Of a DNA stretch of 64,000 nucleotides, positions 1 to 64,000 are shown piece after piece. Source of the stretch: Turneriella parva DSM 21527. GTDB taxonomy: Bacteria; Spirochaetota; Leptospiria; Turneriellales; Turneriellaceae. The stretch lies in NCBI RefSeq assembly GCF_000266885.1, contig NC_018020.1, forward strand, positions 744,001-808,000. The letters are read 5' to 3'. The notes under the pieces are model-generated. The model was not told where the DNA came from, made no database searches, and saw nothing but the letters and a program-made list of their open reading frames with translations. Every line of letters starts with the position of its first letter. Position 1 is the first letter of the stretch. The position numbers were made by a program, and so were the translations under genes.

Positions 1-295
1 GCAGCAGAGCCGAAGGGTCTTCAGACGATAATTCTGCGCCCGGCTGCGAAATGCTTTGTAAAGAACGGCTCAGCACCACTACGCGCTTACCGGTGAATGG
101 CCAGGCCTCAAATTCAAGTACCTTCTCATATGTATTTCTGCCCATGACGATGCAGTCGACATCGGCCATGAACTGCGAATAGCCGAAATCTTCGCCTTGT
201 ATGGCATATCGGGGGTCGTGCAACCAGGCGACGTCGCCGTCTTTCTGCGCAATGAATCCATCGACACTCACCGCTATATATACTGCTGCTTTCAT
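1..295 (-). CDS. Dihydrofolate reductase family protein (RibD C-terminal type), 3' part cut off
   Basis: The gene starts at an ATG at 293-295 and runs off the left edge, leaving about 98 codons. The N-terminus MKAAVYIAVSVDGFIA, followed by GDVAWLHD and DCIVMGRNTYE, is typical of the RibD-C/DHFR fold used by small bacterial reductases; the glycine-rich NADPH-binding part would lie outside the window. Such proteins use NAD(P)H, but the substrate is usually unknown. They are often paired with a regulator, and here a TetR gene diverges from it 104 bases away across inverted repeats, so repression by that TetR protein is plausible (inference). Family assignment is fairly secure; substrate is not. 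Confidence 0.8.
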   Translation of the reverse strand, partial: MKAAVYIAVSVDGFIAQKDGDVAWLHDPRYAIQGEDFGYSQFMADVDCIVMGRNTYEKVLEFEAWPFTGKRVVVLSRSLQSISQPGAELSSEDPSALL

Positions 296-317
296 TTGTC
301 CATAAGTTACTCTATGC

Positions 318-349
318 TGTAGAAGCTGGCAAATAATTCTACAATGTAG
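318..349. promoter_or_regulatory. Candidate TetR operator between divergent genes
   Basis: TGTAG half-sites occur at 318-322 and 345-349 on the plus strand and at 339-343 on the minus strand. They form two inverted repeats: TGTAGAA (318-324) with TTCTACA (337-343), and CTACA-A-TGTAG (339-349). Position between a TetR gene and its divergent neighbour is the usual place for a TetR-family operator. Binding is inferred. Confidence 0.45.
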
Positions 350-399
350 ATTTATGAATTTGCTTTACCCGCCCGCCGTCTGCCTTGAGATGCGCCTGC

Positions 400-966
400 A
401 TGGGGCAGAAAAAGTCAGGTCGGCCGCTGGCCGCAAAACTGGATAGTGCGAAAATCTTGCGCAGCGCCCTGGCACTCTGCGCGAAATCGGGGGTTGCGGG
501 CATGACATTGCGGGCACTTGCCCGGCAGCTGAAGGTTGACCCGATGGCCATTTACCATTACTTTCCCGACCGCACTGCCATACTTTCGGCCGCGCTCGCC
601 CACGCGTACCGCAGCCTGGCGGCAGATTACAGACCGATTGGCAATGCGACGCATGATGTAACGTATTTACTCGAAAGTTATTGCGCGATTTCGGGCAAGT
701 ATGTCGAGCTGATGATCTATCTCATGGGCCAGCGAGACCATTCACTGCTGCCGCTAGAAAATTTTAACAGGCATCTGCTCGAAGCGATCGGGCGCCAATG
801 CGAAAATGCTGACGAGGCCTTATTTCTGCGCGACGTACTGATCGATTACACGCATGGTTACGTGATTGCAGCGCGGTACTTTACAAGGCGCGAGCTGCTT
901 TCTGCAAATCAGAACTATCGAAAAGCGGTAGGTTTACTCCTTGCCGGTCAAAAGAAAGTCTTTTAG
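400..966 (+). CDS. TetR-family transcriptional regulator
   Basis: A 188-residue protein. Residues about 10-55 form the TetR helix-turn-helix, with the recognition part reading MTLRALARQLKVDPMAIYHYF. The C-terminal half is the usual all-helical ligand and dimer domain and gives no hint of ligand. I prefer the ATG at 400; an in-frame TTG at 385 would add five residues. It diverges from the reductase gene at 1-295, with inverted repeats in the shared promoter region, so autoregulation and control of the neighbour are likely. Its 3' end overlaps the convergent lipoprotein gene by 33 bases, leaving no room for a terminator between them. Confidence 0.85.
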   Translation: MGQKKSGRPLAAKLDSAKILRSALALCAKSGVAGMTLRALARQLKVDPMAIYHYFPDRTAILSAALAHAYRSLAADYRPIGNATHDVTYLLESYCAISGKYVELMIYLMGQRDHSLLPLENFNRHLLEAIGRQCENADEALFLRDVLIDYTHGYVIAARYFTRRELLSANQNYRKAVGLLLAGQKKVF

Positions 967-1551
967 TCTGTTTGTCTTCGCATCAAAAATCATGATTAAC
1001 CTGCGATTGTATGCAATCGCCCGCCGATCTTTCAGTTGGTATGAGTCATAATACGAGAACTGAACCCTGTCGTTGGCTTTGAATTGCAGTATAGGCAAGA
1101 ATTCAGTATCCACCAATTGCGAGGGCATTACCGATCTTCCCGAGGTTTGACCTATTGTACGCCGTGCTTCTGCCTCAGTCATTCCTATGCGCAATAAGGT
1201 CACGTCTTCATCGATAAAGCGCGTGCTATCTTCGGGGAAACCACTCGAATAGATGTAACCCAGGGCTTTACCGTCTTTGAGTTCTACACTCAATAGTCTG
1301 CTTGAAAGCGAACTGCCGGTTCTGAGAGTGTAATAGTATGTCGCGACGGTGCGGTTAAAACCTGGCTGTATGCGCTTTTGAATTTCAATCGGATCGCCGA
1401 ATGCTTCGATAAGTTGTTCCGTCGTCATGCCGGGAATTTTTTCGAAATCGTGCAAAGTACTCTCTCGTACAAAATTCTGACCAGTCGCTCTACTGCATTG
1501 GATGCAAAGAAGTGATAGCATGAAAATAATGCTGGCAAGTTCACTCTTCAT
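934..1551 (-). CDS. Putative lipoprotein with two BamE/SmpA-like motifs
   Basis: A 205-residue protein with an N-terminal hydrophobic stretch ending LLCIQC, a plausible spirochaetal lipobox. Two segments, GMTTEQLIEAFGDP (about 41-54) and IGMTEAEARRTIGQ (about 122-135), match the G-M-T-x-x-x-x-x-x-x-x-G signature that begins SmpA/OmlA (BamE) folds, so it may hold two such units in tandem. BamE is an accessory of the outer-membrane barrel assembly machine; whether this protein has that role is unknown. Its ATG overlaps the stop of the barrel-protein gene upstream (ATGA), so the two are translationally coupled. It is the last gene of the run that begins with glycogen phosphorylase. Confidence 0.6.
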   Translation of the reverse strand: MKSELASIIFMLSLLCIQCSRATGQNFVRESTLHDFEKIPGMTTEQLIEAFGDPIEIQKRIQPGFNRTVATYYYTLRTGSSLSSRLLSVELKDGKALGYIYSSGFPEDSTRFIDEDVTLLRIGMTEAEARRTIGQTSGRSVMPSQLVDTEFLPILQFKANDRVQFSYYDSYQLKDRRAIAYNRRLIMIFDAKTNRLKDFLLTGKE

Positions 1552-2363
1552 AAAAACACCCCTGCGCCAATCGACATTTCAAATCTCTTGAATATTCGGT
1601 CAGAAGCAGACCCCTTATACCCGGCCTCAACCTGATTGTAGGCATAACTATAGTGCAGACCGGTGACCGCAAATACCGATGCGAAGGCTGAATACCAGGC
1701 AAACTGTACACCCATTCTCATCTGAAAGCCAAGAAAAGTCCGCAGAGTATTCTCATTTTCCCGATTCGCAAGATTAAACGAATATTCGTCCCGGGCATTG
1801 GTATAAGATACCAGCGGCCGATAACGCCCCGATGTCGGCCCTATCTGCAGGGGAAATTCGAGGTAAAAACCATGAATACGCTCAATCGGAAAACGAAAAT
1901 TGGTGCCAATGAGAACGGTATGGGTTTCCATCATCGTCTTCAGGGCACTCTCCCGAGCATAGGAATCGCCGTAACCGCCAATAGACATGCCATGGCGTAA
2001 AACTCCATATTGATACGTGGCGCGAAAGCCAAAGAATCGTGAGACTGCACGTTCGTAGTTGAACGCAAATGCCTGATCAAGTCGCACCCCCTGAAACTGC
2101 TCAACCCGACCATCACCGAAGTCCAAGGTTAGATTGCTCTCTCGAATGAGCTCGTCTTCCCGATCGCGAAGCGAACTTGAGAGAAATCCAAGCCGAGCAT
2201 CGAGCGAAAATATGTTGCGCCGATCGAAAAAAAGATCGAAGTGCGCATTATCCGCTGAAAACAGGCGGGCATCTGACGCTGCTTTGGGGGTATTTTTCGC
2301 TAATAGCGAAGTGTAACATGCGATCGTGCAAAGGCCAAGAAATGTGAGTGAAACGCTTTTCAT
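1548..2363 (-). CDS. Putative outer-membrane beta-barrel protein
   Basis: A 271-residue protein with a signal peptide (MKSVSLTFLGLCTIACYTSLLA). The rest alternates hydrophobic and polar residues, is rich in aromatic residues, and ends GAGVFL, consistent with a barrel closing strand. It resembles the protein at 60517-61317: both have FRA-Y-Y early on and a F/L-E-F-P...SG-Y-P-L...Y segment in the middle. It starts five bases after the stop of the 4-alpha-glucanotransferase gene, so it is very likely on the same transcript, and overlaps the following lipoprotein gene by four bases. Function unknown; a sugar-related surface role is only a guess from position. Confidence 0.6.
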   Translation of the reverse strand: MKSVSLTFLGLCTIACYTSLLAKNTPKAASDARLFSADNAHFDLFFDRRNIFSLDARLGFLSSSLRDREDELIRESNLTLDFGDGRVEQFQGVRLDQAFAFNYERAVSRFFGFRATYQYGVLRHGMSIGGYGDSYARESALKTMMETHTVLIGTNFRFPIERIHGFYLEFPLQIGPTSGRYRPLVSYTNARDEYSFNLANRENENTLRTFLGFQMRMGVQFAWYSAFASVFAVTGLHYSYAYNQVEAGYKGSASDRIFKRFEMSIGAGVFL

Positions 2364-2368
2364 TGTTT

Positions 2369-5300
2369 CTAAATTCTCATTAATGCGAGATCTTTTACGA
2401 AAAGGTTGAAGCGTCCTTCGCGCAGCAACTCTTCTAACCCCACCGGCATACGGTATGTCCAGTTGAAATCTGAAACTGTACCTGGCACATTGATGCGTTC
2501 GGCCGCTGCAGGCCCATGAAATTTCTCGTCGAGCGCGAGCAGGTCTTGTAATGGCACCATCACAACCATCGCCGGTGAGCGGTAGAGCCTTTCGAGAAAC
2601 TGGCGCACCTGCTCTGCCGTCGCATTGCCGCCGTGCACCTCGACGCCCGTGACTGAAGCAGGCTCAGAGGCGAGCCATTCGCGCAGGTTCGACGAATCGT
2701 GTACCGAGCTCGTCGCCAGCGACAGGTAAGGGTAACCTTGAGGGTCTTTGGGTTGATTGTTTTCGGCCTCCCATCGGTAAACTTTGAGGCCGAGAATTTT
2801 AATGTCGGCGAGCGCCGGGCGCACATAATCGGGCACGACACCCAAATCTTCGGCGCAGGGCAGCATCTCTGATACCTCGCGCAGCGCCGTAAGAATACGT
2901 TTACCCTGAGCTTCTTGCCGCCCCGCATCTGCGGCCTGCAGCGACGCGACATACGCAGCCAGTTGGTGCTTTTCAGAGTCACTGAGCAGCGGAGTCGCCG
3001 CGATCTTTTCTGCGAAGTCCCAGGCTGGGTAAAGATCTTCGCCGAATTGCACAAATGCGCGGCGGTGCAGACGGCGCAAGAGCTCGTTTTTGAGATCCTC
3101 ACTCACTTCGAGCGAATGGACGCCTTTCTCATGCAGCAGCGTGTCGTTCAGAAAAGTTTCACCATAACATTCGACTAACGTTGCGTTCATTTCTCTACGC
3201 TCATGCGCATGCACCCGAACACTCTTGAGGGCCGGCAGCTTCACCATATCAAAGCCGAGATCAGCAAGCGCCTGGCGTGTGACCGGCTGCGAGGGCAAAT
3301 AAAACCCGCCGAGGCCCGATTGGTTATTCTCGTCGATGCACCAGATTCTGAAAAAGCCGAGCACGTGGTCGATGCGGTACGCCGCAAAATATTGTGCGAG
3401 CTGCGCGATGCGCTCACGCCACCAGGCATAACCCGTGCGTTCGTGCTCGGGCCAGTTATAAACTGGAAACCCCCAATTCTGCCCTTCGGGTGAAAACATA
3501 TCGGGCGGCGCACCAGCGCGCAGGTGATGGTTAAACAGCGCACCGTTCAGCCAAACATCGACGCTGTCGCGCTCGAGCATAATCGGCATGTCGCCTTTCA
3601 GATAAACACCGCGCGAGTCGGCGTATCGCTTCGCTTCGCTGAGCTGCTCGTGCAGCAGGTACTGCACCCAGATGTAATATTCGATTTCAGCGGGGTGCGC
3701 CGACCTGTACGCAGCGAACGTCGCAGCCCCCGGGTTCTCGATAGCTGTGCGCAGCTCTGCGGGCGTCGCAGTGTCGGCCGACCATTGGTACCACGCCGCA
3801 CCATCGAAGTAATGCTTGATGCTGCAAAATACGGCGTATTCAAGCAGCCATCGCTGCTGTGCGAATTTCTCAGGCACCTGAGCAAATAGGGTTTCCCGGT
3901 TTTGCGCGAAAAAAGTTCTGAGGATTTCTCCCTTAAACGTCACAATTTCTGTGAATGCTACCCGCTCGCTTTTCTCATGGCGCTGCCGCATTTCGGCAAC
4001 CCGGGCCTGAAGCTCTGCGGCGAGCGGCAGCGCAGAGAGCCGAATGTACACAGGGTGAAGCGCCATCGCGCTCAGCGCCGAATAGGGGCTGCTGTTCAGG
4101 CCCGTATCGTTCACCGGCAAGAGATTAATCATCTGCTGCCCGGTTTCGGCGCACCAGTCGATGAGTAACTTCAGATCAGAAAATTCTCCGATACCGCAGC
4201 TCTGCTGTGAGCGCAGCGCAGAAACAGGTATCGCTACACCGCTGTACCGCCTGTCAAAAGAAGGGTAGAGACCAGCTGGCTTCTGTTCTATCGGTTTCGC
4301 GGCACGAAAATCGGCCAACACCAAAGTCTGGTATGGCGCAAGTTCGAGCTGTAAACCCTCTGCGCTGATGTGGCTGCGCGCGGCTAAGGTGACTCTTTGC
4401 GTGATTCGGTCGATCCACTGCAGGTGTTCTGCACCCGGTGAAAACACCGCCAGAAAATCATCAGCGCCAAGCCGCACTGACTCGCTGCGCGGCGAATTAT
4501 TGAACACGACCAGATGCCGCGCAGCAGCACCCGCGAAATAGAGAATCACATTTCCCGACTTGCTGCAAGCGGGAAACGAAAGCGACTCGGGCGAAGCGAA
4601 TACACGGCGGTTTTGCATCAGCGGCGTGATCTGCTCGCGGTAACGGCAGGTGAAATTTTCGTCGATGAGTTCGTCGGTGAGCGGCGCCTGCTGGTCCATA
4701 CCATACTTTTCGCGATAACCTTCGAGCTGCCCGGGCGCAAGCATCGGCAAACCGGGCAGCGTGGCCATTAACGTCATTGCGCCGAAATACTTTTCGGTAT
4801 TCGCGAAATGCACCGCAGCCGATTCTTCGTCGGGGGTGCTGAGGTAGTTCGCGAAGCGGCAGAGAGTATCGGCATCGTTCTGCCTGAAATCACGCAAGTT
4901 CGCTTCGAACTCCGCATTTTTTTCATCGCGCAGCGCGTGCATAAAGGCGCTGTTGTAAACCCGGTGCATGCCGAGCGCGCGCACGAAATACATTTCAGTC
5001 ATCCAGAACGCTTCAGCGACGAGAAGCGTGTCGGGGCTGCGTGCACGAAACGCGGTGACGAGTTCGGCCCAGAATTCGGCAGGCATGCGCGCGTCGAATT
5101 CATGCTGCGGCAGCGAATAGACAGAGCGGCTCGCGATTGCCGGCGCTTCGTCGGCATGCGGAAACCACAACCTGCGGTAATGATCGCGCGTGAGCGTCAT
5201 CGCCGCGTCGAAACGGATGATCGAAAAGTTCTGCGAGAGCGCGACAGCGGTGTCGATGATTGCATGGCGCACAGCCGGGTTGGTGTGGTCGAGCTGCGCC

Positions 5301-6532
5301 GTGTCGTTCCACGGCAGGCCGGTGCCGTCGTTGCCGTGATAGATGTAACGGCGACGCCCGTCGCGGTCGAGCGCGAATACAACTGCTGCATCAGATTTTT
5401 CATAATAATGGTCTTCAAGGCGAATTTCATTCGCTGCGCTGCCCGAAAGATTTTCGCCCTGAAAGGTATACCCTGGAAACGGGTTCACCTCAGTCTGCAT
5501 GAACCAGTCAGGATTTTCGCGCATCCATTTCGAGTCGATGCCGGTGTGGTTCGGCACCATGTCGCAGCCAAGCCGAACGCCGTGACGATCGCAGAGCTCG
5601 CGAAACCGATGCAGCGCCTCATCGCCACCCCACTCATCGGCAACGCGATAGTCGAACACTGAATAGGCAGAGCCGTAATTCTTGCCGCCGGTGAGCGTCT
5701 TGATGCGCGCCGATGCAGGGCTGCGCTGCCACAGACCCACGAGCCAGATGCCGTTGACGCCTAACCCGGCGATACGCGCAATTTCGGCTTCGGGAATATC
5801 GTCGAGGCGGTGCACTTCGTGACCAAAGCGCCGGCTGATATCGGCCAGCCACACCGAGACAATCTTTGCGACGAGCACGAGCTCACGCATCCAGGGCGCG
5901 TCGGCGCTACGGCTGATCGTGCCACCTTCTGGCAATGCATGCCGGTACAAGGGTTCTGCAGGGCCACCGGAAACGAAACGTGCGCTATGATCGTAGCGCA
6001 TGATCTGGCGCAGTAGCTGCCGCTCTTTTGCAGACAACAGGCCTGGCAGATGCAATACCAGAGCGTTCAGCTGCGCGTCGATCGATGCGCTGTGATCAAG
6101 CAACAGCTGCAGCAAACGTTTACCGGCGGCTGTTCTGATAAGAAAACCGAGCTCTTGAATTTTCTCAGCACCGGCAAAGCAGACCTGAAGCCGGTTAAAA
6201 ACCGGGTTGGCGTGGCTCAGCCACAACAGACCCGCAAGATTCAGGTCGACTTCGGTGGATTTAATGCCGAGAAATTCGGCGACACCAGCCTGGGTTTCTG
6301 TCTGTAGCGAAGCATGAAATACGGTACGCAACAGAACCCGATGCAGAATCTCAGAGAGCCAGGCCGCTTTGGTAATGTAGAGGTCGTCGGCTTCGATTTT
6401 CAGCGCCTCGCGAAAATGGACGCTGTCTTCGAAATCGCGCACAAGAATGCGCCCTGTACGAAATGCAACAACAGGTGCAACCTGCTTCTGCGCTGAAGCA
6501 GCGGCAGCAAAGCCCGTAACGGGAAAGATCAT
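2369..6532 (-). CDS. malQ: GH13-GH77 fusion: alpha-amylase-like domain plus 4-alpha-glucanotransferase
   Basis: About 1,387 residues. Residues 1-250 are helical and unassigned. Residues about 250-700 are a GH13 domain with DMVPNHTG (region I), IIRFDAAMTL (nucleophile Asp) and LLVAEAFWMTE (acid Glu); region IV reads NYLSTPDEES, keeping the Asp but lacking the usual His. From about 760 to the end lies a full GH77 amylomaltase: IPVSALRSQQSCGIGEF, the nucleophile in YRIDHVLGFFR, the acid/base in AEDLGVVPDY, and the third Asp in SSVHDSSNLREW. It should rearrange maltodextrins for phosphorolysis. I chose the ATG at 6530-6532, which overlaps the glgP stop (ATGA), over an upstream TTG. The next gene begins five bases after the stop. 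Confidence 0.9.
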   Translation of the reverse strand: MIFPVTGFAAAASAQKQVAPVVAFRTGRILVRDFEDSVHFREALKIEADDLYITKAAWLSEILHRVLLRTVFHASLQTETQAGVAEFLGIKSTEVDLNLAGLLWLSHANPVFNRLQVCFAGAEKIQELGFLIRTAAGKRLLQLLLDHSASIDAQLNALVLHLPGLLSAKERQLLRQIMRYDHSARFVSGGPAEPLYRHALPEGGTISRSADAPWMRELVLVAKIVSVWLADISRRFGHEVHRLDDIPEAEIARIAGLGVNGIWLVGLWQRSPASARIKTLTGGKNYGSAYSVFDYRVADEWGGDEALHRFRELCDRHGVRLGCDMVPNHTGIDSKWMRENPDWFMQTEVNPFPGYTFQGENLSGSAANEIRLEDHYYEKSDAAVVFALDRDGRRRYIYHGNDGTGLPWNDTAQLDHTNPAVRHAIIDTAVALSQNFSIIRFDAAMTLTRDHYRRLWFPHADEAPAIASRSVYSLPQHEFDARMPAEFWAELVTAFRARSPDTLLVAEAFWMTEMYFVRALGMHRVYNSAFMHALRDEKNAEFEANLRDFRQNDADTLCRFANYLSTPDEESAAVHFANTEKYFGAMTLMATLPGLPMLAPGQLEGYREKYGMDQQAPLTDELIDENFTCRYREQITPLMQNRRVFASPESLSFPACSKSGNVILYFAGAAARHLVVFNNSPRSESVRLGADDFLAVFSPGAEHLQWIDRITQRVTLAARSHISAEGLQLELAPYQTLVLADFRAAKPIEQKPAGLYPSFDRRYSGVAIPVSALRSQQSCGIGEFSDLKLLIDWCAETGQQMINLLPVNDTGLNSSPYSALSAMALHPVYIRLSALPLAAELQARVAEMRQRHEKSERVAFTEIVTFKGEILRTFFAQNRETLFAQVPEKFAQQRWLLEYAVFCSIKHYFDGAAWYQWSADTATPAELRTAIENPGAATFAAYRSAHPAEIEYYIWVQYLLHEQLSEAKRYADSRGVYLKGDMPIMLERDSVDVWLNGALFNHHLRAGAPPDMFSPEGQNWGFPVYNWPEHERTGYAWWRERIAQLAQYFAAYRIDHVLGFFRIWCIDENNQSGLGGFYLPSQPVTRQALADLGFDMVKLPALKSVRVHAHERREMNATLVECYGETFLNDTLLHEKGVHSLEVSEDLKNELLRRLHRRAFVQFGEDLYPAWDFAEKIAATPLLSDSEKHQLAAYVASLQAADAGRQEAQGKRILTALREVSEMLPCAEDLGVVPDYVRPALADIKILGLKVYRWEAENNQPKDPQGYPYLSLATSSVHDSSNLREWLASEPASVTGVEVHGGNATAEQVRQFLERLYRSPAMVVMVPLQDLLALDEKFHGPAAAERINVPGTVSDFNWTYRMPVGLEELLREGRFNLFVKDLALMRI

Positions 6533-8922
6533 TCGATAATGTGCCAAATCTCGCGCGCGTATTGCTGCACGGTGCGGTCTGACGAGAATTTTCCTGAACA
6601 GGCTGTGTTGGTGATTCCCTTAGCGACCCATGACGTGGTATTTTCGTAATCCACCATAATCTGCTCTTGCACCTGCCAGTAGCTGTCAAAATCAGCGAGG
6701 TGATAATAACCGTCGCCCTGGTAAGTAAGGGCATCAGTGAACTCGCGAAAGTCAGCATGGAGCAATTCAATAAAGTCAAAGATTTCGCGCAGGTCGCTGC
6801 GGCGCGCGAGTTCTACCGGGTTATAACCCTCGAGGTGCAGCTGGCGCAGCTCTTCGACGGTTTTGCCAAAAATGTAGATATTACCTTCGCCCACTTCTTC
6901 GCCGATTTCAATGTTCGCACCGTCGAGCGTGCCAAAGGTCACAACACCGTTCAGCATGAACTTCATGTTGCCGGTGCCCGAAGCTTCGGTGCCCGCAGTG
7001 CTGATCTGCTCTGACAAATCAGACGCAGGGTAAATGCGTTCGGCAAGAGAAACCGAAAAGTTCGGTAAAAAGACGAGCTGAATGCGCTTGCGAATCAGCG
7101 GGTTCTTCTCGATGTACGACGACAGCGCATGCGCAAGGCGAATCATCAGCTTGGCACGGTGGTAACCCGGCGCCGCTTTACCCGCAAAAATAAAAGTGCG
7201 GTGCCGTTCGTGTTTGTATGTGCCCGCGAGAATATCGAGACAAATGCGCGAAATGCGCAGCAGATTCAGCAGCTGGCGTTTGTACTCGTGAATACGCTTC
7301 ACATGTACATCGAAAAAGGTTTCAGTCGGCAGAGTGATATGGTTACGCTCGCGTATGATTTCATGCAGCAGAAGTTTGTTCTGCTGGCGCACCTCTTGCC
7401 AGCGGCCCTGAAAGCTGGCGTCACCGCGCATCGGCGGCAGATCTTTCAGAAGCGTATGGTCGTTGTGCCATTTCGTGCCGATTGCATCGTTGATGAGCGC
7501 GGTCAGCCCGGGGTTCGCGGCGACGAGCCAGCGCCTGAAGGCGATGCCGTTGGTCTTATTCGAAAACTTTTGCGGCCAGAGTTTTGCATACTCGGGAAAA
7601 AGCCGCGTCTTCACGAGTTCACTATGCAGCGCTGAGACCCCGTTAACGGCAGACGAACCGACGACAGACAACGCGGCCATGCGAATGCGTTTGGGATGTC
7701 CCTCTTCAATGATCGATGCGCGCGCAATTTCTTCTTCGCTGAAACCCTGCTGGTGCAGATCTTTCAGAAACTGAAAGTTGATGTCATAGATAATCTCAAG
7801 ATGGCGCGGCAAAAGACGACCGAACAGGTCAAGGTTCCATTTTTCAAGAGCCTCGGGCATAATCGTGTGGTTTGTGTAGCCCATGCAGCTACGGGTAATC
7901 TGCCAGGCTTTGTCCCACGGTAATAGTTCGATGTCGACGAGAATGCGCTGCATTTCGGCGATCGCGACCGCTGGGTGTGTGTCGTTCAGCTGAAAGAAGA
8001 CGCGGTCGGGAAGAAGCGATAGATCCCCCTCTTCATGCTTAAAGGCCGCAATCGCGTCTTGAATCGTGGCGCTCGCGAGAAAGTACTCTTGCCTGAGGCG
8101 CAGCTCCAGGCCTTTGAGATTGTTGTCGCTCGGGTAAAGAACCTTCGAAATCGATTCTGAATGTACCTGATCGGCCATAGCCCTAATGTAATCGCCGTGC
8201 TGAAAGTAGTCGAGACCAAAATCGGCGCTGTGCTCGGCCCACCACAGGCGCAGCATCGCAATACCAGCCGAGCCGTTACCGGGAATCAGCATATCGCGCG
8301 CGCGCGCCATCACTGTTTCGCTGCTGTGCCAGTCGGTCTTGTTTCCGTCGCGGTGTGTGTGGCCGCCGAAGCGAATTTCGTAGCGTTTGTCGTGGCGGTC
8401 AATGAGCCAGGGATAATTGCCCGTAAGCCAAACGTCGGGCGATTCTTGCTGCGCACCGTCTTTGAACGATTGCTTAAAAAGACCGAACTCATAGCATAGG
8501 CCAGCGCCGATGCAGGCATAGTCGAGATGCGCCATGCTGTCGAGAAAGCAGGCCGCGAGGCGGCCGAGGCCCCCGTTGCCGAGCGCAGCGTCGGGTTCAA
8601 TGCTCAGCAGATCGTCGAGACGGCAGCCAAACTCTTCGAGAATTTCTTTCGCCTCACCGCGCAGATTCATGTTCACCAGCGCGGTGTTGAGCATTTTGCC
8701 CATAAGAAATTCCATCGACAGGTAATAGACGCGTTTGTGGTGGCGCGACTTGCGGCGCTTAACGATCAGCCTGTGCATCATCAGATCGCGTAGCGCCAGA
8801 GAGAGGGATATGTATGCGTCTGTGGGCGTCAGCTCATCAAGGCTGCGGCCGAGCGAATAGTTGAGGTGCCTCTGGAATCCGGTTTTGAGCTCAGATTTGA
8901 GGTCTGTCGAAAGTGGAATCAC
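6529..8922 (-). CDS. glgP: Glycogen/maltodextrin phosphorylase
   Basis: A 797-residue GT35 phosphorylase of normal length. It releases glucose-1-phosphate from the non-reducing ends of alpha-1,4-glucans using pyridoxal phosphate. Diagnostic segments are YYLSMEFLMGKML near the N-terminus, ALGNGGLGRLAACFLDS, and EASGTGNMKFMLNG, where Lys654 binds the cofactor. The start is a GTG at 8920-8922; no strong ribosome-binding site is visible. It is co-translated with the glucanotransferase gene through an ATGA overlap, a logical pairing because the transferase supplies chains that phosphorylase can attack. The gene 33 bases upstream encodes a P-type ATPase and ends with a hairpin. Confidence 0.96.
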   Translation of the reverse strand: MIPLSTDLKSELKTGFQRHLNYSLGRSLDELTPTDAYISLSLALRDLMMHRLIVKRRKSRHHKRVYYLSMEFLMGKMLNTALVNMNLRGEAKEILEEFGCRLDDLLSIEPDAALGNGGLGRLAACFLDSMAHLDYACIGAGLCYEFGLFKQSFKDGAQQESPDVWLTGNYPWLIDRHDKRYEIRFGGHTHRDGNKTDWHSSETVMARARDMLIPGNGSAGIAMLRLWWAEHSADFGLDYFQHGDYIRAMADQVHSESISKVLYPSDNNLKGLELRLRQEYFLASATIQDAIAAFKHEEGDLSLLPDRVFFQLNDTHPAVAIAEMQRILVDIELLPWDKAWQITRSCMGYTNHTIMPEALEKWNLDLFGRLLPRHLEIIYDINFQFLKDLHQQGFSEEEIARASIIEEGHPKRIRMAALSVVGSSAVNGVSALHSELVKTRLFPEYAKLWPQKFSNKTNGIAFRRWLVAANPGLTALINDAIGTKWHNDHTLLKDLPPMRGDASFQGRWQEVRQQNKLLLHEIIRERNHITLPTETFFDVHVKRIHEYKRQLLNLLRISRICLDILAGTYKHERHRTFIFAGKAAPGYHRAKLMIRLAHALSSYIEKNPLIRKRIQLVFLPNFSVSLAERIYPASDLSEQISTAGTEASGTGNMKFMLNGVVTFGTLDGANIEIGEEVGEGNIYIFGKTVEELRQLHLEGYNPVELARRSDLREIFDFIELLHADFREFTDALTYQGDGYYHLADFDSYWQVQEQIMVDYENTTSWVAKGITNTACSGKFSSDRTVQQYAREIWHIIE

Positions 8923-8955
8923 GGCCCATGCTGCAAAGCGCGCTGAGCCGTGCCA

Positions 8956-11700
8956 CTATTTTTGATTAGGAGTTTTCTTTGCGAGAAAACTCCTGATTAA
9001 ACCGTAGAGTACGCTAAACGCGCAGAATACCGCCAGGCCAAGCCCGATAATCTGCCAATCGGCCCGCGTAAGTGGATTCGTATGCAGGTATGTGTTGAAG
9101 AACGGCACGTAAATCAGCGCCAGCATTGCACCGAGCGAAAGTGCGATTCCCAGAAACAGGTACGGGTTGCTAAAAAATTCACGCCCGGGCAGAGCGCCGC
9201 GCGCCCGCAAAAAGAAGATGCCGACAAACTGTGTCGTGACGATCGTCGCAAAAGTCGCTGCAAGACCGGTCTCCCATGCCGCAGCTTCACCTGTGTGCCG
9301 GCGAAAGACTGCAATAAAGACCAGAGTCGAAAGTACTCCCCTGACGAGTCCCGTCGCGCCGACATGCACCAGCTTTCGCTTGTCGAGCAAAGCCCCCTTT
9401 TTTCGCGGAGCTTCACGCATGATTCCGGGTGATGCCGGGTCGTATGTCAGCATCAAGAGCGGCAGCATTTCACCGACCAGGTCAACGAGAAGAATCTGTA
9501 CCGGCAGAATAATCGGCGGCAAGCCGAACGGCAAGAGCGCAAACCCCGCCAGCACGCACAAAAGTTCGGTGAAGTTCGACGACAGAGTTGCGACCACATT
9601 GTTCTGCAGGTTGCGAAAGATCGTGCGGCCCTCGCGCACCGCGGCAACGATCGTCGCGAATGAGTTATCGAGCAGAATGAGGCTCGCCGCTTCTTGTGCA
9701 ACCTTGCTGCCGCCGTGCCCCATCGCGACGCCGATGTCGGCGCGCTTGAGACTCAAGGTGTCGTTCACCCCGTCACCCGTCACGGCCACCACGTCACCGC
9801 GTGCCTGCAATGCTTCGATGATGCGCAGCTTCTCATCGGGCGAAACCCGCGAAAAGACCACGGCGGGCGCAGAGAGGGTTGAACCCAGTTCTTGTGCGTT
9901 CATCGCGTGCAATTCATCGCTGTTCACAACCGGCAATGGTGTTTTATCGTGACCTGCCATGCCGATCGCATTGGCAATCGAGCGCGCCGTCGCATGGTGA
10001 TCACCCGTGATCATCATAAGCCTTAGACCAGCTTCTCTCGCGGCCTTTACGGCATCTTTGACTTCATCGCGGGGGGGATCTATCATCGTCACGAAACCCG
10101 AAAAAATGAGGTTCGACTCGGCAGATTCTTCTGTGACTTTTTCACCCGGCGCGAGGTCGCGGTAGGCCAACGCGATGACTCTGAGCGCCTGCGCCGAATA
10201 GGCGCGCGAGACTGCGAGCAACTCTTCGCGCAGTGCATCGGTCATCGGGGTATCTGCACCTGCCACGCGGCGATAGGTGCAGAGCGGCAGCAGCGACTCG
10301 ATCGAGCCCTTCACGAAGACGATGTTCTTACCGTTATGCTCGCGCACGATAGAGACGCGCTTGCGCACCGAATCAAACGGAAACAGCTGCAACCTTGGGT
10401 AGGCTGCTGAAATTTCAGAAGACACAAAACCGGCTTTCATGAGCAGAGTTGCAAACGCAGCTTCGGTCGGGTCGCCGAGCGCGTAATACTCAGAGTGAAA
10501 CTCATCGGGTGGGTTTACGGTACCCGTTGACGATAGAAATCCGGCTAAAAAAAGAATTTTGGCTTCGCCCAGAGAATCGACGTTCATGACCTTGCCCGAC
10601 TCATCGAATATTTCACCCCCGGGGTTGTAGCCCGTGCCCGTAATACGGTAATTCTTGTCTTCGAAATACGCGGCAGTGATTGTCATCTCATTGCGCGTGA
10701 TCGTACCGGTTTTGTCTGACGCGATGACCGTCGCCGCGCCCAGGGCTTCAACCGAAGACAGCCTCTTGACCACACCGTTCTTGCGCGCAAGTCTCGCGAC
10801 CCCGAGCGATAACCCCATCGAAATCTGCGCGGGTAAACCTTCTGGCACCATCGCCGCAGCGATGCTCACCGCAAAAATGAGCGCCGTCTTCAGCGGTTCG
10901 TCGCGCAGCAGCTGCACTGCAAACAGCAAGACTGCGAGTGTCAGGGCAAAGCGCGTGATTTTGCCGCCGAGCGTGTTCAGCTCTTTCTGCAGCGGCGAAA
11001 GTTCACGCGTCATGTTCTCTGACGACACCGCGATTTTGCCGAGTTCGGTTTTGTCGCCCGTTGCGCAGACGAGCGCCGTGCACTCACCTCTCACGAGCGC
11101 CGTACCGAAGTAGAGCATGTTGCGCCGGTCGGGCAGCGGCAGTGCATCGTCGTCGCTTGAAAATGTATGGCTCTTTTCTGATGATACCGACTCGCCGGTC
11201 AGCGCCATTTCGTTCGCCATTACAGTCGTTGCGCTGATAAGGCGGCAATCGGCAGGTACACCCTCGCCTTCTTGCAGATAGATGACATCGCCCGGCACGA
11301 GCGAAACGACCGGCACCTCAATGCGCTGGCCGTCGCGCACTGCGATCGCACTTTCGGTAACAAGGCTCCCAAGGCGCGCCGCAATATTTTCTGATTTCCA
11401 GTCTTGAAAGAAACCCACCAGCGCGTTGATCACGACTATCGCCATCAGCACAGCACCGTCGTTGACCGAGCCGAGCAAGAATGACAGCACCGACGCCGCC
11501 ACCAGCAACAGCACGAGAAGATTCTTGAACTGCTCTGCCAGCAGGTCGAGTTTTGAGCGCTTTGTTTTTGCCGTGATGCGGTTTTCGCCGTGCGTCGTGA
11601 GGCGCCGGTGGGCCTCGCCCGCCGTGAGCCCACGGGTCTTGTCGGTGCCGAAGCTCTCGAGCCACTTTTCAGCGAGACCGGTGTGAAACCCGTTGGCCAT
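8956..11700 (-). CDS. P-type cation-transporting ATPase, Ca2+/P2-like
   Basis: A 914-residue transporter with a complete P-ATPase core: N-terminal cation-ATPase domain, TGES (168-171), PEGLP in M4 (286-290), phosphorylation Asp329 in DKTGT, a KGS nucleotide-domain motif, MITGDHHAT and VTGDGVNDTLSLK. The M5 segment SSNFTELLCV keeps the Asn and Glu that bind Ca2+ in SERCA, but M6 reads LVDLVGEML where SERCA has N-x-x-T-D, so the ion site is altered. It probably exports Ca2+ or a related cation across the inner membrane. I prefer the ATG at 11698-11700 over a TTG at 11769. The last codons form an 11-bp hairpin. Confidence 0.9.
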   Translation of the reverse strand: MANGFHTGLAEKWLESFGTDKTRGLTAGEAHRRLTTHGENRITAKTKRSKLDLLAEQFKNLLVLLLVAASVLSFLLGSVNDGAVLMAIVVINALVGFFQDWKSENIAARLGSLVTESAIAVRDGQRIEVPVVSLVPGDVIYLQEGEGVPADCRLISATTVMANEMALTGESVSSEKSHTFSSDDDALPLPDRRNMLYFGTALVRGECTALVCATGDKTELGKIAVSSENMTRELSPLQKELNTLGGKITRFALTLAVLLFAVQLLRDEPLKTALIFAVSIAAAMVPEGLPAQISMGLSLGVARLARKNGVVKRLSSVEALGAATVIASDKTGTITRNEMTITAAYFEDKNYRITGTGYNPGGEIFDESGKVMNVDSLGEAKILFLAGFLSSTGTVNPPDEFHSEYYALGDPTEAAFATLLMKAGFVSSEISAAYPRLQLFPFDSVRKRVSIVREHNGKNIVFVKGSIESLLPLCTYRRVAGADTPMTDALREELLAVSRAYSAQALRVIALAYRDLAPGEKVTEESAESNLIFSGFVTMIDPPRDEVKDAVKAAREAGLRLMMITGDHHATARSIANAIGMAGHDKTPLPVVNSDELHAMNAQELGSTLSAPAVVFSRVSPDEKLRIIEALQARGDVVAVTGDGVNDTLSLKRADIGVAMGHGGSKVAQEAASLILLDNSFATIVAAVREGRTIFRNLQNNVVATLSSNFTELLCVLAGFALLPFGLPPIILPVQILLVDLVGEMLPLLMLTYDPASPGIMREAPRKKGALLDKRKLVHVGATGLVRGVLSTLVFIAVFRRHTGEAAAWETGLAATFATIVTTQFVGIFFLRARGALPGREFFSNPYLFLGIALSLGAMLALIYVPFFNTYLHTNPLTRADWQIIGLGLAVFCAFSVLYGLIRSFLAKKTPNQK
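8968..8994 (-). terminator. Perfect hairpin inside the last codons of the ATPase gene
   Basis: AGGAGTTTTCT and AGAAAACTCCT form a perfect 11-bp stem around a 5-base loop, ending 9 bases before the ATPase stop codon. No U-tract follows on the minus strand. It may reduce transcription into glgP or protect mRNA 3' ends. Confidence 0.5.
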
Positions 11701-11808
11701 GCAAGCGCCATTTTCATGAGCCTGCACCCGGCGCAAACCATGTGTGTCGCCCCCGGCGCGCCATTGCAAATTTACTTGTCAAACGCGTGGGATAATCAAA
11801 CCTAATGC

Positions 11809-13317
11809 ATGAAAAATACCCTGCGCGCCGCCGTCGCGGCAGCCCTGCTGGCGGCGATGCCCGTGCATGCTTCGATTAACCTTTTCAGAACATCGATTCC
11901 CGCGCAGGCTGCGGTCAATTCGGTGTTCGTTTTCGATACGTGGGATTACTTGGTCACACCGGCCTTTTACAGCTGGCAGAACGACGACGCAATTTCTTCT
12001 GTATACACTCCCGATCAATACGACCGGCAGACGTTTGTCATGGGTGGGCGCAACACGGTGGGGCTTCCGCTCTACTGGGCAGTCGGCCTGAAAAATGAAA
12101 GATCCAAATCACAAAACTATGACCCGACGCAGCAGGCGAGTTTTGAGAGCACAACGGGCCAGTCGCACTTTCGCGGCTCGCTCGGTACAAAGTTTGGCAC
12201 ATTCGGCGTCGGGCTCATCGGCGAATACCTCGACAATGCAATCGTGCGCAAAGACACGAACGACGGCACGACGTATTCGGCAGGCGCCGAGATTAACGAC
12301 AAAACTTCAAACCGCATGCGCGCAGGGCTCAACATCGGCCAGAGCCTCGACCGCAAGATCGTCTGGTCGCTCGGTGTCGCGATGCGCCAAAACGGCGGCA
12401 CATTCGACCAGACAACTGCGGGCGCGATCAATTCAGGCACACTCGCCTCGGCGCTGACCTCTGGCCAGCTGCGCAGACCGCAGAACACACAATACCTCGA
12501 AGCCACCACCTTCGGCTGGATAACCCTGACCAAACGCGGCGAGCGCCTTTACTGGCGTGGTAATTTTTCGCACCAACTGAAAGGCGACGTCGACGTGCGC
12601 CGCACGAGCGGCACAACTGTTGAAACTGCGAAGCTCGACGAGAACGACAACCGCGGTGAAGCATACCTCGGCTATGCGATGGCCTGGCCGCTCTCAGATG
12701 TGGCGCGTTTTTACATCGGCCCCGAGATCGGAGCAACCTACTCGGCAATTACCACAATGGCGACGAATGGCGCGCAGGGTTTCAGCGGCGGCATTCTCGG
12801 CTTCACCGGCAACAACCAGCGCCTGCAAGAGAACACTTCAACGCTCGCAGGCAAATTCAACCTGCCGATTGTATTTCAATTGCCCGTCGTCACGAATATT
12901 CTGACACTGCAGGCAGGTTGGTACCCCGAAATAACTGTGTATTCGCAGACGGTGCGCGAACAGACCGACAGCCTCGCCACACCCGCGAAAACCGTCGATG
13001 CGCGCAGCTCGCGCTACCTGCAGGCAAATGTCGAAAAATACGGTGCGGGCCTCACCTACACCCCGGTGAATCGCCTGAAAATTCACCTGCTATTTACCAC
13101 CATCACCAACTCTGATGCAGTGGGTCAAACCGATCGCGTGGATGTCAGCCGGGTCTCAGTCGGCGTCGACTACGTGTTTGCGCCCGATGCACCCAAAGAA
13201 GCCGCCGAAGCTGCTGCGGCGCCGAGCCTGCCCGACGCGGCAGCTGAACAACCGGCTGCAGCGCCTGCACCCGCGAAAGGCGCGCTGGGTAAGGCCGCAG
13301 GCAATAAGAAGAAGTAA
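11809..13317 (+). CDS. Putative outer-membrane beta-barrel protein with Ala/Pro-rich tail
   Basis: A 502-residue protein with a signal peptide (MKNTLRAAVAAALLAAMPVHA). The body consists of alternating, aromatic-rich strand-like segments such as RLYWRGNFSHQLKGDVDV and VGVDYVFAPDAP, as in large outer-membrane barrels. The last 45 residues are unstructured and rich in Ala and Pro, ending in a basic KKK, so the tail may lie in the periplasm. It stands alone: divergent from the ATPase gene, with a perfect 14-bp inverted repeat across its stop codon. No family recognised; porin-like or transport function cannot be claimed. Confidence 0.6.
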   Translation: MKNTLRAAVAAALLAAMPVHASINLFRTSIPAQAAVNSVFVFDTWDYLVTPAFYSWQNDDAISSVYTPDQYDRQTFVMGGRNTVGLPLYWAVGLKNERSKSQNYDPTQQASFESTTGQSHFRGSLGTKFGTFGVGLIGEYLDNAIVRKDTNDGTTYSAGAEINDKTSNRMRAGLNIGQSLDRKIVWSLGVAMRQNGGTFDQTTAGAINSGTLASALTSGQLRRPQNTQYLEATTFGWITLTKRGERLYWRGNFSHQLKGDVDVRRTSGTTVETAKLDENDNRGEAYLGYAMAWPLSDVARFYIGPEIGATYSAITTMATNGAQGFSGGILGFTGNNQRLQENTSTLAGKFNLPIVFQLPVVTNILTLQAGWYPEITVYSQTVREQTDSLATPAKTVDARSSRYLQANVEKYGAGLTYTPVNRLKIHLLFTTITNSDAVGQTDRVDVSRVSVGVDYVFAPDAPKEAAEAAAAPSLPDAAAEQPAAAPAPAKGALGKAAGNKKK

Positions 13318-13351
13318 TTGATCAACGCACCGAAGGGGCGTTGATCAATTA
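13315..13351. terminator. Bidirectional hairpin between convergent genes
   Basis: TAATTGATCAACGC (13315-13328) pairs perfectly with GCGTTGATCAATTA (13338-13351) around a 9-base loop. It contains the stop codons of both the plus-strand barrel gene and the minus-strand lipoprotein gene. No U-tract beyond the stem. Confidence 0.7.
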
Positions 13352-14019
13352 CATGAAACAACCCAATCTGCGGTAAACGCGGGAGATTCTTCGGCGATGC
13401 CGGGCCTACCGTCGGCGGCAACACTCGCATCCATCAGATGAAACTCGCAGCTCTGTTTTTCCATAGCTATGCCGGTCGTCTTGCCACGCTCGAGCAGCGT
13501 ATCGGCAAGGCGCAGATCAATCGGCACGCGTCGGCCCGGCACTTTGGGCGTCGCGGGCACCAGCAACTTAAATTGCGCCGCGCCCGGTAACGCCCTCAGC
13601 CGGCTCTGTGCTGCAGCCATCGCCACGAGCCGCCCCTTGCGGCTGATCTTGACCCGCGACTCAGGCCCATCGGGGTATTGTATCAGTTCAACTTCGATGC
13701 CGCACTCAGCAGGCGCACATGTGATTGCAGCCAGAGGCCAGGGCGAAATGCGCAATGCGGATTTAGAACCGTCACTGAGGCTCATGGTAATATCAAGTAC
13801 CGGCGCCCCGTTCTGTTCGCGCCTCTGAATCTGGTAGACGCGCGCCAACACCTGATCGCCGACTGCCCCCGTAATGCTCAGACGATTTGCACCAGCCCGC
13901 ATCTGCTCTTCTGCTCGCAGCCCGTTCTCGCCCTTGGGGCCAAAACACGCTGCAACGCAGAACGCAGCCACAACCGAAACAACAGTGGATCGCAGCGACA
14001 CTATTTCTCGCGCGCCCAT
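13345..14019 (-). CDS. Putative lipoprotein, unknown function
   Basis: A 224-residue protein with a hydrophobic N-terminus ending VVAAFCVAACFGPKG, a plausible lipobox and lipidation site at the second Cys. The mature part has several regularly spaced hydrophobic strands (KLLVPATPKVPGRRVPIDLR) but no motif I recognise. Its start overlaps the end of the metalloprotease gene by 19 bases, so it is probably translated from the same mRNA. A role as an immunity, anchoring or accessory protein for the protease is possible but is guessed only from the gene order. The stop codon lies within the shared terminator hairpin. Confidence 0.55.
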   Translation of the reverse strand: MGAREIVSLRSTVVSVVAAFCVAACFGPKGENGLRAEEQMRAGANRLSITGAVGDQVLARVYQIQRREQNGAPVLDITMSLSDGSKSALRISPWPLAAITCAPAECGIEVELIQYPDGPESRVKISRKGRLVAMAAAQSRLRALPGAAQFKLLVPATPKVPGRRVPIDLRLADTLLERGKTTGIAMEKQSCEFHLMDASVAADGRPGIAEESPAFTADWVVSCN

Positions 14020-16238
14020 GCCATGTCAGGTTCGTCAACCACCGGCTGCCGGTCGTTGCCCACCGGATCGATATGCAGTTTTTCGCCGTCTATAGTTTGA
14101 AAGTATCCGGAATCAGTGCCGGCACTTTTTCGATGGAAAATTATGCCTGATGCGTTAACCTTCGTCCAATCATCGAAACCGTTAAGGGTTTCATCGCCAT
14201 TTCCCGTTCCATTCAAATTCTTATTTATGTTTGAACCATTTATACTACCGTTACAATTATAATCGACTGCCGCGCTACCAGGATAATACAGCCCTGAACT
14301 TTCGCTGATTGCTGTTTCGGTAATTGAGGAACCAGCGCTTGCAGAATAATCCATCAAAAAGGTCGCCGAATTGAAATTGTTTGTCAATTGTGACACCGAG
14401 GTAATCAACGAACAATCACCAAAAGTATTGCGACGATAAAGATAGTACCTGTCGCCCGGATTGTTGTTTAATGTGGGTAATCCGGCAAGCTGATAGTGAT
14501 AATTCATGATGCTGAAATAGTTGGGCTTGTAGTTCACATCGTCGTTACCGCCATGCCTGAGGCCAAGGTTATGACCCCACTCATGCATCAGCGTCGAAGC
14601 CTGATAATTGATTAACCGATTGCTGTCAGCAGCGAGCCCCCAGTTTCCGAGTGAGACAATCGAGTCGTTGCCCTCAATTTCTGCCACTCCGCTCGAACCT
14701 GCACTCCCATCAGGATTTCTTGAATACGCGAAAAGCATGTAGTAAAAGATATTTCGTCTGCCAATGTCCATATGGCCTGCTTTGTAGTTAAAAAAATTCG
14801 CGGAATCGGCCGATGCTCCGAGCGAAATACCTTGCGCGAATGGCACTCTTGCTGAAGCGTTGCCTAAATCATGCATTGCTTCATTGATACCTGAAGTGGG
14901 ATGGTATAAATCACCTACGTCAAAATGTAACTTATAGCCTTTAGCGTTGAAAACAGCCTTTACTTTGTCGAGAGCGGCTTTATGTGGTATGACGCCCGGA
15001 TCTGCACTATCCATATAATCCACTTCTATAAATATGTCGCGCTGACCCACGCGCGCGCCCATGGCATAAAGGTTTAGGCCAGAGTATGTCGAGCCCTGAA
15101 CCTCAGAGCAGTCCGGAATTCCATCATTGTCACTATCTGTATCACAGGTAACATCATTAGGTGCGCCGGGGGTCGCGTACGCTTGTTGAGCCCAATCACT
15201 CCCCTGATCTGAATCACTCAGCGAAGCATTTCGCGCCACGCTCTTGCCGTAGTTCGCGTCATCTATGGCCCACATGGCAGGCATTCCAGTTGCATTCCAA
15301 GCCCCGCCTGTCCCCGACGGCGTGACCGTGCTGGCACCGAAGCGGACAAAATCTGTTGAATTACCAGATGGTACATGGATTATCTCCATCGAACCGTTCA
15401 GGTTCCACCACGGAATCTCATCGACCGATGGTGTTACGTTGGGATCAGCAGGCGGATTAATATCTTGTGCTATGTAGATTAACCCTGGCCCATTCACATA
15501 GTCACCATAGTTGTTGGCCTTACCTCGCAACACGACAAATGTACCAGGAGCCATTGGTACTGACGGCAGAGTGAAATTTACAGCAGCGTTCGTAAAGCCC
15601 GACCCACCAACCTCCCTGTAGGTTGACCTAAGGCGGTAATCGGAAAGATTAGCTGTGCATTGACTAGATTTGTTGTGAATTTCGATCCAGCATGAACGAT
15701 TTGTCCAACGGCACATACCAACTTCTGTTATTAGTATTTGTGCCTGGCCACCGAAGCCTGAAGGTGAAGTGTATTCGTGGCTGAGCTTCTTGCCACTGCT
15801 GGTTTCAGCATCAGTCTTGACGCGAATTTTATATGACCCACCGGCTGGAAACGGATTGACTGGCGTGTAGGCAAATGTTGTCCCGCCGTTCGTTTCTTGT
15901 GGCGCAGCTGAGAAATTTATGCATGAGGCGAAGTTGTCACCGGAAACTTGCACATTTGCCGTGCATGCTCCGCCCGCATTGACTGCCGAAACAGTCGACG
16001 CTTTCATCGCAGTGGAAAATTCAATGCTGATTGTCGTCGGCATCGTTCCGCAGCCGCCCGCATCAGGTACCTGCTTCGACACCCTCACATCGGTCTCTTC
16101 TTCGAGCAGCTGCTGGCACTGCGCGCGCATGAGGGTGGTGGCCAATAGCAGGCCCGCGACCAGCGCGCGCACGGTCGAACAGACCCCCGAACGGTGCCGT
16201 TGGGGCAGCGTCAAGACGGGGATTTTGGCGTTGAACAT
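14001..16238 (-). CDS. Secreted metzincin-type zinc metalloprotease with Ig-like and lamin-tail domains
   Basis: A 745-residue protein. A signal peptide (ALVAGLLLATTLMRAQC) is followed by an Ig-like domain (about 40-140), then a lamin-tail domain beginning ILITEVGMCRW (about 160-330). A DTDSDNDGIPDC calcium-binding repeat (about 370) precedes the protease domain, which has the zinc motif HEWGHNLGLRH and a Met-turn SIMNY typical of metzincins. It should act outside the cell on proteins. The start is the ATG at 16236-16238; an upstream in-frame TTG is possible. It is divergent from the ATP-grasp gene and overlaps the lipoprotein gene downstream by 19 bases. Confidence 0.85.
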   Translation of the reverse strand: MFNAKIPVLTLPQRHRSGVCSTVRALVAGLLLATTLMRAQCQQLLEEETDVRVSKQVPDAGGCGTMPTTISIEFSTAMKASTVSAVNAGGACTANVQVSGDNFASCINFSAAPQETNGGTTFAYTPVNPFPAGGSYKIRVKTDAETSSGKKLSHEYTSPSGFGGQAQILITEVGMCRWTNRSCWIEIHNKSSQCTANLSDYRLRSTYREVGGSGFTNAAVNFTLPSVPMAPGTFVVLRGKANNYGDYVNGPGLIYIAQDINPPADPNVTPSVDEIPWWNLNGSMEIIHVPSGNSTDFVRFGASTVTPSGTGGAWNATGMPAMWAIDDANYGKSVARNASLSDSDQGSDWAQQAYATPGAPNDVTCDTDSDNDGIPDCSEVQGSTYSGLNLYAMGARVGQRDIFIEVDYMDSADPGVIPHKAALDKVKAVFNAKGYKLHFDVGDLYHPTSGINEAMHDLGNASARVPFAQGISLGASADSANFFNYKAGHMDIGRRNIFYYMLFAYSRNPDGSAGSSGVAEIEGNDSIVSLGNWGLAADSNRLINYQASTLMHEWGHNLGLRHGGNDDVNYKPNYFSIMNYHYQLAGLPTLNNNPGDRYYLYRRNTFGDCSLITSVSQLTNNFNSATFLMDYSASAGSSITETAISESSGLYYPGSAAVDYNCNGSINGSNINKNLNGTGNGDETLNGFDDWTKVNASGIIFHRKSAGTDSGYFQTIDGEKLHIDPVGNDRQPVVDEPDMAWAREK

Positions 16239-16319
16239 AGTGAAGTGGCATGCCAACCGCGCAAACTGTCAACCAGATTAGCCGGTGCTTTGGTGGTGGT
16301 GATTCTACACCTTACGGGC

Positions 16320-17516
16320 ATGACCGCCGATAGATTTTTCTCTACAACCACCAGCCAAAACCCGCCGATAATCAAAAGAGTGGCCAAAGCCGAAAGAGAC
16401 GGGTTTTATTTATCTTTGGGGGCAGGTGAAAACCAGCTGCCTCTGATTCGCGCAGCGCGCGACCAGGGGCTGAAGATTATCGGCGTCGACCGCAACCTGG
16501 GGGCGGTGGGCCTTAAACTCTGCGATCTGAAGATTGAAGAATCGATTCTGAACTACCGCAAGATCTATTACAAGATTTCGAGCCTCGTTGAACCAAGCCA
16601 GATCGCGGGTGGCTATGCAGCCAGTTATGGCGAAGCTTTGGCCAGCTTCGCATTTCTTTGTGAGCGCCTCAGCATTATTGGCCTCAGCCGAACACTGATG
16701 GAAACTGTGCTCGACAAATTGCAGGTGCGCAAAAGGCTCTTAGGTCTTGAGCACTCCAACTTTGCCCAGCCCAATTTTCTCGAAATCTCGCAGAGCATGC
16801 ACCGCGAAGAAATCGAACAGCTCGGCTTTCCGCTGATCGCAAAAACGCGGCGCGGGGCTTCCAAAAAGCATATTTACCGGTTAGAAAACTGGCTCGAGGT
16901 GAAGAACTTTCTTTCGCGCCGCAATCTTGAAGCGCTCGGCGTTAAAGGCCATGAGTTTATTTTCGAGCAATTCATCGAGGGTGATGAAATAATCGTCACC
17001 GGCTTCGCGCAAAATTTTCACTACCAGCTGTTATCGGTGCACGACCGCATCGCCGCGACCCGCCCTCCCTACATCGATCTCGAGCACAGGTTTCCCTCGC
17101 GTTATGCGCACCTTGCCGCCAGCATTCAGCAGATTCACGAACAGATCTGCATGCGGCTTCAGCTCTCTGACACACCGATTGTCAGCGAATGGAAAGTTGT
17201 CGCCGACCGTATCTACCTTGTCGAGCTGAGCGCACAGATTCCCGGCGAGCACGTTGCCGACTTTATGATACCCAAAGGCCTGCGTTATGATTATTTTGCC
17301 AATCTCGTCAGGTTGACATTGGGAGAAAAAATCGAACCGGTTTCAGAAAAACATCTGCATCCCGTGCGCGTGCGTTACTGGGCAGAGAACCCTGGCTGGG
17401 GCGAATGGCAAGAAGAGACCCGCAAAGCAAGTTTCGCGCGAGTCATCAACGCCAACCCACCCAAGACGATCACGTCGAACCTTGACCGATACGGTGTAGC
17501 AGGATTTCTAGATTAA
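16320..17516 (+). CDS. ATP-grasp domain ligase, substrate unknown
   Basis: A 398-residue protein of the ATP-grasp superfamily, which joins a carboxylate to an amine or thiol through an acyl phosphate. The N-terminal Rossmann-like part contains LSLGAGENQLPLIRAARDQG. The ATP-binding part includes FPLIAKTRRGASKKHI and EFIFEQFIEGDEIIVTG, and the magnesium-binding end IYLVELSAQIPGEH. It resembles carbamoyl-phosphate synthase-like and sugar-biosynthesis ATP-grasp enzymes. I use the ATG at 16320 because the longer reading would run into the metalloprotease gene on the other strand. It is monocistronic, with a 15-bp hairpin directly after the stop. Confidence 0.8.
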   Translation: MTADRFFSTTTSQNPPIIKRVAKAERDGFYLSLGAGENQLPLIRAARDQGLKIIGVDRNLGAVGLKLCDLKIEESILNYRKIYYKISSLVEPSQIAGGYAASYGEALASFAFLCERLSIIGLSRTLMETVLDKLQVRKRLLGLEHSNFAQPNFLEISQSMHREEIEQLGFPLIAKTRRGASKKHIYRLENWLEVKNFLSRRNLEALGVKGHEFIFEQFIEGDEIIVTGFAQNFHYQLLSVHDRIAATRPPYIDLEHRFPSRYAHLAASIQQIHEQICMRLQLSDTPIVSEWKVVADRIYLVELSAQIPGEHVADFMIPKGLRYDYFANLVRLTLGEKIEPVSEKHLHPVRVRYWAENPGWGEWQEETRKASFARVINANPPKTITSNLDRYGVAGFLD

Positions 17517-17519
17517 CTC

Positions 17520-17552
17520 CACAATCAAAGCAGCTGAGCTGCTTTGATTGTG
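17520..17552. terminator. Perfect 15-bp hairpin between convergent genes
   Basis: CACAATCAAAGCAGC (17520-17534) and its exact complement (17538-17552) flank a 3-base loop. It starts 4 bases after the ATP-grasp stop and ends 6 bases before the pdxH stop, so it can serve both strands. No U-tract. Confidence 0.75.
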
Positions 17553-17557
17553 CTGCC

Positions 17558-18187
17558 TCACGGCTCAAGCCAGCTTCGTTTATACGAACCATCTTTCTGC
17601 CGCTCGAAAAGTATGCGCTGGTGTAACCGGCTGGGTTGCCCCTGCCAGAACTCCACACGCTCAAATGCAATTGTGTACCCACCCCAGTGCGGCGGGCGCG
17701 GCACAGGCAGGCCGGCAAAGTCGGCGAGTGCCTTTTCGAAGCGCGCCTGCAGTTCAGTGTAATGCGCAAGTTCGCTGCTCTGGTTCGAAACGGCCGCAGC
17801 AACCTGCGAGGCATGCGGCCTGCTCGCAAAGTATTCATCGGCCTCGGCATCGGTGACGCGTGTGGTTCGCCCCTCAAAGCGAATCTGCCGGTGCTGCCTC
17901 GGCCAGAAGAACACACCCGCGGCGACCGGCTGTGATTCGAGTTGCAATCCTTTCAGGCTATTGCCATTGGTGTAAAACGTCACGCCACGGGCGTCGATTG
18001 CCTTGGCGAGCACCACGCGCACCGAAAGCCGTCCTGCCGAATCTGCAGTCGCCAGCGAAAAGGCAGTCGCCTCGGCTTCAACTTTTAGTGCATGTTCGAG
18101 CCAGATTTCGGCGCCGATGTGAGGGTCTGCAGGCAGCGCTTCGATGCTCTCGCCGTTATATTCACTGCGAATGGATGCCAGTTTCAT
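17558..18187 (-). CDS. pdxH: Pyridoxamine/pyridoxine 5'-phosphate oxidase
   Basis: A 209-residue FMN enzyme of normal length that makes pyridoxal phosphate from pyridoxamine or pyridoxine phosphate. Family signatures are SVRVVLAKAIDARGVTFYTN, FFWPRQHRQIRFEG, the SRPHASQVAAAVSNQS segment, and the C-terminal FWQGQPSRLHQR. The start is the ATG at 18185-18187, which gives the usual MKLASIRSEYNGE N-terminus; the open frame continues upstream but runs into the divergent TetR gene. The product is the cofactor of glycogen phosphorylase elsewhere in the window, a link of chemistry rather than of operon. Confidence 0.95.
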   Translation of the reverse strand: MKLASIRSEYNGESIEALPADPHIGAEIWLEHALKVEAEATAFSLATADSAGRLSVRVVLAKAIDARGVTFYTNGNSLKGLQLESQPVAAGVFFWPRQHRQIRFEGRTTRVTDAEADEYFASRPHASQVAAAVSNQSSELAHYTELQARFEKALADFAGLPVPRPPHWGGYTIAFERVEFWQGQPSRLHQRILFERQKDGSYKRSWLEP

Positions 18188-18241
18188 GAGCACTCGTTCA
18201 GTTTTGCTATACAGGCCGTCCGCAGAAAAAAGAAACGGAAT

Positions 18242-18847
18242 ATGGCAAAAAGTGCCGCTAAACAGCCTATAGGCAAACGCGATCAGACCAAGCTCGTTAA
18301 CCGGCAGCAGATTCTCGAAGCGGCAAAGAATCTTTTTGCCGACAAGGGTTTTGAAGCCACCAATGTGCGCGACATCATTCACGAGAGCAGCCTTTCACCA
18401 GGCACATTCTACAACTACTTTCAGAGCAAAGAAGAAATCTTCGAGGTTCTTACCGACGAAATTATCAGCGAAGTGCGCGAGCAGATTCAGGTCAGCTACA
18501 AGAACGTAAAGATGGATCGCGCAGAGATCATGAAATCACTCGAGAAATTCTTTCAGATTTTTCTTGGCAACCCTCGCCTCATGAAATTTCTTTCGCGCAA
18601 CCAGTCTTACCTGCGCGAACTGCGCAGCAAGGGGCGCTTCGACGGCATGCTGCAAGACCTCGAAAAGGCGCTCGATGACGGCGTCAAAAACGGCATGCTG
18701 CCCGCCTTACCGGTCAAGATCGTCGCCATTGCGGTCTTCGGTGCCGTTTTCGAGATCATCGCGACGATGGTGATTACGCCAGGTTTCGACGTCAAGAAGG
18801 CGATCGAAACCCTGTCGCAGCTCTTGTTTGTTCACACCGGCAAATAG
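18242..18847 (+). CDS. TetR-family transcriptional regulator
   Basis: A 201-residue regulator. The helix-turn-helix spans about 18-64 and reads VNRQQILEAAKNLFADKG ... TNVRDIIHESSLSPGTFYNYF. The C-terminal domain is helical with a hydrophobic final third (AVFGAVFEIIATMVI), so a lipophilic ligand is possible. The ATG at 18242 is chosen because the longer frame would overlap pdxH and has no TetR-like content. It is divergent from pdxH and convergent with the TolC-like operon 22 bases downstream. Which of these it controls cannot be told. Confidence 0.85.
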   Translation: MAKSAAKQPIGKRDQTKLVNRQQILEAAKNLFADKGFEATNVRDIIHESSLSPGTFYNYFQSKEEIFEVLTDEIISEVREQIQVSYKNVKMDRAEIMKSLEKFFQIFLGNPRLMKFLSRNQSYLRELRSKGRFDGMLQDLEKALDDGVKNGMLPALPVKIVAIAVFGAVFEIIATMVITPGFDVKKAIETLSQLLFVHTGK

Positions 18848-18868
18848 CCAGGCGTTTTTTGATACAGA

Positions 18869-20191
18869 TTATTGCTGCGGAAACAGGAGGCCCTGCGCAA
18901 CAAAGAAGCGCACCCGGGCGATTTGCCTGCGGTAATCAGCTTGCGCCGCCGCGGTGCGCGCGAGCTGCACATCTTCACTTGCCTGCAACACATCGAGAAT
19001 CGTAGCGATGCCGAGGCGCATATCGGCAAGCTGCGCCCGATAATTTTTTTCAGCGGCTGCTGCTGACTCGCTGTATGCCTCGTATTCACCCTGCGCTTTA
19101 CTCAGCGCCTCGCGTGCGTCATCGACTTCAACACGCGCCTTGCGCTCGGCCTGTTTCAATTCTAGCTCAGCCTGGCGCAGCCGCGAAATCGCGATGTTGG
19201 CATTCTCAACGGTCTGCCCGCCCTGAAAGAGCGGCAGCTCGGCGACCACACCACCGAAATAAGAGGTCTGCTGGTTCGCTTCGAGAGCGGGCCGGTACGA
19301 ACCGTCGAGGTAGATGTTGGGCAGATGGCCGCCGTGGGCAGCATCAACTTCATTCTTGCGAATGTCGACGACAGTTCTGCCGAGCGCGATGTCTGCCCTG
19401 CGACTGAGATCCACATCTTTCTGCTGCACTTCGGCGGCGTATTTTTCGGTCGCACCATCGACACCAAACTCACGGCTAAGCCCGGTCAAAAACCCCAGGT
19501 AGCGGCGCAGCTGAGCAAGCTTTTCTTGCTGCGCCAGCAGGTCTGCCTGCTTCTGCTTGAGGCGCGCCTCTGCCTTTAACGCGTCACCGCGCTTGTTGCG
19601 CCCGATCGCGACCCGCCGGCGGATTTCAGAGAGTGACGATTCGGTCACGCTGACGGCGTCTTTTGCCTGTGTCACAAGACTTTCACTCAGTTGCATCTGC
19701 AACGCCGCGTCGGCAATATTCAGCAGATGCGCCGAAAGCTCGGCTCTGAGCCCCTGCTCTTCGGCGACGCGCTCAAGGCGCGCACCGACAATGCCGGTAT
19801 ATTCAGTCAGACCCGTCATGATGTTCTGCCGTGCAGTGAAACGAATACCCGGCACCACAAAGCCCGGCCGTTCTGGGGCGTATTGCGCTGCCGTCAGGTT
19901 CAGGCGCGGCAGCCAGGCGCCATAACTGCGCCGCACTTTCGCGTCGGCGGCAAAAGATTTTTCAGCGGTAATCGCCATCTGTTCGGTGCGATCGAGCGAA
20001 AGCACGAAAAGTTCTTCGATGGTGAACTTTTGCTTCTGCGCGTCGATCTCGTAGAGGCGAGCTTTGATCGCTGAATCACGCAGCACCTGTTCGTATACGG
20101 GCTCAAGGCGGTTGTCGCCCAGGGTCACCGGTGCGCTGCGGCAGGCTGAAAGAACGGTTGCAAAAATCGCAAGGCCAAAAGACCGCTTCAT
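18869..20191 (-). CDS. TolC-family outer-membrane efflux lipoprotein
   Basis: A 440-residue outer-membrane factor. The N-terminus MKRSFGLAIFATVLSACRS ends in a lipobox (LSAC). Long helices in two repeated halves follow, with TolC-type segments such as SLSEIRRRVAIGRNKRGDAL and LRLGIATILDVLQASED-like (here MRLGIATILDVLQASED). Such proteins form trimeric channels across the outer membrane and periplasm. It is the last gene of a four-gene operon and overlaps the LysE-type exporter gene by four bases. No periplasmic adaptor (MFP) or RND/ABC pump is encoded nearby, so the inner-membrane partner could be the LysE-type protein, an unusual pairing (inference). Confidence 0.88.
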   Translation of the reverse strand: MKRSFGLAIFATVLSACRSAPVTLGDNRLEPVYEQVLRDSAIKARLYEIDAQKQKFTIEELFVLSLDRTEQMAITAEKSFAADAKVRRSYGAWLPRLNLTAAQYAPERPGFVVPGIRFTARQNIMTGLTEYTGIVGARLERVAEEQGLRAELSAHLLNIADAALQMQLSESLVTQAKDAVSVTESSLSEIRRRVAIGRNKRGDALKAEARLKQKQADLLAQQEKLAQLRRYLGFLTGLSREFGVDGATEKYAAEVQQKDVDLSRRADIALGRTVVDIRKNEVDAAHGGHLPNIYLDGSYRPALEANQQTSYFGGVVAELPLFQGGQTVENANIAISRLRQAELELKQAERKARVEVDDAREALSKAQGEYEAYSESAAAAEKNYRAQLADMRLGIATILDVLQASEDVQLARTAAAQADYRRQIARVRFFVAQGLLFPQQ

Positions 20192-20805
20192 TTCGCAGCC
20201 TGATAAAGAAGAAAACCGCCTGACACAAGCATGATAACCGAAGCGCCTCGAATGGCGTAAACGCCGATCTTCTCACCGATGCGACCATGGTATTTCTTAA
20301 AAATTTCGAGCAGAATCGCAAACCAGCTGATGATGCCGGTGCTCGCCGCAATGGGAAAAAGCAGCATGTCCCAGAAACTGATCGTGTCGAACCACGAAAA
20401 TATCGTACTGCTTGCACTGCCCCAGGTTAAAAAAAGCGTTGGGTTAAACAAGGCTATAAGAAAACCCGAAACCAGACCCGAATTCTTGTTTTCTGGTATC
20501 GGCGCCATCTCGTCAGCAAAGCGGACCTTCTGGAACATGAAAACGATTCCGAGAACGAGCAGAAAAACTGCACCGACGTATCGAATGTACTTCGCGAGAA
20601 ACGGATAAGCGGTACTGATTTGCACGAAGCCGAAAGTGGCAATCGCGCAATAGATGCCCTCGGCCACCGCAGCGCCGGTTACGACCCGAATCGCTTTTGA
20701 GAAATGGCCTTTGAGACTACTACGAAATACAATGAGCGCAATGGGCCCCGAAACGGGCATTGACCCGAAGAACCCTGCACCAAAACCGAAAAGAGCGCCG
20801 AGCAA
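20188..20805 (-). CDS. LysE-family inner-membrane exporter
   Basis: A 205-residue membrane protein with about six hydrophobic segments. The opening FGFGAGFFGSMPVSGPIALIV is the LysE/RhtB signature (G-x-x-x-x-G-x-x-P-G-P), and LIALFNPTLFLTW corresponds to the second-half N-P motif. LysE proteins export amino acids or similar small molecules using the ion gradient. Translation starts at TTG (20803-20805) directly after the TGA of the DUF4833 gene and ends overlapping the TolC-like start. Substrate unknown. Confidence 0.85.
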   Translation of the reverse strand: MLGALFGFGAGFFGSMPVSGPIALIVFRSSLKGHFSKAIRVVTGAAVAEGIYCAIATFGFVQISTAYPFLAKYIRYVGAVFLLVLGIVFMFQKVRFADEMAPIPENKNSGLVSGFLIALFNPTLFLTWGSASSTIFSWFDTISFWDMLLFPIAASTGIISWFAILLEIFKKYHGRIGEKIGVYAIRGASVIMLVSGGFLLYQAAK

Positions 20806-21321
20806 TCAACGATTGATGCGCTCAGTTACGGGCGCACCGCCTTTCGTACCCAGAATATCCACGTATTTCACCGTTGGCTTGATGAGGCCTTCTTCGGCAA
20901 ACACGTAAATCTCTTTAAATATCGACTCTTGACCGTTGATCGAAATGAACGGGGTGAGCTTGCAGGCGGCGCCTGTCTTGCTGAATACAATTTTGATGAC
21001 ACGGTCAGGGAAAGCTTTGAGCTTCACGAGCAGGTTATCACCGTCTGCGGTCTGCGACTGAATGCCATAAGCCATGCGCTCGAAGCGGCCAATGGGCTCA
21101 TATGAGTTGGGGCCTATTTCAAGGTTTAACCAATACCCATAAACGGCTTCGTCGCCGACCGGTTTACAAGCTGCTTCGTCATAACGAACAGCATAGTGCA
21201 CCTGGTTTCTGTTCTTGTTTCTTTTGATGTGAAAGAGATTCGCGCGCGATTCGGCGTAAACAGAACCTGCGATCGCAAGCGCCAGTATCGCAGCGGTGGA
21301 TTTCATAACCTTCTGTACCAT
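20806..21321 (-). CDS. Secreted DUF4833-family protein
   Basis: A 171-residue protein with a signal peptide ending VYAES. The segments NLFHIKRNKNRNQVHYAV, KPVGDEAVYGYW and KLTPFISINGQESIF match the uncharacterised DUF4833 family as I know it. Two in-frame ATG codons are possible, at 21321 and 21306; the second leaves a cleaner signal peptide, but AGAAGG lies too close to it to decide. The product probably sits in the periplasm. It is sandwiched in an operon between an acidic coiled-coil protein and the LysE exporter; no enzymatic motif is seen. Confidence 0.7.
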   Translation of the reverse strand: MVQKVMKSTAAILALAIAGSVYAESRANLFHIKRNKNRNQVHYAVRYDEAACKPVGDEAVYGYWLNLEIGPNSYEPIGRFERMAYGIQSQTADGDNLLVKLKAFPDRVIKIVFSKTGAACKLTPFISINGQESIFKEIYVFAEEGLIKPTVKYVDILGTKGGAPVTERINR

Positions 21322-21328
21322 GCCGCTG

Positions 21329-21994
21329 TTATTTCTTCTTGTCGACCATCTCTTCTTCGACTATCAGAAAGTCTTCATCATCGTCGTCAAAGACACCGAG
21401 AACGTCGTCGTCTTCGATAATAATTTCATCTGAGGGGCCGCTGCTGGTTTCTTTTTTCTCTTCGGTAGTCGCAGATTTTTCAGCGACGATATCTTCTTCG
21501 TCTTCAAGCAGAATAATCTCATCGTCGTCTTCGTCGATAACAATTTCATCTTTTTCATTCAAAGTCGCAAGACCCGCGGCGGCTGCGGGGGCAGCAGCAG
21601 GCTCACTGCGCGGCGCTTCAGCTGCGGGTGCAGCGGCTGCCGATGGCGCCGGGGCCGCTGCCGGGCTAGCCGTGACAGTCTGGCTGCTCGCAGCAGGCTT
21701 GTCTGCCGACTTGAGATTGTCGAGCTTGGCGATGATCGAAAGAATTCGCGTTTCGAGCTCTTGCTCTTTTGCCTTGAGACGGCCGAGCTCTTGCGTTGCC
21801 TCTTGCAGCTGCTGCTGCCATTTCTGCGCTTCACGCTCGCGCTCTTCGGCGGTGAGGCGAAGTTGGTCATTGCTGGCCTTAAGGCGCTCTGCCTCTGATT
21901 CAAGATGACTGTTCTCTACCCGCAGGTCAGAGATGAGTTCGAGCGCCTTGACGATGCGCCCTTCAAGTTGCTCAAGCTGTTCGAGAGTTACCAT
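21329..21994 (-). CDS. Coiled-coil protein with Pro/Ala linker and acidic tail
   Basis: A 221-residue protein in three parts. Residues about 1-100 form a strong coiled coil (LEQLEQLEGRIVKALELISD ... REREAQKWQQQLQEA). Residues about 105-150 are Ala/Pro-rich. The rest is very acidic (IVIDEDDDEIILLEDEED, VFDDDDEDFLIVEEE). The coiled coil resembles ZapB-type division proteins in style but not clearly in sequence. There is no signal peptide, so it is cytoplasmic. The start is the ATG at 21992-21994; the open frame extends upstream over the divergent gene. First gene of the operon leading to the TolC-like gene. Confidence 0.7.
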   Translation of the reverse strand: MVTLEQLEQLEGRIVKALELISDLRVENSHLESEAERLKASNDQLRLTAEEREREAQKWQQQLQEATQELGRLKAKEQELETRILSIIAKLDNLKSADKPAASSQTVTASPAAAPAPSAAAAPAAEAPRSEPAAAPAAAAGLATLNEKDEIVIDEDDDEIILLEDEEDIVAEKSATTEEKKETSSGPSDEIIIEDDDVLGVFDDDDEDFLIVEEEMVDKKK

Positions 21995-22075
21995 AAGGTT
22001 GGCTTTACTTCGAGCCAAGCGGTGGGGGCAAGTCTTTTTTACTTGAAGCCTTATGCCAGACTTCGACGTACAGGC

Positions 22076-23560
22076 ATGAGACATTTGGTTCTTTTGATAA
22101 CCTTTATGGTTTACCCCGTGCTTTTTGTGCACGGCCTCACGGTCGGCGTTTTTGATATTAAAGGGGATGTCGGCTCAGAAGGCGGCCGCCTCGCCGATCT
22201 GGCGCAGGCCGAAATTCAGCAAGATAAGTCGCTGACGATTCGCGATCGTCTGGCAATAAAGAATATAATTACGCAGCAAGAAAAATGTGCGGCCGGGTTT
22301 CGTGAGTGCCCCGAGCTTTCGGGCGCAATCAAGACGCTCGATATGTACGTGACGGGCGAAGCAATTACGCTGGCTGCACAGAAACAGATCGTTTTGCGAG
22401 CGGTCAAAACCGGCGACCAGACGATCGCCGCACTCGCGGTCGGCAGCGCCGACTCGCTTGAGAAAAGCATGGCAGAGGCGGCGGCTGGCCTCGCGAAAAA
22501 AATTGCCGCACAAAAGAACACTGACAAAGGCTCTGGCGAGCGCTGGAAACTCGCGGTGCAACCCGTGCGCGCGGCGAACGCCGCAGCGCAAAAACTTACC
22601 GAACTCGCGGGGCTTGACTCAATGCTTCTGCACGCGCTGGCAAAACGCGCAAGCTTCGACCTCATCGAAACGAAAACAGACGACATCGTCGAGGCAGAGA
22701 AAATGCTTTCGCTTTCGGGAATGGCGCCAGGGGCGCTTGCACCTGCAGGTTCAGACTACACACATTTTGTTACGGCGACCATACAGGTGGCAGACGAGGC
22801 TCGCATTCTCGCGTATCAGGTTGTGAGCAAAAAAACCGGAACCGCGATTATCAGCGATATTATCGAATGGACTGTCGGTCAAGACCCTCAGGCGGCACTC
22901 GACAAGATTGCCGAGTACACCGAGAACGACATCATGAAGGTTTTGGGCAAACTCGAGATCAGCGGCTGCGACCCAGGCGATGCAGTCATCACGTTCGAAT
23001 TCAAAGACGCATCGCGGGCAGCAGAATCAATTATCTGCAAATCACCGCTGCTGATCGAAGATATTCCCGCTGGTGAATATACTCTCATTTTCAAGCACGA
23101 AGAACGCAATACGCTCACCAAGAGTGTGACGATCAAACCTGTCGAGACACTAAAGCTCGGCAAGATCGCCCTGCCCGACATCGACATGTCACTTTTTCAA
23201 CAGGCCTCATCGGCTGAAAGTTCTGGCAAGTTTGCCGAAGCGAATGGCCTCTACGCGCAATTCTATACCAAGTACCCGAAACACCGCATGGCCTCTTACG
23301 CGATGTACCGCGAGGGTTACGTAACGCAGCTGAGATTGAAGCGCGTCGCAGACGGGCGTAAGATTCTTGAAAACGTCATCGCGCGCAAGCCCGACGCCGA
23401 AATTCGCAGCGAAGCCTATGTCGGCATGGCGCTCGGTTACCGGGCTGAGGGTGACGGTGAAAAGTCAAACGCCATTTTTCGCATGCTGACCGACCAATAC
23501 GCTGGCACAACCGCCGCCGAATTTGCGCGCGACTGCCTGGAAGGCAAATGTTCTCTGTGA
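22076..23560 (+). CDS. Exported protein with PEGA-like and TPR-like regions
   Basis: A 494-residue protein with a signal peptide (MRHLVLLITFMVYPVLFVHG). The first 260 residues look like the periplasmic CsgG/TolB-type fold that begins bacterial lipoproteins of this kind, but the match is loose. Around 300-370, PLLIEDIPAGEYTLIFKHEE followed by VTIKPVETLKLGKIALP fits a PEGA domain, a small surface beta domain. The last 120 residues are helical repeats (SSGKFAEANGLYAQFYTKYP) like TPR units of cell-envelope proteins. Start at ATG 22076, since the longer frame overlaps the divergent coiled-coil gene. First of three co-oriented envelope genes; the next one overlaps its end by 13 bases. Confidence 0.65.
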   Translation: MRHLVLLITFMVYPVLFVHGLTVGVFDIKGDVGSEGGRLADLAQAEIQQDKSLTIRDRLAIKNIITQQEKCAAGFRECPELSGAIKTLDMYVTGEAITLAAQKQIVLRAVKTGDQTIAALAVGSADSLEKSMAEAAAGLAKKIAAQKNTDKGSGERWKLAVQPVRAANAAAQKLTELAGLDSMLLHALAKRASFDLIETKTDDIVEAEKMLSLSGMAPGALAPAGSDYTHFVTATIQVADEARILAYQVVSKKTGTAIISDIIEWTVGQDPQAALDKIAEYTENDIMKVLGKLEISGCDPGDAVITFEFKDASRAAESIICKSPLLIEDIPAGEYTLIFKHEERNTLTKSVTIKPVETLKLGKIALPDIDMSLFQQASSAESSGKFAEANGLYAQFYTKYPKHRMASYAMYREGYVTQLRLKRVADGRKILENVIARKPDAEIRSEAYVGMALGYRAEGDGEKSNAIFRMLTDQYAGTTAAEFARDCLEGKCSL

Positions 23561-24573
23561 GGTTAGTGATTGCCTTTGGAGCGCTTTGTGCTCCATGTGC
23601 AATCACATCTTTAGGTCGCGTGCGTGATGTGAACACGCAGCGCAACCAGGTGACGATTGTGACAAACAAAGCCGGCGAATTTGGCATGGGTGCGAAAGTG
23701 TATTTTTATCGCGCCGGCAAGGCGAAAGGCTCCGCGCAGATTACTCAGGCATTTCACACGAAGGCGATTGCCCGCATGACAGAGGGAAATCCTCAAATTG
23801 GCGACGATGTCACAAACACTGCAAAGGCGCCGAAGGCTGGCCCAAAGGTTCATCGTGTTTCGTTCGCCGTCACGGGTGCGCAGTCGCATGAATTTATTGC
23901 CGAGGTGCAGTTTGATGGCCAGCCTAAACAGCAGCGCAAGCTGGTTTTAAACGCCGAGGTCGCCGCCCAGATTGCCGGCACGACGGGTTTCACCGGCATC
24001 AGCGCCGCACTCATCAAAAAACTGGAGATTGTGTGGCAAGACGGCGCATTGCAGGTGAAAAAGGTGTACCTGAGCGACCGGTCGTCTTTCGATCTCGAGC
24101 AGATCGTTGCGACCGATCTGTATTCGAAAATAAAACCCCCGGCCGAAATGCGGGGGCAAACAATCAAAGGTTTGGTAACGCTCGTCAAGAAGGTGCGCGA
24201 CCAGCCCGAACTTGCAGATAAGCTCGGTGTCATCGTCAGCGCCACTGCGCGCAGCGAACGCCTGAAACCGGGAGCCACGTACAAACTGAAAATCTATTGC
24301 AATGAACTCTTCGCCGGCGAAATATTGTTGAAGCACGACGGTCAGGCAAAGAACGAGAAGATTGACCTCAACCCGGTCGATCTCGCCCCCGGCGAAAACA
24401 GCCTCGAAGTGCGTCTCGTTGAAGTGACCGAACAGGGTGAACTATACCTTGAGACAGACAATAATCAGCTCATCGGCATGCTCGCCACCGATAGGGCGAG
24501 TAATGACCGTAGCATTCAGGTTAAAGTTATTCTGGCCGATGGGCAGAACGCGCAGGTAGTGCAGCTAAAATAG
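23548..24573 (+). CDS. Exported protein of unknown function
   Basis: A 341-residue protein with a short hydrophobic leader (MFSVRLVIAFGALCAPCAI). Residues about 20-95 (GRVRDVNTQRNQVTIVTNK ... GMGAKVYFYRAG) look like a small SH3-like beta barrel, as found at the ends of some flagellar and envelope proteins. The rest is a mix of beta-rich segments, including a likely Ig-like domain near the C-terminus (LAPGENSLEVRLVEVTEQG). It overlaps the PEGA/TPR gene by 13 bases and is followed by the OmpL47-like gene, so the three probably work together in the periplasm or at the surface. I do not recognise the family. Confidence 0.55.
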   Translation: MFSVRLVIAFGALCAPCAITSLGRVRDVNTQRNQVTIVTNKAGEFGMGAKVYFYRAGKAKGSAQITQAFHTKAIARMTEGNPQIGDDVTNTAKAPKAGPKVHRVSFAVTGAQSHEFIAEVQFDGQPKQQRKLVLNAEVAAQIAGTTGFTGISAALIKKLEIVWQDGALQVKKVYLSDRSSFDLEQIVATDLYSKIKPPAEMRGQTIKGLVTLVKKVRDQPELADKLGVIVSATARSERLKPGATYKLKIYCNELFAGEILLKHDGQAKNEKIDLNPVDLAPGENSLEVRLVEVTEQGELYLETDNNQLIGMLATDRASNDRSIQVKVILADGQNAQVVQLK

Positions 24574-24626
24574 CTTACGAGGGCTTGTGGTTGACATCAA
24601 GATTTGCTTCTTTAGTGAGAGCGCAC

Positions 24627-25883
24627 ATGCGCACCCTCGTCTTCAGGCTCGGCCTGTTTTTTCTGGCCATTCTCGCTACCGTGAACCTCGTGGGTCAGGC
24701 TGCACCTTCTGAAGAAACGTACCCTGTTCGAATTATTCTTGAAGCCCGGCCCGATGCGCGTTTTTACCAGATCGAATGGCTAGAGAACGACGAAGTTTCG
24801 ACAGACTCAGAGGCAAAAGACCCGACAGCGCTGCGCGAGAAGGTGACGCGCACCGAAATCAAGCGTAACCTGCCGGTTCGTTTTCGCTATTTTCGCCTGC
24901 GCTCTGCTTACCGCGATAATCTTTTTGGGCCATGGGGCGACGTGGTGCAAATTCAGCGCCCCGTCAAATCGGCCGCGAACTCGACCAAACCAGATAAGCA
25001 GCCTGCAACGAATGGCCAAAAGACCGATACTGACAAGAAGCCCCCCAAAAAGCCCGACGCACAGACTGTCCCCGAACAAAACATCTTCGCCGCAGTTGTC
25101 GATCGAAATGGCCGGCAAAAGTACATATTGCGCGGCAACAGCGTGGCCGCCGACCAGTTGTCGTCGGTGAAACCCCTTTATTACGAAGTGGAATGCCTCA
25201 CCGAAAAAGACGCACCTGAGAATACGAATGGCAGAAAACTGTACGAAGCCCCCGTGCAGTTCTTGCGCGCCGGTCAGTACAAAATGACGCTCTTCAAATC
25301 GGCCGACCCGGGCGACAGTGAGCCGATCCATACATGGATATTCTGGGTCTATACCGACATACCGCGAACTTACGTGAAATTTTATGCGCCGTTTTTGCAT
25401 AGCCGCGGCGGCTTCACCGTGGGCGGCAAAACTCGCATCGCGCTGATGCCCGAATATTCACCCGCTGCCGTCGACAAGATCGAATACCGCATCTTTGCTG
25501 AAGGTAGCACAGCAGGCGCTTGGCAGAATTACGAGAATGAAATCGAAGTGAACTCATTTGCGCAAAACCAGTCAGGCTTCTATATCATCGAATACCGCAC
25601 GACCAATATGGCCGGCAACACCGAGGCACCGCAACAACGCCGCATGCTGGTCGACGCGCGTGGCCCGTTGGTTGAAGAATTGCCGGCTGAAAATGGCGAG
25701 CGGCGGCTCGCTTTGAAAGACGAAAACTTTCCGATTATCATACGCATCTATGCGGGCGAAAAACTGATCGAAGACAAGTATTACAAAATGTGGAAAGCCA
25801 ATGATTACGTGAAAGTACCTGCCGAGGCGACACAGATCAAGGTCATCGATCTTCTCGGCAACGAAACGCTGCACGGCAAGTAG
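24627..25883 (+). CDS. Exported OmpL47-like beta-sandwich protein
   Basis: A 418-residue protein with a signal peptide (LGLFFLAILATVNLVGQA). A Lys/Pro-rich linker (about 125-150) is followed by a domain with LHSRGGFTVGGKTRIALM and YIIEYRTTNMAGNTEAPQ. This matches the OmpL47 type of domain, whose hallmark is a Y-x-x-x-D-x-A-G-N end. The same layout is seen in the protein at 57331-58239 (LHTKRGITVGKNSSVVFL, LQFYSIDKAGNKEE), so the two are paralogues. OmpL47-like proteins of Leptospira are surface proteins that can bind host molecules; no binding is implied here. Start at ATG 24627; a hairpin follows the stop. Confidence 0.65.
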   Translation: MRTLVFRLGLFFLAILATVNLVGQAAPSEETYPVRIILEARPDARFYQIEWLENDEVSTDSEAKDPTALREKVTRTEIKRNLPVRFRYFRLRSAYRDNLFGPWGDVVQIQRPVKSAANSTKPDKQPATNGQKTDTDKKPPKKPDAQTVPEQNIFAAVVDRNGRQKYILRGNSVAADQLSSVKPLYYEVECLTEKDAPENTNGRKLYEAPVQFLRAGQYKMTLFKSADPGDSEPIHTWIFWVYTDIPRTYVKFYAPFLHSRGGFTVGGKTRIALMPEYSPAAVDKIEYRIFAEGSTAGAWQNYENEIEVNSFAQNQSGFYIIEYRTTNMAGNTEAPQQRRMLVDARGPLVEELPAENGERRLALKDENFPIIIRIYAGEKLIEDKYYKMWKANDYVKVPAEATQIKVIDLLGNETLHGK

Positions 25884-25897
25884 GGAAAAGATTTTTG

Positions 25898-25919
25898 CAG
25901 GTTGCTTTTCAGCAACCTG
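25898..25919. terminator. Hairpin between convergent genes
   Basis: CAGGTTGCT and AGCAACCTG form a perfect 9-bp stem with a TTTC loop between the OmpL47-like gene and the GGDEF-EAL gene; the minus-strand stop codon begins at the next base. No clear U-tract. Confidence 0.65.
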
Positions 25920-28340
25920 TCAGACAAATAACTGCTCAAATTCGGTCAGGGCCACAGGCCGGCTGAAAAAATATCCCTGATAGGCATGGCAGCCCATTTT
26001 CGCGAGCAGGTGCAGCTGCGCCTCTTCTTCAACACCTTCTGCGATAACACTCAGGTTCAGGTTCTCGGCCATGCCGATAATCGTTCTGACGAGGGTCGCG
26101 TCGTTCTTCTCGCGCGCGACGTCGCGCACAAATGACTGGTCGATCTTCAGCTGGCTGAGCGGCAGGCGCTTCAAGTAGCTCAGCGACGAATACCCTGTCC
26201 CGAAATCGTCGAGACTGAAGCTGACACCTGATTCGCGCAGCATCGCCATCTTTTCAAGTGCAACTTCGATGTTATCAAGCATGAGGCTCTCGGTAATTTC
26301 TAGCTTCAACAAAGTGGGATCTATCTGCCAACGGGTTATGGCTTCGCTGACGAAATCGACAAAACTCTGATCGTGAAACTGTCTGGGGCTGACATTGATC
26401 GCCAGCACCAGATTTCTGAATTTTTCATTTCCCTGCCATGATTTCAGCTGGCGGCAGGCAGTCTCGATAATCCATTTGCCGATTTCGACGATATCGCCCG
26501 TCTCTTCGGCGACGGCAATAAATTCACCCGGCAGAATCAACCCCCGCTGCGGGTGCAGCCAGCGCACGAGCACCTCAGCGCCGAAAATGCGGCGGTCGTT
26601 ATTGTACTGCGCCTGCAGATGCAGAACAAACTGGCTTTTCTGCACCGCACGGCGCAGGTCACCTTCGAGCGCGAGCCGCTCTTCGACCTGTTTTTGCATG
26701 TCGACGTCGAAATTGCGTTGCCGGTTCTTGCCTGCGAGCTTGGCCTGGTACATTGCTATATCCGCCCGTTTGAGCAACTCTTCGGGCGTGTGTATATGGC
26801 CATATAAAAGCGTCATGCCGATGCTCACCGTGTTCTGAAAGAACTGACCGCGCTGGTGAGGGTTCTCAATCGGGTCTCGCAGGGCGCTGAGAATCTTTTC
26901 ACCGATGAGCTCAGCGCTTTTACCGGCCTGCGTCAGCGACTCGCTGAGGTTTTCAGCGATCACGACAAATTCGTCGCCGCCCCAGCGCGCAACGGTATCG
27001 CCCTCGCCGACGCAAGCCGTAATGCGCTCTGCGACAACGGTTAACAGGTAATCGCCGCTTGCATGGCCACTGGAATCATTGATATTCTTGAAATTGTCTA
27101 CGTCTATAAAGAAGAGGGCGCTATACTTATGGTCGCGTTCGCTGGTGGCAATCGCATGGCGCAACCGGTCTTGAAATAATTTACGGTTGGGTAGACCGGT
27201 AAGATTATCGTACAGGGCAAGACTCTGTATGATCGCCTGCGCTTTTCGCCGCTCGCGAATATCAATCATGGTGCCGCGAATGAAGATACCATCGGCGGTT
27301 TCGAGTCTTTGCAGCCTTACCTCGCAGGGCAATAAGACACCGTCGCGATCATGGTGCAACCATTCGAATACGGGCGTTTCCCCTGCAATCGCACTGGCAA
27401 TATATTCGCGCGCGAGTTCAGCTGACTCTCGGCCATTTTCCTGTTTTTGCGGACTGAGATCGATCGGGCCGATTTGCAGCAATTCTTGCGCAGTGTATCC
27501 CAATAGCTTTTCTGCCTGCGGGTTGACGTCAATGAACTTGCCGCTTTCGATATCGAGCAAGACAATCGCCTCAGGTGCGCTATCGACGAGTTGCCGGTAT
27601 TTCAGCTCGCTGGCCGCCGCGATGTCTGAAAGTCGGCGCAACCGCACTGCGCCTGATTCGAGTGAGTCGACGAGGCCGCCGATGAGCACGGTGAGCATCG
27701 ACCCGACAGTGACAAAGACAATGGCTGACTTCAACCACGCCAAAAAGATTGTTTCATCGGCAAGCGGCGCCGTCTGGGGAAATATTCTGCCAGTCTGTGC
27801 GAGATGACCATAAAGCAGAATTAGCGCCGCATCGATGGCGATGAGCGCGAATGCAGAACGGCGGTTGAAAAAAGCGGCACTCACCATGACACCGGCGCCG
27901 GCAATGCTGAGCGCTGTGTAGCGCAGGCCGATCAGCAGGGGAAAGTACATGCCGACAATTGTCAGCTCGGCAATCAGCACCACACCCTTGAGCTGCCAGC
28001 TCGAGCGCTTACCGAGCACTGCCAGGTTGGCAAAAAGCATCACCAGCCCGAGTGTACCGCCCACGTCGAGACGCCCAACTCTGATCAGCCAAAGCCCAAT
28101 CATGAGAATGCTGCCCACCGCAACAATCCACAGGGCCTGCGTCAGCAATCTTAGCTTCCACAGGTTCTGATAGTTCTCGCCCACAATAGTCGAGGCTGAA
28201 ATTGTCGTCTGTGCCGGTAGAATCTGGCGCTTGAAGAGTTTCACCGAACCCTCTATATACGGTGCGCGCCGCTTTGTGTAAAGCCTTATAGGCAATTCTT
28301 TCCACTTCGGGCTGTGAAACCCCATTCTCCTTGACAGCAT
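25920..28340 (-). CDS. Membrane-bound GGDEF-EAL protein with PAS domain (cyclic-di-GMP turnover)
   Basis: An 806-residue protein. Residues about 65-215 carry five or six membrane segments, followed by a PAS domain (KYRQLVDSAPEAIVLLD, about 245-365), a GGDEF domain (active-site RWGGDEFVV near 460) and an EAL domain. The EAL catalytic set is intact although the name motif reads EVL: AEVLVRW, AINVSPRQF, LEITESLML, DDFGTGYSSL, LKIDQSFVRDV and AEGVEEEAQ. The cyclase side keeps its active site, but the inhibitory RxxD site reads GEGD, so product inhibition is probably lost. It could both make and break cyclic-di-GMP. The gene is divergent from the ArsC-like gene. Confidence 0.93.
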   Translation of the reverse strand: MLSRRMGFHSPKWKELPIRLYTKRRAPYIEGSVKLFKRQILPAQTTISASTIVGENYQNLWKLRLLTQALWIVAVGSILMIGLWLIRVGRLDVGGTLGLVMLFANLAVLGKRSSWQLKGVVLIAELTIVGMYFPLLIGLRYTALSIAGAGVMVSAAFFNRRSAFALIAIDAALILLYGHLAQTGRIFPQTAPLADETIFLAWLKSAIVFVTVGSMLTVLIGGLVDSLESGAVRLRRLSDIAAASELKYRQLVDSAPEAIVLLDIESGKFIDVNPQAEKLLGYTAQELLQIGPIDLSPQKQENGRESAELAREYIASAIAGETPVFEWLHHDRDGVLLPCEVRLQRLETADGIFIRGTMIDIRERRKAQAIIQSLALYDNLTGLPNRKLFQDRLRHAIATSERDHKYSALFFIDVDNFKNINDSSGHASGDYLLTVVAERITACVGEGDTVARWGGDEFVVIAENLSESLTQAGKSAELIGEKILSALRDPIENPHQRGQFFQNTVSIGMTLLYGHIHTPEELLKRADIAMYQAKLAGKNRQRNFDVDMQKQVEERLALEGDLRRAVQKSQFVLHLQAQYNNDRRIFGAEVLVRWLHPQRGLILPGEFIAVAEETGDIVEIGKWIIETACRQLKSWQGNEKFRNLVLAINVSPRQFHDQSFVDFVSEAITRWQIDPTLLKLEITESLMLDNIEVALEKMAMLRESGVSFSLDDFGTGYSSLSYLKRLPLSQLKIDQSFVRDVAREKNDATLVRTIIGMAENLNLSVIAEGVEEEAQLHLLAKMGCHAYQGYFFSRPVALTEFEQLFV

Positions 28341-28364
28341 GTCTAAATCGCGTTTTCTGTCGAT

Positions 28365-28772
28365 ATGGCGAAACTTTCAGGCGCTCCCCCGCAGGGGACT
28401 GCGAACGGAAACGCGGGTGCACACGCAAAAGTAACTATTTACTATAACCCGAAATGCCGCAAAAGCCGCGAAGCGCTTCAGATCATCAAAGAAAAGGGCA
28501 TTGACCCTGAAATTCGCAACTACATGGAAGAACCACCCACGAAGGCAGAACTTTCTGAAGTGCTGCGCAAAATGGGCCGCCGCCCGCGCGACATCTTTCG
28601 TAAGTCTGAACCGCTCTATAAAGACCTCGGGCTGAAAAACAAAGACCTGACCGACGACGAGCTGCTGAGTTATCTCAACGAATATCCCATTCTTATCGAA
28701 CGCCCGATCGTGGTGAAAGGCCAGCGCGCAGTGCTTGGTCGCCCCCCCGAAGACGTTCGCCGCATCATCTGA
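28365..28772 (+). CDS. ArsC/Spx-family thioredoxin-fold protein
   Basis: A 135-residue protein. After a 22-residue Gly/Ala-rich leader it begins KVTIYYNPKCRKSREAL, with the active-site Cys of the ArsC family, and ends PILIERPIVVKGQRAVLGRP, the family's conserved C-terminal segment. It may be a glutaredoxin-dependent arsenate reductase, but many such proteins have other redox roles, and there is no ars operon here. Start at ATG 28365. It leads the CoaB, nucleosidase-like and EamA genes. Confidence 0.8.
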   Translation: MAKLSGAPPQGTANGNAGAHAKVTIYYNPKCRKSREALQIIKEKGIDPEIRNYMEEPPTKAELSEVLRKMGRRPRDIFRKSEPLYKDLGLKNKDLTDDELLSYLNEYPILIERPIVVKGQRAVLGRPPEDVRRII

Positions 28773-28798
28773 CGCGCATACCCTCGCCGGGGTAATCT

Positions 28799-29464
28799 GT
28801 GAAAACAAAAATCATAGTTACCTCGGGTCCGACGCGTGAGCACTTCGACCCGATCCGTTTTTTATCAAACCCGAGTACGGGCCGCATGGGCCACTCGATC
28901 GCTGCGGCCGCTGTTGCCACCGGGCAGTTCGAAGTCGTCTACATCGCCGGCCCTGTGCCCGTCGAATTTGCGACTGTCACCGGCGCACAGAATTTCAGCG
29001 TCACAAGCACAGATGAAATGCAGGCAGCTGTCGGCGACCACCTCTCAGGGGGATGTATACTTGTCATGGCAGCGGCGCCTGCCGATTACAAACCGCAGTT
29101 TCGTTCACCGGTCAAAATCAAAAAAACGGAAAATCCGCAGATTAACCTCGTGCCCAACCCAGACATCTTAAAGACCATGGCTGCACGCAATCGATCGCTG
29201 TCCCCGCGCGCAATTCTGATCGGTTTTGCAGCTGAGACGCACGAGACCGAAAAATATGCGCTCGGTAAACTGAAAGACAAAGAACTCGACATGATCTTCT
29301 TGAACGACGTGTCGAAGACCGGTGCTGGCTTTGCATCGACAACCAATGAATTTACTGTGTTTTACCGCGATGGCCGGCGTGAAGAACTCGCCAACGCGCC
29401 GAAAGAACAACTCGGCAGAACCATTATCGGCTGCATCGCCAGCTACGCCGGTTTAAACCTGTGA
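28799..29464 (+). CDS. coaB: Phosphopantothenate-cysteine ligase domain protein (CoaB)
   Basis: A 221-residue CoaB domain without the CoaC decarboxylase usually fused to it. It joins cysteine to 4'-phosphopantothenate in coenzyme A synthesis. Visible signatures are VTSGPTREHFDPIRFLSNPS near the N-terminus, a Rossmann-type stretch, ILVMAAAPADYKP, and the lysine-rich KIKKTENPQINLVPNPDIL. Translation begins at a GTG (28799). A separate coaC gene elsewhere would be expected. The next gene begins inside its stop codon (GTGA). Confidence 0.88.
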   Translation: MKTKIIVTSGPTREHFDPIRFLSNPSTGRMGHSIAAAAVATGQFEVVYIAGPVPVEFATVTGAQNFSVTSTDEMQAAVGDHLSGGCILVMAAAPADYKPQFRSPVKIKKTENPQINLVPNPDILKTMAARNRSLSPRAILIGFAAETHETEKYALGKLKDKELDMIFLNDVSKTGAGFASTTNEFTVFYRDGRREELANAPKEQLGRTIIGCIASYAGLNL

Positions 29465-30144
29465 TCGCGCTGCTGGTCGCAACCCGCGCCGAAGCGCACT
29501 TTTTTCTGAAAGAAATGCGCGGCGTAAAGTCAGCCGGCATCTTCCATTACCGCGGCCAATTCGCCGGCAAGAGTGCTGCCCTCTTTCTCACGCGGCCCGG
29601 AGTGCACTCGCGCGAACAGGTGAGGCGTTTTCTGCGACTGCACCGCTACGACGCCATCATCAATTGTGGATCATGCGCAAGCCTAACAGCTGAAATGGCG
29701 CACCTGCATAGCGCTCTTGTCGGTGCAGTCGTTTCTCCCGGGCATAAGTGGCTGACAATTGCCACGGGCGTACGCAAGTGCGTAAGCGTTAGCCATCTCG
29801 TCGCCGATGATGATTCGAAGGCATTGCTGCGCGAAACGTCCGGCGCTGATATTCTCGATATGGAAACGTACACAATCGCCGGCATCACGGCTGAAAAAGA
29901 ATTTGCTGCAGTGCCATTCTATGCTCTGCGTGTCGTCGACGACCTTGCAGGCGAAGAGCTTTACCTGAAAAAAGAGCAGATGCTGCGCGAGATGACCTTA
30001 CGCAGACCCACCGGTCGCCCGACTCTTCGCGACATTCTGCGCCTCGGCATCTGGGACTACTCACGCATTCTCTGGCGCCGGCACCGGGTCGCACGCGCCA
30101 TCGCCGCTGCCGCAGAGAGGCTCGTGGTTAACCTTAAGTCTTAA
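29461..30144 (+). CDS. Nucleoside phosphorylase/nucleosidase-like protein
   Basis: A 227-residue protein with the PNP/MTA-nucleosidase fold. Clues are MIALLVATRAEAHFFLKEM at the N-terminus, an INCGSCASLTAEM glycine-containing loop like the IGTAG loop of the family, and ILDMETYTIAGITAE, which corresponds to the substrate-binding M-E motif. It is divergent from the well-known members, and the substrate could be methylthioadenosine, adenosylhomocysteine or futalosine-type. It starts with GTG overlapping the CoaB stop and ends overlapping the start of the transporter gene (TAATG). Confidence 0.65.
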   Translation: MIALLVATRAEAHFFLKEMRGVKSAGIFHYRGQFAGKSAALFLTRPGVHSREQVRRFLRLHRYDAIINCGSCASLTAEMAHLHSALVGAVVSPGHKWLTIATGVRKCVSVSHLVADDDSKALLRETSGADILDMETYTIAGITAEKEFAAVPFYALRVVDDLAGEELYLKKEQMLREMTLRRPTGRPTLRDILRLGIWDYSRILWRRHRVARAIAAAAERLVVNLKS

Positions 30145-31028
30145 TGCAGCACCGCCATCACCTGCGCGGCATTTTCTTTATTCTTTGCTCGGCGCTGCTT
30201 TTCTATCTCGCAACATTCTTCGTGCGCCTCGCAAGCACAGAGTTCTCTGCCCCAGGTTCGTGGTATACGGTTGCCCGGTTTGCGCTCGGGCTACCCTTGT
30301 TCTATATGTTTTTTCACCGGCGTCGGGTCGCGGTACAGAACCGGCTGTGGCTCAGCCTGCGCGCAGCCTGCAATGTGCTTGCGGTGGTTTTCTTTCTCTA
30401 CGCAGCGCATTTCGGCTCTGTGATGAACGCCAATGTACTCAATATGACTTACCCGGCATTCGTGGCGTTACTTTCACCGATCTTTATTGGTGAGAAAAAC
30501 AGGGTGACCGCATGGCTTTCGGTCGTTGCCGCAATCACCGGTGCAGCACTCATCACTACCGGCGGCGCGGCGCTGCAATTTCAGAAAGCAGACATATTGG
30601 GCCTTGCTTCGGGCGTCACTGCCGGCGTGGGCGTCATGAGTCTTCGCCAGATTCGCAAGACAGACTCGACCTTCAATGTACTCTACTATACATTCCTGTT
30701 AGGTACCTTCGTGACGGTGCTGCTGGTTGTCGCCGAAACACTTTTGACCCCGGTCAGCGATTACAGTGCAGCGAGTATGAAATTCTGGCTGCTTCTGCTC
30801 GCTTCAGGTGTGTGCGGCGTCATCGGCCAATGGGTCTTCACTTACGGGTTCGCCTGGGTGGGCGCTGTTGAAGGCTCTATACTATCTTCAACGCGCATTC
30901 TGATTGCCCTGGCTTTCGGCCTTTTCTACTTTAACGAAGCCTTCACGTACAGCGCAGGTCTGGGCGCGATTCTCGTGCTGGCGTCGAATGTTTTGCTGTC
31001 TCTGGGCCACCCCAAACAAAAAAGTTGA
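30144..31028 (+). CDS. EamA/DMT-family transporter
   Basis: A 294-residue membrane protein with ten hydrophobic segments in two halves, as in EamA (drug/metabolite transporter) proteins. The first half includes ALLFYLATFFVRLAS and ANVLNMTYPAFVALLSPIFI; the second includes GQWVFTYGFAWVGAVEGSIL. Members export or import small metabolites. It follows the nucleosidase-like gene with a one-base overlap, which hints at metabolite movement linked to that enzyme, but this is inference. Confidence 0.85.
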   Translation: MQHRHHLRGIFFILCSALLFYLATFFVRLASTEFSAPGSWYTVARFALGLPLFYMFFHRRRVAVQNRLWLSLRAACNVLAVVFFLYAAHFGSVMNANVLNMTYPAFVALLSPIFIGEKNRVTAWLSVVAAITGAALITTGGAALQFQKADILGLASGVTAGVGVMSLRQIRKTDSTFNVLYYTFLLGTFVTVLLVVAETLLTPVSDYSAASMKFWLLLLASGVCGVIGQWVFTYGFAWVGAVEGSILSSTRILIALAFGLFYFNEAFTYSAGLGAILVLASNVLLSLGHPKQKS

Positions 31029-31054
31029 CCCCAACGCCCAGAATTGTATAACCT

Positions 31055-31423
31055 ATGCCTATGCGACAAGTCTTTGCTTTGGCAGCCTTAACCTTAACTT
31101 ATTCCCTGTTCGCGTTTGGCGCCGAAGTTGTGCGCCTCGTGCGCGAACCTGGCACAATCGCCCTGTCGATTGAGAAGGGTTATGGGGTACAGAAAGATGG
31201 CAAACATGAACTGACGATCAGTTCGGTAACTACGGGCAAAACACTCAAAGTCGTTAAGGCATTCAAAGGCGCAACAGCGAAAGAAGACGCGAAGTATTTC
31301 AGCCAGCTCAAGGGTATTGAACTGCCCGCCGAATCGGGCCCGATTCGAATCACGGGCCGTATATTCTACTGCAGTTTCGAACAGAAGTTCTGCTCAGTGC
31401 AACGCGTGAACAAAGAGCTCTGA
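31055..31423 (+). CDS. Small exported protein, unknown function
   Basis: A 122-residue protein with a signal peptide (ALAALTLTYSLFAFGA). The mature part is beta-rich and holds two Cys near the end (IFYCSFEQKFCSVQRV) that could form a disulphide. Two ATG codons six bases apart could both serve as start. Probably transcribed with the EamA gene 26 bases upstream. No family recognised. Confidence 0.6.
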   Translation: MPMRQVFALAALTLTYSLFAFGAEVVRLVREPGTIALSIEKGYGVQKDGKHELTISSVTTGKTLKVVKAFKGATAKEDAKYFSQLKGIELPAESGPIRITGRIFYCSFEQKFCSVQRVNKEL

Positions 31424-31453
31424 AAAACTTCTGAAAAAGCAACCAATCAGAAC

Positions 31454-31696
31454 CTATTCGACTTCAACCCGCGCCGCGAGCTCGCCCACTTTCGGGTGAG
31501 CCTTCTCGGCGATACAGATCTCTACCAGTTTTCCCTCTTTCGGCGCCTCAAGGGCAAACGCTGCCTTGTCTGTGACCAGTTCGCAGAGCTCATCACCCGC
31601 GCTGAAAGTGTCGCCCGGCTGCTTGTTCCATTTAACGAGTTCAATACCGTCGTTGCCGCCAATATCGGGAATCTTCAGCTCAATGATGCGCGCCAT
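31454..31696 (-). CDS. Free-standing lipoyl/biotinyl carrier domain
   Basis: An 80-residue protein that is nothing but a lipoyl domain: LKIPDIGGNDGIELVKWNKQ, the attachment lysine in ELVTDKAAFALEAP, and a closing GKLVEICIAEKAHPKVGE. In 2-oxo acid dehydrogenase complexes this domain is fused to the E2 acyltransferase, which is absent here. It starts at ATG 31694-31696, 40 bases after the adenylate cyclase stop on the same strand. It may serve as a separate lipoate carrier. Confidence 0.85.
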   Translation of the reverse strand: MARIIELKIPDIGGNDGIELVKWNKQPGDTFSAGDELCELVTDKAAFALEAPKEGKLVEICIAEKAHPKVGELAARVEVE

Positions 31697-31736
31697 GAAT
31701 TCGCGTTGTTTTTGTGTGACACCCGTAAACAACAAT

Positions 31737-32981
31737 TCAGGCGTCGATTGTCCACAGCGCAAGTGGCTGTTCGCGCCCTTTGACCTGCGCTTCGCCAATG
31801 CGGCGACAACGCGCCTGCACCGCAGACGATGCGGCGCGGTAAATGGAATCTGAAAACACCAGATCGGTTTTCAGCTCTTTGCACAGCCCTTCAATACGCG
31901 AGGCCGAGTTCACCGCGTCGCCGATCACCGTGAAATCTTTGCGCTCAGCACTGCCAATCGCCCCCTGAACAACCTCGCCATAGTGCAGGCCTATGCCATT
32001 TCGAATCTCGCTGAGTCCGGCCGCGCTGCGCCGGGCGTTCAGCTCGTTCAGCGCGGCGCGCATCAGCAGTGCCGCAGCCAACGCTGCGTCGCAGGCGTTT
32101 TCGACGGGCATAACTCCCCCGAAAACTGCCATGATGGCATCGCCGATAAATTTATCGATCGTGCCGCCTGCCGCATTGATCGCGCGCACCATCGCGTCGA
32201 GGTATTCGTTAAGATATTCGACGACGTGCTCAGGCGCAACTTTCTCGCTGAAACTTGTAAAGCCGCGAATGTCGCAAAACAGAATCGCGACGGTCTTTTT
32301 TTCGCCCGCGCTCACATGCCCCGCTGAAAGCAAAATCTTGTCTTTGACTTCGTTCGAGACGAACTGGCCGAAAAGCCGCGACACCATCAAGGTTTCGCGC
32401 TGCTTTTCGAGCGAATCTTCAATGAGATTACGCACGTGACGACTGACTATCCCGATTGTCATGCCAGTCATCGCCATCATCAGCGACTTGAAATGGTAGA
32501 AACTCTCTTGCGTCAGATCTTGCAGAAGCAACGCATCAGGATGTTTAACGAGCGCAAGGCTTTCAACCGCAAGATGGGCGGCTACGCTGTATTGTATGGC
32601 TGAAAAAATACCTGCGACAAGCGACAACCTGAAATCGAACGCGAAACCTGTAAGCACAATCAGAAAAAAATAGAGATATCCCGGCGGGCCCGTGATATAG
32701 GTCGCTGTGCCCGAAGGTAGCATAAACCACGCGATCACATAGATCGACGTTGGCAGTGTGCAGAATCCCAGCATGACAAACCAGGTGCTGCGGCTTTGAA
32801 TACGCCGCGCTCGCGCCAAAAGCCATACCGCGCCCGAATAGGCACCACCGATGATAGTCCACAGAATGGGCACGTCGATACCCTTGACGAGGCCTGCCAG
32901 CGTCATAGCATAAAGAACTCCGCCACAAACGAAGCCCATAAGGCATGAAGCGAGTGACCCTTTTTTGAGGGTGTCGTTCAT
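31737..32981 (-). CDS. Membrane-anchored class III adenylate cyclase
   Basis: A 414-residue protein with about six membrane segments in the first 210 residues and a class III cyclase domain after about 260. The metal-binding Asp are in AILFCDIRGFTSFSE and FIGDAIMAVFG; a Lys (TIDKFIGD) and an Asp (KDFTVIGDAVNSASR) fit ATP as substrate. The frame stays open upstream to 33179, but that part would read through a canonical terminator of the preceding gene at 33070-33096. I therefore place the start at the ATG at 32979-32981 (MNDTLKKG); a nearby GTG is also possible. Confidence 0.9.
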   Translation of the reverse strand: MNDTLKKGSLASCLMGFVCGGVLYAMTLAGLVKGIDVPILWTIIGGAYSGAVWLLARARRIQSRSTWFVMLGFCTLPTSIYVIAWFMLPSGTATYITGPPGYLYFFLIVLTGFAFDFRLSLVAGIFSAIQYSVAAHLAVESLALVKHPDALLLQDLTQESFYHFKSLMMAMTGMTIGIVSRHVRNLIEDSLEKQRETLMVSRLFGQFVSNEVKDKILLSAGHVSAGEKKTVAILFCDIRGFTSFSEKVAPEHVVEYLNEYLDAMVRAINAAGGTIDKFIGDAIMAVFGGVMPVENACDAALAAALLMRAALNELNARRSAAGLSEIRNGIGLHYGEVVQGAIGSAERKDFTVIGDAVNSASRIEGLCKELKTDLVFSDSIYRAASSAVQARCRRIGEAQVKGREQPLALWTIDA

Positions 32982-33069
32982 TTGCCGGTTCACAAGCGAG
33001 TCGATGTTCTCTTGTTCGGTATGCCGCACGCGCTGCAGATAATTTGATTTATCGCGCGCTGCAAACACA

Positions 33070-33096
33070 AAAAAACCCCGCCATTTCTGGCGAGGC
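33070..33096 (-). terminator. Intrinsic terminator of the FcpA-like gene
   Basis: On the minus strand, GCCTCGCC pairs with GGCGGGGT around a 6-base loop (with G-U pairs) and is followed by a run of seven T. It lies about 90 bases after the stop of the FcpA-like gene and fits a strongly expressed single gene. Confidence 0.85.
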
Positions 33097-33186
33097 TTTC
33101 GACTATCCGGCAACCCCGTGAAGACTGTCTTAAGGTTTTCGCTTAAACGCACATCGTGTGCGGCGAAAACCTCAGACATCCATGTC

Positions 33187-34032
33187 TTACGGAGAAGGTT
33201 TCGTCGCGATGATTTCGTCGCGGTTTACGAGTTCAAGAATATGCTCGTACTCCGGAGAATCTTTCTTGTACTTCAGTTCGGTTGCACGCAGCAGGTGCTT
33301 GTTCTTGTTCTTCTTAAAGAAGATGCGTTCTGCCTCTGTGCCTTTGTTGTATTTCTCTGCTACAGCTTCTTTAAAGCCATAACCTGAGGCCAGGTATTTG
33401 TGCGGAGAAATTTCTGTTTCGAATGCGGGGTCGATCTTCAGATAGCGCTCGAGCAGGTCGATAGTCTGCGGCAGGTTGCCGAGGTCGTACTGAGCGATAA
33501 TCCAGTCGCGGTAAACCGCAGCTGTCAGATCTTTCATCTGCTGCTTTTCACGGAAAGATCGGTTCTGAATCTCGTCGAGGTGGTTGATAGCGCGTGTGAA
33601 GTAGGTAACGGCTTTGATTTTGGCACGGCCTTTTTTCTCGAGCAGAATACGCTCTTCGCGCATTTTGCGGTCGATTGTCTGCCAGTACCACTTTTCGTTC
33701 AGGTACTTTGCGTCTGCCCACTCTTCTTTGTTGCGCTGAACTTCTTCGCGCATTTTATCCAGAATTGAACGACCGGTCTGGTAGTTCGAGAGCGCGAGGC
33801 GAAATTTGTTGTTCGCGAAGTCGTCGCCGAGTTTATAGAGTTCGTCAAATGACGCAACGTAAGGGCGGTAGTCTGGGTTATACCATTTCGCCTCTTTTTC
33901 GTCCGCCGGATTGTCTTTTTTCTCGTCTTTTTTTGCGTCTGCCGCTGGCTTAGCCGCCGCAGGCTGTGCATACAGAGCTGCTGATGCTGCGAATACTGTG
34001 AGCAGCGCAACTGCTGATAATAGCTTTTTCAT
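33187..34032 (-). CDS. fcpA: FcpA-like flagellar sheath protein
   Basis: A 281-residue exported protein. A signal peptide (MKKLLSAVALLTVFAASAALYAQ) and a charged Ala/Lys linker precede an all-helical body with TPR-like repeats: FRLALSNYQTGRSILDKM, NEKWYWQTIDRKMREER, AVTYFTRAINHLDEIQNRS. This matches my memory of FcpA, the flagellar-coiling protein that coats periplasmic flagella of Leptospiraceae. A strong ribosome-binding site (AAGGAG) and own terminator point to high expression. The match is from memory, so an exported TPR protein of other function is the alternative. Confidence 0.62.
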   Translation of the reverse strand: MKKLLSAVALLTVFAASAALYAQPAAAKPAADAKKDEKKDNPADEKEAKWYNPDYRPYVASFDELYKLGDDFANNKFRLALSNYQTGRSILDKMREEVQRNKEEWADAKYLNEKWYWQTIDRKMREERILLEKKGRAKIKAVTYFTRAINHLDEIQNRSFREKQQMKDLTAAVYRDWIIAQYDLGNLPQTIDLLERYLKIDPAFETEISPHKYLASGYGFKEAVAEKYNKGTEAERIFFKKNKNKHLLRATELKYKKDSPEYEHILELVNRDEIIATKPSP

Positions 34033-34078
34033 TTCGTTCTCCTTCCGTTGCCGTTATGTCATGCCCTAAAACAGCCTG

Positions 34079-34093
34079 GGCACTTTAAGTGCC
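34079..34093. promoter_or_regulatory. Short palindrome in the leader of the FcpA-like gene
   Basis: GGCACTT-T-AAGTGCC, a perfect 7-bp inverted repeat with a one-base spacer, lies about 50 bases before the ATG. About 45 bases further upstream, TTTACG and an AT-rich GAATAT with 17-base spacing could be the promoter. It may be an operator or an mRNA leader hairpin. Confidence 0.35.
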
Positions 34094-34195
34094 TGCGTTC
34101 TGTTCAGAGCTTACTATATTCTATGTCGGCGTTCGAAACGTAAATCTTAAATCGAAATAGTGAAACTTATGTTTAGCTGCGACTGCCTCGTTATG

Positions 34196-34636
34196 TCACT
34201 TCGCGCCCGTGGTGAGCAGCTCTTCGAGCAGGCGCAGTAGATCCGTTTCTGTGACAAGGCCCTGCAATACGCCGGCCGCATCGCATACGGGTAGACATCC
34301 GACTTTATGCTTTACCATGATTTTGACCACGGTGCGCACCGAGTCTTCACTCTCGACAGTCATGGGGTCTCGGGTCATCACCTTCTCGACGGTGAGCTGG
34401 CGATCACCGACAACCGATTTTTTGCCGTCTGCCTCGTTGATAAAAACAAGCACGTTGCGCAGATCGCGGTCTGAGAGAATACCGAGCAACTTGCCCTTTG
34501 CGTCGACAACCGGCATGTGCCTGAAACGCCCCGCGATCATCGCCGTGTAGGTCGCTTCAACGTTATCGCCCGCGCGCGCGGTGACGACGTTGCGGTGCAT
34601 CAGCTCGCCGACGGTGAGGGTATCAGAATATCTCAT
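34196..34636 (-). CDS. CBS-domain pair protein
   Basis: A 146-residue protein made of two CBS units. The first is TVGELMHRNVVTARAGDNVE ... HMPVVDAKGKLLGILSDRDL, the second TVEKVMTRDPMTVESEDSVR ... CLPVCDAAGVLQGLVTETDL. CBS pairs bind adenine nucleotides and sense energy state or S-adenosyl compounds. It overlaps the chaperone-like gene upstream by four bases (ATGA), so the two are co-translated, though a functional link is unclear. Confidence 0.93.
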   Translation of the reverse strand: MRYSDTLTVGELMHRNVVTARAGDNVEATYTAMIAGRFRHMPVVDAKGKLLGILSDRDLRNVLVFINEADGKKSVVGDRQLTVEKVMTRDPMTVESEDSVRTVVKIMVKHKVGCLPVCDAAGVLQGLVTETDLLRLLEELLTTGAK

Positions 34637-35565
34637 GGTTGCCCCAGATACTTACGGCGCAACTCTTCGATAGCCGCCTGCCTTTCGCTGTCGCTTTTGG
34701 CGGGGTTATTGCGCAGATATTCTTTTTCGGCTGCGAGAAACCTGTCCATTTTCGCAAGCGATTCTGCATCGGCCTGCAACGCCTGTTTTTCTTGCTGTTC
34801 GAGCCGTTGCGCCTCGACGGGGCCGAAATGTTTCACGCGCAGCTCACCCAGAACTCTTGCCCTCTCGACTTCGGGCAGACGGGAAATGTCAGTCTGCACC
34901 AGCATCAGCTCGGTGCCATATTTGATGTCGGGCGGCTCGCGCTCGAGTGTCGCCTGAAAATACGGACCCAGAATTTCTTTCTTGCGCTCGCTATAGAGCC
35001 GCATACGCTCATCTGCCGGCAGATTCGTATACTCAAAAGAGCCGAACTTGTTCTGTTCTTCTTGCAGGGCAATGCGCGCTTCTTCGAGACCGAAGATCAG
35101 ATTCGCATTGGCCTCGCCAAAAAACTCGCGGCGCGCCTTTTTCATGAGTTTGTATTTTTCCTGGTTCGACAGCTGCGCGAAATTTGCAGGCAGGTTTTGC
35201 CTCATTTTTTCTTCGAACTGCAGATATTGCTCGAAGAGCTCGAGCAACCTGCCCTTGTCTTTGCCCGGCAGGTCTTGAATCAGCTGCCTTATCTTCTCGT
35301 GGCACGCGGTTTCATCGAGCTCGCCGGCACAATCACGCCGTAGGCGCACCAACTCGAGCGGCAGATCAATTCTGCCCTCTTGAATTTCTTTTAGAAGGTA
35401 TTCACCCTGCGATTCTTGCAGCCGGTCAGTGGGGTAAGGAAACCGCTCTATGCCCACCGCTGCCATGTTCGCCTTGCCCGCCGGGTCATGAAAGAACAGC
35501 CGATAGCCAAGCAACGCGACGACCACCATCAACAGCGGCCAGCGGTAGCGCTTCAAAATTTCCAT
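34633..35565 (-). CDS. Lipase-chaperone (LifO/Lif)-like membrane-anchored helical protein
   Basis: A 310-residue protein with an N-terminal membrane anchor (WPLLMVVVALLGYRLFF) and an all-helical body. The segments REFFGEANANLIFGLEEAR, RVLGELRVKHFGPVEAQRL and SERQAAIEELRRKYLG match the repeated F-G-x-x-x-A-x-x-L style of the extended helical domain of lipase-specific foldases. Those proteins, anchored in the inner membrane, fold one secreted lipase encoded next to them. The usual R-x-x-F-D-Y motif of the first mini-domain is not evident. The gene directly upstream encodes a secreted phospholipase-like enzyme, the likely client (inference). Confidence 0.65.
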   Translation of the reverse strand: MEILKRYRWPLLMVVVALLGYRLFFHDPAGKANMAAVGIERFPYPTDRLQESQGEYLLKEIQEGRIDLPLELVRLRRDCAGELDETACHEKIRQLIQDLPGKDKGRLLELFEQYLQFEEKMRQNLPANFAQLSNQEKYKLMKKARREFFGEANANLIFGLEEARIALQEEQNKFGSFEYTNLPADERMRLYSERKKEILGPYFQATLEREPPDIKYGTELMLVQTDISRLPEVERARVLGELRVKHFGPVEAQRLEQQEKQALQADAESLAKMDRFLAAEKEYLRNNPAKSDSERQAAIEELRRKYLGQP

Positions 35566-35584
35566 GAGGATGTATAGAGAATTG

Positions 35585-35603
35585 GGGGTAGCGGAGCTAC
35601 CCC
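35585..35603. terminator. Hairpin between phospholipase-like and chaperone-like genes
   Basis: GGGGTAGC and GCTACCCC form a perfect 8-bp stem with a 3-base loop in the 57-base gap. Without a U-tract on the minus strand it may act as a partial terminator, lowering chaperone output compared with the enzyme. Confidence 0.5.
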
Positions 35604-35622
35604 TAAAAACTGAATTTCTGGC

Positions 35623-36906
35623 TTACTCGACCCAACGGCCTTCGGTCGCCCGGTCGTTCAGGCGCACCCAGACGTCGCCGACATTTGCCGCGCGCTTCGC
35701 CTCGACGAGTCGCTGGTTCTGCTGCCCATTCTTGGGTACAGCATACTGGTAAGCACCTGCGGTCTCATTGCTGCAGACAGCAGCGCCGTCGCTATGCACG
35801 CCAGCGGCATTTGAAACCCGCCATTGACCAGCGGCGTTCACGCAGGCGAAACGGTAACGGTTGTTGCAGTTGGCGTCGTTCCAACGGCCGTTCGAATATT
35901 GCATAACGCAGTCTTCGTTGCTGCCATAGTCGTTCGGTTCGCCAGGCGCCCAGCTGAATACCGCCGCAGCGAGGCGGCCGTCGTTGGGGCTGACCATATC
36001 GTAACCCGGCAGATTGACGCCGCACTTCAGCATTTCAGGAATATTTGCGGTAGTCGTCTTGCCTGAGCCGCCGCCGAACCAGGCTGTCAGATTGGTACGG
36101 TCTTCATAGAAACGCACCATCTTGTTCGCGTACGCGTCTGCGCCCATTGCAGCCGAACCGCAATCGGGGTATGAAGTGAATTTTGAAACATTTGATTCAG
36201 GCACTGCGTTGTTTTTGACGTACACCCAGTTCTGCCATTCGCCAGTACCGCAGCTGCCGCTCCACAGTATGATGTTTTTGCCGGCGTTCAGCACCTGCTG
36301 GCGCGTGACGTTAACCGGTGCATCCTGGCAGGTGGTAGTGGGCCGGTAGACCAGATCGCCGAATGCCGATTTCAAGACATTGAGCGCCGCCTGGTAATTG
36401 CCGTCGAGATGCTCTTCGATGTAAAGAATGACAACTTCAGATCGGTTGGCGCGTATGAACGAATTGAGTTCGGCCACACCTTTCGACAAATGGCGGTCGT
36501 ACGTGCTGCATCCGACGTGGTTGCTTTGGCCGTGGCACAACAGCGGGCGGTTACCCCATTCCCATGGCCAGCCTTCCATGCTGAAATACCAGTGAACGTC
36601 GAACTCGATCGCGCGCATATCGAGGCGCAGCTGGTCTCCCACAGAAAAATTGTGGTTTGGGTCGATATAACTGAAAGCCGTTGTATACGCCGAGGCGTTA
36701 TAGGTGTTGTGCGAGTGCAGAAACGTGCTGTCTTTTAAAGGAAGGTTCGCTTCCAGTGCGCGCTGCTGACCGAGCGCTTTTTTCTCCCACGAACGCTGGT
36801 AGATGTCGACCGGCGATTCGGGCTTGGGTTTGCTGCTTGAGCCATTCACCGCGAAAAATGCGGCACCCAGCGCGAGTAAAAATAGAACACCTCGTGTTGC
36901 TTTCAT
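35623..36906 (-). CDS. Secreted PI-PLC-like phosphodiesterase with C-type-lectin-like tail
   Basis: A 427-residue protein. After a signal peptide (ATRGVLFLLALGAAFFAV) comes a PI-PLC X-type domain: FLHSHNTYN (His66), MRAIEFDVHWY (Arg98, Glu101, Asp103) and LLCHGQS (His125), matching the two catalytic His and metal or phosphate ligands. The last 110 residues resemble a C-type lectin: WAPGEPNDYGSNEDC holds an EPN motif and GRWNDANC a WND motif, followed by CSNETAGAYQYAVPKNGQQN and VWVRLNDRATEGRW. The lectin halves appear in reversed order. Start at ATG 36904-36906 behind GGAG. Substrate (phosphoinositide or other) not proven. Confidence 0.78.
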   Translation of the reverse strand: MKATRGVLFLLALGAAFFAVNGSSSKPKPESPVDIYQRSWEKKALGQQRALEANLPLKDSTFLHSHNTYNASAYTTAFSYIDPNHNFSVGDQLRLDMRAIEFDVHWYFSMEGWPWEWGNRPLLCHGQSNHVGCSTYDRHLSKGVAELNSFIRANRSEVVILYIEEHLDGNYQAALNVLKSAFGDLVYRPTTTCQDAPVNVTRQQVLNAGKNIILWSGSCGTGEWQNWVYVKNNAVPESNVSKFTSYPDCGSAAMGADAYANKMVRFYEDRTNLTAWFGGGSGKTTTANIPEMLKCGVNLPGYDMVSPNDGRLAAAVFSWAPGEPNDYGSNEDCVMQYSNGRWNDANCNNRYRFACVNAAGQWRVSNAAGVHSDGAAVCSNETAGAYQYAVPKNGQQNQRLVEAKRAANVGDVWVRLNDRATEGRWVE

Positions 36907-37194
36907 ATCATTGTTAACTCCCTCACATGCTATTGGGCGTTTGCCCGGCAAGAACTGACACCACCCGCGTCAAAGTGTCAATATGTTTCAAAAAAAGCGC
37001 CCGCCGAACAATGAACAATCCGTCAAAAATCGTCATAATTTTTTGGCACCGCCCCATTTTTGAGGTACATAGTTGCGATTTTGCATTTTTCGCGGCGAAA
37101 CAGTAACTAGGTGCCAAATTCACAAATTTATTGGCAACGCCATGCAGTTATTGTTATATGGTCTTGTAACTTTGATCCCGAAAGAGGTAAAAAA
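36907..37194. promoter_or_regulatory. Divergent intergenic region with candidate promoter
   Basis: A 288-base gap without a gene. On the plus strand TTGGCA (37131-37136) and TTATAT (37154-37159) with 17-base spacing could be the promoter of the SPFH gene, whose ribosome-binding site AGAGGT sits before the ATG. TGACAC and GTGTCA around 36956-36980 form an inverted repeat that may be an operator. Nothing else seen. Confidence 0.4.
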
Positions 37195-38184
37195 ATGGCA
37201 CTAGTTGACAGATTAAAATTTAACGGCGGCGCTGACGACATCGCGTGGAAGTTTCCCGACGAAGGTATTACCTGGGGCGCACAGCTGATCGTAGCCGAAT
37301 CGCAAGAGGCTATTTTCTTTAAAGGCGGCCAGTGCCACGACCTCTTTGGGCCAGGTACCTATACCCTTAAATCGAACAACATTCCGCTGCTCGAAAAGTT
37401 TGTGAATATGGCTTTCGGCGGTGACACACCGTTTGCGGCCGAAGTCTGGTTTATTTCGAAGCAGATTAAACAGGGCATTGGCTGGGGTACCAAAACCCCG
37501 ATTCAGGTAGAAGACCCTAAATTCGGCATCATCACCAACCTGCGCGCCTTTGGCGTCTATGGCATTCGCGTGGTCGACACGCGCGTCTTCGTCAAAGAAG
37601 TGATCGGCACACAGGGTAAAACCACAACCGACAGTATTCAAGACCTGATGCTGAGCACGATCGTGTCTGACATCGAAGAACTCTTGTCGCAGGTTGTGCA
37701 TGAACAGAACATCGACATCATTCGCATCAACACGCAGCGTTCAAAAATTGAAGAGGCCTTCAAGCCGCTGCTCGCGAAGAAGTTTGAAAAATTCGGCATT
37801 GCGATCGAGCAGTTCGAAATCGAATCGCTCAACATTCCACAAGACGACCCGGGCTTCAAGGCGCTGCAGCAGGCAAAAGCCGACAAGGCACAGATGAACA
37901 TTCTCGGCGACCAGTACGCGCAGAAGCGCATGCTCGACATCGGCGAAGCGTCTGCCAAGAACGAAGGCGCCGGCGGTGGCATGATGCAGGCCGGCATGGG
38001 CATGGGCATGGGCCAGATGATGGGCAACATGATGGGCCAGATGAACGTCAGCGGTCAACCCGCACAACCGGCGGCAGATGACCCGATGGCTAAAATCCAA
38101 AAGCTCAAAGGCATGCTCGATCAGGGCCTCATCACGCAAGACGAGTTCAACGCGAAAAAGGCGAAGATTCTCGAATCGATGTGA
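37195..38184 (+). CDS. SPFH/SHOCT-domain protein (virion core protein-like)
   Basis: A 329-residue cytoplasmic protein. Residues about 20-230 form an SPFH (band 7) domain (ESQEAIFFKGGQCHDLFGPG ... LRAFGVYGIRVVDTRVF), followed by a Met/Gly-rich linker (about 255-295) and a C-terminal SHOCT motif (IQKLKGMLDQGLITQDEFNA). This is the common bacterial family named after a poxvirus core protein, related to Bacillus YdjI, which works with PspA-type membrane-stress proteins. Start at ATG 37195. No PspA gene is nearby. It is followed by a hairpin. Confidence 0.88.
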   Translation: MALVDRLKFNGGADDIAWKFPDEGITWGAQLIVAESQEAIFFKGGQCHDLFGPGTYTLKSNNIPLLEKFVNMAFGGDTPFAAEVWFISKQIKQGIGWGTKTPIQVEDPKFGIITNLRAFGVYGIRVVDTRVFVKEVIGTQGKTTTDSIQDLMLSTIVSDIEELLSQVVHEQNIDIIRINTQRSKIEEAFKPLLAKKFEKFGIAIEQFEIESLNIPQDDPGFKALQQAKADKAQMNILGDQYAQKRMLDIGEASAKNEGAGGGMMQAGMGMGMGQMMGNMMGQMNVSGQPAQPAADDPMAKIQKLKGMLDQGLITQDEFNAKKAKILESM

Positions 38185-38190
38185 TTCCGT

Positions 38191-38220
38191 CGGGCCGTTG
38201 CATCTCTACGCAACGGCCCG
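38191..38220 (+). terminator. Hairpin after the SPFH gene
   Basis: CGGGCCGTTGC (38191-38201) and GCAACGGCCCG (38210-38220) form a perfect 11-bp stem with an 8-base loop, beginning 7 bases after the stop. Only a short T-run follows. Confidence 0.7.
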
Positions 38221-38234
38221 GTATTTGAAATCGA

Positions 38235-39200
38235 GTGCTGCTTTCGCCCGCACGTGTCATCAGTGACACGAACAAACAAATATCGCAGATTCTGCAGGGC
38301 AAGATGCCCATTCTCAAACAGCTGCAGCGTTACGTCGTGGCGAGCGGCGGCAAACGCATTCGCCCGCTGTTTCAGTATTACCTCGGCAAGTCGTACCGAC
38401 TCGACGACCGTGAACTGATTCGACTCGGTTCGCTGCTCGAAATTGTGCACGCAGCCAGCCTGTTGCACGACGACGTCGTCGACGGTGCAGAAGAGCGCCG
38501 CTCGAAACCGACGGGTGCGAAACTTTTTGGCAACAAGGCGGTCGTGCTCGGCGGCGATCATCTGCTGTCGTCGGGGCTCAAGGCGTTGAGCAACCTCGGC
38601 AACAGCGACTACATGAATATCTTCACCGATGCGATTAAGGCGCTGTCGGCTGCCGAACTGTTGCAGATGCAGCAGCACTTTAACCTCAAGACCTCGCGCC
38701 AGACACATGCCGAGGTCGTCGATGGCAAAACAGCAGTCTTGTTTCGCGCTGCGGGGGCGCTCGTGGCAGTCATGCGCGGCGAGGGGGATTTCTACCGTTC
38801 AGAAACTGCAGAGCTGGGGCTTGCGTTCGGCCGCTTTTTCCAATACCGTGACGACTACCTCGACTATTTCGACGCCGCAAGGCTCAAAAAGCGCGGATTG
38901 CAAGATTTCAGCAACGGCATCGTGACACAGCCGCTACACTACCTGCTCGCCGCTGCAAATAAGGCCGAGCGGGCACGCATTGAAGTTCTGTGGCGGCGAG
39001 CCGAAGCCGGTGACGCGGCAGCGGCATTGGGCGAAATAATGCCGCTGATGGCCAAACACAATGTCGCCGAACGGTGCGGCGAAGACCTCGGCCGAATGCA
39101 GCGCGAGATTCTGGCGGGCCTCGCCCGATTACCCGAGAAAGCGCCGCGCGAGACCATTCGCACTGAGTTTGAAAAAATTCTTGCCGTAGCGCCGCCCTAA
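38235..39200 (+). CDS. Polyprenyl diphosphate synthase
   Basis: A 321-residue trans-prenyltransferase that extends allylic diphosphates with isopentenyl diphosphate, as for menaquinone or undecaprenyl precursors. Signatures are GGKRIRPLF, the first aspartate-rich motif LLHDDVVD, a QTHAE-type segment, and the second aspartate-rich motif FQYRDDYLDYF. Chain length cannot be told from sequence with confidence. The start is a GTG at 38235, just after the preceding hairpin. The HEAT-protein gene follows 34 bases on. Confidence 0.9.
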   Translation: MLLSPARVISDTNKQISQILQGKMPILKQLQRYVVASGGKRIRPLFQYYLGKSYRLDDRELIRLGSLLEIVHAASLLHDDVVDGAEERRSKPTGAKLFGNKAVVLGGDHLLSSGLKALSNLGNSDYMNIFTDAIKALSAAELLQMQQHFNLKTSRQTHAEVVDGKTAVLFRAAGALVAVMRGEGDFYRSETAELGLAFGRFFQYRDDYLDYFDAARLKKRGLQDFSNGIVTQPLHYLLAAANKAERARIEVLWRRAEAGDAAAALGEIMPLMAKHNVAERCGEDLGRMQREILAGLARLPEKAPRETIRTEFEKILAVAPP

Positions 39201-39234
39201 CCCATTATGCTGCATTCCGAAGGGGGAATCATTC

Positions 39235-39723
39235 ATGAAAAAGATCGCATTGCTGCTACTTGTTGCACCTATACTGGCTCTCAGCGCCAAAGATAAAGCC
39301 GAATATATCGCCGACCTGAAGTCTGCAGATGATGGGGTCGCGATCGCAGCAGCGCAAAACCTCGGAAGCGACGGTGTCAAAGACGCCATCGAACCGCTCG
39401 GTGAAGTCGTTAAAAGCAACCGCAGCACAGCGGTTCGAATCGCCGCAGCTTCAGCTCTCGGCCGCATGGACACCAAAGGCCGCCCAACGACAATTCTGAA
39501 AGAAGCGATTGAGAACGACAAAGACAACCACGTCATCTACACCGGTCTGCTCGCGCTGCTGAACCTGAAAGACACTGACAATGCAGACCTGTTGAAGGCG
39601 GTTGAATTCTGCGAAAGTAAAGGCGCATCCGATATCTATATCAGCGACATCGTCGCCCGCATTCGCAAGATTGTGCCTAAAAAAGAAGCTGCGCCTGCAG
39701 CACCAGCCGAAGCTCCGAAATAA
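39235..39723 (+). CDS. Exported HEAT-repeat protein
   Basis: A 162-residue protein with a signal peptide (MKKIALLLLVAPILALSA). The rest forms three or four HEAT-like helical pairs: AAQNLGSDGVKDAIEPLGEV, VRIAAASALGRMDTKGRP, VIYTGLLALLNLKDTDNADL, and a short Ala/Pro tail. Likely a periplasmic binding scaffold. A GGGGG ribosome-binding site precedes the ATG. A canonical terminator follows 18 bases after the stop, overlapping the next gene. Confidence 0.75.
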   Translation: MKKIALLLLVAPILALSAKDKAEYIADLKSADDGVAIAAAQNLGSDGVKDAIEPLGEVVKSNRSTAVRIAAASALGRMDTKGRPTTILKEAIENDKDNHVIYTGLLALLNLKDTDNADLLKAVEFCESKGASDIYISDIVARIRKIVPKKEAAPAAPAEAPK

Positions 39724-39738
39724 TTCGTGCCGGTTTTC

Positions 39739-40725
39739 ATGAAAAAAGGAGCGGGGTTAGCACTGCTCCTTTTTTTTTGCCTGAGCCTTAGCGCCCAGTC
39801 ACAGACCGCAACCGACTGCAAATTCTCACTCGCAGAAGAAGCGCCCCGCAACATACAGTTCACAGTGCAGGCTGGGCGAATAGCCTTCTTGTGCAAGAGC
39901 GACGACTTTTTTTTACGCGGCACTGTCACGCGCACCCTCGACTGGCAACTGACCGGCAAGATATTTGAAGCCATGGCCGAGAGCCTCAAGGCTGAAACGC
40001 TTGACAAATGGGCTTCGGGCCGCCTCTACAAAATTCAGGGCGATGCAAAGAACCAGCAGCGCTCGCTCATCTGTGGCTATCACTCGCGCGAACAGTATTC
40101 CATCGATATCTGCTCTCCACAAATCGGTGAAAACACTGAAAGGGCAAAATCGCTGGTGTTGTCTCTGCTCACCGAGTTTCGCAAGATGCAGCTTGAAAAA
40201 TCGCCGTTGCTGAAATCTGCACCGCTGTTTGCGCAGAAGAGAGTTTTCACTGAAGAGAATGAAACGCGCGAACCCGCCCTGCTCGCGCTGACGATGCCTG
40301 CGGGTTATGTCGAAGTCACGCGCCGCGATAATCGCGCTCTCTTTACCGATGCAGCGGGGCTCGCCGAAATGGAAGTATTTTACGAACTTTCTGAACTTGC
40401 CCTTGATTCTGATCTGGCGCACAAAGTTTACCGAAAGTCAATTTCATCTTTTCTGTCGCGCCAGGGCCCGTGGCGGCCCGAACGCGAAGACAACACGGTA
40501 AAAAACCATGACGTTGCCTGCCTGCTTTTCACCGATAATGGCACGCGTCTGAGCCATTATTGTTATGTCGTAGCACCCGTGACTATTGGCGGCAAAAAGA
40601 AATTCTGTCGCATAGCTTTTGTCATTGCATTCGCGCGTGAAGCTGTTGACCGCGACCGGTTGCTGGGTAGCCAGCAGGCAATGCTTACAGGTTGGGCGGC
40701 CATTCTGCGCAAGCACAGCAACTGA
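39739..40725 (+). CDS. Exported protein of unknown function, with terminator in its signal-peptide codons
   Basis: A 328-residue protein with a signal peptide (MKKGAGLALLLFFCLSLSA). It has Cys pairs and a mixed alpha-beta body (GYVEVTRRDNRALFTDAA); no family recognised. The ATG at 39739 follows an in-frame GTG at 39727. Codons 2-13 form the stem and T-run of a strong terminator (39742-39778), so the preceding HEAT gene's transcription should stop inside this gene. Its stop is ten bases before the ThiF-like start. Confidence 0.65.
   Translation: MKKGAGLALLLFFCLSLSAQSQTATDCKFSLAEEAPRNIQFTVQAGRIAFLCKSDDFFLRGTVTRTLDWQLTGKIFEAMAESLKAETLDKWASGRLYKIQGDAKNQQRSLICGYHSREQYSIDICSPQIGENTERAKSLVLSLLTEFRKMQLEKSPLLKSAPLFAQKRVFTEENETREPALLALTMPAGYVEVTRRDNRALFTDAAGLAEMEVFYELSELALDSDLAHKVYRKSISSFLSRQGPWRPEREDNTVKNHDVACLLFTDNGTRLSHYCYVVAPVTIGGKKKFCRIAFVIAFAREAVDRDRLLGSQQAMLTGWAAILRKHSN
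39742..39778 (+). terminator. Canonical intrinsic terminator within a gene start
   Basis: AAAAAAGGAGC (39742-39752) and GCTCCTTTTTT (39765-39775) pair around a 12-base loop and are followed by further T, nine in a row. It is the natural terminator of the HEAT gene, yet lies in codons 2-13 of the next gene. Confidence 0.8.
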
Positions 40726-40735
40726 GGCTGCCGCC

Positions 40736-41461
40736 TTGAACTTCAGCAAAGAAGAGCTCGAGCGCTACAGCCGCCAGATTCTGCTGCACGGTGCCGCCGG
40801 GCAGAAAAAACTCAAAGATGCACGGGTGCTTGTCGTGGGCGCCGGGGGCATTGGCTCGACCCTTCTACCGCTTCTCGCGGCATCGGGTATCGGCTCTATC
40901 GAAATTTTTGATGGTGACAAGGTTGAAACGAGTAATCTCGGCCGGCAGTTACTTTTTCGTGAACGCCATGTGGGTGAAAACAAGGCAATTGTCGCGGCCG
41001 AAATTTTGAAAGATCTGAATCCTCATATTCAGGTGATTGCCCTCGATCGCCACCTTGTTCAGGCCGACGCAGCAAGATTCTCTGCAGCAGACATCGTTTG
41101 CGAAGGTAGCGACAGCGTCGAAACAAAGCTTCTGGTGAACCGTTTGTCACTTTCTGCTAAACGCGCCGCTGTGATTGCGGCCTTGGGCAATGCGCAGGGC
41201 CATGCTATGCTTATCAACGGTCATCGTGCGGCCTGTTATGCCTGTTTGTTCGGCAGCGTCGATGAAAAAGATCTGCCGACCTGCGCGAGCGATGGCATTC
41301 TGACGACTTTTCCCGCCGTGGTGGCGGCGACTGCGGCGCAGATTGCGATTGGCCAGATTCTGAGCCCGCAAGAAGAAGGTAAGCTCTGGTTGTTTGAGAA
41401 AAATAATTGCCGAAGCATTCGCGTTAAAAAAAGACAAGATTGCCCGAACACAACTTTATGA
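40736..41461 (+). CDS. ThiF/MoeB/HesA-family E1-like adenylyltransferase
   Basis: A 241-residue E1-like enzyme that would adenylate the C-terminus of a small sulphur-carrier protein for thiamine, molybdopterin or related synthesis. It shows ERYSRQILLHG, the nucleotide loop LVVGAGGIGS, FDGDKVETSNLGRQ, and a zinc-ligand pair CYAC. The second zinc pair should read C-P-x-C, but the protein ends DCPNTTL with one Cys. The start is a TTG (40736) behind GAGG. The patatin gene overlaps its end (ATGA). No carrier-protein gene is nearby. Confidence 0.88.
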   Translation: MNFSKEELERYSRQILLHGAAGQKKLKDARVLVVGAGGIGSTLLPLLAASGIGSIEIFDGDKVETSNLGRQLLFRERHVGENKAIVAAEILKDLNPHIQVIALDRHLVQADAARFSAADIVCEGSDSVETKLLVNRLSLSAKRAAVIAALGNAQGHAMLINGHRAACYACLFGSVDEKDLPTCASDGILTTFPAVVAATAAQIAIGQILSPQEEGKLWLFEKNNCRSIRVKKRQDCPNTTL

Positions 41462-42354
41462 AGAAAAAGCCCCGAACAGCCAAGCGCAAACCGGCGAAAA
41501 AGCCCGCACGGCGCCCGCCTGCAAGAAGTTACGCGCTGGTCTTGTCGGGCGGCGCTGCTCTGGGCGCATACCAGGCCGGTGCGATCAGGGCAATTTTTGA
41601 AGCCGGTCTTGAAGTGCGCTGCGTTGCCGGCAGTTCAATCGGCGCTCTCAACGGTTACCTGACGGCCACCCGAAGCATTGGCACCATGCTCAAATTCTGG
41701 CAAGAGATCGACCAGAGGCGACTCATCACCATTCAATCGTTCACGAAATTATTCTTCTCGGCAAGCCCGTCACTGCTCACCGACCAATTGCAGCGCAAGC
41801 TCGTCGAAGAGCATGTTCGCATCAAAGACCTTCAACAGGCATCTTGTGAATATATCTGCGCCGCGATCAGCCTCAATACGGGCAAGCTGCACTACTTCTC
41901 TGGCGGCGAGGCGAAAACTGATACCGAGCTGCAGCAATATATTCTCGCATCTGCCGCAGTGCCGGGGGTTTTTCCACCGGTGCAGATCGGCCACGAACTC
42001 TATATGGATGGCGGCCTCGTGCGTAACACGCCGGTTGAGGCGGTAGAACATAAAAAAGTCGATGCCGTGATTGCGATCAGCATGGAACCTGAATCGTACC
42101 CGAAAGAACCGCTGGTGAACACAGCCCAGATTGCCCTGCGCACGCTCAGCATCTTCTTTCGCAGCCAGGCCGACGACGCGATAACAAGGGCCGAAAACTC
42201 GCGCAAACGCAAGGCCAAAAAACTTTTATTACTGCGCCCAAAGCTGCCGCTCGAAATGCAGCAATACGAATTCGATCAGAAAAAGATTGTGCGCTTGCTA
42301 GAACAGGGTTATCATGAGGCACAGCTTTTTATTCGCCACAACAGGCTGAGGTAA
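41458..42354 (+). CDS. Patatin-like phospholipase
   Basis: A 298-residue patatin-domain hydrolase with a Ser-Asp dyad. After a Lys/Pro-rich leader come the oxyanion loop LSGGAALGAYQAG, the nucleophile elbow VAGSSIGALNG and the catalytic Asp in YMDGGLVRN. Such proteins cleave acyl groups from membrane lipids, or act as effectors; this one has no signal peptide. Start at ATG 41458, which overlaps the ThiF-like stop, so the two are co-translated. A link between E1-like enzyme and lipase is not known to me. Confidence 0.92.
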   Translation: MKKKPRTAKRKPAKKPARRPPARSYALVLSGGAALGAYQAGAIRAIFEAGLEVRCVAGSSIGALNGYLTATRSIGTMLKFWQEIDQRRLITIQSFTKLFFSASPSLLTDQLQRKLVEEHVRIKDLQQASCEYICAAISLNTGKLHYFSGGEAKTDTELQQYILASAAVPGVFPPVQIGHELYMDGGLVRNTPVEAVEHKKVDAVIAISMEPESYPKEPLVNTAQIALRTLSIFFRSQADDAITRAENSRKRKAKKLLLLRPKLPLEMQQYEFDQKKIVRLLEQGYHEAQLFIRHNRLR

Positions 42355-42384
42355 TTAGATTCTGGCTGCACCACGTACGTCCAT

Positions 42385-42444
42385 ATGATTGATCTTCACC
42401 ACCATTTTGACCCTTCGACTACGCTCAGGGCAGGCTCTGTATGA
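42385..42444 (+). CDS. 19-codon leader ORF duplicating the start of adenosine deaminase
   Basis: It reads MIDLHHHFD, the same nine residues that start the deaminase, then continues PSTTLRAGSV and stops at a TGA overlapping the deaminase ATG (ATGA). The two nine-codon stretches differ at five bases, all synonymous. Whether it is translated is unknown; the overlap would allow coupling. Confidence 0.5.
   Translation: MIDLHHHFDPSTTLRAGSV
42411..42430. repeat. REP-like interspersed element fragment
   Basis: CCCTTCGACTACGCTCAGGG has CCCT/AGGG ends in inverted orientation and resembles short interspersed repeats seen in many bacterial genomes. It separates the two copies of the deaminase start. 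A second copy was not found in this window. Confidence 0.45.
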
Positions 42445-43418
42445 TTGACTTACATCACCATTTCGACGGAGCATTCGAAACCGAAACCCTCTATAAAGAA
42501 GCGAAGCGCCGCAATCTGGCGCAGGGCAAGCTGTCAGCAGAAGAATTCGCTGCGAGATGCCAGGTACCGCAAGACTGCAATACTCTCACCGATTTTCTTG
42601 CAGTTTTCAATTTCTTCTACGATATTGCGCAAGATCTGAATTTTTTGCGCGATCAGGCACAGAAACTGCCGGCGCGCATGGCAGCAGGCGGCGTGCTCTA
42701 CCTTGAAACCCGGTTCGGTCCGCACCTTTTTACGGGCGACGCGTACAGTGCGGAGCAGGTTACCCAGGCAGTCGTCGAGGGCATCGCCGCAGGCAAAGGC
42801 GCACCCGTGAGGGTCATATTGTGTGCTCTCAGAAACGCCCCGATTCAGCACGTTCAAGAACTCGTTGACCTTTATCAGAAGTTTCATGCGCACGGTGTGT
42901 GCGGCATCGACCTTGCGGGTGACGAATCGAAATATGCCTGCCGGGAATATGCGCCGGTTTTTGACAGAGCACACCAGCTGGGCATACCCATAACTATCCA
43001 CGCAGGCGAAGCTGCCGGGCCACAATCTGTTTACGACGCAATCGACCTGTTTCATGCGCGGCGTATCGGCCACGGCATTCGCTCGATAGAAGACGAACGG
43101 CTCATGCGGCGCCTCGCCGACGAAAAGATTGGTCTTGAGGTTTGCCTTACGAGCAACCTGCAGACGGGCAACGCCGCGAGCTACGCTGCGCACCCTTTCA
43201 TGAAGCTCAGGGCAGCCGGCCTTAAGGTGACGTTGAATACCGACGACCCTTCGGTATCGGGCATCGACCTGAACCACGAGTGGGCCGTCGCATTAAGAGA
43301 ATACAATCTTTCGGTGGCCGACCAGAGAGAATTGCTGCTAAACTCGATCGACCAGGCGTTTTGCGACGCCACCCTGAAGGCGACCCTCAGAGAGCAAGTC
43401 GCGGCCCGGCTCAGCTGA
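42441..43418 (+). CDS. add: Adenosine deaminase
   Basis: A 325-residue metal-dependent deaminase that turns adenosine into inosine. Zinc ligands and catalytic residues are in HHHFDG (His5, His7), TIHAGEA, RIGHGIR and TLNTDDPSVSG; the length is near the family norm. It could also act on adenine or a related compound, since these share the fold. The region before it carries a duplicate of its first nine codons within a leader ORF, which overlaps its ATG. The coiled-coil gene follows after 42 bases. Confidence 0.92.
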   Translation: MIDLHHHFDGAFETETLYKEAKRRNLAQGKLSAEEFAARCQVPQDCNTLTDFLAVFNFFYDIAQDLNFLRDQAQKLPARMAAGGVLYLETRFGPHLFTGDAYSAEQVTQAVVEGIAAGKGAPVRVILCALRNAPIQHVQELVDLYQKFHAHGVCGIDLAGDESKYACREYAPVFDRAHQLGIPITIHAGEAAGPQSVYDAIDLFHARRIGHGIRSIEDERLMRRLADEKIGLEVCLTSNLQTGNAASYAAHPFMKLRAAGLKVTLNTDDPSVSGIDLNHEWAVALREYNLSVADQRELLLNSIDQAFCDATLKATLREQVAARLS

Positions 43419-43460
43419 CGAAAGTATTGACACGTTGAATATACCGTGTTACCCATACGC

Positions 43461-44018
43461 ATGGACGTCAAGCGAAGCGACATGCTGAAATGGGCCCAGA
43501 GTGCCCAGCTCAATGCAGGCAGCGAAGATTCTAAAGCCCTCGACAAACCCGTTGACGGCGTTAAAGTCGAAAACCGCTCGCAGGTCAGCCTCGACACCAT
43601 GCGCAGCAAGGTCTTAAGCCTGCAGCAAGAGATTCGCGACCTGCAGACAGGTATTTCGATGCGCCAGATTCAGATCGGTTTTCTGAATCAGGTTAACGAA
43701 GGTTCTAGCTGGCAGAAAGAGCTGAAGCGCTTCATGAACGAGCAGTTTCCGAAGACGAGTATCGACCTGCGCGAAGGGCAAAATATGGATGAATTTCGCA
43801 GCGAAGCGGCGCAGATTGTGTCGAATCTGCGCAACAACCTCATCAAGAAAGAAATTCAGATTCAGAATATTCTCTCTGCCGGCATGTTTGAGCCCGCATC
43901 GGCTGACACAGAGCGTGATGTTGCCATCGACAATTCTAAAATCATGAAAGATTTTAGCGAAACGAAAGATATTTTCTCGAAACTGCGCCCAGAAGCCATA
44001 CAGAGTCTGGTAAACTAG
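43461..44018 (+). CDS. Coiled-coil protein upstream of a FlhB-like gene
   Basis: A 185-residue cytoplasmic protein with a disordered start and a central coiled coil (MRSKVLSLQQEIRDLQTGIS, about 50-75), then further helices (EIQIQNILSAGMF). No family recognised. Start at ATG 43461, with a GTG five codons upstream as alternative. It directly precedes the FlhB C-terminal-like gene, so a flagellar secretion role is possible; this is only from position. Confidence 0.6.
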   Translation: MDVKRSDMLKWAQSAQLNAGSEDSKALDKPVDGVKVENRSQVSLDTMRSKVLSLQQEIRDLQTGISMRQIQIGFLNQVNEGSSWQKELKRFMNEQFPKTSIDLREGQNMDEFRSEAAQIVSNLRNNLIKKEIQIQNILSAGMFEPASADTERDVAIDNSKIMKDFSETKDIFSKLRPEAIQSLVN

Positions 44019-44054
44019 ACGATCGAAATCCACACGAAAGACAAGCTGCGCGAA

Positions 44055-44312
44055 GTGCTCAGGGCCTGCGCGCTCGAGTTTAACGGTGCCGAAGCCCCGG
44101 TTGTACGCTGGTACGCAGAAGGCGACGCGGCCCGGCATCTGATCGAGGTGGCAAAACAGCGGGGCGTCAAGATTGAAACCGACCAAGAAGAATCGCTGTT
44201 GTTGACTCTAAAATCGGTCAAAGTCAATAGTGCGATACCCAAAGACATTTATCTTGCAGTTGCCCGAATTTATGCGTATCTTATCGCGGAGTGCGAAAAG
44301 CCACGAAAGTAG
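44055..44312 (+). CDS. FlhB C-terminal-domain-like protein (FhlB type)
   Basis: An 85-residue protein matching the cytoplasmic C-terminal domain of the flagellar export switch FlhB (EscU/YscU family): ALEFNGAEAPVVRWYAEGDA, a helix, and IPKDIYLAVARIYAYLI. It lacks the membrane part and the N-P-T-H self-cleavage site, as in the FhlB proteins some bacteria carry beside FlhB. These can partly replace the FlhB C-terminal fragment in hook-to-filament switching. Start is a GTG at 44055, 36 bases after the coiled-coil gene. Confidence 0.8.
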   Translation: MLRACALEFNGAEAPVVRWYAEGDAARHLIEVAKQRGVKIETDQEESLLLTLKSVKVNSAIPKDIYLAVARIYAYLIAECEKPRK

Positions 44313-44424
44313 CCTTTTTTTGCGGACTCTTTACCCTTGGCCGATAAGCTAAGAGAGAACGCGTACGGGCGCCAGATTTTACTATTATGCTTGAAATTGC
44401 AGTGGCACATACCGAAACTTATAT

Positions 44425-45621
44425 ATGACCCGCTATCAGGTCAAACTTTTGCGCCCGGGCGTGTCTTTCACGAAACCGGTTTATATCGACCCGACGAACA
44501 TGCTCGCCGCGGCGAACGTTATCGTTACGCAGAGTGACCTCGATCGCCTCAACAAGTGGAAAATCGAAGAGGTCTTGTCGGCGGGTGAACCCGTCTATGC
44601 CTCGAAGAAAGACGAAGCCGAGTTTATGGACGGGCAGCAGAAACTCGACATCAAGAATCTGAAAAAAGACCTGAAGAACCTGATCAAGCTCAAACCTTCG
44701 TTCAACAACCTCGCGGCTTCAACCGAGATTGTGCTCAAAAACTTTTACGAGCGCATCAACAGCAACAATAACCCGCAGTCTAATGAAGTGCGCAGCAAGG
44801 CTGAAGAAATTACCAATCTGGTTACCGATAATCCGCTGATTGTCATTTTTGTCGCAGAGTACATCGTCGACCCAAACGTCTACAAGCACGTTATTGGTTG
44901 CGCCATGTACGCGGCGCGGCTCGGGCTCGCGCTTGATTTTTCGCGGCCGAAGATAGTCGAAATGCTTTTTGCCATATTACTCATGGATGTCGGTATGCTC
45001 AAGGTACCGCAGACGATTCTTGACAAAGCTGAAAAGCTGAACGAGACCGAATTGCAGATTATACACGCGCATCCCGTGCATGGCTACCAGATGCTGACGC
45101 AGATTGCAAAAATTAAGAACACGATTGCGTCAGTCGCGCTGCAACACCAGGAACATTACGACGGGTCGGGTTACCCGCGAAAAATCAAGGGCGCAGAAAT
45201 GTCAGAGTACACGCGCGTCGCTTCGATCATTGACTCGTTCAGCGCCATTATCTCGCGCAAGCCCTATCGCAAAAACCGTCTGCCTTACGACGCGATGAAA
45301 GAACTTCTGACGCTTGGCATCTATCGCTACGACCCTGTCTACCTGAAGACATTTCTTGACTCGCATGCAATTTACCCGCTGGGTTCAATCGTCGAGCTCT
45401 CTGACGGTTCTACGGGTATGGTCGTTTACGCTGTAAAAGGCAAGCCAATGCGCCCCGTCGTCTGGATTCTGCGTGACGCCAAGAACAACCGCCCGACGAA
45501 AGTGGAGTTTGCGCACCTGCTCTATGCGGCAGACAAATTCATTTCAAAAGCTAAATATCCCGAAGATGCCGATCTGAATCTCGACATGGAATACGAGCAG
45601 CTGATGAAGCAGCTCGTCTGA
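44425..45621 (+). CDS. HD-GYP-like protein with degenerate metal site
   Basis: A 398-residue protein. The C-terminal two-thirds is an HD-GYP domain, normally a cyclic-di-GMP phosphodiesterase. The GYP part is clear (HQEHYDGSGYPRKIKG), as is HAHPVHGYQML. But the HD pair reads LLMDVGMLKVP, with Met in place of the His, and the H-H before the GYP part reads QH. Metal binding and catalysis are therefore doubtful, and it may act as a binding protein. The first 130 residues are typical of the N-terminal region of this family. Convergent with clpP, with only 3 bases between. Confidence 0.85.
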   Translation: MTRYQVKLLRPGVSFTKPVYIDPTNMLAAANVIVTQSDLDRLNKWKIEEVLSAGEPVYASKKDEAEFMDGQQKLDIKNLKKDLKNLIKLKPSFNNLAASTEIVLKNFYERINSNNNPQSNEVRSKAEEITNLVTDNPLIVIFVAEYIVDPNVYKHVIGCAMYAARLGLALDFSRPKIVEMLFAILLMDVGMLKVPQTILDKAEKLNETELQIIHAHPVHGYQMLTQIAKIKNTIASVALQHQEHYDGSGYPRKIKGAEMSEYTRVASIIDSFSAIISRKPYRKNRLPYDAMKELLTLGIYRYDPVYLKTFLDSHAIYPLGSIVELSDGSTGMVVYAVKGKPMRPVVWILRDAKNNRPTKVEFAHLLYAADKFISKAKYPEDADLNLDMEYEQLMKQLV

Positions 45622-45624
45622 GAA

Positions 45625-46311
45625 TTACTTTCCCTTCTTAGGTTTGGTTTCTTTCGCGGCTTTTTCAGCCTTCGATTTCACCATACCGAGTTCGCTGAAA
45701 TTCGTCAGCACCTTGTCGGCGAGGCCGTATTCGACTGCACCTTTGCCGTCGAGATAGTAGTCGCGGTCGGTGTCTTTTTCAATACGTGACAGCGGCTGCC
45801 CGGTGGTCTCTGCCAGAATGCGATTGAGTTCTGCCCGGGTCTTCTTGATTTCTTCGGCGTGAATCTTGATGTCGATTGCGGGTGCGATAATCTGCCCGCT
45901 GATGAGCGGCTGGTGTATCATGACCTTCGCATGCTCGAATGCGTAACGATGGCCTTTTTCGCCTGCGGTGAGAAGAATAGCCCCCATCGAAGCTGCCATG
46001 CCCATGGTGATGGTATAAACCGGTGATGAGATCATGTTCATGACATCGTAAATTGCCATGCCCGAAGAAATCACTCCGCCTGGTGAATTGATGAAGAAAT
46101 AAATTGGCTTACCTGGGTCGGTCGCCTCGAGAAACATCATGCGCTCGACGAGCATTTCAGCCGTTTTGTCAGTGACTGCCCCCCAGAGAAAAATCTGGCG
46201 CTTTTCAAGAAAACCTTCTGCCAAGCGCTCGCGCAGCGGCGCCGGGCGGTCTTCTTTTTTATTTTCGCCTTCTTCTTCGTCGAAGCGGATTTCAAACGGG
46301 TTGAGCTGCAT
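45625..46311 (-). CDS. clpP: ATP-dependent Clp protease proteolytic subunit
   Basis: A 228-residue ClpP with the Ser-His-Asp triad Ser108 (MGMAASMGA), His133 (VMIHQP) and Asp180 (EKDTDRD). It forms the barrel-shaped protease that works with ClpX/ClpA-type unfoldases. Compared with typical ClpP, it has an acidic/basic 25-residue start (DEEEGENKKEDRPA) and a Lys-rich tail. No clpX or tig gene is next to it, so it may be a second, stand-alone copy. It lies 21 bases after the acetyltransferase gene. Confidence 0.93.
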   Translation of the reverse strand: MQLNPFEIRFDEEEGENKKEDRPAPLRERLAEGFLEKRQIFLWGAVTDKTAEMLVERMMFLEATDPGKPIYFFINSPGGVISSGMAIYDVMNMISSPVYTITMGMAASMGAILLTAGEKGHRYAFEHAKVMIHQPLISGQIIAPAIDIKIHAEEIKKTRAELNRILAETTGQPLSRIEKDTDRDYYLDGKGAVEYGLADKVLTNFSELGMVKSKAEKAAKETKPKKGK

Positions 46312-46332
46312 ACCTGCAATATACGATTTGCG

Positions 46333-46776
46333 TCACAGGACGGACAGAAATTTCTGCATCAGTATCGCATCGTCACCGTTGGCGTAATAGCGTTTGCGCC
46401 GCGCAAATTCGCTAAAACCGGCCTTTGCATAAAATCGAACGGCAGAGATATTTTGGGCTGCTACTTCGATGAGGCACCGCCCGCCCGAAATCTGCGACTC
46501 CGTTAAACGCAGAAGCTCGTTTGCGAGCCCGCGACGCCTGTGTGCAGTGAGCACACCAATTTTGTGGATCTCGTAATCATCGCCAGCCCGGGCAGCTGAA
46601 CAAAACCCAACGGCAGAGCCATCGGTTATGGCAAGATAAATGGTCACGGCGTCTGATTGAATTTCAGATTGCCACTGTTCGTCTGAATACGCTGAAGAAC
46701 CGAAAATTTGCGCATCGAGCCAAGCAATGACCGGTAGATCGCCGCGGGTGGCGACCCTTATCTCTGCGCCGATCAA
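46333..46776 (-). CDS. GNAT-family N-acetyltransferase (RimI-like)
   Basis: A 147-residue GNAT protein. The acetyl-CoA loop reads IGVLTAHRRRGLANELL (Q/R-x-x-G-x-G/A), followed by EVAAQNISAVRFYAKAGF, the usual end of RimI-type enzymes. RimI acetylates ribosomal protein S18; the substrate here is not certain. A TTG start at 46776 overlaps the TGA of the small exported-protein gene and fits the family's N-terminus (AEIRVATRGDL). Confidence 0.85.
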   Translation of the reverse strand: MIGAEIRVATRGDLPVIAWLDAQIFGSSAYSDEQWQSEIQSDAVTIYLAITDGSAVGFCSAARAGDDYEIHKIGVLTAHRRRGLANELLRLTESQISGGRCLIEVAAQNISAVRFYAKAGFSEFARRKRYYANGDDAILMQKFLSVL

Positions 46777-47051
46777 TAGTTTGAGAACAGCGCGTCGACG
46801 ATCACCTTCTGCTCTTTGAGGCTCATGTCGCCGCAACGGCGCATGATGCGTATCGCATCGATCTTGCGGCCGCGTTTTGCGAGGGCTGCTATGTCTTTTT
46901 TTTCTTGCGGTGTTAGGTCGAGCCCTGAGAGTGTTGGCCGCTCATTGTTGTAGGCCGGTGTCTTGCACGGTTGTTTTTCAGGGACTGCAGGTTCTTGCGC
47001 TGCCAGGGCGACCGTCAACAGAACGAAAGCGAATAGGCTGCTCGGTTTCAT
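46773..47051 (-). CDS. Small exported protein with L7/L12-C-like helix pair
   Basis: A 92-residue protein with a signal peptide (MKPSSLFAFVLLTVALAAQ). The end GRKIDAIRIMRRCGDMSLKE resembles the K-I-x-A-I-K-x-x-R-x-x-x-x-L-x-L-K-E-A stretch in the C-terminal domain of ribosomal protein L7/L12, which also appears in unrelated proteins. It overlaps its neighbours on both sides (ATGA at the start, TTGA at the end), forming a tight three-gene unit. Function unknown. Confidence 0.6.
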   Translation of the reverse strand: MKPSSLFAFVLLTVALAAQEPAVPEKQPCKTPAYNNERPTLSGLDLTPQEKKDIAALAKRGRKIDAIRIMRRCGDMSLKEQKVIVDALFSNY

Positions 47052-47431
47052 ACAAACTTTCTGATTATAAAGTTCGTGAATTGCAGCGCAGCGGCACTCA
47101 CCATCAGCGTGCGCGCAGATTTAATCGTGAGACGATCGGTGAGCTTATCGGCCACCCAGAAAATGATGACGTTAAAGATGAAACTGACGAGCAGGCTAAA
47201 GAGCCCGAGCGAAATGAAGTTGAGTAGCTTTTTCACAATGACTAAGGTCGCAATATTGAGCACAGTCGCCGTACCGCCGAGCAAGAACCCGACAACCACA
47301 TTCACCCCGACAAGAATCAGCGCCGCCACGGGAATCGCCCCGGCTTCGATATGAAAATCAGGCATCGCCTTATTGAGCGCGTAGAGCAGGAGGCAGAAAA
47401 CCCCGAACATGACAATCAGTTGAATAAGCAT
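47048..47431 (-). CDS. Phage holin 4-like small membrane protein
   Basis: A 127-residue membrane protein with four hydrophobic segments (LIQLIVMFGVFCLLLYAL, VAALILVGVNVVVGFLLGG, LGLFSLLVSFIFNVIIFWVA), as in the holin superfamily IV (PF04020-type) proteins common in bacterial chromosomes. The name reflects family only; no lysis gene or phage is nearby. First gene of the unit leading to clpP. Confidence 0.75.
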   Translation of the reverse strand: MLIQLIVMFGVFCLLLYALNKAMPDFHIEAGAIPVAALILVGVNVVVGFLLGGTATVLNIATLVIVKKLLNFISLGLFSLLVSFIFNVIIFWVADKLTDRLTIKSARTLMVSAAALQFTNFIIRKFV

Positions 47432-47503
47432 GCGCTAAGGCCATTGCCCCCAATGCTATGGCAATCGATTTTAGCACCCGCCTGGTCACCAAGCCCCTCG
47501 ATG

Positions 47504-48541
47504 TTAAAAAAGCGGAGTAAACCCGTGGTCGGTCTTGCTCGTCAGAATCTCGAATGCCGCGCGGTTGCGGGTGCTGAGCTTCGCCGTCAGCCCGATGCGG
47601 CTTTTTTCGGTTAAAGAGACCTCGCAAGCTGCGACTTTTGTGTTGAGACAGGTTTTGACATCACCCGGCGGGTTGTAATAGTTGAGCGCGACAAAGTCTT
47701 GCCTGTCGGCATAAATGCGCCCTTCGATTTTGAGATCCGCATTTTCGCCCGAAAAAGACCAGTCAAAGTAATCCACATTCGCTTTATTGCGAATTGCCTG
47801 CCAGTAGGTATTGAGCACATAATCGTTGCCCTTGTGGCGCAGGGTAATCGGTGTAAGATAAGGTGTCATGAGGGGCCCGAACTTGAGCTTCGCAGAGGCT
47901 ACCTCAAGAAATGAATCGGGTTCGCCGTCGAAACCTGCAACCTGACCCCAGGCATATTCATCGGTATGCCGCGAGCCCCAGTTATGGTTTTGGCTGCCCT
48001 GCCACGCATCGATCGCATGCTTCTTGCCATTCACGACAAAGGTGCCGCTAAAGGTCACGAATGGCTGCGCGATCAAGAGCTTTGCCCGCGGCAGCGGTGC
48101 ATCGTAAGAAGCGAGCGGCATCGGAAAAATCGGCTGGTTGTTCTTCGCGCCTTTGATCTGTTCGATAGAAAGATTCCACTCGATCTTGTTTTCACCGCGA
48201 TTTTGCGCTGAACCTTTGAGCGAAGTGGAGTTCAGCGTCGCGCCGTCGAAATCCAAATCGAAATTGGTGTTTGAGTAGCGCGCGCCGGCCAGGGGAAACT
48301 CAGATTTCGCCGCCACCGGCGCTTTGCCCTTTTCAAACCAGATTGCCCAAAGCTCGCCCATGGGCTCTTTTATGCCGGCCCCCTTATCGTTCTGGTAGAT
48401 CGTATAGCGTATCCAAAAAGCGGTGCCGCTTGCAGTGTCGTTCGCGCGCATAAAATAACTTTCATAATGGCCGCCGCTCTGCGCGCCGCGAAACCGGGTG
48501 AAGTTCGCCGTCGCCCTTGCTTTTTCGAGTTGTACCTGCAT
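47504..48541 (-). CDS. AttH/CrtC-like lipocalin-type protein
   Basis: A 345-residue protein with the beta-rich pattern of the CrtC/AttH/tocopherol-cyclase-like superfamily. Clues are the early SGGHYESYFMRAN, the central WQGSQNHNWGSRHTDEYAWG and the late FDWSFSGENADLKIEGRIYA. Members hydrate carotenoids or cyclise tocopherols, but many have no known job. No signal peptide is seen. Downstream of the 127-residue gene and separated from it by an inverted repeat. Confidence 0.7.
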   Translation of the reverse strand: MQVQLEKARATANFTRFRGAQSGGHYESYFMRANDTASGTAFWIRYTIYQNDKGAGIKEPMGELWAIWFEKGKAPVAAKSEFPLAGARYSNTNFDLDFDGATLNSTSLKGSAQNRGENKIEWNLSIEQIKGAKNNQPIFPMPLASYDAPLPRAKLLIAQPFVTFSGTFVVNGKKHAIDAWQGSQNHNWGSRHTDEYAWGQVAGFDGEPDSFLEVASAKLKFGPLMTPYLTPITLRHKGNDYVLNTYWQAIRNKANVDYFDWSFSGENADLKIEGRIYADRQDFVALNYYNPPGDVKTCLNTKVAACEVSLTEKSRIGLTAKLSTRNRAAFEILTSKTDHGFTPLF

Positions 48542-48582
48542 GCGCTCATTGTCTGACCGAGCGACAGCCCGTCCATTATTTT

Positions 48583-48598
48583 ATGACACCTGTGTCAT
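48583..48598. repeat. Inverted repeat between two minus-strand genes
   Basis: ATGACAC-CT-GTGTCAT, 7-bp arms with a 2-base centre, between the end of the 127-residue gene and the start of the CrtC-like gene. It could be an operator for the latter or a weak terminator for the former. Confidence 0.4.
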
Positions 48599-48601
48599 TA
48601 T

Positions 48602-48985
48602 TTACGGATGCGGTGACGGGGTTTCCCTGAGCGCGGGTAAAAAGCCCTGCGTGAACGCAAAATAGAGGATTTCTTCGAGCTGCCAGGTAAGGCTGAGCCC
48701 CCGCTGTTGCAGCCTTTTCATGCCGCGCAGCGTTTTGATTGTCAGCGTTGCGCGGGTACCCTGCAGCTTCTCACCCCGCGGCCGCTGCACGCCCGACCGG
48801 GCAAGCCGGTGCCCGTGCGGACTCGTGTAATAAACGGGTTCAACCGCAAAATTGCGGTAGCGCTCGTTCTGCACCTTGTCAAAAAATCGGTCTGCGATAA
48901 ATTCAAGCGAACGCACGCTGGGTAAATGCGCGAGCGCCCGGCGCGCGGGCGCAGACAGTGCAAAGGTCATTTCAATCGTTGCCAT
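48602..48985 (-). CDS. Small basic protein, unknown function
   Basis: A 127-residue basic cytoplasmic protein (MATIEMTFALSAPARRALAH). A strong GAGGAG ribosome-binding site precedes the ATG, so it is very likely real. It has two predicted helices at the N-terminus and a basic middle (LARSGVQRPRGEKLQGTRAT). No motif recognised; nucleic-acid binding is possible from the charge. It lies 78 bases from the MSEP-CTERM gene. Confidence 0.6.
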   Translation of the reverse strand: MATIEMTFALSAPARRALAHLPSVRSLEFIADRFFDKVQNERYRNFAVEPVYYTSPHGHRLARSGVQRPRGEKLQGTRATLTIKTLRGMKRLQQRGLSLTWQLEEILYFAFTQGFLPALRETPSPHP

Positions 48986-49063
48986 GGTATCTCCTCAAAG
49001 GGTGGCCCCTTAATGATTAAATACCCAAAAACGCCGATTTTTTCTCACGCCACAGAAAAAAAG

Positions 49064-51751
49064 TTAAAACTCTGACCGGGTTCTGCGCATTTTTTTTCGC
49101 ATGAACCAGGCGGGCAAAAGCAGCACCAGCAATAACCATGAGGATGGCTCAGACATACGCGCCCGTTCGCCTGTATCGAGTTCATTTTTCGCGTTCAGCA
49201 TCTTTTTGTGCAGCTCGCTGAGTTTCAGTCTTTGTGCTTCGGTTTCGAGTACAATGGAACCCGTCGCCGCATTGAGCACTCCGGTTTGCAGCGCAGCGAC
49301 GACAGCACGGGGTCTCGAGCCGAAATCACCGAGCACGAATCTGTGGTGGTGGGCAGCACCGTCTATGGTGTTATTCTTCTCGCCGGCGACATTGGCTGCC
49401 ACCAGGCGCGCTGCCGGCGCAAAATACCGGTCGCCGGCCTTACGCACCGGCAGCCGCAGCCGTGGCCTGTCAGCGCGAGGCTGCCCCGCAAAACTCCATG
49501 TTTGCGCTTTGCCGGCAGAGACCTGCAAGAAGCCGTCGCTATCACCGTAGTAGGGCATCAGATACGAGAGGTTGTGCCAATCGGCGAAAGGCGGTTGCTG
49601 CGTCAGCACGACAAAGACGGGATAGTCTGCCTTTGTCATCTGCTCATAAATGAGCGCACGCAGGGCCAACTCGAGAAAAAAACCCTCACGGTTCTCTGGG
49701 CAGGTAATGGCATTGCCCGGGCTCAAAGCCTGCGTCGTGATGCCCGAATTCACATAGCTGATGCGCGCACCTGCATTATTGAGACCGAGGTACCGGGCGG
49801 CGATTTCTGCGTCTTGAGCATAAGAAGTACCGGCATCGGCGCTGCAATCGACAATATAATGCAGGTATGGGGTACGGCTGCCGAGCTGATGAAGTTTTGC
49901 CGCCGGTAGCAGCGCATAATCACCCGTCGTTGCGGTTAACGGTGCCTGCAAATCTTTGCCCGCGAGATTCACGACCCGGCCACCGAGGTTCAGAGTTGCA
50001 TCACCCGCATGCGTGAAGTGCAGCCTCACATCGCGAAAGCCAGCTGCTGGCACGGGAAATACCTTCCAGCGGAGCAAATTCGCTTTTTCGTAGTAGATAA
50101 GGCTTGGGTCGCGCATTCTTTCAGTAACGCGGTTGTAAACCCAAAGCGCCAGACTGCGCGTCGTGATTTGCGCGGGCACTTCGACGCCGTCAATCGTCAG
50201 CCAATGTTGTGACAGAAAAACATTGTCGGGCAGGTTGATATAGGTGTCGAGCTCTGCGTTGCGTGAGAGATCCTCATTTTTTATACGAATGCGCAACACT
50301 GTCTCAGCCATCATGCCTTTGTCATTTTTCTGCACGGTGACATCGGCAACGCGAACGCGCGTTACGCTCGCCGGCGGCTGCGCGGTTGCCCTGCGCTTTT
50401 CACCCAACAAGACGAGGCGCAGCTGGCTGCGCAATGCTTCAGAAATTTCAGCACCATCGAGAACTATATTGCGGTAAAGGCGATCGTAGATTGGTACACC
50501 GGCATCGTTCATAAACTGCCGTCCGGGTTTCGCCGCGCGCTTCTCGGTCAGCGCAATGATCTTGCGCGCATTCACGTTTGGCTGCTGGTTCACTGAGAGC
50601 GGCGCGTGTTGTACATACTCAATGGCGCGCACAAGCATCAGCCGGTCGAGGTAAGTGTCGGTGAGCACCAGCGCGGGCAGAAGCGAAAGACCTGCCACAG
50701 CAAGAGCGAATATTCTGGCGTTGGAATATTCAGCCTTCAGGGCCACGAAATCTTTTTTCAGACGCATTAGCTGCATCGCAGCCGCAAAATATGGTATGAG
50801 CAGCAAGAACCCAAGGCCGATGGCCGCGATGAGCAGCAATGCAAGCGGTACGTAGAGCAAGAAGACGACGCAAAAATAGAGCACAAAAACAAAACCTGAA
50901 AGCCGCGCCACCACGCAGAGCGTGAAGAGCGCTCTGTGCCGGCTGTCGGGCAAGAGATAGACAAGCGCATTGAAGGCGGCCAGCAGCCAGAATTCGGGCG
51001 CATTAAAATTACCGAGCACCATTTGGCTTTCGCGCGCAACGGGCCCGTAGGCATTGAGTAAGAGCCCCACGAGCGGCAACACACCTATGAAGACAAGCCG
51101 CAGCGACCAGTTGACGCCCGGCTCTGCCAGTTTCGCGGTGTGTTTTGAGGCAACATGCAAGAGCAGGCGCAGCATCACGAACGAAAATACTGTCGTGAGG
51201 CCAATGAGGTACATCTGCTGCAGATCTGCGCCGATGCCGGTCCCAAAGAAATTGCGAAACACATTAAACGAGATGTATGCCACAACGGGTAATGCAATCG
51301 CGGCAATAATGTTTGCTACGAGATTGCGCTGGCTCGAAATCTGAAAATGCGTTGCCAGATAAAACAACACAAAATAGAATATTGGTATAACCGCTGAAAA
51401 AATGAGCGTCATATAATCGCCTTGATCGAATATCCATTCTGCGACAGTAATCGATACGTGCACGTAGCGCAGGTAGAGATAAACGCCCGCAGCAACTGCA
51501 ACGGCGAGGCTAATCAAGATTTTCACCGGCACAAGTTGCTGCCGCATCAAGTACCAGAAGCCGACCGCTGCTGCTGCGAAACCTGGCAACATCGTCAACA
51601 ACAGGCCGACACTGAATCCCGATCTCTGTTGCATTGTCAGGTCGGGCCAGGCGATACTGAGCATCGATATAGCGCCAATAAGCGATACCAGGGAAGGCAA
51701 GGCCCCCGCGACGATGAGGCCGATGTTAAGGGTTCGATGGTTGTTGTGCAT
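49064..51751 (-). CDS. MSEP-CTERM sorted membrane protein, single target of exosortase K
   Basis: An 895-residue protein. Residues about 1-370 carry around ten membrane segments. A long outer region follows, including a VIT-like segment (RDPSLIYYEKANLLRWKVFP, about 545-565). The C-terminus is a sorting signal: MSEP at 866-869, a hydrophobic stretch (SSWLLLVLLLPAWFM) and a basic end (RKKMRRTR). This is the MSEP-CTERM type, known as the target of exosortase K. AGGA precedes the ATG. It overlaps the exosortase gene by 26 bases. The function of the mature protein is unknown; it may be anchored or trimmed at the cell surface. Confidence 0.85.
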   Translation of the reverse strand: MHNNHRTLNIGLIVAGALPSLVSLIGAISMLSIAWPDLTMQQRSGFSVGLLLTMLPGFAAAAVGFWYLMRQQLVPVKILISLAVAVAAGVYLYLRYVHVSITVAEWIFDQGDYMTLIFSAVIPIFYFVLFYLATHFQISSQRNLVANIIAAIALPVVAYISFNVFRNFFGTGIGADLQQMYLIGLTTVFSFVMLRLLLHVASKHTAKLAEPGVNWSLRLVFIGVLPLVGLLLNAYGPVARESQMVLGNFNAPEFWLLAAFNALVYLLPDSRHRALFTLCVVARLSGFVFVLYFCVVFLLYVPLALLLIAAIGLGFLLLIPYFAAAMQLMRLKKDFVALKAEYSNARIFALAVAGLSLLPALVLTDTYLDRLMLVRAIEYVQHAPLSVNQQPNVNARKIIALTEKRAAKPGRQFMNDAGVPIYDRLYRNIVLDGAEISEALRSQLRLVLLGEKRRATAQPPASVTRVRVADVTVQKNDKGMMAETVLRIRIKNEDLSRNAELDTYINLPDNVFLSQHWLTIDGVEVPAQITTRSLALWVYNRVTERMRDPSLIYYEKANLLRWKVFPVPAAGFRDVRLHFTHAGDATLNLGGRVVNLAGKDLQAPLTATTGDYALLPAAKLHQLGSRTPYLHYIVDCSADAGTSYAQDAEIAARYLGLNNAGARISYVNSGITTQALSPGNAITCPENREGFFLELALRALIYEQMTKADYPVFVVLTQQPPFADWHNLSYLMPYYGDSDGFLQVSAGKAQTWSFAGQPRADRPRLRLPVRKAGDRYFAPAARLVAANVAGEKNNTIDGAAHHHRFVLGDFGSRPRAVVAALQTGVLNAATGSIVLETEAQRLKLSELHKKMLNAKNELDTGERARMSEPSSWLLLVLLLPAWFMRKKMRRTRSEF

Positions 51752-52247
51752 TTTTAATCCTATAGAGAAGCAGTGAATATGAAATTAAGAGAGACAGAAA
51801 GACCGCGATGCCCACAGCCTCGTGCAGCCACGCGCGCCCGATGGCGAACGGCTGCAGATTCAAAAAGATCGCGACCCGCAAGAAATTTGCCGCGAGCGTC
51901 ACCGCGTAAACAGCGGCTGTCAGAAAACCCAGATGCAGCAATATACGCGCGGGCACCAGTTTGAATCGACTGGGCCAAGGCAGCGCCTCGGGAAAGAGCC
52001 AGGCAGTCGTGATCGCGGCGATCACGAAGAAATTGATACCGGCACAACTGAAATCAAGAAAGAAATCTGAAAAGTAAAATTGACCGGCACGCTCGTCATA
52101 ACCTTCACCGGTGTATACAGAGAGCAGCAATGCAAGCGGATATAGAAACACACGGTGCACACCCACAGAGGCCGTCATCGCGGCCAATTTCACCGCGGCT
52201 GCAATCCCCAGCAAACCTACCGGCAAAAGCCACGCAGCGCAACGCAT
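51726..52247 (-). CDS. xrtK: Exosortase K
   Basis: A 173-residue membrane protein with several hydrophobic segments and the exosortase catalytic triad: Cys (FLDFSCAGINFF), Arg (AANFLRVAIF) and His (AWLHEAVGIAVF), equal to Cys68, Arg124 and His142 from the chosen start. Exosortases cleave and transfer proteins at PEP-CTERM-type tails, probably near the P in the motif. Exosortase K is a small type with one target, here the overlapping downstream gene. I use the ATG at 52245-52247; a TTG at 52283 would add 12 residues. Confidence 0.88.
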   Translation of the reverse strand: MRCAAWLLPVGLLGIAAAVKLAAMTASVGVHRVFLYPLALLLSVYTGEGYDERAGQFYFSDFFLDFSCAGINFFVIAAITTAWLFPEALPWPSRFKLVPARILLHLGFLTAAVYAVTLAANFLRVAIFLNLQPFAIGRAWLHEAVGIAVFLSLLISYSLLLYRIKNAQQPSNP

Positions 52248-52328
52248 CGCAGGCGAACGTCGGGTCACGCGACCAACCTGCAAGCGCGATTTCGATTGCC
52301 GTCGTATGCTCGCGGCAGTCTTTCAGCC

Positions 52329-53081
52329 ATGAAATATCAGACTCCGAAATATATCTGTGCGTTCATTTTTCTTCTGCTCGCGAGCTGCAGCAGCCTGCCG
52401 AAAGGCCAGCCAGGCGAAGCGGCCGAACAAATGACGCAGCGCATTCTGGCTGCCGCCGACTATGAAAAATGGAAAGCGACCAGCGCCGTGACGTTTGTTT
52501 TTCGCGGCGACGACCGCATTTTCTGGGACAAAAAGCGCAAACTCATCGAAGTGCAGTTCAAGAAAAATCTGGTTCAGTTCAGTGAAATCACCGGCAAGTC
52601 GCTCTGCTTTGAAGGCGAAAGACGCCTCACCGACGAATGTGGTGAACTCACGGCGGCGGCAGTGAAACGCTTCTACAACCACACGTATTGGCTGAACCCC
52701 GCTTTCCATATCGATACGCCCAATGCGGTTAGGGCAATCGCCGAAGAAAACAAACTGCTGGTGACCTTTAAATCGGGCGGTGCGACACCCGGCGACTCTT
52801 ACCTGTTCACTACAGACGACGAGGGCAAACTCAGCGAGATGCGCATGTGGGTGTCGACTCTGCCTTTGAAGGGGGCACGCGCCACCTTCGCGAATTACCA
52901 GAAATCGGCAACGGGAGTGCGCGTCGCACTCGACCATAAGGTTGCTTCACTCGCAAACGTTAACCTCACCGAGTTGCAGATGTTTGCAGTTTACCCCGAA
53001 GCCGGTAAACCCGATAGGTTTCAGGGCCTGTTAGAGCTGACCGGCGGCCCCGGAAGCGAATCGCTTAACCGTAAGAAATAG
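52329..53081 (+). CDS. Putative lipoprotein, unknown function
   Basis: A 250-residue protein with a clear lipobox (FLLLASCSS). The mature part is mixed and has a LolA-like feel in VTFVFRGDDRIFWDKKRKLI (beta strands binding lipid), but I do not recognise a family. Start at ATG 52329; the open frame extends upstream over the exosortase gene. Divergent from the exosortase gene, and convergent with the small lipoprotein gene, sharing a 22-bp palindrome. Confidence 0.65.
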   Translation: MKYQTPKYICAFIFLLLASCSSLPKGQPGEAAEQMTQRILAAADYEKWKATSAVTFVFRGDDRIFWDKKRKLIEVQFKKNLVQFSEITGKSLCFEGERRLTDECGELTAAAVKRFYNHTYWLNPAFHIDTPNAVRAIAEENKLLVTFKSGGATPGDSYLFTTDDEGKLSEMRMWVSTLPLKGARATFANYQKSATGVRVALDHKVASLANVNLTELQMFAVYPEAGKPDRFQGLLELTGGPGSESLNRKK

Positions 53082-53101
53082 TTTTACCGATCGGTAAAAC
53101 T
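53080..53101. terminator. Perfect palindrome shared by two convergent genes
   Basis: A 22-bp perfect palindrome (arms AGTTTTACCGA, no loop spacer) that contains the stop codons of both convergent lipoprotein genes; it can serve as a bidirectional terminator. Confidence 0.65.
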
Positions 53102-53425
53102 CACGGCGCCGGTATCACGGTGCACACGCACCGCCGGCTTCACATAGGCCTGAATCGTCTTGTATGGATAACTCTCGCGCGTTACATGATAGTAGTCGCC
53201 GAGAATCAGCACGTGATCGCGCGCTGGCTTTTCGCACCAGTGCTTGTCGATTCGGCTTTCGCAGCGCTGGCGAAAAACAGCCTCGAGGTGCGGCTTCGCA
53301 AGCCTCAAAGCTTCTGCCGCTGAGACACGCGACCGCGCAGTACTCTCATCGCCGGGCGCAACCATCTCGGGGCTCGCGCAGGCCTGAGCAAATACCACAA
53401 GCAAAAAAGACATGATGGCCCGCAT
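53084..53425 (-). CDS. Small putative lipoprotein, unknown function
   Basis: A 113-residue protein with a hydrophobic start (SFLLVVFAQACAS) and likely lipidation at the Cys. The mature part ends in a conserved-looking HRDTGAVSFTDR typical of small beta proteins that report on a matrix value. A second ATG four codons in is possible. No family recognised. Confidence 0.55.
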   Translation of the reverse strand: MRAIMSFLLVVFAQACASPEMVAPGDESTARSRVSAAEALRLAKPHLEAVFRQRCESRIDKHWCEKPARDHVLILGDYYHVTRESYPYKTIQAYVKPAVRVHRDTGAVSFTDR

Positions 53426-53549
53426 GCGTATGCTAATCAGACCAAGAAGCCAGTCGGCGTCAATCGCAATACGGCGTCGCAGCGCTGCAGCAAAAGCGTC
53501 GAAAAATCAATTGTGGTCGACATGCCATAAATGTTAGCCCCGATGGGCT

Positions 53550-53930
53550 ATGGGGCTCGCCTACGCCGACATTGAACTCAGTAACCCACGCCGCGATGAC
53601 CTAAAATCGCTCAAAGTCAAGAGTCTCGTCGATACGGAGGCGGTGATGCTCTGCCTGCCTGAGCATCTGGTGACACAACTCGACCTCGATGAAAATGGTA
53701 CACGCGACGTTTCGACCGCTGATGGCCGGTCTCACAAGGTGCCTTACGTCGGCCCGGTGAAGGTGAGGTTTGGCGACCGCCTTTGCTTTGTGGGCGCGCT
53801 GGTTATGGGCGACGAACCTTTGCTCGGCGCAGTGCCGATGGAAGATATGGACCTGGTCGTGCACCCGCTTTCGCGCACCTTGTCAGTTAACCCCGAAAGC
53901 CCGAATTTTCCCCACCACAAAATTAAGTAA
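53550..53930 (+). CDS. Clan AA aspartic-protease-like protein with DTE in place of DTG
   Basis: A 126-residue single-domain retropepsin-like protein. The flap and core match the bacterial clan AA family: LVDTEAVMLCLPEHLV where the active site should read V-D-T-G, and LLGAVPMEDMDLVVHP, followed by the conserved ending VNPESPNFPHHKIK. The Gly is replaced by Glu (codon GAG, one base from GGG), so catalysis is in doubt. Start at ATG 53550. Downstream lies the BFD-like gene. Confidence 0.75.
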   Translation: MGLAYADIELSNPRRDDLKSLKVKSLVDTEAVMLCLPEHLVTQLDLDENGTRDVSTADGRSHKVPYVGPVKVRFGDRLCFVGALVMGDEPLLGAVPMEDMDLVVHPLSRTLSVNPESPNFPHHKIK

Positions 53931-54001
53931 CCAGGCAAACCTGGCTGTCCCATAGCGAAATATACTTGCCGCCCCGCCCCGGCTATAATACCCTTTAACC
54001 G

Positions 54002-54238
54002 ATGGATCTCGCATGCCTCATGCGCCCCCGAAAGCTCTGCCTCTGCAAAGGCGTGAGCAAACAAGATATCGAAGAGGCAGTTGCAGCCGGCGCCGACAAC
54101 TTTCGCCAGCTGATCGCCAAAACCCACGCCACGACCGGCTGCGGCACATGTTACCGAGACGTCTACGCAGCATTTCGCGAAGCCCGCGAGCAGAAGGTAT
54201 GTACCCTGACGGGCCAAATCGGCCTGAAATTTCCGTAG
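54002..54238 (+). CDS. BFD-like [2Fe-2S] protein
   Basis: A 78-residue protein with the four iron-sulphur Cys of the BFD domain: LCLCKGVSKQDIEEAV and TTGCGTCYRDVYAAF. Bfd releases iron from bacterioferritin, but the same domain is fused or stands beside other redox enzymes; no bacterioferritin gene is here. Start at ATG 54002 or possibly at a later in-frame ATG (MRPRKLCLC). Confidence 0.82.
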   Translation: MDLACLMRPRKLCLCKGVSKQDIEEAVAAGADNFRQLIAKTHATTGCGTCYRDVYAAFREAREQKVCTLTGQIGLKFP

Positions 54239-54528
54239 GTGACCGGGCGGGAGCTCGCGAAGCATAACACACAAGGCGCATTCTCTTGGCTATGCGAATT
54301 GCGATGCCGCCAAGCGCGGCAAATCAGCGCAAATTCGGGCGGCTTTGCGCCCCTCGCATAGCGAATCGCTTCGATTCGCGGAGGAATTTACTTTGATGAG
54401 CAGTTCGCATGGGCAAGATAATGCGCGTCGGCGAGTTCCCGCCTGGTCACTTAGGCAAGTTTCTGGCAAGGGCACAATTGCTTGCCCAAATGCGGTTTTT
54501 TGCCGTATAATAAGAAGAGACCGCGATA
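54239..54528. promoter_or_regulatory. Intergenic region with promoter and repeated GGCAAG boxes
   Basis: No convincing gene in these 290 bases. A promoter fits at TTGCCC (54482-54487) and TATAAT (54506-54511) with 18-base spacing, directly before the TPR gene. GGCAAG boxes occur at 54412, 54454 and 54465, with the inverse CTTGCC at 54481 overlapping the -35. GCGAATCG-CTT-CGATTCGC (54361-54379) is an 8-bp inverted repeat. Confidence 0.55.
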
Positions 54529-56427
54529 ATGAGGATATCCCCCTTATACCCTGCTGCGGCTTTGTTGGCCGCCCTGACCGTATTTGCAGGTAACCTGCGC
54601 GCCAAAGAGATTCGGGAAAACCCGGTTCAGAAAAAGCTCGAACGCTACCTGCCCTATAGCATCGACGAAATTGAGGCCTCAGCGGCCTCGATCAATTTTA
54701 ACCCCCGTCTGGTCGCTGAAGAACTTGGGCAAAAACTCGACCAGTTTTACCTCAGCGACCCGTCAGAAAAAAAGATCGCCAACCGGCAAGACAATGATTC
54801 GAATGCAGCCTGGTACCGCAAAGAGTGGAACGTTAACCTGCAGCGACTTTTCATGCGCGACCTGCTCGCGCGCACGCAGAAGTCCTTTATTATCAAAGAA
54901 GCTCCTAATCTCGCCGTGCTGCACTACAACTTTGCGCTTGCGCAGATGAAGCTGAAAAAGCCGTACCATGCGGCTTTTCATTTTGCACAGTCGCTGCGCT
55001 ATCGCAGCCTCAGGCTCGACGATGAAATTTATGTCGATAGAGATCGGCTGCAGCTGACGAAGGCGGGCGCTGCTGAAATTGCCGACGCCGATGCCTACCG
55101 CGAAGCCAAGAAGCAGCTCGATGAAAAAACGCGTGAAAAGCGCCGGCTCGAAGAAGAACTTGTGCTACTCGATGATCGCTCGCGTTCGCCTGAGTTGAAT
55201 GCCCCATCGACCACGGGCAATTCGGTCGAGGCTCAGCGGCAAAAGCAGCAGCAACTGATCGCCGACCAGAGAGAAAAGAGTCGCCAGGCACTTCAGCGTG
55301 TGCGCGACGAATTCGAAAAGGCGAAACAGGCATTCGATAACGCCAAAATAAAGTACACCGAACACGAGAAAACCTACAACCGAAAATCGTCTGATATGCT
55401 GATCGAGATGGCCGCGCTCGTGCGGCAGATCGAAGATACGATCAAAGAGCGCTCGAAAGTTTTGAACAAGAAGGCACTCTACAAGACCAACTTCAACCAG
55501 ACGCTGCAGCACGACTACAGCCAGAATCGACAGTTCACGGCGTTCGCCAACGTGCTCGAAGCGGCGACACGGCTCGACCCTGAAAATCCCGCGATCAATT
55601 TTCAGCTCGCTGAAGAATACCGCACATCGCAAGACGTTTCGCGCAGCATCGATTCGTACGAGCGTGCGCTCACGGCCAATGAAAAACCGCGGCCAGGCTT
55701 TGAGCTGAAAGACGAGCAGATTCGCAAGGCTCACGCTTCGCTCGGGGCGCTTTATTATGCCAAAAGCCGGTACGTCGACGCAGCATTTTTTTATGAAAAG
55801 GCGCACGCCGAGACGCCGAATAGCCCTGAGAAGCAGAACCTCAGTTGGCAGCTCGGCAAACTGCACGTCGAAAAAACCGGAAACTATGAACGGGCGGCGG
55901 CGCTTTTCGAAGAATACCTCAGAAGCATCGCGACCCTCAACCCAAGCGATGTGAGCGACCGCACACAATGGATAAAAGAACGCTTCACAGCGAATAAATA
56001 CCTCATGCACATCTACGGCAAAAAGAGCGACAAGACGCAGGTGATGCGCACGATGCAGGGCGCCGCTGCTGCACACCAAGACCTTGAAACGCTGATCACC
56101 GAGCTGCGGCAGCGCAATAACAAAACCTACAACGACATGCAGGTGGCGAAAAAGGCGCTTTTCGACGACGTGCGCAGCCGCGAACTCAACAATTACCTGA
56201 AGCTCGAATCTGACTTTGAAAAGCAGAAGCGCGAGCTCGCGATTATCGAAGCGGGCCGCAATAGTTTACCGCTCGCGCAGTTTTACTCGCAATACGCCGG
56301 TTTTCTCGAGTCAGAAAATGACATACAGGGTGCCCTCGCGGTCTATGGCACAGCTGAAAAACACGGTCTCGGCGCCGACCATGCGCGGCGTGAACAGGGG
56401 CGGCTGCGCGCGCAGTACCTGCAGTGA
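54529..56427 (+). CDS. Exported TPR and coiled-coil protein
   Basis: A 632-residue protein with a signal peptide (AALLAALTVFAGNLRA). Helical repeats at about 115-165 are followed by a long coiled coil (AYREAKKQLDEKTREKRRLE ... DQREKSRQALQRVRDEFEKA, about 185-320). TPR units come next (AINFQLAEEYRTSQDVSRSI, ASLGALYYAKSRYVDAAFFY, about 350-470), then more helices. Likely a periplasmic scaffold of the envelope or flagella. It has its own good promoter with a short leader. Confidence 0.8.
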   Translation: MRISPLYPAAALLAALTVFAGNLRAKEIRENPVQKKLERYLPYSIDEIEASAASINFNPRLVAEELGQKLDQFYLSDPSEKKIANRQDNDSNAAWYRKEWNVNLQRLFMRDLLARTQKSFIIKEAPNLAVLHYNFALAQMKLKKPYHAAFHFAQSLRYRSLRLDDEIYVDRDRLQLTKAGAAEIADADAYREAKKQLDEKTREKRRLEEELVLLDDRSRSPELNAPSTTGNSVEAQRQKQQQLIADQREKSRQALQRVRDEFEKAKQAFDNAKIKYTEHEKTYNRKSSDMLIEMAALVRQIEDTIKERSKVLNKKALYKTNFNQTLQHDYSQNRQFTAFANVLEAATRLDPENPAINFQLAEEYRTSQDVSRSIDSYERALTANEKPRPGFELKDEQIRKAHASLGALYYAKSRYVDAAFFYEKAHAETPNSPEKQNLSWQLGKLHVEKTGNYERAAALFEEYLRSIATLNPSDVSDRTQWIKERFTANKYLMHIYGKKSDKTQVMRTMQGAAAAHQDLETLITELRQRNNKTYNDMQVAKKALFDDVRSRELNNYLKLESDFEKQKRELAIIEAGRNSLPLAQFYSQYAGFLESENDIQGALAVYGTAEKHGLGADHARREQGRLRAQYLQ

Positions 56428-56470
56428 CTGATAATGGTTGCCGCGCGCTGATTCGCGGGCATGTTGGCCC

Positions 56471-56614
56471 ATGACAGTGCTCTCGTTTCCCTTTTGGATA
56501 ATATTCTCAGTCGTGAGCCCGGTACTCATATTATTGCTGGTGCTGGGCGTCGGCATGTTCACCGCACCGGCGCTCAAACAAAAACCACCCCTGATTGAGA
56601 AGTATCCGTCGTAA
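56471..56614 (+). CDS. Tiny membrane protein with PFW motif (first of a pair)
   Basis: A 47-residue single-span protein: a short start, one hydrophobic segment (FWIIFSVVSPVLILLLVLGV) and a polar end (KQKPPLIEKYPS). It resembles its neighbour at 56675-56866: L-x-x-PFW-x-I ... SP-x-L-x-L ... G. The pattern in two tandem ORFs supports that both are real. No function known. Confidence 0.55.
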   Translation: MTVLSFPFWIIFSVVSPVLILLLVLGVGMFTAPALKQKPPLIEKYPS

Positions 56615-56674
56615 ATACGGGCGGGCGCGGAGCGATCTCGCTTGCCACCAGTAAGGAGCATTCTGCGCTGCCCC

Positions 56675-56866
56675 ATGATATCATTACTCATGCCATTCTG
56701 GTTTATCATCGCGATCTTCAGCCCGGCACTCTTGCTCTTCTTTTTCGTCGGCATTCAATCAGGCGCCAAGGCACCGGTTAAGGCGAAGGCACCGACGGGG
56801 CAGATGCATATGTCAGCGCTGCCCGTGGCCGATGGCCCGGGAAGCGAAGCAAAGCAGCCGGTCTAA
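56675..56866 (+). CDS. Tiny membrane protein with PFW motif (second of a pair)
   Basis: A 63-residue protein with one hydrophobic segment (PFWFIIAIFSPALLLFFFVG) and a Lys/Pro-rich tail. It parallels the protein at 56471-56614. A GTAAGGAG sequence lies about 17 bases before the ATG, so a start slightly upstream (CTG at 56663) is possible. The VOC-protein gene follows after 38 bases. Confidence 0.55.
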   Translation: MISLLMPFWFIIAIFSPALLLFFFVGIQSGAKAPVKAKAPTGQMHMSALPVADGPGSEAKQPV

Positions 56867-56904
56867 TGGATTCTGGCCATCTGAAAACCCGCTGAAAAAT
56901 TTCT

Positions 56905-57327
56905 GTGAAACCGCGCATCTCGGTGATTACACTCGGTGTTGCGGATCTCGAACGTTCTGTAGCCTTTTACCGTGACGGACTTGGTCTCGAGACGCAAGGC
57001 ATCATCGGCAAAGAATTTGCGCACGGCGCCGTTGCGTTCTTCGAGCTTTCGGGTGGGCTCAGGCTCGCGCTCTGGCCACGAAGCAGCATCGCGCACGACT
57101 CGGGGCTTTCACCTGCAATGCCCTCTGCAACAGAAATGACCCTGGGCCACAACGTCATGAGCCGCAACGAGGTCGACGAGGTGATGCTACAGGCAGCGCG
57201 CGCCGCAGCCAAAATTGTGAAACCAGCGGCTGAAACTTTTTGGGGCGGCTACGCGGGCTATTTTCAAGACCCCGACGGTCATCTGTGGGAGGTAGTTTAC
57301 AACCCGCAGATGCTGCCGGTTGAATGA
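56905..57327 (+). CDS. VOC/glyoxalase-family protein
   Basis: A 140-residue protein of the vicinal oxygen chelate fold: ISVITLGVADLERSVAFYRD at the start and GYFQDPDGHLWEVVYNP at the end, with Glu and His able to bind metal. Function could be glyoxalase, dioxygenase or antibiotic binding; family only. Start is GTG at 56905. Convergent with the OmpL47-like gene. Confidence 0.88.
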   Translation: MKPRISVITLGVADLERSVAFYRDGLGLETQGIIGKEFAHGAVAFFELSGGLRLALWPRSSIAHDSGLSPAMPSATEMTLGHNVMSRNEVDEVMLQAARAAAKIVKPAAETFWGGYAGYFQDPDGHLWEVVYNPQMLPVE

Positions 57328-57330
57328 GAC

Positions 57331-58239
57331 CTACTCTTCTGTGTAAAACGTCTCTGTCTTGACTTCTTCTTTGTTACCCGCTTTGTCGATCGAATAGAAC
57401 TGCAGAACACCCATGTCTCCAATGCCCTTGAGGTCGGTGTAGGTCAGGCGCTTGCCGTATTCAATGAACGGCAGTGCATTCATGTCTTTGCCAAAAGTCA
57501 CAATACGGTAAAAGGTTTTGGCGCGACCTGACTCCGCATCTTCGACCAAAAACACCACGCTGCTGTTCTTACCGACAGTGATGCCGCGTTTGGTGTGCAA
57601 CGGCTCGGCGATGACGACCCGGGTCTTGGGCGGGTTCAGTTCAACCTTAAATACGTAATTCTTGGTGAAGACGACTTCATTCGCTGAATTTTCGAGGTTT
57701 ACCTGCATCTTGTACGTGTCGGGCTTGTCGAACACCAACGGCTCGCGGTATTCGATAAATTCACCCTCACCAATTTTGTACTTGGTCACGAGATTCGGCT
57801 GAACGGGAAGTTCAATGCGGCTACCCAGCAAATATTCTGTCTGGCCTTCTTGCACGAGCGGTAGCTTGGGCTCGCGGTAAGCCTTGCGCAGATAATCTTT
57901 CACGGCATAGCTGCGGCTATAAGCCCCGGCAACCCCGGTTTTGTGGATAGAGCGCACGCGAAAAAACTGCACCTCTGGCGCGAGCGCTTCGCGAAACACC
58001 TTTTCTTTAGTACGCACGACCTTTACACGCGCGCCGCCAATCTTCTCGGCGTCGGTTGCCTTCGACAGATCGATGTCAGAAAATTCGATATCGGTTGCGA
58101 CCGCATCTGCAGGGGCATTGATGTTCAGAGAGAATACCTTTGCCTCTTTAACTGCGGGCTTAACCGGTTCAGCCTGGGCATTGAGCAGAGACGAAAAGAC
58201 CAATACCGCGACAGGTATATAGAGAAGGGAACGCTTCAT
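57331..58239 (-). CDS. Exported OmpL47-like beta-sandwich protein (second copy)
   Basis: A 302-residue protein with a signal peptide (LLYIPVAVLVFSSLLNAQA). The body repeats the layout of the protein at 24627-25883: YKMQVNLENSAN, then LHTKRGITVGKNSSVVFLVE and the end LQFYSIDKAGNKEE with the D-x-A-G-N signature. It is probably surface-exposed or periplasmic. Start at ATG 58237-58239, which leaves 81 bases to the helical-repeat gene. Confidence 0.68.
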   Translation of the reverse strand: MKRSLLYIPVAVLVFSSLLNAQAEPVKPAVKEAKVFSLNINAPADAVATDIEFSDIDLSKATDAEKIGGARVKVVRTKEKVFREALAPEVQFFRVRSIHKTGVAGAYSRSYAVKDYLRKAYREPKLPLVQEGQTEYLLGSRIELPVQPNLVTKYKIGEGEFIEYREPLVFDKPDTYKMQVNLENSANEVVFTKNYVFKVELNPPKTRVVIAEPLHTKRGITVGKNSSVVFLVEDAESGRAKTFYRIVTFGKDMNALPFIEYGKRLTYTDLKGIGDMGVLQFYSIDKAGNKEEVKTETFYTEE

Positions 58240-58320
58240 AGGCGCAAATAATCTGCGCACAACACGACCGGTCAATGATAATGCGCCAGCTGCGTTACTT
58301 GCGTGAAAGCCGCCGGCGCG

Positions 58321-59493
58321 TTAGATTTTTCTCAGCCAGGCCAATCTTTCTTTCAACAACGACTGGTCGATCTGCGCCTGCGCATCGGCGATGATTTTCT
58401 TGTCGATTGTGCCTGCGATGCGTTCGGCACGGGGAATCTCTGCCTCGGGCAATAGCGCGAGCAGACGCAGACCAAACGGAATCAGGTTTTCTTTGTGCGC
58501 AGTTAAGATGACGCGCTTTAGCAGCTCGTCGTCGTACCGGTGAGACATCGCGGCGAGGCGTTCGACGTCGCGTTCGGCGAGATAGTCGGCTATCTTCAGA
58601 GCGGTGGCGAGCTGGCCCGATTCGTCTGCCGCATGAATCAATTTCGATAGTGCCTCTGAATCGAGCTTCGCGCAGATAGTCGCCATGTGCGCGTACATAT
58701 CGTTACTGAGGTGCTTCAAAAAGGCAAATATATGCACGAGCGCACCGTGCTCAATTGCGAACGGCACCATACCGAGTAGCGCGTCGACCGACACGCGGCC
58801 TACCAGACTTGCGAGACGCTGGTGCTGGTATTCTTGAAAGTGTGCGAGAAGACCGATGACAGACGGCCACAAGTCTTTGCGCTGTGCAGTTTCAACCATG
58901 TCGATGATCTTCTCATCGCTGTAGCCGTCAGTCAGCGTTGCGACATGCGCCTTGTTCTGCGTATAGAGCGCAACGCGCAGCAGCGACTCAGTGTCGGGAA
59001 TCTCTTTCGAAAGAGTCAGAATTTTGTCTTTGTCCATGTAGTCGACGAAGGCGCCCATGGTGAAATATTTTTTGTCGCGCGTGAGAATGCGCGTCAGGCC
59101 CACCAGAATATCCATAGGAAAAGCCTGAATGATGTGAATCGCGCGCGCCGGCACCAGATTTTCAGCCACCTGCGCGAGAAATTCGATGTTGAGACTTTTT
59201 GAAATCGCGACCGCCTGCTTCACATCGACATGGTACGTCAGGTTCGCCGTAATGTTGGGCCCCAGCAGAGATTTCGCTACCTGCGCGTTGATAAAGTTGG
59301 GCATGAACTTCGCAACGCCCGCAAGGCGCGCCCATACATCTGAGCTGTCGGTCAGAAGCCGGTCAGATATCGACTGATTGAGGTTGCGAAATTCGTCGAG
59401 TGAAAGATTGCGCAAGAACTGCAACTTATCAGGCGTTACCTTCAAAACGTGTGCCAACTTTTCAATTTCGGTCATTAAATCGAGGTCGTTCAT
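58321..59493 (-). CDS. Cytoplasmic helical-repeat protein, unknown function
   Basis: A 390-residue protein, all helical, with many Leu-rich units (LWPSVIGLLAHFQEYQHQRL, GALVHIFAFLKHLSNDMYAH) that suggest an alpha-solenoid of HEAT type. No signal peptide. Start at ATG 59491-59493; the frame continues upstream but enters the PAP2 gene region. Family not recognised. Confidence 0.6.
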   Translation of the reverse strand: MNDLDLMTEIEKLAHVLKVTPDKLQFLRNLSLDEFRNLNQSISDRLLTDSSDVWARLAGVAKFMPNFINAQVAKSLLGPNITANLTYHVDVKQAVAISKSLNIEFLAQVAENLVPARAIHIIQAFPMDILVGLTRILTRDKKYFTMGAFVDYMDKDKILTLSKEIPDTESLLRVALYTQNKAHVATLTDGYSDEKIIDMVETAQRKDLWPSVIGLLAHFQEYQHQRLASLVGRVSVDALLGMVPFAIEHGALVHIFAFLKHLSNDMYAHMATICAKLDSEALSKLIHAADESGQLATALKIADYLAERDVERLAAMSHRYDDELLKRVILTAHKENLIPFGLRLLALLPEAEIPRAERIAGTIDKKIIADAQAQIDQSLLKERLAWLRKI

Positions 59494-59551
59494 GTTGAAC
59501 CATTGTTCACTTTTTGGGCGTTTTGACGAGCAACAATTTCCCGGCGCCGCC

Positions 59552-60436
59552 TCAAAAATACCAAGCGGCACCGATGCCGGTATAACCAAACCCCGTCATC
59601 GGGGTCAGGCGCCATGAACCGGCTTTGACAGGCTGGTCGCGGTTGCGAAATGAGGTGCCGACTGTCCAACCCACGACGTGGCCCAAAAGCGCGCCCGAGA
59701 TTACGTCACTCAGCCAATGGTGGTCGCCGTCGATCATGGCATACCCCATTGTAGTCGCGAGACCATAACTCAAGACACCCACTACCCAACTGCGCGTCGT
59801 CGCGGTGAAAGAAGCTGCAAGGGCGAAAGTGCTCGAGGTATGCCCCGAAGGCCAGAAGAAACGCCCGTCGCCACGTTCGAAATTTTTCCAGAATTCGAAC
59901 TGAAAGTCTGCGGCATCGGTCGTGCGGCGAAAACTGCTGCTCGTGGTGCCGGGGTTCGCAAGGTCTTTGTCGGGGCCGCGGCGTCCGGTGAGAGATTTGA
60001 GTGCCATGGTGAACCCCCCGGTCAGGCCGAGCGCTTGTAAAGCAGATGCCCCATGCATCTGCCAGCTAGAATCGCCCCAGGCGAAACCCCAGCCATAGAC
60101 GGCGGCAGGCAACACGAGCGGCATATACCAACCCGCGTCGAGCATGCCTTGCGACACGGTCTTGGGCATCAGGTTGTTCTTCTGACTGAACAGCTGGTAG
60201 TCATAGTCCCAGTTTGTCTGTACGAGAAGCGTCGTCGATGCCACCGAGGGCAGATGATAATAGAGAGTATTCTCGAGCGAAAAGACCGCGAGGCTGTTAT
60301 CCCATAATCCCTGAAACGGATGATAGATGATGCTGAATGGTTTGTTTTTCGATTCTTGAGAATCTGGCTCTGGCGCCGGCGCAGCAAAGAGGGCCGGCGC
60401 TAACAAAAATGGAAGCATTGACCATTTGAGATTCAT
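59552..60436 (-). CDS. PAP2-family phosphatase, exported
   Basis: A 294-residue protein with a signal peptide (MNLKWSMLPFLLAPALFA). The three phosphatase motifs are present: KSLTGRRGP, FWPSGHTSS and DGDHHWLSDVISG. PAP2 enzymes remove phosphate from lipids such as phosphatidic acid or undecaprenyl diphosphate. The C-terminus ends GAAWYF, with an aromatic final residue as in outer-membrane proteins, so an outer-membrane place is possible. Confidence 0.9.
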   Translation of the reverse strand: MNLKWSMLPFLLAPALFAAPAPEPDSQESKNKPFSIIYHPFQGLWDNSLAVFSLENTLYYHLPSVASTTLLVQTNWDYDYQLFSQKNNLMPKTVSQGMLDAGWYMPLVLPAAVYGWGFAWGDSSWQMHGASALQALGLTGGFTMALKSLTGRRGPDKDLANPGTTSSSFRRTTDAADFQFEFWKNFERGDGRFFWPSGHTSSTFALAASFTATTRSWVVGVLSYGLATTMGYAMIDGDHHWLSDVISGALLGHVVGWTVGTSFRNRDQPVKAGSWRLTPMTGFGYTGIGAAWYF

Positions 60437-60516
60437 AGAAGCAAACAGACCCTGTTTTCATTATGACTATTCCTGTGAAGCCGATTTGCCACGAGAGGCG
60501 AACATTTTGGTAAATG

Positions 60517-61317
60517 CTAGAATCGCCAGCCGCCGGCGAACGTAACCATGAATGACTGCCACGCAGAACCGGCGGGCATCACATCGCCCGGCCCAACTGT
60601 CGTGAGGGTGACGGCAGCCTCGTATAAGAACTGCATGCTCAAGTATAGGGGAAATCCTTCTTGAAGAAAAGCAAAACCCAACCCAAAGCGCCACTTAGAC
60701 AGTTCGAGCGGTTGTTCACGGTATTCATCTGTGAGTTGTGGCAGCGAGGTATTGCGTTCGCGAAATTCTGTATAACCCTGCAGCGGTTTGTAGCTGCCGC
60801 TGTGCATGCCCCAAAGCACCGGAAACTCAAAGTGAATCGGCCAACCGAATGGGTTATAGCGAAACACGGGCCCGATAAAGTAACCGTCGGTTTCGGCAAC
60901 CTGCCCGCCGATGACCGAGCTGCGGCTGTAACGGCCTGTGCCCGTGCGGGCTGTCCAGTTGCTGAGGTATGAATGGTATGCGTACGCGGCCCTGAAGCCG
61001 ACCCAGGGCAGCATGAGAAACTCGTAGCCGAAACCGGCAGAAAGCATCAGATCGGAGGATCGATAACGGTAAAAGCTACCGTCGTGTGACCAGAAAAACG
61101 GCCCGGCACCGTTCACGATGTCTGCCTCGCGGCTGAAGGCCGAGTTCCAGCCGCCACCGAGAGAACCTTCGACAAAAACCAGGTGCGGCCTCGGGCTGTA
61201 TGAGAACGCAGAAATTGCGGGGTTAATGCAGCACAAGGCCAACCATAGCAGCGTTTGTCTGGCAAATCTGGCCGGCCACATTCGCGTGCCCCTACCAGAC
61301 AGTGTTCGCGTCGTCAT
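60517..61317 (-). CDS. Putative outer-membrane beta-barrel protein
   Basis: A 266-residue protein with a hydrophobic N-terminal signal (TLLWLALCCINPAISA), strand-like aromatic segments and a closing FAGGWRF ending in Phe, typical of outer-membrane barrels. It is a distant paralogue of the protein at 1548-2363 (GFRAAYAYHSYLSN with GFRATYQYGVLRHG; HFEFPVLWGMHSGSYKPLQG with LEFPLQIGPTSGRYRPL). GAGG five bases before the ATG supports this start. Confidence 0.62.
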   Translation of the reverse strand: MTTRTLSGRGTRMWPARFARQTLLWLALCCINPAISAFSYSPRPHLVFVEGSLGGGWNSAFSREADIVNGAGPFFWSHDGSFYRYRSSDLMLSAGFGYEFLMLPWVGFRAAYAYHSYLSNWTARTGTGRYSRSSVIGGQVAETDGYFIGPVFRYNPFGWPIHFEFPVLWGMHSGSYKPLQGYTEFRERNTSLPQLTDEYREQPLELSKWRFGLGFAFLQEGFPLYLSMQFLYEAAVTLTTVGPGDVMPAGSAWQSFMVTFAGGWRF

Positions 61318-61440
61318 TTATGCCTCGCTGCCGGTTCATTTGGTAGACGGCAAAACCCGGCGGATTGCCCTTGCTGACCCAGAATTATGGTTAAAAGTTC
61401 CTTCTCTTTGACCGCCTGTGTCGAAGGCACGGTATGACGC

Positions 61441-64000
61441 GTGCCACGCCGCACCGATCTCAAGAAAATCATGATTATCGGTTCTGGGCCAATCGTTATT
61501 GGTCAGGCCTGTGAATTTGATTATTCGGGCACTCAAGCCGTAAAGGCCCTTAAACAAGAAGGCTACGAAGTCATTCTTATCAATTCAAACCCGGCGACGA
61601 TCATGACCGACCCTGAGCTTGCCGACAGGGTTTATGTCGAGCCGATTTCACTGCCCTACCTGACGCGTATTATCGAACAAGAACGCCCCGATGCTCTGCT
61701 GCCGACGGTCGGCGGGCAAACAGCCCTCAACGCCGCGCTCGCGCTGTCACATGCAGGCGTGCTCAAACAATATGGTGTCGAGCTGATCGGCGCCAACGAA
61801 GCCGCAATCAAGAAAGCCGAAGACCGCAAGCTCTTCAAAGAAGCGATGGAGAAAATCGGCGCAGCGATGCCCGAATCGGGTATCGTCACCAGCCTCGAAG
61901 AAGCGCTTGCACTGATTGACCGCATCGGCCTGCCGGCAATTCTGCGGCCGTCATTTACACTCGGCGGTAGCGGCGGCGGTATTTGCTACAATCGTGAAGA
62001 ATACATCGCGATGGTGACAAAAGCTCTGACTGAAAGCCCGACGCACCAGGTGTTGATCGACCAGAGCATTCTCGGCTGGAAAGAATATGAACTCGAGGTT
62101 ATGCGCGACGTCGCCGACAACGTCGTGATTATCTGCAGCATCGAAAACCTCGACCCAATGGGCGTGCACACCGGCGACTCGATCACGGTGGCGCCGCAGC
62201 AGACACTCTCAGACGTCGAGTACCAGAACCTGCGCGACCTCTCGATCAAGATAATCCGTGAAATCGGCGTTGAAACCGGCGGTTCGAATATTCAGTTCGC
62301 CGTGAACCCGCGCGACGGCCAGATTATGATCGTCGAAATGAACCCGCGTGTTTCAAGGTCGTCGGCCCTGGCTTCAAAGGCGACGGGCTTCCCCATTGCG
62401 AAAATTGCCGCCCTGCTTTCAGTCGGCTATACGCTCGACGAGATCTCAAACGACATTACCAAAAAAACTCCGGCGAGCTTCGAGCCGACAATCGACTACG
62501 TCGTCACGAAAATACCCCGCTTCACTTTTGAGAAATTTCCCGAAACGCAGCGTGTGCTCGACACACAGATGCGCTCGGTCGGTGAAGCGATGGCGATCGG
62601 CCGCACGTTTGCCGAGTCGTTTCAGAAGGCGATGCGCTCGCTCGAGACCGGCCGTTATGGCTGGGGTGCAGACGGCAACCTCGAGACGACGCTCGAAATT
62701 CTGCGCATCGGCGACGAGGCCACGCAGCGCCGCCATATTCTCGAGAAGATCAGCGTTCCGTCAGACACACGCATTTTATATCTGCGCGAGGCATTGGCGC
62801 GCAACTTTGCTCTCGACGAGGTCTACCAGCGCACCTTTATCGATAAGTGGTTTTTGACACAGCTGAAACGCATTCTCGACGTCGAGAACCGCGTGCGCGA
62901 AGCGTACCGCAGCCAAAAGACGATCTCGAAAGAGCTGATGCGCGAAGCAAAGCAGGCAGGCTTTCATGATCGCCAGCTGGCGTTTCTGAGCGCTTTTGAC
63001 CAAATTGAAAAAATGACGCATGAACTTGCGCGCATGGAGCCCGGCTCTTCGGCATACATGGCGCGCATGTCAGATATCACGCAGATCTTGCAAGCTCAAG
63101 AAGCTGCGATTCGCGGCGCGCGCCTCGAGGCCAAAGAGACCCCCGTCTACAAGCGTGTCGATACCTGCGCAGCAGAATTCGAATCGTTCACTCCCTACAT
63201 GTACGGTACCTACGAGACCGAAAACGAGGCCGAAATTTCAGACCGTGCAAAGGTCATGATTCTCGGCGGCGGGCCGAACCGCATCGGCCAGGGCATCGAA
63301 TTCGATTATTGCTGCTGCCACGCCAGCTATGCGCTGCAAGAAATTGGGATAGAGAGCATCATGGTGAACTCGAACCCTGAGACGGTCTCTACCGATTACG
63401 ACACGTCAGACAGGCTATACTTTGAACCTCTCACCGTCGAAGATGTGATGCACATTCACGACCAAGAGAAACAAAGCGGCGACCTCAAGGGCGTCATTTT
63501 GCAGTTCGGCGGCCAGACACCGCTGAAGCTCGCAAAAGCGCTCAGCGCGAACGGGGTCAAGATTCTCGGCACCAGCGTTGAGAATATCGAGCGGGCCGAA
63601 GACCGCCGGCTATTCAACGATCTCATCGATAAACTAAAACTCAAACAGCCGCGCGGCCGCATGGCTGCTTCGCTCGAAGAGGCTCTCGCGGCGGCGACCG
63701 AAGTTGGTTATCCGGTGTTGGCACGCCCTTCGTTCGTGCTCGGCGGCCGGGCGATGATGATCGTGCACACCGAAGACCAGCTGCGCGCGTATATGCAGAC
63801 GAGCGTCGAGGTGAGCCGTGAGCGCCCCGTGCTGATCGACCAGTTCTTGTCGGGTGCCCTAGAGGTCGATGTCGACGCACTCAGCGACGGTAACGACGTT
63901 TTCATTGCGGGCATTCTCGAACACGTCGAAGAAGCAGGGGTACACTCGGGCGACAGCGCCTGCATATTGCCGACCAAGAACATCAGCGATGCAATTTTAG
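61441..64000 (+). CDS. carB: Carbamoyl-phosphate synthase large subunit, 3' part cut off
   Basis: The frame begins at GTG 61441 and stays open to the window edge, giving 853 codons of about 1,070. The enzyme makes carbamoyl phosphate for arginine and pyrimidines. The first ATP-grasp half shows [32 protein letters not shown] and [19 protein letters not shown]; the second begins [20 protein letters not shown] and [14 protein letters not shown]. The allosteric C-terminal end lies outside. A TTGACC and TATGAC pair just upstream has 19-base spacing and would give a very short leader; this is weak. No carA next to it. Confidence 0.97.

Follow-up and report, generated by a model that had tools for sequence, protein, structure and literature searches.

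We found that a small exosortase of Turneriella parva and the polytopic membrane protein whose gene it overlaps probably constitute a minimal exosortase system, one enzyme with one client, in which the enzyme would remove the tail of its client near an MSEP motif and transfer the new C-terminus to an acceptor. The pair belongs, as a divergent representative, to a two-gene system that is catalogued but apparently unpublished. A preliminary description of this DNA had called the purpose of the pair undescribed, which holds in part: the XrtK and MSEP-CTERM families are already named in NCBIfam (TIGR04287 and TIGR04286), and our literature search returned no paper on either, nor any paper in the open-licence literature naming MSEP-CTERM, XrtK, XrtN, XrtX or PID-CTERM. 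The present analysis adds a one-to-one rule of enzyme and client in 20 genomes, a decayed head resembling that of the inter-alpha-inhibitor heavy chains (ITIH), and a tail that changes with the enzyme.

The gene pair and its products

T. parva H(T) is a free-living spirochaete of the Leptospiraceae (PMC3746428). Its genome comprises 4,409,302 bp in two contigs, and the window, by which we mean the whole stretch of 64,000 nucleotides analysed, covers bases 744001-808000. The following features of the pair are given in window coordinates.

51726..52247, (-) strand: XrtK-type exosortase, 173 aa, five predicted membrane helices; TIGR04287 49.8 bits; aligned with 66 relatives; AlphaFold2 pLDDT 88.9
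52044..52046, (-) strand: codon of the catalytic Cys68 (DFSCAGIN), invariant in 67 XrtK sequences
51876..51878, (-) strand: codon for the triad residue Arg124, which does not vary among the 67 XrtK sequences
51822..51824, (-) strand: codon for the triad residue His142, which does not vary among the 67 XrtK sequences
49064..51751, (-) strand: probable substrate, MSEP-CTERM polytopic membrane protein, 895 aa; TIGR04286 397 bits (cut-off 150); AlphaFold2 pLDDT 83.0
50597..51751, (-) strand: N-terminal polytopic membrane part, residues 1-385, about ten helices by AlphaFold2 and hydropathy
49952..50365, (-) strand: VIT domain, residues 463-600; PF08487 28.1 bits, structural match to ITIH1
49454..49879, (-) strand: VWA-like domain with decayed metal site, residues 625-766, from VIA-align matches to VWA domains and residue counts
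49163..49246, (-) strand: conserved stalk before the tail, residues 836-863, ETEAQRLKLSELHKKMLNAKNELDTGE; 68% and 96% identity within the genus
49064..49156, (-) strand: MSEP sorting tail, with MSEP at 49145-49156, a hydrophobic stretch, a basic end and the stop

The exosortase gene runs from an ATG at 52247 to a stop ending at 51726, within a mechanical ORF that begins at a TTG (52283). An overlap of 26 bases with the target gene had been reported, and the ORF coordinates place it at 51726-51751; the MSEP motif, hydrophobic stretch and basic end ascribed to the target are likewise present, as the 895-residue protein terminates in RMSEPSSWLLLVLLLPAWFMRKKMRRTRSEF and its C-terminus reads ...RARMSEPSSWLLLVLLLPAWFMRKKMRRTRSEF. 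The target lies far above the NCBI cut-off for TIGR04286 (397 bits against 150), whereas the exosortase falls just below that for TIGR04287, the exosortase K model (49.8 bits against 55, over most of the model). We therefore refer to the enzyme as XrtK-type; being under the cut-off, it would escape automatic naming as exosortase K. Compared with the NCBIfam XrtK/MSEP-CTERM system, T. parva has the same pair, gene order, tail and architecture, but its enzyme is about 5 bits short of the cut-off and shares only 16-32% identity with the 66 other aligned XrtK.

Among the 67 aligned XrtK sequences the only invariant positions are Cys68, Gly70, Arg124, His142 and Gly146, that is, two glycines and the Cys-Arg-His triad that had been recognised in the T. 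parva enzyme; this is the membrane-embedded triad of the exosortase/archaeosortase superfamily. All 67 sequences match the XrtK model, with exosortase N the next specific family (26 of the 67), and 63 of the 67 match TIGR04178, the general exosortase signature. The T. parva enzyme itself has no match to TIGR04178 at E 0.01 or to Pfam PF09721 at the threshold used, so that its placement in the superfamily comes from its relatives and its residues and not from its own score. The AlphaFold2 model of the enzyme is confident (pLDDT 88.9) and consists mostly of membrane helices; neither a fold search (best E 0.46) nor sequence comparison returned a solved relative of XrtK.

The target had been described as having about ten membrane segments and a VIT-like outer region, a fair account: a simple hydropathy scan gives nine segments plus the tail, the AlphaFold2 model (pLDDT 83.0, pTM 0.83) has 10-11 long helices, and the VIT domain is a Pfam match above cut-off (PF08487, 28.1 bits against 26.5). 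In a Foldseek search, which was dominated by the VIT and VWA domains and hardly probed the membrane part, the best matches were to inter-alpha-inhibitor heavy chain 1 (ITIH1; E 4.7e-8). VIA-align gives the match to ITIH1 over residues 463-841 with a moderate Z of 8.4, the VIT being also the Pfam match just given, and aligns several VWA domains, again at moderate Z values, with residues ~624-766. The target has, then, a VIT followed by a VWA fold, as in ITIH-like proteins. The MIDAS metal site (DxSxS, Thr, Asp) is not intact in the target family: the Asp is kept in 70 of 71 targets, the first Ser in 65, the second Ser in 10, the Thr in none (GGF replaces GGT) and the last Asp in 46, with Gln at this position in T. 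parva. Judging from these residue counts, the metal site is decayed throughout the family. In the AlphaFold2 model the protein ends in a helical stalk (~838-853), a low-confidence linker around MSEP (860-870) and a last membrane helix (871-894), and the stalk directly before the tail is the most conserved stretch of the target within the genus.

Enzyme and substrate numbers per genome

Exact MSEP-coding words occur 30 times in the T. parva genome; at just one of these sites does the motif lie at the end of a long ORF with a hydrophobic stretch and then basic residues behind it. A tail profile of 32 columns, constructed from 35 tails, matched a tail with an EP end in this genome only at the target (E 8.6e-11), the next match (E 0.027) covering the hydrophobic part alone. 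We ran the same profile on 20 XrtK genomes from Spirochaetota, Bacteroidota, Balneolota and Bacillota and obtained one clear EP-end match per genome in all 20, always in a frame of target length; the weaker matches cover the hydrophobic part, except for a few in the noise (E of at least 0.2). No second XrtK was found in the T. parva genome, and nothing in it scored above cut-off for PF09721 (exosortase) or PF07589 (PEP-CTERM). A 16-bit PF09721 fragment was considered as a second exosortase and rejected, as it falls on ORFs of transporter-like and shikimate/kinase-like proteins, and the best PEP-CTERM candidate elsewhere (E 8.4) is noise. The dedicated exosortase with a single target that the preliminary description proposed is thus supported: T. 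parva has one XrtK and one MSEP tail, and the 19 other XrtK genomes likewise have one MSEP tail each; the genome-wide tail search, on which that proposal could have foundered, gave no further MSEP or PEP tails above cut-off. Exosortase A/PEP-CTERM systems, by contrast, have many targets and an exopolysaccharide cluster, and the T. parva pair shows neither, the former across the genome and the latter among the neighbours scanned. No polysaccharide gene families were found among those neighbours, in agreement with what had been stated for the surroundings of the pair.

A tocopherol-cyclase/lipocalin-like protein (window 47504-48541; PF14249 24.6 bits, cut-off 26.6) adjoins the pair across the genus; a single small ORF at 53550-53930 encodes a clan AA aspartic protease (TIGR03698, 65.1 bits, above cut-off), and a protein encoded at 35626-36951 combines a C-type lectin domain with a weak PI-PLC-X match. 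Within the genus the pair outpaces its syntenic neighbours in divergence (window 44425-58275 compared with L089, L091 and L092). In genome G110, identities are 32% for XrtK and 42% for the target, against 91% for ClpP and 76% for the lipocalin-like gene; in G202 they are 61% and 62-69%, against 80-98% for most neighbours. A GNAT gene (46333-46836) diverges likewise fast (44% and 52%). The target is missing from three of the seven congeneric genomes (G062, G141 and G152), all of which keep the lipocalin-like neighbour in a neighbourhood that is different or cut by contig ends.

Relatives of the target were collected by means of two motifs of its body and not by its tail, so the resulting set of loci is unbiased towards any particular tail. 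XrtK is encoded directly upstream of the target, usually with overlap, in 70 of the 80 named relatives. The remaining ten comprise two loci cut by contig ends (L107 and L170) and eight full-length targets without XrtK, seven from Hymenobacter and one from a Bernardetia metagenome. Every one of the 78 XrtK loci with a readable tail (74 distinct, four genomes having been met twice) has an xEP motif: MSEP in 59, MDEP in nine, MTEP in five and others in five. In divergent loci of the same phylum (L093 and L094, from G092 and G222, and L088, from G170) the tail motif is SPEP or ADEP instead of MSEP, and the target gene overlaps that of an XrtK-type enzyme. The pair also occurs in metagenomes labelled Bacillota, Thermoclostridium, Marinisporobacter and Ruminiclostridium (L155, L160, L161 and L162), which suggests that an outer membrane may be dispensable.

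Changes of tail and enzyme among relatives

In the seven Hymenobacter genomes whose targets lack XrtK, the enzyme is absent both beside the target and genome-wide, and the tails have no EP; instead they read PTAVP[LI]D or a variant, followed by hydrophobic and Arg residues. Scanned genome-wide with the PID-CTERM model (NF046080, cut-off 26 bits), six of these seven tails scored above cut-off and the seventh (L150) scored 20.6; on whole proteins, of which two were scanned, the model gave 35.9 bits (L163) and 25.1 bits (L176). Six of the seven genomes encode exosortase X, and the seventh is a metagenome assembly. Further PID-CTERM proteins are present in all seven, several of them in that assembly. 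In several Hymenobacter genomes XrtX adjoins a small PID-CTERM protein. MSEP is kept in all nine XrtK-positive Hymenobacter, four of which also have XrtX. In a tree of target bodies without their tails, the targets with a PID tail group as a single clade (98/98) nested among those with MSEP, and no xrtK remnants above noise were found upstream of them, where four intact controls scored 178-193 bits. On this tree the tail changed once, and seven species have retained the new form; the tail tracks the enzyme present while the target body stays.

Could the tail have drifted by chance once it fell out of use, with no transfer of the protein to exosortase X? That the tree holds only one event and that one of the seven tails (L150, 20.6 bits) lies below the PID-CTERM cut-off would suit such a history. 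However, P[LI]D, the hydrophobic stretch and the Arg residues are retained in all seven despite long divergence, with XrtX encoded in six of the genomes and other PID-CTERM proteins in each, and we regard chance drift as improbable. Since the nearest families of XrtX are XrtF and XrtY, an exosortase subfamily different from that of XrtK and XrtN, the Hymenobacter change looks like the capture of a client by another system. Exosortase X/PID-CTERM (NF046081/NF046080) would, to judge by the tail, serve a homologous client in the seven Hymenobacter, but it differs from the XrtK system in having several clients per genome, an enzyme not encoded next to this client and membership of that other subfamily. 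The Bernardetia metagenome (L152) is an exception to the pattern of tail and enzyme: its target has an SSEP tail, no XrtK was found, and XrtX is present (G303:C59:160299-160781), with no PID-CTERM match in that genome.

Several VIT matches in other Leptospirae proved to be the VIT protein of the exosortase N system (TIGR04477, 614-704 bits in three genomes), which has an xPEP tail and a gene overlapping that of exosortase N. Like XrtK, exosortase N (TIGR04476/TIGR04477) is dedicated to one client, a membrane-plus-VIT protein, with which its gene overlaps, and it is the nearest specific family to XrtK; it differs in being longer (435-465 aa), in lying downstream of its target and in the PEP-type tail of its client. 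In the VIT region, XrtN clients are recognised by the MSEP-CTERM model (33-54 bits) and MSEP clients by TIGR04477, which in one case matches the membrane region too. On the strength of these reciprocal matches the XrtK and XrtN clients are homologous, and the enzymes are most likely homologous as well. Such clients appear to have been passed between exosortases: XrtK with MSEP, XrtN with PEP in other Leptospirae, and XrtX with PID in some Hymenobacter. The marine proteobacterial sortase target (TIGR03788) is also a VIT-VWA protein and is often the sole target of a dedicated sortase, one unrelated to the exosortases and acting with an LPXTG-like tail; the only TIGR03788 match seen here was a weak one, to an XrtN-type client (13.8 bits).

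Proposed processing and its alternatives

In the model that we favour, the target would be anchored in the inner membrane by its about ten helices with the VIT-VWA part outside, and the MSEP helix would serve as a temporary last anchor with its basic residues inside. XrtK would recognise the tail, and at the outer face Cys68, aided by Arg124 and His142, would attack the polypeptide close to MSEP. With the tail helix discarded, the new C-terminus would pass to a membrane or envelope acceptor, for which an aminophospholipid, by analogy with the proposal for archaeosortase A, is the likeliest candidate. The parts of this model differ in strength. The gene pair, the triad, the tail and its uniqueness, and the change of tail with enzyme are read directly from sequence. 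Cleavage of the tail by XrtK is highly probable, given that tail and enzyme change together; transfer to an acceptor in preference to plain hydrolysis is reasonably likely; and a lipid as that acceptor, suggested by analogy, is a tentative choice. We consider the model as a whole, in which the tail is cut off near MSEP and the new C-terminus transferred, to be likely. Release of the target, one of the two outcomes envisaged in the preliminary description, is improbable, as the protein has about ten further membrane segments to hold it; those helices would keep it in the membrane while its C-terminus is re-attached.

Four observations weigh against the model: a protein that already has about ten membrane helices would gain nothing obvious from re-anchoring, the Hymenobacter tail change counts as one event, the Bernardetia locus combines an SSEP tail and XrtX without XrtK, and the T. 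parva enzyme lies under the XrtK cut-off with no TIGR04178 match at E 0.01. XrtK might instead only hydrolyse: trimming of the tail helix would bring about maturation or activation of the target, or leave the VIT-VWA head free to move, with nothing attached; a new anchor is superfluous where about ten other helices are left, and no lipid- or sugar-handling gene lies beside the pair among the genes scanned. For archaeosortase A, however, lipid attachment requires a phosphatidylserine-synthase homologue and cleavage requires that gene and a decarboxylase, the group used being proposed to be lipid-attached ethanolamine (PMC7157517). Loss of lipid-synthesis genes there blocks attachment and cleavage alike (PMC7157517), so that cutting and transfer look coupled in the superfamily, and we judge hydrolysis alone to be rather unlikely.

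The strict one-to-one pairing and the overlapping genes would also suit an obligate complex, in which XrtK is a non-protease membrane partner or chaperone and the MSEP helix a mere last transmembrane anchor. Such a partner would not account for the triad and two glycines being the sole invariant residues in 67 XrtK, and a plain anchor needs neither the retention of EP with XrtK nor its replacement by another sorting motif when XrtK is lost; we therefore hold a non-catalytic role to be very improbable. A bolder extension of the transfer model is that the target is a bacterial counterpart of the inter-alpha-inhibitor heavy chains, whose C-termini are covalently joined to sugars (PMC7170535). An exosortase would then join the VIT-VWA C-terminus covalently to an envelope sugar or polymer, with K, N or X sufficing if the tail fits, and an inner-membrane protein would become a covalent strut to the cell envelope. 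The VIT plus VWA fold shared with ITIH1 over residues 463-841 (Foldseek E 4.7e-8, VIA Z 8.4) is in keeping with this; the heavy chains, however, are animal proteins that are secreted, carry a metal site and have neither a polytopic membrane part nor an exosortase, and we think it quite unlikely that the likeness extends so far.

Most bacterial exosortase systems have many substrates, which seems to have hampered the identification of what these enzymes leave on the C-terminus. With two genes, a single client and no further exosortase match above cut-off in the genome, T. parva is about the simplest place in which to study it, and the Hymenobacter change of tail and enzyme is a natural swap that predicts which enzyme takes which tail. 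The swap also suggests that selection keeps the processing of a membrane VIT-VWA protein and not the particular enzyme that performs it.
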